Shown: piece after piece, positions 1-32,658 of the stretch
How the letters are laid out: each line of letters begins with the position of its first letter
Numbering within the stretch: the first letter of the stretch is position 1
Assembly: GCA_003556805.1 (NCBI GenBank)
Contig: PWQI01000010.1
Span: forward strand, 1 to 32,658
Length of the DNA stretch: 32,658 nt
Direction of reading: 5' to 3'
DNA from: Trueperaceae bacterium
GTDB lineage: Bacteria > Deinococcota > Deinococci > Deinococcales > Trueperaceae
Program-made: the position numbers and the translations under genes
Notes under the pieces: model-generated
The model's database searches: none
Told to the model about the DNA's origin: nothing
The model's input: the letters and a program-made list of their open reading frames with translations, nothing else

Positions 1-1529
1 CCCATCTGGTCGAAGGAGTTCACGTTCCAGATCACGCCCTGGACGAAGATCTTGTGTTCGTACAGGGCGATCAGCGTGCCCAACGTGCGGGGCGTGAGCT
101 GCGGGTAGAGGAAGGTGGTCGAGGGTCGGTTGCCCTCGAAGGTGGTGGCCGCGGTCAGCAGCTCCAGCCGCTGTGGATCGTCCGCGAGGCCGGCGTCTCG
201 CGCCAGCAAGGCCGCGCGCGCCTCCTCGGAGGTGCGTCCGCGCATGAGCGCCTCGCCCTGCGCGAAGACGTTCGACAGCAGCATGTCGTGGTGATCACCG
301 AGCGGAGCGTGCGAACGCGCCGCTGCCAGGAAGTCGCATGGCACCAGCCGCGTTCCCTGGTGGAGGAGCTGGTAGAAGGCGTGCTGGCCGTTGGTGCCGG
401 GCTCGCCCCAGACGATCGGACCGGTGTCGACGCCGACCGGGCGACCCTCGCTGTCGACGTGCTTGCCGTTGCTCTCCATGTCGGCCTGTTGGAAGTACGC
501 CGCGAAGCGAGCCAGGTGATGGTCGTAGGGGAGGATGGCGTGGGTAGCGGCACCCCAGAAGTTGTGGTACCAGACGCCGATCAGCGCGAGCAGCACGGGC
601 ACGTTGCGCTCCAGCGGGGCGTCGCGCAGGTGCCGATCGGCTGCGTGTGCGCCGCGCAGCAGGTCATCGAAGCGCTACGGGCCGATCGCGAGCATGATCG
701 GGAGCCCGACGGCGCTCCAGAGCGAGAAGCGCCCACCGACCCAGTCCCAGAACCCGAAGGTCGACTCGGGCGCGATCCCGAACGCTGCGACGGCCTCGGC
801 GTTGGTGCTGATCGCAACGAAGTGCTGCGCGACGGCGGCTTCGTCGCCCGTGCGTTCCACGAACCAGGTGCGGGCGCTGTTCGCGTTCGCCATCGTCTCC
901 TGGGGGGTGAAGGTCTTGCTCGCGACCAGGAAGAGCGTCGTGTCTGGGTCGACTCGCCGCAGCACGTCGCCGATGTCGCTCGGGTCGACGTTCGACACGA
1001 AGTGGCTGCGCAGACGCTCGTGTTGGTACGGCGCGAGCGCCGTGGTGACCATCTTGGGGCCGAGGTCGCTGCCGCCGATGCCGATGTTGACCACGTCCGT
1101 GATCGCCCGGCCGCTGCGGCCAGCGTGCGTGCCGTCGCGGACGGCGTCCGAGAACGTGCGCATGCGCGCCAGCACGGCGCGCACCTCGGGCATCACGTCG
1201 GTGCCGTCGACCTCGATCGCTGCGTCGCCCTGGTAGCGCAGGGCAGTGTGCAGCACGGCGCGGTCCTCGGTGCGGTTGATGCGCTCGCCGGTGCACATCG
1301 CCTCGATCATCCGCGGCACGCCGGCCTGACGGGCGAGGTCGAGGAGCAGCGCGAGCGTGGTGTCGTCGATGCGGTGCTTCGAGAAATCGACGAGCACGTC
1401 TTCGACCGTGGCGTGGTAGCGCTCGAAGCGCCCGGGATCGCGCGTGAACAGGTCGCGCATGTGCATGTCGTCGAGGTCGTGGCGATGCCTGCGCAGGGCC
1501 TGCCAGGCCGGATGGTCGGTCGGTGGCAT
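1..1529 (-). pseudogene. pgi: Glucose-6-phosphate isomerase, interrupted by one in-frame TAG at 675-677; 3' end lies outside the window
   Basis: ORF 675..1529 contains [27 protein letters not shown] and [10 protein letters not shown]. Hand translation of the same frame past the TAG gives [115 protein letters not shown], which is canonical GPI sequence. Confidence 0.9.
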
Positions 1530-1567
1530 GGGACGTTCCTCTCGGGTCAGGTGCGACCGAGCCGCGC

Positions 1568-2017
1568 TCAGCGGCCTCGGGCGACCAGCCAGACGAGTTC
1601 CTGGCCGCTCCTGAGCACGACCAGCAGGGCGCGTTGGCTGCCGCCGTCGCTGAACACGACGCGGGTGCGGCGCTCGGCGCCGACGGTGCTCTCGGTCGTC
1701 TCGGCACGGAAGAGCCCCTGCATCATCAGGTCGCGCTCGACCCCGTACACGAGGGCGCCCTCCAGGCTGGCGGCGAGGCCGCCAGCCGTGTAGGCCTCCC
1801 AGTCGCGCCAGTTGGCGCGATCTGGGACGACCCGCGCGACCAGCGCGTCGACGCCGCTACCAACGGCTCTGAGGCTGCCGGAGGGCCAGCTGACCGGGGG
1901 GAACAGCTGTGACGCGATCGCCGGTGCGAGGGCGACCTCGGCCAGCAACTGGGCACTGGCGACGCCGCTCGTCAGCGCCAGCACCAGTGCGAAGAGGGTC
2001 GAGCGCACGCGTTGCAT
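1568..2017 (-). CDS. Small secreted protein of unknown function with Sec signal peptide
   Basis: [23 protein letters not shown] signal-peptide pattern; start preceded by TACGCT-5nt-ATG. Confidence 0.6.
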
Positions 2018-2049
2018 GCGCCAGCGTAGCAGGGACTCGCGCAGACGCG

Positions 2050-4788
2050 TCAATCGCGCATCGCCCTGCCGGAGCGCACGCGGATGATCCACTTCTCGAG
2101 CTCGACGACGACGAACACCACGAGGCCTGCCAGGAGGACGTAGCCCCAGTGTTCGAGCGTCAGCCCGGTGACGCCGAACCACAGCTGCATCGGAGGCGTG
2201 TAGGTGAAGATCATCTGGAAGACGATCAACAACCCGATCGACACGAACACCGCTGGGTTGGTGAAGAAGCGCCTCGGCGACAGCGGGTTGGCGATGAGGA
2301 AGCGCGTGTTGAGCAAGTACGCGAGCTCGCCTGCCACGAGCGTGTTCACCGCGATCGAGCGGGCGATGTCGAGGTCACCGTAGCGCTCGAACATGGTGAA
2401 GAACATCAGCAGCGTGAGGCCGCCCATCACGATCGACACGTACACCACCCGCCACACCAGGTAACCCGACAGGATCGGCTCGCGCCGATCGCGCGGCGGG
2501 CGCCGCATCACGTTCGCCTCGGGTGGCTCGAACGCCAGTGCCAGCGCCAGCGTGACGGCCGTGACCATGTTGATCCACAGGATTTGCACGGGCGTGATGG
2601 GCAGGTAGGGCAACACCACGACGACCGACACCATCACCACCAGCGCCTCGGCGCCGTTGGTGGGGAGGATGAAGAGGATCGTCTTCTTGAGGTTGTCGTA
2701 GATCGCGCGCCCCTCTTCGACCGCGCGCGCGATGGTGGCGAAGTTGTCGTCAGCGAGCACCATCTCGGAGGCGTCTTTGGCAGCCTCCGAACCCTTGATA
2801 CCCATGGCCACCCCGACGTCGGCACGTTTCAGCGCCGGAGCGTCGTTCACGCCGTCGCCAGTCATGGCCGCGACCTCGCCGCGCCGCTGCAGCGCCTCGA
2901 GCAGCTTGAGCTTGTGCGCGGGGCTGGCGCGGGCGAACACGTCCGTCTCCGCGACGACGCGCTCCATGGCGTCGTCGTCGAGCTCGTCGAGCTCCCTGCC
3001 AGTCACGGCGTCCGACCCGTTGCCGATGCCGAGTTGCTGCGCGATGGCGCTTGCGGTGAGCGCGTGGTCGCCGGTGATCATCACGACGCGGATGCCGGCG
3101 CGCTGGCACTTCGCCACCGATGCCTTCACCTCGTCGCGCGGTGGGTCGATCAGCGCGACCAGGCCGAGCAGTTCGAGGCCGTGTTCCACCTCGTCCGGGC
3201 CGAGCTCCTCGAGCGCCTCCGGTGGCCGCTTCACTGCGACCGCGAGCATGCGGTACGCCTCGGCGGCGAGGTGCTGCGACGTCTGGTCCCAATGATCGCG
3301 GTCGAGGGGCTCGGAGCTGCCGTCCGGGAGCCGTTGTCGGTCGCACATTCCGAGCACGCGCTCCGGGGCGCCCTTCACGTAGATCACTTGGCCATGCTCG
3401 TCCTCGACCAGGCTGGCGGCGTAGCGCAGATCCGACTCGAACGGCAGGCGGTCGACGCGCTTGAGCGCTCGCAGGTCGTCGTGACCGATGCCGAGCTTCT
3501 CAGCCAAGACCACCACGGCGCCATCGGTGGGGTCGCCGGAGAGCAGCCGGGTACCGTCGTCGTTGTCGCGGAACTCGGCCTCGGCCGTGAGCGCGGCAGC
3601 CAGGGCGAGTTCATGGAGCTGCTCGTCGTCCCCGGCGCTCGATCCATCGGCGTCCGTGACCTCACCGACCGGCGCGTATCCCTCACCCGCGACGTCGAAC
3701 GTCGCGCCCGCCATCACGGCGCGTCGCACCGTCATCTCGTTCTTGGTGAGCGTGCCCGTCTTGTCGGAGCAGATCACCGTGACGGACCCGAGCGTCTCGA
3801 CGGCCGGCAGCCGCCTGACGATCGCGCGCTGCCGCGCCATGCGCTGCACGCCGAGCGCCAGGATGATCGTGATCACGGCGGGCAGACCTTCCGGGATCGC
3901 TGCGACGGCGAAGCCGATCACGGTGAGGAAGATCTCGTCGAGCGAGTAGCCGCGCACAAGGAAGCCGAAGCCGAACATCAGCGTGCCGACGATCAGGATG
4001 GCGTACGCGAGGACGCGCGAGAAGTTGTCGATGGCCGTCAGGAACGGCGTCTTCAGCTGGGTGACTTGAGAGACCATCTCGCCGATGCGGCCGACCTCGG
4101 TGGCGCTGGCGGTGGCCACGACGAGGCCGTGACCGGCGCCTGAGGTGATCGTGGTACCAGCGAACAGCATCGACGAGCGGTCGCCCAACGACACGTCCTC
4201 GTCGACCTCCTTGCGGGCCTTCGCCACTGGCACCGACTCGCCGGTCAGGGCGGCCTCCTCGGCCCGGAGGTTGTGGGCCTCCAACAGCCGTAGGTCGGCG
4301 GGCACGCGGTCGCCGGACTCGACCAGCACGACGTCGCCTGGCACCAGGTCCTCGGCCGACACGGTCACGCGGTGACCGTCGCGCAGGGCAACCGCTTGCA
4401 GCGCGAGCATGGAGCGCAGCCCCTCGAGCGCCGCCTCGGCCTTGCCCTCCTGGACGAAGCCGATGACGGCGTTGATCAAGACGACCGCGAGGATCACGCC
4501 GGTCTCGATCCAGTCCGCCAGCGCGGCCGTGACGCCGGCGGCGGCGAGCAGCACGTAGATCAGCAGGTTGTTGAACTGCCGCAGGAAGCGTCGCCACGCC
4601 GGCACGGGCGGCTCCTCGGGCAGGCGGTTCGGACCTACCTCCTCGAGTCGTCGTGCCGCGACCTCTGCACTCAACCCGTCGCGGTCGCTCTCGAGTGCGG
4701 AGAGCGCGTCGTCCACGTTCAGGGCGTGCCACGCCCGCGCCTCGGTCGGGGTCGCCTCCGTGGCGGGCTCGTCTGCAGATCTAGGCAT
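2050..4788 (-). CDS. P-type (P2-like, CtpF-type) cation-transporting ATPase
   Basis: [59 protein letters not shown] and [20 protein letters not shown] motifs; SD-like GGGAAG before ATG at 4788. Confidence 0.92.
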
Positions 4789-4929
4789 GTCGCTTCCCTT
4801 CCCGAGTTCCACGAACGTGCGAAGCTCACCCATCGTACCGAGACGCAGCGGGTCGGTTGCCCCGGCGCTGTGGTGCCGGACGACGTGTAGTGCGGCTGGC
4901 ACGGTGTCGGGTGCGTTAGCGTGGGCGCC

Positions 4930-4992
4930 ATGCGGCAGCGTTCGGATGCGTTCCGGGGACCGGTCCACGTGGACCGATGGTGGGGGGCGTGA
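4930..4992 (+). CDS. Putative 20-codon leaderless upstream ORF (MRQRSDAFRGPVHVDRWWGA) whose stop overlaps the downstream start
   Basis: TAGCGT at 4917-4922, 7 nt, ATG at 4930; TGA at 4990-4992 overlaps GTG at 4989 of the S58 peptidase (GTGA). Confidence 0.35.
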   Translation: MRQRSDAFRGPVHVDRWWGA

Positions 4993-6101
4993 CGGTGGCG
5001 CGGCGTCGCGGTGCCGAGGAGCGTGTCCGCGTACGCGAGCTCGGCGTGGCGCCTGGCGTCCTGGCGCCCGGCCCCCTGAACGCCATCACGGACGTCTCCG
5101 GGGTGCAGGTCGGCCACGTGACGCTGTGGCGGGACGAGGGTGTGCGGACGGGCGTGACCGTCGTCATGCCCCACCTGGGTGATCCGTTCGACGAGCGCGT
5201 GCCGGCAGGGCTCTTCGTCGCGAACGGCTACGGCAAGCTGATGGGCTCGACGCAGGTGTGTGAACTCGGCGAACTCGAGACGCCGGTGGTGCTGACCAAC
5301 ACCCTCAGCGTTCCGGAGGCCGCCGCCGGGCTGATCGACTGGGTGCTCACGCGACCGGGCCACGGTGACGTGCGCTCGGTGAACCCGTTCGTGGGGGAGA
5401 CCAACGACGGCGTGGTGAACGACATCCGCGCCCGCGTCGTGCGTCCGGAACACGTTGCCGAGGCGATCGAAGCCGCGGCCGACGGACCAGTCGCGGAGGG
5501 GTGCGTCGGCGCCGGGACGGGCACCGTGGCGTTCGGCTGGAAGGCGGGCATCGGCACGAGTTCACGCGTGCTGCCGCACGCGCTGGGTGGAGCGACCGTA
5601 GGCGTGCTCGTGCAAGCCAACCACGGAGGCGTGCTCGGCGTCGATGGTGTCCGTGTTGGCGAGCGGTTGGGTCGCCACTACCTGCACCGCGAGCTCGACC
5701 GTGGCGACGCCGATGGCTCGGTGATGGTGGTGGTCGCCACCGACGCCCCGCTGTCGGATCGCAACCTGCGCCGACTGGCCGTACGAGCGGCCGCCGGCCT
5801 GGCGCGCAACGGCGCGTCGTTCACGCACGGCTCGGGAGACTACGCCGTGGCGTTCTCGACCGCCGCCGAGGTGCGTCGGCACGACCGCGGTCGCGCACCG
5901 GAGGCGGGCGCGCCGTGGCCGAACGAGCGCATGTCGCCACTGTCCCAGGCCGTGCTCGAGGCGACCGAAGAGGCCGTGCTCAACGCTCTCACCCGTGCCG
6001 TCACCGTGCGTGGCTGGCGGGGCCGCGTGGTGGAGGCGCTGCCGCTCGACGAGTTGCGGGCACTGCTCGCGGGGCGGGCGGCGTCGACCGAGACGCCTTG
6101 A
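4989..6101 (+). CDS. P1/S58 family (DmpA-like) N-terminal-nucleophile peptidase
   Basis: NAITDVSGVQVGHVTL, VGAGTGTVAFGWKAGIGTSSR and DGSVMVVVATDAPL (predicted Ser nucleophile) motifs. An alternative ATG lies at 4977. Confidence 0.88.
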   Translation: MTVARRRGAEERVRVRELGVAPGVLAPGPLNAITDVSGVQVGHVTLWRDEGVRTGVTVVMPHLGDPFDERVPAGLFVANGYGKLMGSTQVCELGELETPVVLTNTLSVPEAAAGLIDWVLTRPGHGDVRSVNPFVGETNDGVVNDIRARVVRPEHVAEAIEAAADGPVAEGCVGAGTGTVAFGWKAGIGTSSRVLPHALGGATVGVLVQANHGGVLGVDGVRVGERLGRHYLHRELDRGDADGSVMVVVATDAPLSDRNLRRLAVRAAAGLARNGASFTHGSGDYAVAFSTAAEVRRHDRGRAPEAGAPWPNERMSPLSQAVLEATEEAVLNALTRAVTVRGWRGRVVEALPLDELRALLAGRAASTETP

Positions 6102-6163
6102 CGTGTACGCCGAAGCGAGCACAGGCGACGTTGGGCGCCTCCGCGGCGCGCTTGAATGCCCTC

Positions 6164-7021
6164 ATGGCCCCTGCACCAGACGTTTCGCCGCTCACCGCCT
6201 TCCTCGCCGCGCGCTTTCGAGACCACGAGGCCTGTACGCGCTGCCCACCGACTCGCGTGGTGGCCGCGTGGTTCGACGAGCTGCTCGGGCTGGTCGTGCC
6301 GGAGCGGGCCGAGCGCCGCTACTCCGACGAGGCTGAGCTCGCAGCGCACTTCGCCGACCTCCGCGTGCGTCTGGCGAAGCTCGCCAGCGTCGCCGCGCCA
6401 CAGGAGGCGATCGACGCCGCGGGCTGCGCCGAGCGCTTCATGGCCGGCGTACCGGAGCTGCACGCGCACATCGACGAGGACGTCCGAGCCATCGAGGCCG
6501 GCGACCCAGCGGCGGTATCGCGCAGCGAGGTCGCGCGCACCTACCCCGGCGTCTTCGCCATCGCGGCGTACCGCGTTGCTCACGCGCTGCACGTGCTCGA
6601 CGTGCCGCTCGTGCCGCGCATCCTCAGCGCCTATGCGCACGGCGCGACCGGGATCGACATCCACCCGGCGGCCCGCATCGGGCGTAGCTTCTGCATCGAT
6701 CACGGCACCGGTGTGGTGATCGGTGCGACCAGCGTGATCGGCGACCGCGTCAAGCTCTACCAGGGTGTGACGCTCGGCGGTTTGTCGGTTCGCAAGCAAG
6801 ACGCCGCCGTCAAGCGCCACCCGACCATCGAGGACGACGTCGTCGTGTATGCGGGCGCGACCATCCTCGGCGGCGACACCGTCATCGGCCGAGGCAGCGT
6901 CGTCGGCGGCAACGTCTGGCTCACCCGCAGCGTGCCGCCCGGGACGCGCGTGACCTATCGCGTCGCGGTCGAGCGCGAGGGCCTGGGCACCGAGGTGATC
7001 AGCGTGTCGGGCGGCGCTTGA
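6164..7021 (+). CDS. cysE: Serine O-acetyltransferase
   Basis: Left-handed beta-helix hexapeptides plus GIDIHPAARIGRSFCIDHGTGVVIGATSVIGDRVKLYQGVTLGG. Confidence 0.92.
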   Translation: MAPAPDVSPLTAFLAARFRDHEACTRCPPTRVVAAWFDELLGLVVPERAERRYSDEAELAAHFADLRVRLAKLASVAAPQEAIDAAGCAERFMAGVPELHAHIDEDVRAIEAGDPAAVSRSEVARTYPGVFAIAAYRVAHALHVLDVPLVPRILSAYAHGATGIDIHPAARIGRSFCIDHGTGVVIGATSVIGDRVKLYQGVTLGGLSVRKQDAAVKRHPTIEDDVVVYAGATILGGDTVIGRGSVVGGNVWLTRSVPPGTRVTYRVAVEREGLGTEVISVSGGA

Positions 7022-7917
7022 TGCGGTTGGTCGACCTGATCGGGAACACGCCGCTGGTGCGGCTCACACGGTTGGGTGCGCAACCAGGCGTGGAGCTGTT
7101 GGGGAAGCTCGAGGGCCAGAACCCCGGCGGGAGCGTGAAGGACCGTGCGGCGTACGGGATGATCCACGCCGCCCTCGAGCGCGGCCGCATCTCGCCCGGC
7201 GACCTGTTGATCGAGGCGACGAGCGGGAACACCGGCATCGCCCTGGCCATGGTGGCCGCCTCGCTGGGCATCCGCTTGCGCCTCCTCATGCCCGACGACG
7301 CTACGGCCGAGCGTGTCAAGACCATGCGCGCGTTCGGGGCCGACGTGGTGCTGACGCCCGCGGAGCGCACGATCGAGCACTCGCGTGAGCTGGCCGAGGC
7401 CATGGTCGCAGCGGGGGAGGGCGTCATGCTCGATCAGTTCGCGAACCCGGACAACCCAGCCGCCCACGAGCGCACCACCGGTCCGGAGATCTGGCGCGAC
7501 ACCGGCGGTCGCGTGACGCACTTCGTCTCGTCCATGGGCACCACGGGCACCATCATGGGTGTCTCGCGCGCGCTCAAGGCACGCGATCCCGCCATCACGA
7601 TCGTGGGGGTGCAGCCCACCGAGGGTTCGAGCATCCCGGGCATCCGGCGCTGGTCGCCGGCGTTCACGCCCCGCATCTTCGAGCCCGCGCGGGTCGATCG
7701 CATCGAAGACGTGAGCGCTGCCGAGGCCGTGGCGATGACCCGTCGCTTGGCGCGTGACGAGGGCGTGTTCGGCGGCATGAGCAGCGGCGGCGCCCTCACG
7801 GCCGCGTTACGTGTGGCAGACGAACTCGACGAGGGTGTCGTCGTCGTGATCGTCTGTGACCGCGGCGACCGCTACCTGAGCTCGAACCTGTTCGACGAGG
7901 CGGCCGCCGCGCCCTGA
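7021..7917 (+). CDS. cysM: Cysteine synthase B (O-acetylserine sulfhydrylase)
   Basis: GNTPLVRL, NPGGSVKDRAA, EATSGNTGIALA, EGSSIPGIRRW and CDRGDRYLS; TGATG overlap with cysE. Confidence 0.92.
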   Translation: MRLVDLIGNTPLVRLTRLGAQPGVELLGKLEGQNPGGSVKDRAAYGMIHAALERGRISPGDLLIEATSGNTGIALAMVAASLGIRLRLLMPDDATAERVKTMRAFGADVVLTPAERTIEHSRELAEAMVAAGEGVMLDQFANPDNPAAHERTTGPEIWRDTGGRVTHFVSSMGTTGTIMGVSRALKARDPAITIVGVQPTEGSSIPGIRRWSPAFTPRIFEPARVDRIEDVSAAEAVAMTRRLARDEGVFGGMSSGGALTAALRVADELDEGVVVVIVCDRGDRYLSSNLFDEAAAAP

Positions 7918-7933
7918 GCGCGGCGGCCGCCTC
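7897..7933. terminator. Perfect 16-bp stem, 5-nt loop hairpin between convergent cysM and RraA-like gene; loop contains the cysM stop codon
   Basis: GAGGCGGCCGCCGCGC-CCTGA-GCGCGGCGGCCGCCTC read directly; followed on + by GTTTCCCC. Confidence 0.75.
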
Positions 7934-7942
7934 GTTTCCCCG

Positions 7943-8560
7943 TCAGGGGCGCGCGTACCGACGGTACTCCTGCTCGAATCCCGAGCGCATCTCGGCCTCT
8001 CGTGCCAACACCTCGCGCACCTTGGGCAGCAGCGTCCGCGCCTCGTCCTCGGATAGGACGCACACGCCGTTGTCGTCCGCCACGATGAGGTCGCCGGGCG
8101 ACACCACGACCCCGCCGCACACGATCGGCCGCTGGATCTCGCCGTCGATGTCGAGGCGTTTGCCGACGAGCGGCGAGACGGTACGCGTGAACACCGGGTA
8201 GCCCATGCTACGCAGTTCGGCCACGTCGGTGACGGCGCCGTCAACGACGAAGCCGGCATGGCCGGCGCGGATCGAGTGGAGCGCGCGGAACTCGCCCAGG
8301 CACGCGTGTTCGCGCTCGCCGACCTGGTCGACGACGATCACGTCACCGATCTCGGCAGCGTCGGCGATGCCGCGGAGGGCCGAGAGGTCGAGGTGGGGAG
8401 CCCGCACGGTTACGGCCGGTCCGACCAGCATCGTGCCGTGCAGCAGTGGCTTCAGGCCGTGGTCCATGAAGCGGAGCTTGTGCCAATGTCCGAGGATCGA
8501 GGGTGAGACCCCACGGTAGGCCTCGACGAGCTCTGGATCGGTTAGGTGCACGCTGTTCAT
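7943..8560 (-). CDS. RraA-like family protein (HMG/CHA aldolase-type fold)
   Basis: GPAVTVRAPHLDLSALRGIADAAEIGDVIVVDQ ... GFVVDGAVTDVAELRSMGYPVFTR ... VSPGDLIVADDNGVCVL; SD AAGGAG. Confidence 0.85.
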   Translation of the reverse strand: MNSVHLTDPELVEAYRGVSPSILGHWHKLRFMDHGLKPLLHGTMLVGPAVTVRAPHLDLSALRGIADAAEIGDVIVVDQVGEREHACLGEFRALHSIRAGHAGFVVDGAVTDVAELRSMGYPVFTRTVSPLVGKRLDIDGEIQRPIVCGGVVVSPGDLIVADDNGVCVLSEDEARTLLPKVREVLAREAEMRSGFEQEYRRYARP

Positions 8561-8588
8561 GCGGATCTCCTTGGGTGCGGCATGCGCG

Positions 8589-9470
8589 TCAGGCACGCAG
8601 GGTCGGGTCGAGCACGTCGCGCAGGCCGTCCCCGAGGAGGTTGAAGCCCAACACGGCGAGGGTGATGGCGATGCCCGGCGCGAAGGCCATCCACGGGTCG
8701 AGGCGTAGGTAGAGCTGCGCCTGTGAGAGCATGCTGCCCCACTCTGCGGTGGGCGGCTGAACGCCCAGCCCCAGGAACGAGAGCCCGGCGGCCACGAGCA
8801 TGGTCACGCCGATGCGCAGGGTCGCGTAGACGATCACGGGGGCGATGACGGCAGGGAGGAGGTGCCCGAACATGATGCGCACGTGTCCTGCGCCCAAGCC
8901 GCGGGCTGCCTCGATGAACACGCGCTCCTTGGCGCCCAGCACCGAGCCGCGCACCAGCCGCGCGAAGATCGGCACGCCGAACACCGCCGACGCGACGATC
9001 ACCGGACCCACGCCCGGGCCCGTGATCGCGATCAGTCCGATGGCGAGGAGCAGGCCAGGGAACGCCAGCAACACGTCGACCAGCCGCATCGACACGGCGT
9101 CGACCCAGCTTCCAGCATAGCCAGACCACAGGCCCCATACGCCTCCGACGAGCGCGCCGAGCAGCTTCGCGGCGACGCCGATGCCGATCGAGGTCCTGGC
9201 GCCGGCGAGCACCCGCGAGAAGGTGTCGCGGCCGAACTGGTCGGTGCCGAGCCAGTGCTCGGCGCTCGGCGCCTGATTGAGCTTCAGGTAGTTCTGACGA
9301 TCGGCGTCGAAGGGTGTCAGGTAGGGCCCGACGACCGCGAGGGCGACGAACAGGAGCGACAGGAACAGCCCCAGGCTGCCGCTCGGGTGCCTCAGCAGGC
9401 GGCGGAACGCGCTGCGGCGCCGCGGCGCGACACGAGCGTCAGGTTTCGCACTGGACGCGACCTCAGCCAT
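8589..9470 (-). CDS. Peptide/nickel-type ABC transporter permease (DppC/OppC family)
   Basis: HWLGTDQFGRDTFSRVLAGARTSIGIG and EAARGLGAGHVRIMFGHLLPAVIAPVIV (EAA loop). Confidence 0.93.
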   Translation of the reverse strand: MAEVASSAKPDARVAPRRRSAFRRLLRHPSGSLGLFLSLLFVALAVVGPYLTPFDADRQNYLKLNQAPSAEHWLGTDQFGRDTFSRVLAGARTSIGIGVAAKLLGALVGGVWGLWSGYAGSWVDAVSMRLVDVLLAFPGLLLAIGLIAITGPGVGPVIVASAVFGVPIFARLVRGSVLGAKERVFIEAARGLGAGHVRIMFGHLLPAVIAPVIVYATLRIGVTMLVAAGLSFLGLGVQPPTAEWGSMLSQAQLYLRLDPWMAFAPGIAITLAVLGFNLLGDGLRDVLDPTLRA

Positions 9471-10386
9471 AGCTGATCCGCGGGTCGACGGCCGCGTAGA
9501 GGACGTCGGCCAACAGGTTGATGAGCACGAACTGCACCGAGAACACCAGCATCAGCGCCTGGATCACCGGGTAGTCGCGCGCCTCGATCGACTGGATCAG
9601 CAGCCAGCCGAGGCCCGGGAAGTTGAAGACGGTCTCGACGATGACCGCACCAGACAGCAGGAAGCCGAACTGCAGGCCCGTGATCGTGATCACCGGGATG
9701 AGCGCGTTCTTGAGGACGTGCTTGCGCAGCACGGTGCGCGGATGGATGCCCTTCGCGCGGGCGGTGCGGACGAAGTCCTCGCCCATCACCTCGAGCAGGC
9801 TCGAGCGGGTGAAGCGCGCGACGGTGCCGATCGCGCCGGCGGCGAGCGTCACGGCCGGCAGCACCATGCCCGACCAGGTGAGGCTGCCCGCGACGGGGAA
9901 GAGGCGCCACTGCACCGCGAAGACGTAGATCAGCAGGATGCCGACGAAGAACGAGGGCGCACTGATGCCGAGGATCGAGCCGATCGTGACGCCCAGATCG
10001 GTGAGCGAGCCGCGCCGCACGGCGGCGATCACGCCCAGTCCGACCCCGACGATCATGGCCAGTGCGATCGCGATCAGCGACAGGGTCAGTGTGGCGCGGA
10101 AGTGGCGCTCGAGCAGTTCGGTGATGGGGCGATCCGAGCGGAACGAGCGGCCGAGTTCGCCCCGCGCCAGCGATCCCAGGTACAGACCGAACTGTGCGGG
10201 GAGGCTGCGGTCGAGGCCGAAGCGTTCGCGCACCGCTGTGACCTCGGCGGGCGTGGCGTCGAGGCCGGCGTAGAGCCGCGCCGGGTCGCCGGGGAGCGCC
10301 CGAACGAACAGGAACATGAGGATGGCGACCCCGAGGAGCGTCGGAATCGCCTGCACGAGGCGGCGCAGCAGATAGAGGAGCAGCAT
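9463..10386 (-). CDS. Peptide/nickel-type ABC transporter permease (DppB/OppB family)
   Basis: MLLLYLLRRLVQAIPTLLGVAILMFLFVRALPGDPA ... FVRTARAKGIHPRTVLRKHVLKNALIPVITITGLQ; 8-nt overlap with the DppC-type gene. Confidence 0.93.
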   Translation of the reverse strand: MLLLYLLRRLVQAIPTLLGVAILMFLFVRALPGDPARLYAGLDATPAEVTAVRERFGLDRSLPAQFGLYLGSLARGELGRSFRSDRPITELLERHFRATLTLSLIAIALAMIVGVGLGVIAAVRRGSLTDLGVTIGSILGISAPSFFVGILLIYVFAVQWRLFPVAGSLTWSGMVLPAVTLAAGAIGTVARFTRSSLLEVMGEDFVRTARAKGIHPRTVLRKHVLKNALIPVITITGLQFGFLLSGAVIVETVFNFPGLGWLLIQSIEARDYPVIQALMLVFSVQFVLINLLADVLYAAVDPRISYG

Positions 10387-10395
10387 GGGAGTGAT

Positions 10396-10429
10396 GCCCG
10401 GACCGCCGGCGAGGATGGGCGGTCCGGGC
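10396..10429 (-). promoter_or_regulatory. Intercistronic hairpin between SBP stop and permease start (12-bp perfect stem, 10-nt loop, no U-tract)
   Basis: GCCCGGACCGCC-ggcgaggatg-GGCGGTCCGGGC read directly. Confidence 0.6.
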
Positions 10430-10443
10430 CGGGCGTCAGTCGA

Positions 10444-11967
10444 TCAGGGGAGCGCGATCCGGCGCGCGTCGATCTGCTTGTTGGGGTAGTACGCGATGCC
10501 CGTCACGCCGCTGCGTTGACCGGCGATGTTGTCCGGCGAGTAGAGGAAGACCCACGGCGCCATCTCGTGCAGGATGCCGAGCGCCTGCGCGTAGATCGTC
10601 TCGCGCTCGGCGGGGTCGCCGGTGGCGGCGCCCGCCGCCAGGAGGTCTTCGAAGGCGGCGTCCTCGAAGAAGCTCCAGTTGTTCGCCGCGGGCGGCCACG
10701 AGCTGCGGGCGAAGGAGATCTCGAGCGTGCGGGCGGCGTCGCCCGTGGCGCTGGCCGCGCCGACGAGGCCGGCCTCGAACGTCGTCGTCTCGAGTGGCTG
10801 GAAGATCTGTTCGACCAGTGCACCACGCTCGGTCGGGTTGAGCGTCATGCGTACGCCGACGTCGGAGAACATCTGCTGCAAGACCGTCCCTGCTGTCTCG
10901 TACTCGCTCCCCGTGAAGGTCATGACGCCGAACGACAGCGTCTCGCCGCCGGGCCCGTAGCCGGCCTCGGTCAGCAGTTCGATGGCGCGTTCGGGGTCGT
11001 ACGGGTACGGCCCCACCGGCGTATGCCCGAAGACGGGCGCCGGCATCGCAGACGTCATCACGGTGGCGAAGCCGCGGAACACCACGAGTGCGAGTTGCTC
11101 CTTGTCGACGGCGTAGTTGAGCGCCTGGCGGACGCGGACGTCGTCGAAGGGCGGGCGCTGCGTGTTCATCTGGAAGGTGCGCGCGAAGGTCGAGCGCGTG
11201 ACCTGGACCTCGAGTTCGGGGTCGGCGTCGACGCTGTCGACGAGCGCGGGTGGGACGTCCTCGGCCCAGTCGATCTCGCCGGCCTCGAGCATGGCCACGC
11301 GAGTGGCCGCGTTGTTCACCACCATGAAGCGGATCGCATCGACGGTGGCGCTGTCGCCCCAGTAGCCGTCGAAGCGCTCGACCACCACGTACTCGCCGTC
11401 ACGCCACTCGCCGAAGCGGAACGGCCCGGTGCCGACAGGGTTGCGCGGCACGTCGCCCTCCAGCGCAGCGGGGCTGGCGATGTAGGCGTTGGCCAGTGCG
11501 AGGTTGAATATGAACGCACCGTTCGGTGCTGCCAGGCGGAGCGTGAGCTCCATCGGGCCAGTGGCTTCCCACTCGCTCAGGCCGCCGAGGGTGCCGCGTC
11601 CGCGGGCACCGATCGGGTTGTCGGCGTCCATCATCCAATCGAGGTAGGCGACGACGGCTGCCGCGTCGAGCGCCGTGCCGTCGTGGAACACGACCCCCTC
11701 CCGAAGCTGGAACACCAGTTCGGTGGCGTCGTCGGAGATCGTCCATTCGGTCGCGAGCTCGGGCACGACATCGAAGTCGAGGTCGAAGCCGACGAGGCCC
11801 TCGAACATGGTTCGCATGACGCTTGCGTCGGCGAGGCCGGTGGCCTGGCCTGGGGCGAGCGAGGTGTGTGCGAGTGCTTGCGCCACGCGGGCGGTCTGAG
11901 CACTGGCCATCCCCAGCGCGAGGGTGGTCGCGAGGGCGATGAGGATCGGAGGTATGAGACGCTTCAT
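10444..11967 (-). CDS. Family 5 extracellular solute-binding protein of peptide-type ABC transporter
   Basis: Signal peptide MKRLIPPILIALATTLALGMASAQ without lipobox Cys; PVGTGPFRFGEW, VRQALNYAVDKEQL, DPERAIELLTEAGY. Confidence 0.93.
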   Translation of the reverse strand: MKRLIPPILIALATTLALGMASAQTARVAQALAHTSLAPGQATGLADASVMRTMFEGLVGFDLDFDVVPELATEWTISDDATELVFQLREGVVFHDGTALDAAAVVAYLDWMMDADNPIGARGRGTLGGLSEWEATGPMELTLRLAAPNGAFIFNLALANAYIASPAALEGDVPRNPVGTGPFRFGEWRDGEYVVVERFDGYWGDSATVDAIRFMVVNNAATRVAMLEAGEIDWAEDVPPALVDSVDADPELEVQVTRSTFARTFQMNTQRPPFDDVRVRQALNYAVDKEQLALVVFRGFATVMTSAMPAPVFGHTPVGPYPYDPERAIELLTEAGYGPGGETLSFGVMTFTGSEYETAGTVLQQMFSDVGVRMTLNPTERGALVEQIFQPLETTTFEAGLVGAASATGDAARTLEISFARSSWPPAANNWSFFEDAAFEDLLAAGAATGDPAERETIYAQALGILHEMAPWVFLYSPDNIAGQRSGVTGIAYYPNKQIDARRIALP

Positions 11968-12004
11968 GGTTGGCCTCCTCGTAGGCGAATGGGCACGGAG
12001 GGGT

Positions 12005-12838
12005 TCAGGAGCGGGCGTAGACGTCGGGTCTGAGGTGGTGGAGGGTAGGGATTTGGCGGCGGATCTTGTTGACGCGCGCCGTATCGATGCGGGCGTACGT
12101 GATGCCGATCTCGTCGGGCGCGCAGGCGATCACCGTACCCCACGGATCGACGACCAGCGACCGGCCGAAGGCCTTGAAGCCGCCCTCGCCGTCGCCGTCG
12201 CCGATGGTCGCAGCCGCGATCACGTACTGGCCGTTTTCGATCGCGCGCGCCCGGAGTAGCACCTCCCAGTGGTCGCGACCGGTGGGCGTGGTGAAGTTCG
12301 ACGGGACCATGGTCGCGACCGCGCCCCGAAGCGCCAGGGCACGGAACATCTCAGGGAAGCGCAGGTCGTAGCAGATCGTGAGCCCGACCGTCCCCAGCGG
12401 CGTATCGACCGACTCGATCCGGTCTCCCGGCAGGTTGCGTGTCGACTCCATCGCCTTGACCTGGCCGTCGACGACGACGTCGAACAGATGGACCTTGCGG
12501 TACGCGGCCGCCTGGCGGCCCTCGGGGTCGAACACGAGCCCGGTGTTCCAGGTCTTGTTCGGGTCGTCGGTTCGCTCGTTGAAGCTGCCGGCGAAGAGCC
12601 ACACGCCGTGCGTGCGCGCCGCCGTGGCGAGCGCCTCGGTCAGGGGTCCCGGCACCGGCTCGGCCTGCGCCAGCTTGAGGGCGTTCGGGCCGCGCAGGTG
12701 GAACGTCTCGGGGAGCGCGATCCAATCGGCGCCGGCGCGCGCCGCATCTTCGATCAGCTCGAAGGTGCGCTCGAGGTTGGCGGTCTTGTCGGTGCCGGGA
12801 TCGGTCTGGACGAGGGCGACGATGGCGGTGTCGGACAT
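12005..12838 (-). CDS. Carbon-nitrogen hydrolase (nitrilase superfamily)
   Basis: ALPETFHL (Glu), YRKVHLFD (Lys) and GLTICYDLRFPEMFRAL (Cys) triad contexts. Confidence 0.92.
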   Translation of the reverse strand: MSDTAIVALVQTDPGTDKTANLERTFELIEDAARAGADWIALPETFHLRGPNALKLAQAEPVPGPLTEALATAARTHGVWLFAGSFNERTDDPNKTWNTGLVFDPEGRQAAAYRKVHLFDVVVDGQVKAMESTRNLPGDRIESVDTPLGTVGLTICYDLRFPEMFRALALRGAVATMVPSNFTTPTGRDHWEVLLRARAIENGQYVIAAATIGDGDGEGGFKAFGRSLVVDPWGTVIACAPDEIGITYARIDTARVNKIRRQIPTLHHLRPDVYARS

Positions 12839-12974
12839 ACCGGACGGTACAGCATGCCCGCTGATGGCTCCGTCACACCCCGCATCATGGTCAGGCGATA
12901 CGTTGACCAGCACGCCACACGCCTGCCGCCCGCGGCGACCATGGCCCACCCAGGCGTCCATGAGGAGGTCTCGC

Positions 12975-13523
12975 ATGCCTAGCCGCACCAGCGCCCCCAG
13001 TCCGCTCGCCCTCGCCCTCTCGTTCGTCGTCGCCCTCGGGCTCGCCACGGCGGCGGCCGTGGGCGAGGCCATGGCGACCTATCAGAACGATGCCGCCGGC
13101 TTCCGTCTCGACCATCCGGCTTCGTGGGAGGCGCTCGATGGAGGCTTGGAGAGGACCAGTGTGGACCTGTTCGACGAGTCCGGATTGGGCTTCGCGACCG
13201 TTGCCGTGTACCCGACGAGCGACCTCCCGTCGACCGACCCGGCCACGTTGCTCGAGCTGTTGTTCGACGGTCACGTGATGTTCGTCGAGGTCCTCGAGAC
13301 GCGTGACGGCGACGCGATCAGTCTCGGTGGCGTCGCCGGCGTCGTGCGTCACTTCGACGGCGTGAGCACGCAGGGCGCCGGAGCGCCGCAGACCGGCAGC
13401 GTCTACGTCGCGAGCACCGACGAGCTCCTCATCGTGATCAGCGTGCAGGCGAACGCGGACCACATCGAGGCGTACCGGCCCGCGTTCGATGCCATCGTCG
13501 CGAGCTTCGCCCTCGCTCCCTGA
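12975..13523 (+). CDS. Secreted or anchored protein of unknown function (PsbP/DUF1795-like appearance)
   Basis: N-terminal hydrophobic segment then YQNDAAGFRLDHPASWEAL...; SD GAGGAGG. Confidence 0.65.
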   Translation: MPSRTSAPSPLALALSFVVALGLATAAAVGEAMATYQNDAAGFRLDHPASWEALDGGLERTSVDLFDESGLGFATVAVYPTSDLPSTDPATLLELLFDGHVMFVEVLETRDGDAISLGGVAGVVRHFDGVSTQGAGAPQTGSVYVASTDELLIVISVQANADHIEAYRPAFDAIVASFALAP

Positions 13524-13568
13524 CGGCCTGGCGTCGGGGCCGTGGCGCGTGCGGGGTAGCATGCCGGC

Positions 13569-13616
13569 ATGAGGCGCGCACGCAACCACCATCCCGCGTC
13601 TAGGACGGTGTCATGA
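13569..13616 (+). CDS. Putative 15-codon leaderless upstream ORF (MRRARNHHPASRTVS) coupled to the downstream gene
   Basis: TAGCAT 13557-13562, 6 nt, ATG 13569; TGA 13614-13616 overlaps ATG 13613. Confidence 0.35.
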   Translation: MRRARNHHPASRTVS

Positions 13617-13915
13617 CGCGGCGAACCACACGGCTCGCGAAGCCGTCGTCGCCTGCGTGCCCCGTGCATACGGTCACCATCGAGCGCCAGCTCGAGCAAC
13701 CACCGGTGACGGTGCGCTCGGAGCTCGAGCCGCTCGGTGACGGACGCGTGCGGATCGTTCGCTACCTGCGGAGGCGCCGGCATGCGGCGCGCTTCGAGCG
13801 CGTGCGGGCCATGGAGGGCCGGGTGGTGTCCTTCGAGCAGCTCCACGTGGGCCGCTCGTACGGCGAGGTGTTCCCCCAGGCCGGGTTGTTCGACGGTGCC
13901 GACGAGGCCAGCTGA
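13613..13915 (+). CDS. Small hypothetical protein (100 aa)
   Basis: Open frame with ordered-looking sequence VTIERQLEQPPVTVRSELEPLGDGRVRIVRYLRRRRH; not overlapped by a better-supported gene. Confidence 0.5.
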   Translation: MTRRTTRLAKPSSPACPVHTVTIERQLEQPPVTVRSELEPLGDGRVRIVRYLRRRRHAARFERVRAMEGRVVSFEQLHVGRSYGEVFPQAGLFDGADEAS

Positions 13916-13967
13916 GGCTGGCCGGCGGAAACAGGGCGTCAGGCCACGCGGGAGCGCTCCGTCGCCG

Positions 13968-14768
13968 TCACACGGGTGCGAGCGTGCCGGCGAAGATGAT
14001 CCAACACAGCACGGACTTGGCCGCCAGGCTCAGGATGATGTAGGCGCGTTCACCGTACACGTAGTCGCGCCATGGCCCGATCTTCTTGTACTGCAAGACC
14101 ATGTTGACGGCGAAGATGTTGAAGAACACGAAGAGCGTGGGGACGATCGCGTACACGAAGGCCGGGGGTCCGGCCTCGCCGCCCGACGAGACCGCGCCGG
14201 CGAACGAGATCATGATCACGATCCAGGGGACGATGCCGGCAACGCTGCCGTAGATGAACGCCGACCAATCGACCCGTTCCGTGTAGTGGTTGTGGTACTC
14301 CATCATGATTCCGAACAGGTTCATGGTCGCGTTCACCGTGAAGATGAGGATGACCGCGCCGAGGTCCCACACGCCGGTGAGCAGTCCGATCAAGACGATC
14401 ATCACGGACGAGCTGAGCGCGTACTCGTAGAAGCGCACGGGGTTCATGCCGCGCCTCAAGTCGCGCGCGTAGCGCGAGAAGCCGATCGTGGCGAGGTACC
14501 CGTGGGCGACGGCGGAGATCAGCAGGAACGACGCGACGGCGGGGCCGAAGCGCAGCTCGAACAGCAGCTGTGGGTCGGGGGAGAGCGAGAACGTCTCGGG
14601 GTCGAAGCTGAGGAAGTTGGTGAAGATCGGGTAGGTGGTGTCGTTGCTCACGAGGATCATGAACACGCCCTGAACGAGGTGCACCAGCCCCATGATCGCG
14701 TTGAAGCGCCGCAGGCGCTGCATGCGTTCGTCGCTGACGTGCACGCTGCGGGTCGTCGTGGTGGCCAT
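13968..14768 (-). CDS. Heliorhodopsin (retinal-binding 7-TM, inverted topology family)
   Basis: FNAIMGLVHLVQGVFM, SAVAHGYLATIGFSRYARDLRRGMNPVRFYEYALSSSVMIVLIGLL, NATMNLFGIMME, AGIVPWIVI, FFNIFAVNMVLQYKKIGPWRDYVYGERAYIILSLAAKSVLCWIIFAGTLAP. TM7 Lys251 (codon 14016-14018) lies in the SLxAKS motif; E of EYALSS and the TM1 and TM2 His residues are present. SD GGAG. Confidence 0.93.
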   Translation of the reverse strand: MATTTTRSVHVSDERMQRLRRFNAIMGLVHLVQGVFMILVSNDTTYPIFTNFLSFDPETFSLSPDPQLLFELRFGPAVASFLLISAVAHGYLATIGFSRYARDLRRGMNPVRFYEYALSSSVMIVLIGLLTGVWDLGAVILIFTVNATMNLFGIMMEYHNHYTERVDWSAFIYGSVAGIVPWIVIMISFAGAVSSGGEAGPPAFVYAIVPTLFVFFNIFAVNMVLQYKKIGPWRDYVYGERAYIILSLAAKSVLCWIIFAGTLAPV

Positions 14769-14878
14769 GGAGCTCCGTTCATCGTTGCCGGCGCAGGTTG
14801 GTGCCCGCTTCGGCGCCAGCCTACCGCTCCACGAGAGGCGTGAACCGTGGGCGCAGTGCCAGTCGCACTCAGTCGCGA

Positions 14879-14884
14879 ATTATC
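14879..14884 (-). promoter_or_regulatory. Candidate -10 element (GATAAT) of the heliorhodopsin gene
   Basis: Minus strand reads GCATTTGATAATTCGCG about 110 nt upstream of the ATG; no clear -35. Confidence 0.3.
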
Positions 14885-15159
14885 AAATGCGGCACATGCC
14901 TCGCGGTTCCCGCGCACCCTCGATCCATGTCGACCCTCGCGCCGGGAAGGGCCTGTCCGATAATGTTGCGGTGCGCTGAACGTGACGGTGACGTGGGTAC
15001 ACCGAGAAGGTCCACTGTGCACACGTGTTCCGCCACGTAGACCGCGTTCGATCAGGGTGCTGAGGTCACGGTGCGTGGCGATGTCGGATGGCGAGTCGTG
15101 GGCGTGGGTAGGTGCGGCGTTGGACTGGGTGTCTTGGGTCAGGGGTCATACGAAGAGTG

Positions 15160-15177
15160 TGATAAGTTGTCTTATCA
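15160..15177. promoter_or_regulatory. Inverted repeat TGATAAG-ttgt-CTTATCA in an AT-richer non-coding island
   Basis: Perfect 7-bp arms read directly. Confidence 0.4.
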
Positions 15178-15272
15178 AATGTCAATCAGAGGACGCCAAC
15201 GACCCGCACGAAGCCATCCTCAGGGCTGTCTCGCAGACCTCGACGTCCGTTCCGGAACCCGATAGCGCGACT

Positions 15273-15800
15273 TCACTCGCGCGGTGGTCCGTCGTCGAGG
15301 GCGCGCTGGTACGGATGCAATCGCGGGTCGAGCGAGAAGCGCTCGCGACGCACGATCTCGACGCGCGCCATCTCGGCGTGCTGCGGGTTGAGGATGAGGT
15401 TGTGATCGAAGGGCACGATCACGCTCGGGACGCGCAGCACGAGCGTGCGGGCAGAGCGCAGCCAGTCGCTCCCGAACGCCCGCGAACGCGCCTCGGGATC
15501 TTCGCCGTTCGCCACGGCCTGGTGCTGCAACTGCCAGGCACGCTCGACCGACACCTCCTCGACGCTGGCGTCCTCGGGCAGCGCGAGCTCGAGCAGGGTC
15601 TGGTCGTCGAAGTCGGCGAGCCCGGTGTGGACGGCACGCTCGAGCAGCGCGAGGCTGGCGTTGCTGCTGGTGTACACGACGGGAGTGCCGAGGTCGTTCC
15701 AGCGACCGGCGGCGTGGAGGCCGCCGGCGCCGTCGATGGGGTCGAATCCGGGTGTGCGCGCGTAGGGTGCCGCGTGGTCGAACAGGCGCCAGGCGCGCAC
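15273..15800 (-). CDS. RES domain toxin (NAD-degrading family)
   Basis: RAWRLFDHAA..., GLHAAGRWNDLGTPVVYTSSNASLALLERAVH (R, E and S positions), LNPQHAEMARVEI; GTG start overlaps antitoxin TAG by one base (TAGTG). Confidence 0.9.
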   Translation of the reverse strand: MRAWRLFDHAAPYARTPGFDPIDGAGGLHAAGRWNDLGTPVVYTSSNASLALLERAVHTGLADFDDQTLLELALPEDASVEEVSVERAWQLQHQAVANGEDPEARSRAFGSDWLRSARTLVLRVPSVIVPFDHNLILNPQHAEMARVEIVRRERFSLDPRLHPYQRALDDGPPRE

Positions 15801-16243
15801 TAGTACAGCCCGTGCTCGATCTTCGCCAAGGTGCGCTTGACGCGTTCGTACCCCTGGACGTTGCGTAGGTGCGCGAGCGGCGGAAGGCGATCGAGGCTCA
15901 CGATGGGCCGGTACAGCCAGCGGATGGCCTTGGCCTCGTCGCGGAACACCCGAGACGCTTCGCGAAGCGTCTCGCCCAGCATGTCGAGCCGGATGCTCTC
16001 GTGCTCCGTGAGGCTGCCCTCGCTGAGGCGCCGCGCGTAGGTGCGCTCGCTGACGCCGAGGAACGCCGCCATGGCGCCGGTCTCCAGTCCCAAGAGCCGG
16101 CGCAGGCGCTCGGCCTCCTGCGAGGATCGTTGCGCTCGCGCGCCCTCGAACCACGCGGCGTCGAACGGCGGATGGCCAGCGTTCCCGCTGGCCGGCCTCG
16201 CCCAGCGATCACCCGTCGTCGAGGTCTTCTCCTTGAACGGCAT
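15800..16243 (-). CDS. Xre/MbcA/ParS-type antitoxin (DUF2384-like) paired with RES toxin
   Basis: GLETGAMAAFLGVSERTYARRLSEGSLTEHESIRLDMLGETLREASRVFRDEAKAIRWLYRPIVSLDRLPPLAHLRNVQGYERVKRTLAKIEHGLY; SD AGGAGGGG. Confidence 0.9.
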   Translation of the reverse strand: MPFKEKTSTTGDRWARPASGNAGHPPFDAAWFEGARAQRSSQEAERLRRLLGLETGAMAAFLGVSERTYARRLSEGSLTEHESIRLDMLGETLREASRVFRDEAKAIRWLYRPIVSLDRLPPLAHLRNVQGYERVKRTLAKIEHGLY

Positions 16244-16254
16244 AGGCCCCTCCT

Positions 16255-16312
16255 GGCGGACAGTATGGCACGATTCGCACGCCAACATGGCAGGGTGCGG
16301 CACCTGTCCGCC
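16255..16312. promoter_or_regulatory. Inverted repeat GGCGGACAG ... CTGTCCGCC bracketing the antitoxin promoter region (candidate operator)
   Basis: 9-bp perfect arms at 16255-16263 and 16304-16312; proximal arm overlaps a TACTGT -10-like hexamer on the minus strand. Confidence 0.45.
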
Positions 16313-16326
16313 GGAAGGGCGCTCGT

Positions 16327-16638
16327 TCAGCCGTCGTCCGTGATGTCTTGGATCCAGGTCAGGGCACGCATCGTCACCGGGAAGCCCGCCGTGGTGGCAG
16401 CCAGGAGCGCGACGTGCTCCAGATCGTCCTTGCCGAGCCCTGCTGCGAGGCCCTGGCGCACGTGGCTGTGCGTGGCGCCCTCGGAGTTCGTGGCGATCGC
16501 GATGGCGAGCTTGACCAGGCGCCGCTCGCGGTCGCTGAGGGGACCGGCCTCGTGGGCGATCGAGGCGAAGCGCTCGTACGCCTCGATCAGTTCTGGGCGC
16601 TCTTCGGTGATGCGCAGGTACGGTGCGGGCTTGGACAT
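16327..16638 (-). CDS. Carboxymuconolactone decarboxylase (CMD/AhpD-like) family protein lacking the CxxC pair
   Basis: LSDRERRLVKLAIAIATNSEGATHSHVRQGLAAGLGKDDLEHVALLAATTAGFPVTMRAL; SD GGAGG. Confidence 0.8.
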   Translation of the reverse strand: MSKPAPYLRITEERPELIEAYERFASIAHEAGPLSDRERRLVKLAIAIATNSEGATHSHVRQGLAAGLGKDDLEHVALLAATTAGFPVTMRALTWIQDITDDG

Positions 16639-16705
16639 GGAAACCTCCGGACGGCAGCGTCACCCACCATCATATGTGGGCGTGCCCGGGCAGCACGAGC
16701 GTCGC

Positions 16706-17341
16706 TCAGGTACCCGCGGCGGAGCGAACCCGGCCGGGCCTCGTGTACAGCTGGTACGTGAGATCACGCAACAGCGACAGGATCACCGCAGAACGCCGCT
16801 GGTCCATGTCGGGCAGCGCAAGGTCGGCCTCGTCCGACGGCAGGAGCGAGCGCCGCGCGGCGTCCCCGACGCTCTCCTCCACGCCGCTCAGCGCCAACAT
16901 CTCCCCCACTTGGGTCTCGATGCGCGAACGACCATCGTTGCCGAGGTCGCGCACGATGGCCTGCACCACACGGCGCGCCATGGCCCCGAAGCCGTGATGG
17001 GCGCCGACCGACAGGCACGCGAGCGCCTCTTCGATCTCGCGCTTCACCTCGTCGGGCACGTGTTCGACGTCGAACGCCTCGCGCACCGGCAGCGCGATGC
17101 GCGCCTTGTCGACCCGGGTCGGATCCCAGTCGGTCACTTCGAAGGCGACGGGGATGGGCATCAGACAGGCATCGCAGTGGTAGGTGACCATGATCTGGCG
17201 CAGCTTCGCCGCCTTGGCGACGTTCTCGATCAGATCCTGCATGCGCGTGAAGCTCGCGCGCTGCCCACAGTGCGGACAGGTACCGCCGCAGCGCAGGGCG
17301 TTGAGCGGCGCGGGAGGCTGCGTGCCGTAGAACTGGAGCAT
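16706..17341 (-). CDS. Two-CxxC protein of unknown function
   Basis: CGGTCPHCGQRASF and YHCDACLMPIPV suggest a zinc-ribbon-like N-terminus; TATCGT-5nt-ATG. Confidence 0.65.
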   Translation of the reverse strand: MLQFYGTQPPAPLNALRCGGTCPHCGQRASFTRMQDLIENVAKAAKLRQIMVTYHCDACLMPIPVAFEVTDWDPTRVDKARIALPVREAFDVEHVPDEVKREIEEALACLSVGAHHGFGAMARRVVQAIVRDLGNDGRSRIETQVGEMLALSGVEESVGDAARRSLLPSDEADLALPDMDQRRSAVILSLLRDLTYQLYTRPGRVRSAAGT

Positions 17342-17387
17342 GCTCGACGATACCCGGTGAGCGTCGCCATGCGCGTCTGCAGCGCCG

Positions 17388-18557
17388 TCAGTCGCTCGGC
17401 AGGAACACCCACGCCTCCGGACGCCCGACGTTGCAATGCACCGCCCGCCCCAGCAGGCCGCAGCCGGCAACCGAGAGGTAGAGCGCCACCCGCGCCGCAT
17501 GCCACGCGGCGAGCTCGGATGGGCCCGGGTCGCGCCGGCCGGCGACGGCCGCCAGGCGGTGGTGCGCCGCAGGAACCGGGTGGAAGATCGTCTCGACACC
17601 GCGCGAACGCTCGAGCTCGTCGTCCTGGTCCGCCTCGAGCCGCTCGAGCGAGGCGCGCAGCGCATCGCGATCGAAGCCGGACGCGAGGGCGGCCGCGTCG
17701 GCGCGGTAGACCGCCCATCGCGACGGTGTCGGGAGCAAGAGCACGCCGACGAACGACCACAGCGTGCCCCACAGCGCCAGGCGCACGACGTCGGCGAGGC
17801 CCACGATCGGCCCGACGGCGACGAGGTGCGCAGCCAGCGGGACCGACGTCCACGCGAGCGCCAGCAGCACGCCCCGGTCCCGCGCTCCAGTGCTCGTGAG
17901 CCACGTGCGCCGGACGAGCTGCAGCGCGAGACCGACCCGCTCGCCGTCGCGCAGCCAGTGTGCGGGCACCACCCATGCGGTGCGGCCGGGCAGTCCGTAG
18001 GCACCGCCCGTCACGTGCGACTCGTCGGTCATGAGGACGCGCGTGCGCCCGCCGAGGTCGTTCGCGGGCGAGGCGCCACGAGGCACGACGATCCGTCCAG
18101 CACCGACGAGCTCGGCGACCCGCGGTTGAGCGTGCAGCAGCAGCGCTGCGATCGCGACGAAGACGACCACGCTGCCCCCGGCGCCGAAGGTGCGCGACGC
18201 GAGCATCAGGGCGAAGCCGCTCAGGGCCAGCATGCTGGCGTATACGCTCGCACCTCGCAGCCAACGCCTGGCGAAGCGCCAGAGCGACTCTTGGGTCCGC
18301 CCGTACTCGCGGGGCAGCAGGAAACCTCCGAACAGGTCGAACGGCGCCATCAGGGCAGCGTGCGCGGCGACCAGCAGGGCGAGCCAGGCCAGTTCCGCGC
18401 CGGCCGCGAGCTCCGTGCTCGGGACTGCGCTCGGGAGGTCGAACGCGACGCCGAGGGCAGCGAGCACGCTGAGCGTACCGACGGCGCTGGCGCCAACGTA
18501 CAGCCGAGACCTGGCGTAGGTCATCACGGGCATGGGCGAGTCTGGATGCGCTGCCAT
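17388..18557 (-). CDS. Multi-TM membrane protein resembling M48 metallopeptidases but lacking HExxH
   Basis: M48-like layout: GAYGLPGRTAWVVPAHWLRDGERVGLALQLVRR..., later YRADAAALASGFDRDALRASLERLE...IFHPVPAAHHRLAAV; multiple TM segments; TAGCAT-6nt-ATG. Confidence 0.55.
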   Translation of the reverse strand: MAAHPDSPMPVMTYARSRLYVGASAVGTLSVLAALGVAFDLPSAVPSTELAAGAELAWLALLVAAHAALMAPFDLFGGFLLPREYGRTQESLWRFARRWLRGASVYASMLALSGFALMLASRTFGAGGSVVVFVAIAALLLHAQPRVAELVGAGRIVVPRGASPANDLGGRTRVLMTDESHVTGGAYGLPGRTAWVVPAHWLRDGERVGLALQLVRRTWLTSTGARDRGVLLALAWTSVPLAAHLVAVGPIVGLADVVRLALWGTLWSFVGVLLLPTPSRWAVYRADAAALASGFDRDALRASLERLEADQDDELERSRGVETIFHPVPAAHHRLAAVAGRRDPGPSELAAWHAARVALYLSVAGCGLLGRAVHCNVGRPEAWVFLPSD

Positions 18558-18669
18558 CGGTTCATGCTAGGCATCGACCCGGTCGACGGTCTGCGCTCGG
18601 GGCCCCAGTAGCGCGGCGCCGTGCGACATCCGTCGCGCTCCGCGCCAGAGGCAGCGCGTAGCATCGGAC

Positions 18670-20154
18670 ATGCGCACGCCCTGGATCGTGCTCGGGTACG
18701 TCGTCGTGTCGGCGCTGTGGATCGGCGTGAGCGACGCTGCGGTCGCCGGGATGTTCGGCGATCTCTCGCACGTGCAATGGGCGCAGACGGTGAAGGGCTT
18801 GGCGTTCGTCGCGGCGAGCGGCGGCCTGATGGCGGTCCTCCTGATTCCCTTCGAGCGTCGCCAGATGCGCACGACGCGCACGCTCAAGCTCGCCCTGCGC
18901 CTGAGCGACGTGGTGAACAGCGCACCGGATCTCGAGACGGCGCTGCGCCACGGCCTCCGCATGGTGATCGCCAGCACGCGCTGGACCGTCGCAGAGGCGT
19001 GGCTCGTCGACCACGAGCGCCAGGTGCTGCGCTGCGTGGCGCGGGGGCACGCTGGTGGCGACGCACTGCAGTCCTTCTCCGACGCCGCGCTCGGGCTGGC
19101 CTTGGCACCCGGCCAAGGGTTGCCCGGGCGCGCCTGGGCGCTCGCGGCCCCGGTGTGGTCGCCCGACGTCCGTTCCGACGAGCGCTTCGTTCGCCGCGCC
19201 GAGGCGCGCGACGCAGGCGTGATCACGGGCATGGCGTACCCCCTGCGCTTCGACGACGACCTCGTAGCAGTGATCGCGCTGTTCTGTACGGAGCGAATCC
19301 CAGAGCGTGAGGCACACACCGGGATCAACCTCGTGATGGCGAACGACGTCGCTGCGAGCATCGCCGCCAAACGGGCGTCGGACGACCTGCGCACGCTCAA
19401 CGCGCAGCTCGAACGACGCGTCCTGGAGCGCACCCGCGACCTCGACTCCTTCGCCCGGACGGCGTCGCACGACCTCAAGGCGCCCGTGCGCGCCATCCAG
19501 GGCTTCGCACGTGCGATCCAAGCGGACGCGGGCGACACGCTGCCCAGCGACGTGCGCAGCTACGTCGCAGCGATCGAGACGGCGACCGTGGAGATGACGA
19601 CGCTCGTGGACGGGATCTTGGCGTATAGCCGGGCGTCGCGAGACGCCATCGCGCTGGAGGCCGTGGCGCTCGACACGGTGTTCGACGCCGTCGTCGACGA
19701 TCTCGCACGTCAACGTCCCGAGCTCGCAGCGTGCGTTCGCGTGGAGCGGCCGCTGCCGGGCGTACGTGGCAGCATCACGGCGCTGCGTCTGGTCTTCGGC
19801 AACCTCGTGGAGAACGCGCTCCGCTACGTCGCCCCAGGCGTGACGCCCGACGTTCGGGTCTCAGCGACCGTGGTCGGCACGGGCGTCCAGGTCGACGTCA
19901 TCGACAACGGGATCGGAGTGCCCGAGCGCGCCCGCGAGCGCATCTTCGAGCCGTTCGAGCGCCTGCACGCCAGCGAGACGTACCCCGGAACCGGTGTCGG
20001 GCTGGCGACCGCCCGCCGAGCCGTCGAGCGCCTCGGCGGCGCCATCGCGGTGTCAACCAACCTCGACGGCGGTTCGGTCTTCAGCGTGTGGCTCCCCGAG
20101 CGGGATCTGCCGGACACGGAGCCTCGAGGCGACGTCCGGCCCGTGACGGCATGA
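18670..20154 (+). CDS. Membrane-anchored GAF-domain sensor histidine kinase
   Basis: Two N-terminal TMs, GAF-like region, H-box SFARTASHDLKAPVRAIQGFA, N-box LVFGNLVENALRY, DNGIGVP, GTGVGLATARR. Confidence 0.93.
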   Translation: MRTPWIVLGYVVVSALWIGVSDAAVAGMFGDLSHVQWAQTVKGLAFVAASGGLMAVLLIPFERRQMRTTRTLKLALRLSDVVNSAPDLETALRHGLRMVIASTRWTVAEAWLVDHERQVLRCVARGHAGGDALQSFSDAALGLALAPGQGLPGRAWALAAPVWSPDVRSDERFVRRAEARDAGVITGMAYPLRFDDDLVAVIALFCTERIPEREAHTGINLVMANDVAASIAAKRASDDLRTLNAQLERRVLERTRDLDSFARTASHDLKAPVRAIQGFARAIQADAGDTLPSDVRSYVAAIETATVEMTTLVDGILAYSRASRDAIALEAVALDTVFDAVVDDLARQRPELAACVRVERPLPGVRGSITALRLVFGNLVENALRYVAPGVTPDVRVSATVVGTGVQVDVIDNGIGVPERARERIFEPFERLHASETYPGTGVGLATARRAVERLGGAIAVSTNLDGGSVFSVWLPERDLPDTEPRGDVRPVTA

Positions 20155-20194
20155 CATCGCACGATGGGTGGCATGGGATGATGCGAGGCGACGC

Positions 20195-22255
20195 ATGCGC
20201 TGCCTGATCGTCGACGACAACCCTGCTGATCGCGCCCTCTTGGCTCGCGAGCTTCGCGCCGCGTTCGCAGGCATCGTCCTCGTGGAGGCCGGGACCCCAG
20301 ACACGTTCGAGGCCGCCATGACCGGTCCGCCGCTCGACGCCGCCGTGACCGACTATCACCTGCGCTGGGCGACGGGGCTCGACGTGTTGCGTCGGATCCG
20401 TACGCGGGGCGACGTCCCCGTCGTCATGTTCACGGGAACCGGGAACGAAGCCGTCGCCACGCAGGCCTTCGGCGAGGGCATGGACGACTACGTCATCAAG
20501 GACAGCGCCAGTTACGCGCGCGTGGCCCGGTCGCTGACGCGAGCGCTCGAACGCCGTCGCGCAGACGCCCGGACGAAGCAACTCGTGCAGGTGATCGAGC
20601 AGAGCCCCAACATGGTGGTGTTGACCGACGCACATGGCATCGTCCAGTACGTGAACCAACGCTATACGGACATGACTGGCCGCCACGGCGATGCGGTCAT
20701 CGGTCGTCCCTTCGGCGACGGCAACGACAAGACGACACCCATCGTACGGGCCGTGAGACGGTCGCTCGAAAGCGGTACCCCTTGGAACGGTGAGTACGTC
20801 GCGGAGAGCACGGAGGGGCGCCGTTACGAGGAACGGGCCACGGTCTCCCCGTTGCGCGACGAGCGCGGCACGGTCACGGGTTGCGTCGTCGTGGCGATCG
20901 ACGTGAGCGACGAGCACGCGCTCACGCGGCGCGTCGAGTACCTGGGCCTGCACGACGCCCTCACCGGCCTGCCGAACCGGCGGCTGCTGCTGGAGCGTTG
21001 CCAGCACGCCCTCTCGGAGTCGGGCGCTCGCGGCAACGGTGCGGCCCTCGCGTGCATCGACCTCGACGCCTTCAAGATGGTCAACGACAGCTTGGGGCAC
21101 GGGATCGGTGATCTGGTGCTGCGGGAGGTCGCGGCCAGGTTGCAAGCAGCGGTCCGCGGCGGCGACACCCTCGCGCGCGTCGGAAGCGACGAGTTCGCGG
21201 TCTTGCTCGACGACGCCCACTCGGATGCGAGCGTCTCCGACCGAGTGCGCCGCTTGGAGCAAGCACTCGTGCAGCCCGTTCGCGTGCATGAGCGCGACAT
21301 GCCGGTCAGCGCCTGCATCGGGATCGCGCTGGCGCCTCACGACGCGGCCGATGCCGACGCCCTGCTGACACGCGCGCAAACGGCGCTCCACCACGCCAAG
21401 ACGGCGGGGAGGGGCACGACACGGTTCTTCACGAGTTCCCTGTCCGAGGTGGTGAGTGAGCGCCTCGCTCTCGAGATGGAGCTGCGTGAGGCGTTGCGTG
21501 CGAACCAACTCGTGCTCGCGTACCAGCCGCGGGTTCGGCTTGCCGACGACACGGTCACCAGCCTCGAGGCGCTGGTTCGTTGGCAACACCCGACGCGGGG
21601 CATGGTCCCCCCGAACCAGTTCATCCCCGTCGCCGAGGAGACGGGGTTGATCCACGGAGTAGGGACGTGCGTGTTGACCATGGCGACCGGACAACTCGCC
21701 GCCTGGCGCGACGCGGGCATCGATCCACTGCCGATCGCGGTGAACCTGTCGGCCATGGAGTTGTCCCGCGTGGGCGTCGTCGACGACGTCCGCAATGCGC
21801 TGAGCCGCCACGGGCTGCCGGGAGCACTGCTGGAGGTCGAGGTCACGGAGACGGCGTTGATGGCGTCGTCGTTCGACGTTGCGGAGACGCTCGAGGCGAT
21901 CCGCGCGCTCGGTGTGCGGATCTCGGTCGACGACTTCGGTACCGCGTACTCGTCGCTCAGCCGTCTCGGAGCACTGCCGGTCGATCACGTGAAGATCGAC
22001 CAGTCGTTCGTCCGCGCGCTCGACGGTGGCGGTACCGATGGGATCGACGAGCGCGCCGCCGCGCTGGTGCGGGCGGTGCTCGGCATCGCCGACAGCCTCG
22101 GTCTCGGCACCATAGCGGAGGGGATCGAGACCCCTGTCGAACTGGCGTTCCTACGGGCACAGGGCTGTGGGTACGGTCAGGGTTATCACCTGATGCGACC
22201 GGCCGACGCGGCCGCGGTCACCGAGGCGGTCCGGACGCGCCGGCTCCCGGCCTGA
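20195..22255 (+). CDS. Response regulator with REC-PAS-GGDEF-EAL (c-di-GMP turnover)
   Basis: LIVDDNPADRALL, AVTDYHLRW (phospho-Asp), RVGSDEFAVLL, SLEALVRWQHP, VDDFGTAYSSLSRL. Confidence 0.95.
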   Translation: MRCLIVDDNPADRALLARELRAAFAGIVLVEAGTPDTFEAAMTGPPLDAAVTDYHLRWATGLDVLRRIRTRGDVPVVMFTGTGNEAVATQAFGEGMDDYVIKDSASYARVARSLTRALERRRADARTKQLVQVIEQSPNMVVLTDAHGIVQYVNQRYTDMTGRHGDAVIGRPFGDGNDKTTPIVRAVRRSLESGTPWNGEYVAESTEGRRYEERATVSPLRDERGTVTGCVVVAIDVSDEHALTRRVEYLGLHDALTGLPNRRLLLERCQHALSESGARGNGAALACIDLDAFKMVNDSLGHGIGDLVLREVAARLQAAVRGGDTLARVGSDEFAVLLDDAHSDASVSDRVRRLEQALVQPVRVHERDMPVSACIGIALAPHDAADADALLTRAQTALHHAKTAGRGTTRFFTSSLSEVVSERLALEMELREALRANQLVLAYQPRVRLADDTVTSLEALVRWQHPTRGMVPPNQFIPVAEETGLIHGVGTCVLTMATGQLAAWRDAGIDPLPIAVNLSAMELSRVGVVDDVRNALSRHGLPGALLEVEVTETALMASSFDVAETLEAIRALGVRISVDDFGTAYSSLSRLGALPVDHVKIDQSFVRALDGGGTDGIDERAAALVRAVLGIADSLGLGTIAEGIETPVELAFLRAQGCGYGQGYHLMRPADAAAVTEAVRTRRLPA

Positions 22256-22262
22256 GCGCGCC

Positions 22263-22811
22263 TCAGGCGGCGGGACGCTGCTTGATCCAGCGCAGCAGCC
22301 GACCATCTTCGTCCTCGCGCTCGTCGAGCGGCTCGAACCCGGTCTTCTCCAGCACGCGCACCGAGGGAGCGTTGTTGACGTGGCACTCGGCGATGACGGC
22401 GGTCACGCCTGGGCGGGCCAGGAGCCAGTCGACGAACGCACCGCCGGCCTCGGTGGCGAAGCCCCGATCGCGCCGCTCGCGAAGCGTGGCGTAGCGCACC
22501 TCGACTCGCCCATCATGGTCGGGGAGCGCGGTGCAACCGATCTGCCCGACCGCCTCGAGGCTGACGCGGTCGATCACCATGGCGTTCCACGGCTCGCTGT
22601 GGTCCGACGCGCGCAGCGCGAGCAGATCCGGGAGCCCGCCGAGATCGTCCCCCGGCCATCCAGCCGGGACCCGCACCGGGACCGGCGCACCTCCGACGTC
22701 CATGTCGATCTCGAACTCCTCCATCGCGGCGCGACGCTCGAGCGCGACGCTCGGGGTCGGAATCATGAGCGTTCGGTCGGTCTCGATGATGAATGCAGGC
22801 GGCGTGCTCAC
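22263..22811 (-). CDS. GNAT family N-acetyltransferase
   Basis: YATLRERRDRGFATEAGGAFVDWLL ... AECHVNNAPSVRVLEKTGFEPL; GTG start with GAGGAGG. Confidence 0.88.
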   Translation of the reverse strand: MSTPPAFIIETDRTLMIPTPSVALERRAAMEEFEIDMDVGGAPVPVRVPAGWPGDDLGGLPDLLALRASDHSEPWNAMVIDRVSLEAVGQIGCTALPDHDGRVEVRYATLRERRDRGFATEAGGAFVDWLLARPGVTAVIAECHVNNAPSVRVLEKTGFEPLDEREDEDGRLLRWIKQRPAA

Positions 22812-22927
22812 CGTCGCCTCCTCTCGGACGTGACCGAGTCGACGTCCCTTCCTAGCCTACGCGACGCGCACCGCACCGTGGTCGCGCTCTTCGACGTCAC
22901 CGTGAGTCACGGGCGCCTCGTCCCGCT

Positions 22928-23404
22928 TCAGGCTCCGAGCAAGCGCGGGTAGACGAGCCTGAATCGAACGGTGACCACGGGCAGCCTGGGATCGACCGCG
23001 CCGGCCCGGCGCGCCTGGCGCTCGAAGGCTGCGCGATGCGTCTCTCGCCACTGCCGCAGCGACAAGTCTCCTTCACCGCAATCGGCGGCGAAGTGCTCAT
23101 CGACGAGGTCGAACGGAACCACGCGTTGCTCGATCACCTCGACGACGGCGCGCGGTCGATCACGGCCGTCACCCACCACGAGCAAGTCGCCCTCCGCCGG
23201 AACGTCGTTCCCGTCGGCCCGCAGGACGGCCAGAGGGAGGGCGCTGGCGCGCTGATCGCCGGCGAGGATGCGCCCGAGGCGCGACGACGCGTGCGCGGGT
23301 GCGTCGCCCTCGTCCCATGTGTGCAGCGTCCTGCCGGCCACGTCGATCGGCGTGTCGGCGAGCGCCGCTGCGACGAACGGTTCGATGAGGGGTCGCGCAT
23401 CCAC
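22928..23404 (-). CDS. ASCH domain protein
   Basis: RLGRILAGDQRASALPLAVLR...PAEGDLLVVGDGRDRPRAVVEVIEQRVVPFDLVDEHFAADCGEGDLSLRQWRETHRAAF; GTG start with GGAGG. Confidence 0.85.
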   Translation of the reverse strand: MDARPLIEPFVAAALADTPIDVAGRTLHTWDEGDAPAHASSRLGRILAGDQRASALPLAVLRADGNDVPAEGDLLVVGDGRDRPRAVVEVIEQRVVPFDLVDEHFAADCGEGDLSLRQWRETHRAAFERQARRAGAVDPRLPVVTVRFRLVYPRLLGA

Positions 23405-23534
23405 GAAAGCGAGCCTCCTAGCCGAGGCGCAGCACCCGAACCGGGGTACCGCAGTCTCCTTAGCCACGATGCTAGCCCCTTGGTCCGACCCGCCTTACAC
23501 AATCGTCACATTGGGCCGGTGCTTGGAGGACGCT

Positions 23535-24113
23535 TCACGTGGTCGACGAGATCGCATCGACCAGGGCGAGCAACGCTGGCTCGAGCGTCGCACGTGCGGC
23601 GTGCCCCGTGACGATGTTGTCGGCCGCGCCGCGCAGGGCCAACACCAGCCCGGTGAGCTGCAGGACGCTGTCGCCATCGGGTAGCAGCGCTGCGACGAGG
23701 CGCATCTCGACGTCAGCCAGGCGTGCTCGCGCGCGATCTCGGGCGCTGTGGTCGCCTGACACGGCGCGGACGACGACCCGGTAGCCCTCGGGCATCGCGT
23801 CGATGGCGTCGAGGAAGGCCATGACGACGGCGCGTCGATGGGCCGACACGTCGATGTCGGCGACGGTCTCGACCGCCTCGAGCAACCTCGCCGCCCGATC
23901 GTCGGCCAGCGCGTCGAGCAAGCCGTCTTTGGACTGGAACTCGGTATAGAAGACCATCGTGGAGCAACCGGCAGCTCGGGCGAGGGGACGCATGGAGAGT
24001 GCTTCGATGCCCTCGGCCTCGAGGCGTTCACCGGCGACGTGCAACAGCCGTGCCCGGAGCGCTGAGCGCGCGCTCGCCTTCGCCTGCTCGTACGCGGACG
24101 GCCCCGTCGTCAC
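23535..24113 (-). CDS. TetR family transcriptional regulator
   Basis: HTH region LLHVAGERLEAEGIEALSMRPLARAAGCSTMVFYTEFQSKDGLLDAL; TATCCT-6nt-GTG. Confidence 0.9.
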   Translation of the reverse strand: MTTGPSAYEQAKASARSALRARLLHVAGERLEAEGIEALSMRPLARAAGCSTMVFYTEFQSKDGLLDALADDRAARLLEAVETVADIDVSAHRRAVVMAFLDAIDAMPEGYRVVVRAVSGDHSARDRARARLADVEMRLVAALLPDGDSVLQLTGLVLALRGAADNIVTGHAARATLEPALLALVDAISSTT

Positions 24114-24236
24114 GATCGCAGGATATCACACCGTCATCATTCACCGACATCGTTCGGCACAGGCGCTCTTGGCCTCCCCTGACGCACGTGGCGGATGCCA
24201 CACGCGATTGGCGCCGTTGCATGTTTGATAATTGCG

Positions 24237-25268
24237 ATGACCTTGACACCACGTCCCGGGCACGATCCACTGGCTCGAGCCGAGCAACTCCACCGCTGGA
24301 GCGAGGAGGCGTTGCGGCGCTTCGCGGTCCTCGCAGCCAACGAGCGCGATGTGGACCGTCTCTGGTCGCTCACCGAGGCCCATCTCACGCTGCATGGCCA
24401 CGCCGGTGTCGGCACGTCGCGCCACACGCACCGTGCCTACCGGCGCGGCGTCGTCGAGCTGGTCACCCTGTGGCACGACGTCAACCTGCTTCGGCCAGCC
24501 CGTGACGCGGGCGTCATGTACGTCCAGCGCCTCCGTGCCGGCGATCGCGAACCGCTGCTCGAGGCCGCCGAGCCGGGCAAACGCGGTCGCCGACCGAAGC
24601 GCGGCCCGTTGGCCCCGGCCACGATAGAACTGCGGATCGCAGCGGCGCGCGCGCTGTACGCCGCGTTGCGGTGGTCGGGCGCCACGGAGGCCGATCCCTT
24701 CCGCGACGTTCGTACCGGCCGTGACGCGACGCGCGAGGAGGACGTGATGGCGGCCAAGGTCTACACGGAGGTCGAGATCATCGAACTGCTCGGGCACGCC
24801 CGCGACGACGACGACCGGCTCGTGCTGCTCCTCGGGGCGCACGCCGGCCTGCGCGTGAGCGAGATGCTCGCCCTGCGCTGGGAACATCTCGATCTGGAGG
24901 GGCGCCGCTTGCTGGTACAGGCCGGCAAGGGCGGCAAGGACGCCCTGGTCTCCCTCACCCCGAAGCTCGCTGCAGCCCTAGGCGAGGCGGAGCGCCGTGC
25001 GCTCGTCGACGACCGCAGGCCGAGCGTCGTGCGCCTACGCTCGCAGTACGGCGTGTACCGCCGTCTGCGCCGGCTGTGCGACCGGGCCGAGGTGCGATTC
25101 CGCGGCGTACACGCCCTGCGCCACGCAGCAGGTACCCGCCTGTACCGGCAGACCGGCGATCTCGGCCAGGTCCAGGACCACTTGCGCCACGCCACGCTCG
25201 ACATGGCACGACGCTACGCCCGCTCGGACCGGCGTGTGCTCGAGCGATCGCTCGACGACTGGACCTGA
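24237..25268 (+). CDS. Tyrosine recombinase/integrase
   Basis: Arg HAGLRVSEMLALRW, Lys AGKGGKDALVSL, HALRHAAGTRLY, DHLRHATLDMARRYAR (His and Tyr); GATAAT-4nt-ATG. Confidence 0.92.
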   Translation: MTLTPRPGHDPLARAEQLHRWSEEALRRFAVLAANERDVDRLWSLTEAHLTLHGHAGVGTSRHTHRAYRRGVVELVTLWHDVNLLRPARDAGVMYVQRLRAGDREPLLEAAEPGKRGRRPKRGPLAPATIELRIAAARALYAALRWSGATEADPFRDVRTGRDATREEDVMAAKVYTEVEIIELLGHARDDDDRLVLLLGAHAGLRVSEMLALRWEHLDLEGRRLLVQAGKGGKDALVSLTPKLAAALGEAERRALVDDRRPSVVRLRSQYGVYRRLRRLCDRAEVRFRGVHALRHAAGTRLYRQTGDLGQVQDHLRHATLDMARRYARSDRRVLERSLDDWT

Positions 25269-25291
25269 GCCAGCGGCCGCAGTACTCGTGC

Positions 25292-25314
25292 TATCCTGGG
25301 CGCAACCGGTTGCG
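25292..25314 (+). promoter_or_regulatory. LacI-type operator CGCAACCGGTTGCG (25301-25314) just after TATCCT -10-like hexamer (25292-25297)
   Basis: Perfect 14-bp palindrome with central CG, typical of LacI/GalR-family operators, about 30 bp upstream of the LacI gene. Confidence 0.75.
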
Positions 25315-25345
25315 GGCCGTCGCTCGCGCCACGAGGGGGCCTCGC

Positions 25346-26389
25346 ATGAAGGCGGTGACGCTGCAGGACCTCGCCGATACGCTGGGCGTCGCACGCTCGA
25401 CGGTGTCGCGGGCGTTGCGCGACGACCCCCAGATCTCCCCTACCACTCGTCACCACGTGCGGCGCCTCGCGCGCGACCTCGGGTACCACCCGAACGCCGC
25501 AGCTCGGGCCCTCACGAGGCGCCATAGCGGCGTCGTCGGCGTGGCGTTGCCGCGCTCGGCCCCCTTCGTCTTCGCGAACCCGTACTTCTCGACACTCCTG
25601 GAGGGGATCGCCTCGATCGCCGAGGACGCTGGCGTGCCGATCCTCTTCAGCGCCAGTCCGACGCCCGACTACGAGCGCTGGTTGCGCGAGGGACGCGTGG
25701 ACGGCTTGATCGCGCTCGGCTACGGCGTGCGTACCCTCGACCTCGAGCAACTCGAGGGTCTCGCTGGCCGCTCGGCCGCGATCGCGCTGGTCGGGGCCCC
25801 CCCGCGCCCCACCGAGCTCCCCACGGTGATCGCCGACGAGGCGCCGGGTATCGCGACCGCCTGCGACCGACTCGCCGCCGCCGGGCACCGCGAGCTCGCG
25901 CTGGTCACTGGGCCCGAGGGCGCGGCCTACGCGAGGGCGCGCGCGAGCATGTGGCGTACGAGCGCGACGAGCGCCGGCATGACGATCGTCGCCACGGTCC
26001 ACGGCGACGACACCCAGCCTGGCGGCGCTGCTGCTGCCCGTCACCTGCTCGAGCGGGATCCCGTCCCCGATGCGTGGCTCTTCGGGAACGACGCCATGGC
26101 GTTCGGGGCGCTCGGCGCCCTCGAAGCCGCTGGCGTACGGGTCCCGTCGGACGTCGCCGTGGTCGGCTTCGACGACGTCCCACCCGCGGCGCTGCTCGGG
26201 CTCACCACCGTGCACCAACCGGTTCGCGCACTGGGGGAGCAGGCGATGCGACTCGTCGTCGCCGCTCTTCGTGGCGACACCGCTCCCGGCCACACCTTCA
26301 GCACCCACCTCGAAGAGCGCCGCACGACGCGCTCGGCCCCGAGCACGCCCGCCGTGTCGAGGCACGGCGTCACGGAGGACGTCACGTGA
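25346..26389 (+). CDS. LacI family transcriptional regulator
   Basis: VTLQDLADTLGVARSTVSRALRDDPQISPTTRHHVRRLARDLGYHPNAAARAL; AVVGFDDVPPAALLGLTTVHQPVRALGEQAM. Confidence 0.96.
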   Translation: MKAVTLQDLADTLGVARSTVSRALRDDPQISPTTRHHVRRLARDLGYHPNAAARALTRRHSGVVGVALPRSAPFVFANPYFSTLLEGIASIAEDAGVPILFSASPTPDYERWLREGRVDGLIALGYGVRTLDLEQLEGLAGRSAAIALVGAPPRPTELPTVIADEAPGIATACDRLAAAGHRELALVTGPEGAAYARARASMWRTSATSAGMTIVATVHGDDTQPGGAAAARHLLERDPVPDAWLFGNDAMAFGALGALEAAGVRVPSDVAVVGFDDVPPAALLGLTTVHQPVRALGEQAMRLVVAALRGDTAPGHTFSTHLEERRTTRSAPSTPAVSRHGVTEDVT

Positions 26390-27816
26390 TCACACCAGCA
26401 CAGCTTCGCATCGCCTTCGCCACGGTCGTCCGAGACGCCTTCAAGGGTGACGCCGAGGCGCTCGCCTCGCGCGCGCTCGCAGCGCTCGAGCAGCGCGGCG
26501 CGACGCTCGGATACGCAGTCGACGCCGCGCCCGAAGCCGTGCGCGACGTCGACGCCGCCACGCGGGTCGGGGCGTGGGTCGCCGCCGGGCGCTACGACTT
26601 CCTCCTGATCATCCACGCCACCTTCGCCACGGCCGACCTGCTGGCTCCCTTGTTGCGGTCCAGCGACGCCGTCGGTGTCTGGGCCGTTCCCGAGGCGGAG
26701 GGTCTGCCCTTGGGTCGCCCCGGCGTCCGCACCGGCATGCGGCCCCTACCGCTCAACAGCCTCTGCGGCCTCAACATGACGCTGTCCACGCTCGACCACC
26801 CAGCCGTCGCCGCGCAGGGAACGGTCAAGTGGTACTGGGGAGCCCCCGCGAGCGCCGCGTTCGAGCGCCGCTGGGAGACCACGGTGCGCGCTCTCCACGG
26901 GCTGCGAGCGCTCGGGCAGGCGCGTGTCCTACAGATCGGCGGAACCGCCCCGGCCTTCTACCGACTCGAGGAGGGTCCGAGCGCCCTCGGGGCCGTCGTC
27001 GACAGCGTGCCGCTGCAAGCGCTGTACGACCGCATGGCGGCGTGCCCCGAGGACGACGTCGAGACACGCGCTGCTGCTTGGCGTGCGAGCGAGGTCCCGG
27101 TCGGCGCGACGCCCGAGCACGTGCGCGTCGCTGCCCGAACCGAGCTCGCGCTGACCGCCCTCGCGACCGAGGGCGACTACCAGGCCCTCGCGCTGCGCTG
27201 CTGGCCCGAGTTCGCCGACGCGTGCGGCGGCATGGCGTGCGCCTCGGTCGGCGCCATGGCCGATCGCGGCGTGCCCACCGCCTGCGAGGGCGACGTGATG
27301 GGAGCCCTCTCGATGCTCGCGCTGCAAGCGGTCGCGGGAGCGCCCTCGGCGCTGGTCGACCTCTCCGACCTCGATGTCGAAGGCGACCGGCTCCTGCTGT
27401 GGCACTGCGGCAACGCGCCGATCGCCTTCGCCGGCGCGGCAGGCGCGCGGCTGACCACGCACTTCAACCGCGACGGGGTGGGCGTGGTGCGCGACATGCA
27501 CCTGCGCCCCGGAGCGGCGAGCGGCTTCAGGCTCCTCGCTGGCGGTGCCGCGGCCGTGATCGTGACCGGCTCGATCGACGAGCCCTCCGAGCCCGACGTC
27601 GACGGGGTGCGCGGCTGGTGGCGCGACCTGCGCTGGGACGGCACCCCTCGGACCGCCTTCGAGGTCGTCTCACAGGTGCTCGACGCACGCCTCCCCCACC
27701 ACCTGGCGCTCGCGCCCGGTGAGGTCGGCGAGGCCCTGCACGAGTTGACCGTCCGCTTGGGCGGGCGGGTGGTGGATCCGGCGCGTGTCCGCGACGCGCT
27801 GATCGCGGCGCCATGA
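26386..27816 (+). CDS. L-fucose/L-arabinose isomerase-fold sugar isomerase-like protein
   Basis: [52 protein letters not shown] (E, D, H metal-ligand-like positions); GTGA overlap with LacI gene. Confidence 0.8.
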   Translation: MITPAQLRIAFATVVRDAFKGDAEALASRALAALEQRGATLGYAVDAAPEAVRDVDAATRVGAWVAAGRYDFLLIIHATFATADLLAPLLRSSDAVGVWAVPEAEGLPLGRPGVRTGMRPLPLNSLCGLNMTLSTLDHPAVAAQGTVKWYWGAPASAAFERRWETTVRALHGLRALGQARVLQIGGTAPAFYRLEEGPSALGAVVDSVPLQALYDRMAACPEDDVETRAAAWRASEVPVGATPEHVRVAARTELALTALATEGDYQALALRCWPEFADACGGMACASVGAMADRGVPTACEGDVMGALSMLALQAVAGAPSALVDLSDLDVEGDRLLLWHCGNAPIAFAGAAGARLTTHFNRDGVGVVRDMHLRPGAASGFRLLAGGAAAVIVTGSIDEPSEPDVDGVRGWWRDLRWDGTPRTAFEVVSQVLDARLPHHLALAPGEVGEALHELTVRLGGRVVDPARVRDALIAAP

Positions 27817-28736
27817 CCACACCCGTCGTCGTCGCCGCCGTCGGCCTCGCCTGCCTCGACCACGTCTGGCACGTCGACCACTTCCCGCCCACGCGCTCAC
27901 GCACCCACGCCAGCAGCTACCGCAGCCACGGTGGCGGTCCCGCCGCAACGGCCGCCGTCGCCGCCACCCGCCTCGGCGCCGAGGCGCACCTCTGGGCGAG
28001 CCTGGGCGAGGACGAGGCGGCCACGACGGTCGAACGCGAACTCACCCAGGAGGGCGTACTGCTACACGCGCTGCGCGCTGCGGGCGCACGCAGCTTCGTG
28101 AGCGCCGTGCTGGTCGAGCCGTCGGGCGAGCGACACATCTTCCCCTACCGCGGCGACGCGCTCGCCGACGATCCAGAACGCCTCGACTGGTCGGCGCTCG
28201 CACGCGCGCGAGTGCTGCTCACCGACGCTCGCCATCCGCAGCTGAGCGCGCACGCGCTGCAGGCAGCCCGCCGCTACGGCATCCCCACCGTCGGCGACTG
28301 GAGCGATCTCCGCCACTGGGATCAGACGGCGTTGGTGGATCACCTGATCGTGTCCGAGGAGTGCGCACGCGCGGCGCTCGGCGACCAGGCGCTCGGCGAA
28401 GACGACCTGGCGGCGGCGCTACCGCGGCTGCGCAGCGCCGAACACCAGCTCGTGGCGGTGACCCTGGGACCGCGCGGTATCCTATGGGACGCGGGTGACG
28501 GTGTCAGGCGCACCCTCGCACCGCGCGTCGACGTGCTCGACAGCACCGGTGCGGGCGACGCCTGCCACGGCGCCTACGCGTTCGCCCTGGCAAGCGGCCG
28601 CTCCATGGCGGACGCCCTGCGACTAGCGAGCGCGGTCGGCGCGCTCGCGTGCACCGGGCCGGGACGTGACGCACTGCCCGACCTGGCGGCGGCCGAGCGG
28701 CTTGCCGCCACTTTGCCGGACGAGGAGCAGCGATGA
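27813..28736 (+). CDS. PfkB family carbohydrate kinase, YihV (sulfofructose kinase)-like
   Basis: GGGPAATAAVAATRLGA, GERHIFPY, LLTDARH, DSTGAGDACHGAYAFAL; ATGA overlap. Confidence 0.92.
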   Translation: MTTPVVVAAVGLACLDHVWHVDHFPPTRSRTHASSYRSHGGGPAATAAVAATRLGAEAHLWASLGEDEAATTVERELTQEGVLLHALRAAGARSFVSAVLVEPSGERHIFPYRGDALADDPERLDWSALARARVLLTDARHPQLSAHALQAARRYGIPTVGDWSDLRHWDQTALVDHLIVSEECARAALGDQALGEDDLAAALPRLRSAEHQLVAVTLGPRGILWDAGDGVRRTLAPRVDVLDSTGAGDACHGAYAFALASGRSMADALRLASAVGALACTGPGRDALPDLAAAERLAATLPDEEQR

Positions 28737-29830
28737 GCGACATCAGCGGCGTTCCCACCCCTCCCCCAACGACATTGCCTGCCGCGACGCTGCGAGCCCT
28801 CACGACGCTCGCAGACGACAGCGGGCGTTTCGGCATGATCGCGGTCGACCAGCGACCGCCCATCTTCGCCGCGCTCGCGCGCTACGGCAACCGTCGGCCC
28901 GAAGACGTCGGGTACGACGAGGTCGCCGCCGTGAAGGGAGCGCTCGTGGAGGTGCTCGCGCCAGATGCGAGCGCCGTGCTCCTGGATCCCGTGTGGTCGC
29001 ATCCGCACCACGTGGCGCTGGTACCCGGCAGGGTCGGGCTGCTGTCGACGCTCGAGGACCACGCCTTCACCGTCCAGGGTGGCGAGCGCCGGTCGCATGC
29101 CATCCCGGGCTGGAGCGTCGCGAAGATCAAGCGCTCGGGCGCCCAGGGCGTCAAGGTGCTGGCCTGGGACCGGCCCGACGTGTCGGCGGCTACGCGCGAC
29201 CATCAGGACGCGTTCGTCGCCGAGGTCGGTCGCGCCTGTCGTGAAGCCGAGCTGCCGTTCGTGCTCGAGCTGTTGACCTACCCTCTCGGCGACGAGGACC
29301 CCGCTGGCGACGGCTACGCCCGCTCGAAGCCGCAGCGGGTGCTCGATTCCGTCCGGCACTACGCCGACGAGCGTTTCTGCGTCGACCTGTTCAAGCTCGA
29401 GTTCCCCGCCGACCTGAAGTGGACCAGCGAGTTCGCGGCGGGTGCGTTCGACGGCCGTCGGCGCGACGCCGTGTACGACCTCGACGAGGTGCGCGCCTAC
29501 CTCGCCCAGCTCGACGCGGCGGCGAGCGTCCCGTGGGTGCTGCTCTCGGCCGGCGTCGGGCCGCACGAGTTCGCCTTCGACGTCGAGCTCGCATGTGTCG
29601 CCGGAGCCAGCGGCTTCTTGGCCGGTCGCGCCGTCTGGTACGACGCGCTCGAGGCCTACCCCGACCTGGACGCCGTGCGTGCACGGCTCCGTGGTGTCAG
29701 CCTGCCCTATTTGCGCTCGCTGCGCGCGATCGCGCAACGGGGTCGGCCCTGGACCGAGCATCGTCGCTTCGCGAGCGGCGTCAGCGTGGCTGACACGGGC
29801 CCCTCGTGGCACGAGGTGTACGGCTCGTGA
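28733..29830 (+). CDS. LacD/YihT-like class I aldolase (tagatose-bisphosphate / sulfofructose-phosphate aldolase family)
   Basis: FGMIAVDQRP, WSVAKIKRSGAQGVKVLAW, FCVDLFKLEFPADLKW (Schiff-base Lys context), PWVLLSAGVG, GASGFLAGRAVW. Confidence 0.9.
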   Translation: MSDISGVPTPPPTTLPAATLRALTTLADDSGRFGMIAVDQRPPIFAALARYGNRRPEDVGYDEVAAVKGALVEVLAPDASAVLLDPVWSHPHHVALVPGRVGLLSTLEDHAFTVQGGERRSHAIPGWSVAKIKRSGAQGVKVLAWDRPDVSAATRDHQDAFVAEVGRACREAELPFVLELLTYPLGDEDPAGDGYARSKPQRVLDSVRHYADERFCVDLFKLEFPADLKWTSEFAAGAFDGRRRDAVYDLDEVRAYLAQLDAAASVPWVLLSAGVGPHEFAFDVELACVAGASGFLAGRAVWYDALEAYPDLDAVRARLRGVSLPYLRSLRAIAQRGRPWTEHRRFASGVSVADTGPSWHEVYGS

Positions 29831-30915
29831 GCGCCGACGTCGACCAGGCCGCCGCGGCCGCCAACGGAACGACGCAGGCAGCGCGAGCAGGCGCCGACCC
29901 ACTCGGTGTGATCGTCATCGGCGCGGGCGACATGGGTGCCAGGCACGCGCGCCACTGGCACACCATCGGTGCCGCGGTGATGGCGATCGTCGACCCGAAC
30001 TCGGCGCGCGCCGAGGCCGTCGCCGCCCTGGTGGGGGCTGAAGCACACGCCGACATCGGCGATCTCCTCGACCGAGGCGACGTGCACGTCGTCTCGGTCT
30101 GCACCCCCACCTACCTGCACGCCGCCGGGACCGTGGCCGCGCTCGAGGCGGGCAAGCACGTCCTGTGCGAGAAGCCTGCCGCGCTCACCCTGCGTGACGC
30201 GGTGGCGATGCAGCGCGCCGCGGAGCGCTCGGGCAAGCAGCTGCGCATCGGCTTCATGCGCCGCTTCGACCCGGCCTACCGACCGTTGATGGACTTCACC
30301 GAGCGCGCCGGCAAGCCGTTGCTGGCGCAAGCGACCATCACCGCCGGCGTGCGACCGAAGCGGCTCATGCACGACGCGCTGGCCAACGGCGGCCCGATCA
30401 TCGACATGTGCTGCCACGTGTTCGACCTGTGGGGGCGCATGCTCGGCGGCGAACCTGTGGCGGTGCGCGCCCGTGGCTACACCTTCTCCGACGACAAGCC
30501 CGAGCTCGCTGGCATCGCCCAGCGCGCGCTCGACAGCGCGCTCATCACGCTGGAGTACGCGGGGGGCTCGGTCGGGCAGATCCAGGTGTCGTGGGGGTTG
30601 CCGTCCGGCATCGAGCCGGTCGAGCGACACACCTACGTCGGTCCCTCCGGGATGGTGAGCGTCGATTGGCCCCGGCACATCACGCTGCGCGACGCGGACG
30701 GCGTGACGCGCTGGCGCAGCCGGGGCGTCGACCCCTATCTGGCCGAGATCACACAGTTCCGACGCGAGATCGTCGAGGGTGCGCCGCGACAGGTCCCCGA
30801 CATCGGTGCCGGCATCGCCGCACTGCGGGTGTCGCTGGCCGTGCTGGAGGCCATCCGCGGCCACAGCGTGACATCGCCGGCGGAGGCCGTCGACCTGGAT
30901 GTGACGACGTCATGA
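29827..30915 (+). CDS. Gfo/Idh/MocA family oxidoreductase-like protein
   Basis: IGAGDMGARHARHW, TPTYLHAAGTVAALEAGKHVLCEKPAALT, GFMRRFDPAY, GGPIIDMCCHVFDLWG. Confidence 0.93.
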   Translation: MSADVDQAAAAANGTTQAARAGADPLGVIVIGAGDMGARHARHWHTIGAAVMAIVDPNSARAEAVAALVGAEAHADIGDLLDRGDVHVVSVCTPTYLHAAGTVAALEAGKHVLCEKPAALTLRDAVAMQRAAERSGKQLRIGFMRRFDPAYRPLMDFTERAGKPLLAQATITAGVRPKRLMHDALANGGPIIDMCCHVFDLWGRMLGGEPVAVRARGYTFSDDKPELAGIAQRALDSALITLEYAGGSVGQIQVSWGLPSGIEPVERHTYVGPSGMVSVDWPRHITLRDADGVTRWRSRGVDPYLAEITQFRREIVEGAPRQVPDIGAGIAALRVSLAVLEAIRGHSVTSPAEAVDLDVTTS

Positions 30916-32027
30916 TGCACGCTACGCACACCGTCACGGCGCCGCGCGACGCGCGCGCCGACGCAACCGAACTCGACACCAAGCGCCAGCGCGTCTTGGA
31001 CGTCGCGCGCACCGCCGGAGCGGCAGCGCTGGTGGTTCGACGCGCCGACACGCTGACGTGGTTGCTGTGCGGCGCCGACGTGTTGGTCAGCCGCCAGGGT
31101 GGCCCGGTCGCGGAGGCCGTCGTGCACGACCACGGCGTCGACGTCGTGACCACCCGGATCGAGGCCGAGCGCCTGCGCCACGAGGAGCTCCCCCACGGCG
31201 TCGACGTCGTGGCCGTCCCGTGGGAGCGCCCGAGCGCCGTCGGCGAACGCGCTGCGGAGCTGGCCATCGAACGGGCGCAGGGCGGCGCCGTCGCAAGCGA
31301 CGCCGAGCTGTCGCTCGACGATGCCCGTTGGCCGCTGTTGGACGTGGAGATCGAGCGTCTGCGAAGCGCCGGGGCCGTGACGGCGCGCGTCGTCACCGAC
31401 GTCGCCGCGACGCTCTCGCCGGAGCTGAGCGAGCACGCCGTCGCCGGCCGCCTGATGGGCGCCCTACGCGAGCGCGGGCTGCACGTTCCGGTCGTCCTCG
31501 TGGCAGGCGCGGCTCGGCTTGGTCACGTACGCCACCCCGTGCCGACGCACACGCCGATCGGCCGCGCAGCGATGCTGGTGGTGTGCAGCGAGGCCCACGG
31601 CCTCGTGAGCGCGGCCACACGCATCGTGCGCTTCGGTGACGAGCCTGGGCCGATCGCAGAGCGCCTCGGACTGGTCCTCGAGGTCGAAGCCGCGATGCTG
31701 AGCGCGACGCGCCCTGGGGCGACGCTCGGCGACGTGTTCGAAGCCGGACGGGCTGCCTACGACGCGGTCGGTCACCCCGATGCATGGCGTGACCACCATC
31801 AGGGCGGCCCGATCGCGTACCGACCGCGCGAAGGGCTGGCCGTACCGGGTGACGCCCGCGCGGTCGTCGTCGGGGCGGCGTACGCCTGGAACCCCTCGCT
31901 GCCGTGGGCCAAGAGCGAGGACACCTTCGTGCTCAGCGAGGCCAGCCTGGAGAACGTCACCTGGGACGAGCGCTGGCCGAGCCTCGTCGTCGACGGGCGG
32001 TCACGTGCAGACGTCCTGAGCCTGTGA
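30912..32027 (+). CDS. M24 (aminopeptidase P/creatinase)-fold protein with degenerate metal site
   Basis: RAAMLVVCSEAHGLVSAATRIVRFG, DHHQGGPIAYRPREGL, AWNPSLPWAKSEDTFVL. Confidence 0.8.
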   Translation: MMHATHTVTAPRDARADATELDTKRQRVLDVARTAGAAALVVRRADTLTWLLCGADVLVSRQGGPVAEAVVHDHGVDVVTTRIEAERLRHEELPHGVDVVAVPWERPSAVGERAAELAIERAQGGAVASDAELSLDDARWPLLDVEIERLRSAGAVTARVVTDVAATLSPELSEHAVAGRLMGALRERGLHVPVVLVAGAARLGHVRHPVPTHTPIGRAAMLVVCSEAHGLVSAATRIVRFGDEPGPIAERLGLVLEVEAAMLSATRPGATLGDVFEAGRAAYDAVGHPDAWRDHHQGGPIAYRPREGLAVPGDARAVVVGAAYAWNPSLPWAKSEDTFVLSEASLENVTWDERWPSLVVDGRSRADVLSL

Positions 32028-32658
32028 CACCGAGGCGCGACCCGCCACCGCTGGGCGTCGCGCTGGTCGGCGCCGGACGCTGGGCAGCCGTCCACCGCAC
32101 GGCCCTGCCACGAGCCGGCGCCCGCCTGGTCGGGGTGGCGACCGGTAGCGACGCCTCGCGCGCCCGCGTGGCGCGTGAATGGGACGTGTTCGCGACCACG
32201 GACATGGCAGCGCTCCTGGCGCGCCCTGAGGTCGAGGCCGTCGTGATCGCGAGCCCCAACGACCTGCACGCGACCCAGGCCTGTGCGGCGCTCGAGGCCG
32301 GCAAGCACGTCTTGGTCGAGAAGCCCATCGCGATCGACGTCGCCTCGGCCGAGCGCGTGGAGCGGGCCGCCGAACAGAGCGACCGCGTGCTCGCGGTCGG
32401 CCTCGAGATGCGCGTGTTCACGCTGTTCGAGCGCGTCAAGGCGCTGCTCGACGAGGGCGCGCTGGGCGCACCGGTGCACCTCGCGCTCGACCTGTTCAGG
32501 CGTCCCCACCGGGCCGGCTCGGGTGGCTGGAAGCACGACCCTGAGCGGCGCGGCTCGAGCGTGCTCGAGGAACCGATCCACTACCTCGACCTGGCGCGCT
32601 GGTACCTGGGCGAGATCACATCGCTGCGGGCCTGGGCGGTCTCGCGCCCGGGCCGCGA
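32024..32658 (+). CDS. Second Gfo/Idh/MocA family oxidoreductase (truncated by window edge)
   Basis: GVALVGAGRWAAVH, SPNDLHATQACAALEAGKHVLVEKPIAIDVASAERVERAAE, EEPIHYLDLARWYLG. Confidence 0.93.
   Translation, partial: MTPRRDPPPLGVALVGAGRWAAVHRTALPRAGARLVGVATGSDASRARVAREWDVFATTDMAALLARPEVEAVVIASPNDLHATQACAALEAGKHVLVEKPIAIDVASAERVERAAEQSDRVLAVGLEMRVFTLFERVKALLDEGALGAPVHLALDLFRRPHRAGSGGWKHDPERRGSSVLEEPIHYLDLARWYLGEITSLRAWAVSRPGR

Follow-up and report, generated by a model that had tools for sequence, protein, structure and literature searches.

Sulfoquinovose is a sulfur sugar of plants and algae, the production of which amounts to billions of tonnes a year, and it ranks among the largest organic sulfur pools. 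Its degradation by sulfo-EMP is known from E. coli (YihS, YihV, YihT and YihU) and from Arthrobacter, the latter with an SLA dehydrogenase. Sulfo-EMP2 (SqvD, SqiK and SqiA) and the sulfo-EMP/EMP2 hybrids of Yersiniaceae and Vibrio use the class II aldolase SqiA, and the Yersiniaceae hybrid pairs an isomerase of the FucI/AraA superfamily with a YihV-type kinase (PMC9594981). Furthermore, SuyAB joined to sulfo-TAL clusters has already been reported in Thermotogae and Chloroflexi (PMC9594981), and the sulfolactate and cysteate routes have been described (PMC11382572). According to reviews, sulfo-EMP occurs in Proteobacteria and Actinobacteria, and Firmicutes use sulfo-EMP2 (PMC12890257); no report of such a sulfoquinovose operon in Deinococcota was found in the searchable literature.

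The window analysed here is a whole contig of 32,658 nt from a bacterium of the family Trueperaceae (Deinococcota), which ends in a cassette sharing with sulfo-EMP the isomerase-kinase-aldolase logic, a kinase placed by its sequence in the YihV clade and a class I aldolase. Import by an ABC transporter, seen in relatives of the cassette, is a further likeness to sulfo-EMP, and the sulfolactate-type exit resembles that of Arthrobacter, with no YihQ found beside the cassette. However, an isomerase of the arabinose/fucose-isomerase fold replaces the AGE-type YihS, the aldolase appears to lie outside the YihT branch, the sulfonate would be cleaved further by SuyAB or CuyA, and the phylum is Deinococcota. 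With the Yersiniaceae hybrid, the locus has in common the FucI/AraA-superfamily isomerase and the YihV-type kinase, while its class I aldolase differs from the class II SqiA of the sulfo-EMP2 and hybrid systems. Moreover, one of its products (protein B) has the Gfo/Idh/MocA fold of the GH188 enzyme SqgA and is present where a linked GH31 is absent. Finally, the gene sets of SuyAB/SlcC/ComC and CuyA/CuyB catabolism recur, but here they are joined directly to a sulfo-EMP-type cassette.

Results

Seven coding regions were confirmed on the forward strand from position 25346 to 32658, as initially annotated, and these genes, from LacI to protein B, form one tight operon conserved in Trueperaceae. 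The first gene encodes a LacI-family transcriptional regulator (25346..26389; Pfam LacI and Peripla_BP_3), which is also found upstream of the cassette in other Trueperaceae, and its stop overlaps the start of the isomerase gene (GTGA). Overall, five of the six junctions showed such a stop/start overlap of four bases (GTGA or ATGA). The cassette isomerase was present in 29 of 61 relatives, and these isomerases formed a single clade (support 100/99) with conserved gene order, which argues against an arrangement by chance. Genes beyond position 32658 had been proposed as a check in the initial annotation; the contig (C162) ends at that point, cutting the last gene, and the operon resumes on contig C398, which carries an SlcC-like gene next to it. 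The gap between both contigs was judged to be about 20 bases against a 97%-identical relative, and the remainder of protein B was located at L166:1-387.

The isomerase (26386..27816, + strand, with a GTG start at 26386) had no Pfam match, and its sole NCBIfam match was the SqvD/SftI sulfoquinovose isomerase (NF048012), with 105 bits, far under the cut-off of 700. Other cassette copies scored 60-139 bits with this model and paralogues outside the cassette scored equally (92-150), so that an SqvD identity was rejected. The AlphaFold2 model (pLDDT 91.6) gave TM values of about 0.8 to L-arabinose isomerases (AraA) and 0.7 to FucI, which upholds the earlier view of a FucI-like enzyme rather than an AGE-type YihS. 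In addition, E301, D325, H359 and H438/H439 were invariant and are candidate metal ligands. The copy in the window shared the 100/99 clade with those linked to SuyAB. It is proposed to convert sulfoquinovose to sulfofructose, being neither YihS nor demonstrably SqvD.

The next gene encodes a PfkB kinase (27813..28736, + strand), whose best PDB match was YihV (146 bits, the next match having 110) and for which the top eight matches of the fold search were all YihV crystals. In the tree, it was grouped with E. coli YihV (support 97/89), with E. coli FruK and PfkB far outside, and in the reciprocal comparison, whose set consisted of the E. coli PfkB kinases taken region by region, YihV was the best match for all the cassette kinases listed. 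The score with the IolC model was 68 bits (cut-off 300), and those with the LacC and 1-phosphofructokinase models were poor. Lys27, Asn109 and Arg138 are the residues that we take to bind the sulfonate in YihV. Arg30, Arg113 and Arg140 of the window kinase stand at YihV Lys27, Pro111 and Arg138, respectively, and Pro occupies the position of Asn109, the changes at Lys27 and Asn109 and the retention of Arg138 being those first noted. Throughout the cassette kinases (41/41), Arg138 was kept and Arg was found at Lys27, the extra Arg at 111 being present in 40 of them and position 109 being mostly Pro. YihV-like kinases of Chloroflexi, encoded next to an isomerase of a different clade, served as a control and lacked Arg138. 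By sequence, therefore, the initial call of a YihV-like kinase stands, and the enzyme is assigned to the YihV (sulfofructose kinase) clade. Nesting in the LacC or IolC families, named beforehand as evidence against a sulfosugar route, was observed for neither.

The class I aldolase (28733..29830, + strand) is of the DeoC/LacD superfamily and falls in the PRK12858 group, scoring 291 bits with the PRK12858 model 'tagatose 1,6-diphosphate aldolase' (cut-off 184). Its nearest solved structures were 8tnf (233 bits), LacD (126 bits) and YihT (69 bits), and no function was found in the literature for 8tnf, the closest relative. In the tree, the aldolase nested neither in LacD, a placement likewise named beforehand, nor apparently with YihT, forming its own clade with 8tnf. 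YihT fell on the side of the cassette and 8tnf, away from LacD (100/98), but its branch is 3.8 changes per site long and its placement therefore unsure. The motifs PWVLLSAGV and GASGFLAGRAVW, initially read as a likeness to YihT, are indeed present, but they are family-wide and so do not point to YihT, and LacD scores higher. Thus, a YihT identity was not supported by either scores or clade, nor was a LacD identity (131 bits under the equivalog cut-off of 432, outside the LacD clade). We propose that the enzyme would act as a sulfofructose-1-phosphate aldolase yielding DHAP and sulfolactaldehyde.

Two Gfo/Idh/MocA proteins follow, as had been annotated, separated by an M24-like gene, while their suggested membership in GH188 did not hold for either. 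Protein A (29827..30915, + strand; Pfam GFO_IDH_MocA) presents the dehydrogenase DxxxH motif, on which GH188 was rejected, and is an ordinary IolG-type dehydrogenase that perhaps oxidises the glycoside or the sugar. It scored 139 bits with the IolG model (cut-off 355), its motif IIDMCCHxFD was found in 7 of 12 copies checked (the others not fitting the strict pattern), and a homologue 37% identical occurs in the Chlorohelix cluster. The catalytic and sulfonate residues of GH188 SqgA are Lys107, Tyr136, Arg166, Lys172, Glu189, His193 and His321 (PMC10755693). In protein B, whose N-terminal part is encoded in the window (32024..32658, + strand), all ten copies kept Lys107, Arg166, Glu189 and His193 of ArSqgA, that is, four of the six aligned residues, with Met in place of Tyr136 and Gly in place of Lys172; a match to His321 is probable. 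The absence of Tyr136 and Lys172 places protein B outside GH188, and its score with ArSqgA (8qc3) was only about 67 bits, like that of unrelated Gfo enzymes. It is a candidate NAD-dependent sulfoquinovosidase-like enzyme as judged from these residues. The M24 (creatinase/aminopeptidase P)-like protein (30912..32027, + strand; Pfam Peptidase_M24) has Cys and Ala in place of two metal-binding Asp in the alignment with PepE, and a relative of it adjoins the D. peraridilitoris cassette.

The GH31 enzymes linked to cassettes in relatives resembled the alpha-xylosidase YicI (482 bits, cut-off 606). The sulfoquinovosidase motif of YihQ presumably comprises Gln288, Arg301, Trp304 and Tyr508, at which the linked GH31 had Arg at 288, a gap at 301 and 304, and Phe at 508, so that a YihQ-type identity was rejected. 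All five cassette copies had the motif GRAW...TRC, and a conserved Arg was aligned with YihQ Gln288.

Orthologous cassettes were found in a single operon with sulfonate genes (SuyA-SuyB-SlcC-ComC-ABC transporter-isomerase-kinase-aldolase) in Thermaceae and their kin, and the SuyAB-linked genomes seem to resemble Thermaceae such as Meiothermus. SuyB appeared in 26 of 112 genomes, all of which carried the cassette isomerase, and in 24 of them both genes lay on the same strand within one span of 7.2-7.9 kb. This co-occurrence had a probability of 1.2e-13 by genome counts and 0.0024 by genus. One genome (G109) had the full set, namely SuyAB, SlcC, ComC, ABC transporter, isomerase, kinase, aldolase, GH31 and ALDH. 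As NCBIfam gave no SuyB model, the identity of SuyAB rests on homology to copies in sulfonate operons, SuyB being 58% identical to the Cupriavidus copy adjoining hpsN/hpsO. For the ComC-like protein, the best NCBIfam model was L-sulfolactate dehydrogenase (200 bits, cut-off 500). In Trueperaceae, an SlcC-like gene follows the cassette, as on C398, and several genera also have CuyB and CuyA next to it, with CuyA scoring 534 and 519 bits (cut-off 450) and CuyB 268 bits (cut-off 190) with the NCBIfam equivalogs. The genome of the window has CuyA and a CuyB-like gene on contig C65, with no match to SuyB and no close homologue of the cassette solute-binding protein (best paralogues 36%). CuyA is widespread in Trueperaceae, including members without the cassette. 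Homology did not single out an SLA dehydrogenase, since the candidate aldehyde dehydrogenase is near-universal in the family rather than cassette-specific.

Discussion

From the computed operon structure, kinase clade, folds and linkage to sulfolactate and cysteate genes, we infer each substrate and each activity, and the operon very probably encodes a hybrid sulfo-EMP degradation of sulfoquinovose with a new combination of parts. On the best reading, these would be an isomerase of the arabinose/fucose-isomerase fold, a YihV-clade kinase and a class I aldolase distinct from LacD and apparently also from YihT, plus either a GH188-like Gfo protein or a GH31 in which the canonical sulfoquinovosidase motif is missing. 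The variant sulfosugar route first suggested is favoured by the kinase tree and fold search, by SuyAB-SlcC-ComC joined to orthologous cassettes and by SlcC-CuyB-CuyA beside the Trueperaceae cassettes. Against it stand the low SqvD score of the isomerase, the aldolase scores that favour LacD over YihT, the missing YihQ motif of the linked GH31 and the two ArSqgA residues absent from protein B, together with the lack, in the genome of the window, of SuyB, of a close solute-binding protein and of a cassette-specific aldehyde dehydrogenase, and with the occurrence of CuyA in Trueperaceae that have no cassette. The SuyAB linkage, moreover, sits in other families of the order, so that the substrate could have shifted. 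Protein B, perhaps with protein A, would open the sulfoquinovose glycoside by NAD-dependent, GH188-like chemistry, a GH31 enzyme replacing it in some Thermaceae kin and Deinococcus. The metal-dependent isomerase would then produce sulfofructose, and the kinase sulfofructose-1-phosphate, its conserved arginines holding the sulfonate. Cleavage by the aldolase would send DHAP into glycolysis and leave sulfolactaldehyde, which a GabD-type aldehyde dehydrogenase encoded elsewhere may oxidise to (S)-sulfolactate. The SlcC-like dehydrogenase would form sulfopyruvate, and transamination followed by CuyB and CuyA would give pyruvate, ammonia and sulfite, with SlcC, ComC and SuyAB acting instead in Thermaceae. 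A more doubtful suggestion is that Deinococcota possess two undescribed releases of sulfoquinovose, one by the GH31 with its own GRAW...TRC anion motif (some Thermaceae kin and Deinococcus) and another by the non-GH188 protein B, possibly with protein A (Trueperaceae), the metal-less M24-like protein performing a further step.

The same isomerase-kinase-aldolase logic might serve another hexose charged at C6, such as a uronate, or another sulfonated sugar, which we consider unlikely. The linked YicI-like GH31, with Arg at YihQ Gln288 and no Arg301 or Trp304, may bind a carboxylate, and the isomerase is not demonstrably SqvD. However, the substrates of SuyAB, SlcC, ComC, CuyA and CuyB are C3 sulfonates, and none of these enzymes would be required for the tartronate semialdehyde that a uronate would yield; in addition, the kinase falls in the sulfofructose kinase clade. 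A non-sulfonated sugar (tagatose, fructose or a deoxysugar), with a LacD-type annotation and sulfonate genes adjacent by coincidence, is less probable still. It would agree with the PRK12858 score of the aldolase and with the Chloroflexi, in which YihV-like kinases stand beside other isomerases, but not with the cassette occurring in every SuyB genome, operon-like in 24, nor with Arg138 of all the cassette kinases being absent from the Chloroflexi ones, nor with the poor fit to the LacC/1-phosphofructokinase models and the distance from FruK and PfkB.

Least probable is a pathway for inositol or another cyclitol, an alternative raised initially, in which both dehydrogenases would be IolG-like, the kinase IolC-like and the aldolase IolJ-like. 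The IolG score of protein A and an IolE-like protein in the operon of one relative speak for it; against it, both Iol models remained under their cut-offs, the kinase matched YihV far better than IolC (146 vs. 68 bits), and no inositol genes were seen next to the Thermaceae cassettes. Furthermore, IolJ is a class II aldolase, unlike the DeoC/LacD-class enzyme found here.

If the sulfoquinovose reading is true, one more phylum, with soda-lake and thermophilic members, would degrade this sugar to sulfite, and would do so by a novel set of parts. Surveys of the sulfur cycle would gain new markers in genes that currently carry the annotations L-fucose isomerase, tagatose aldolase and alpha-xylosidase, and candidates would be supplied for unassigned glycoside-opening enzymes.

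Probable hybrid sulfo-EMP cassette and its gene layout

The cassette of isomerase, PfkB kinase and class I aldolase is probably best explained by a hybrid sulfo-EMP pathway for the breakdown of sulfoquinovose. A variant sulfosugar route had been proposed as one option in the initial annotation, and its hybrid sulfo-EMP form was favoured by a kinase of the clade of YihV (the E. coli sulfofructose kinase), by operons joining SuyAB, SlcC and ComC to the cassette, and by neighbouring SlcC, CuyB and CuyA genes. The route would work as sulfo-EMP does; only the kinase belongs to a known sulfoglycolytic enzyme family. Since hybrid sulfoglycolytic clusters are already known (PMC9594981, PMC13372026), the cassette would be a variant new among them. 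No report of sulfoquinovose breakdown in Deinococcota was found in the non-subscription literature searched.

The window comprises the complete contig C162 of a Trueperaceae genome. From 25346 to the contig end, genes for LacI, isomerase, PfkB kinase, class I aldolase, a Gfo/Idh/MocA protein (protein A), an M24-like protein and a second Gfo/Idh/MocA protein (protein B) all run in one direction, and are probably co-translated, as 4-base start/stop overlaps (GTGA or ATGA) occur at five of the six junctions. The window ends inside the protein B gene. Aligned to a 97%-identical relative (L023), its end corresponds to base 8826 and the start of contig C398 of the same genome to base 8846, so that C398 is the continuation. 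On C398, the remainder of protein B is followed by an inserted gene and then by an SlcC-like 2-hydroxyacid dehydrogenase gene on the opposite strand. The inserted gene (L166:665-2983), without counterpart in L023, looks like a secreted nuclease lipoprotein. Directly upstream of LacI lies a Xer-like tyrosine recombinase gene (24195-25268), whose orthologues (73-97% identical) likewise adjoin the cassette in congeners and in a second genus of the family, giving it the look of a component of the cassette neighbourhood. The M24-like protein (30912-32027) lacks two metal-binding Asp of its family; a relative, 33-36% identical to the Trueperaceae copies, adjoins the Deinococcus peraridilitoris cassette (L086:3412-4473).

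Kinase, isomerase and aldolase

The best solved-structure match of the window kinase was YihV (146 bits), followed by a match of 110 bits, with ribokinases at 86 bits or less. Of the tested E. coli PfkB kinases, YihV matched every cassette kinase best, and in the tree it was sister to all of them (support 97/89). Moreover, the first eight matches of the predicted kinase structure (pLDDT 93) were YihV crystals, among them structures with bound sulfofructose or its phosphate. Lys27 and Arg138 of YihV count among its sulfonate-binding residues; the earlier reading of these positions was borne out, Arg138 being conserved and Lys27 replaced by Arg in 41/41 cassette kinases, nearly all of which have an additional Arg at position 111. 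Retention of Arg138 is not a mere result of resemblance to YihV, because two YihV-like Chloroflexi kinases, found beside a different isomerase, have lost it.

The window isomerase had no Pfam match. Its identification as SqvD by model match was rejected, since it reached 105 bits against the SqvD/SftI cut-off of 700 and paralogues outside the cassette scored alike (92-150). Its predicted structure (pLDDT 92) resembled L-arabinose isomerases (TM ~0.8) and L-fucose isomerases (TM ~0.7), in agreement with the FucI-like assignment made initially, and Glu301, Asp325, His359 and His438/439 were invariant. The aldolase was assigned to the PRK12858 group and, rather than nesting in LacD, claded with PDB 8tnf; YihT, the E. 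coli sulfo-EMP aldolase, fell on the same side on a very long branch. The motifs shared with YihT do exist, but given this placement they are weak evidence.

Linkage to SuyAB in other families of the order

Outside Trueperaceae but within its order, orthologous cassettes belong to operons that run SuyA, SuyB, SlcC, ComC, solute-binding protein, two permeases, isomerase, kinase and aldolase, accompanied by a divergent GntR gene. The roles of SlcC, ComC, SuyAB, CuyB and CuyA are as described in PMC11382572, according to which sulfoglycolysis yields (S)-sulfolactate. This SuyB was present in 26 of 112 genomes, all 26 of which had the cassette isomerase; in 24 of them the two genes shared a strand and fell inside a span of 7.2-7.9 kb, and in the other two they were on different contigs. 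The chance of such nesting was 1.2e-13 by genome, a figure too small owing to the relatedness of the genomes, and 0.0024 with each genus counted once. Furthermore, SuyB was 58% identical to the Cupriavidus pinatubonensis copy adjoining hpsN and hpsO. Two stop codons interrupt the SuyB gene of one genome (G101; L134:13927-15082), the remaining operon being apparently intact.

The operon of another genome (G109) also carries GH31 and aldehyde dehydrogenase genes, giving a set that, judged from gene content, would cover every pathway step. The D. peraridilitoris plasmid holds transporter, isomerase, kinase, aldolase, GH31, aldehyde dehydrogenase and M24-like genes. Cassette-linked GH31 was found in G037, G101, G109 and D. 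peraridilitoris, with the G074 copy on another contig. These enzymes resemble the alpha-xylosidase YicI, and the motif of the GH31 sulfoquinovosidase YihQ was not found in them; in 5/5 copies, an Arg insertion falls opposite YihQ Gln288, whereas YicI and a paralogue have no such Arg. This GH31 is missing from Trueperaceae cassettes, the window's genome included. Compared with ArSqgA of family GH188, protein B retains Lys107, Arg166, Glu189 and His193, together with a His resembling His321, but not Tyr136 or Lys172. Protein B may be considered a candidate for sugar release, not a GH188 member.

A plasmid region of the phototroph Candidatus Chlorohelix allophototropha (L089:2281-18130) has an SqvD-like isomerase (343 bits), PPi-type phosphofructokinase, aldehyde dehydrogenase, sulfite reductase, siroheme and ABC genes and a protein A homologue, possibly a sulfo-EMP2-like cluster with sulfite use. 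On marine Roseobacter-group plasmids (L087:4687-10305, L088:3206-10224), genes for a LacD-type aldolase and DhaK/DhaL kinases accompany that of a related isomerase (28-29%), perhaps as another sugar pathway.

Conservation and sulfonate genes in Trueperaceae

The closest named relatives of the window genome were Trueperaceae MAGs, whose CSSed isolate names suggest an origin in soda-lake sediment. The cassette isomerase was present in 29 of 61 relatives, accompanied by the cassette kinase and aldolase, and several relatives had ABC sugar transporter genes between the regulator and the isomerase. Cassette isomerases formed a single clade (support 100/99), with paralogues from the same genomes and elsewhere falling outside; a second, diverged isomerase of the window's genome (L069:3-1481, contig C124) belonged to the non-cassette clade.

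SuyB was mostly absent from Trueperaceae. In almost all Trueperaceae loci of sufficient length, an SlcC-like gene lay downstream of the cassette on the opposite strand; CuyB and CuyA came next in G017 and G022, while in G020 and G011 CuyB and CuyA were 6-8 kb from protein B. Both CuyA and CuyB scored above the NCBI equivalog cut-offs. In the window's genome, CuyA (70%) occurred together with a CuyB-like gene (46%) on contig C65 (L174:9766-11494). Such pairs were also found in Trueperaceae without the cassette, and because CuyA is common across the family, the Cuy genes are supporting, not specific, evidence for a sulfonate pathway. Cysteate breakdown is probably a trait of Trueperaceae.
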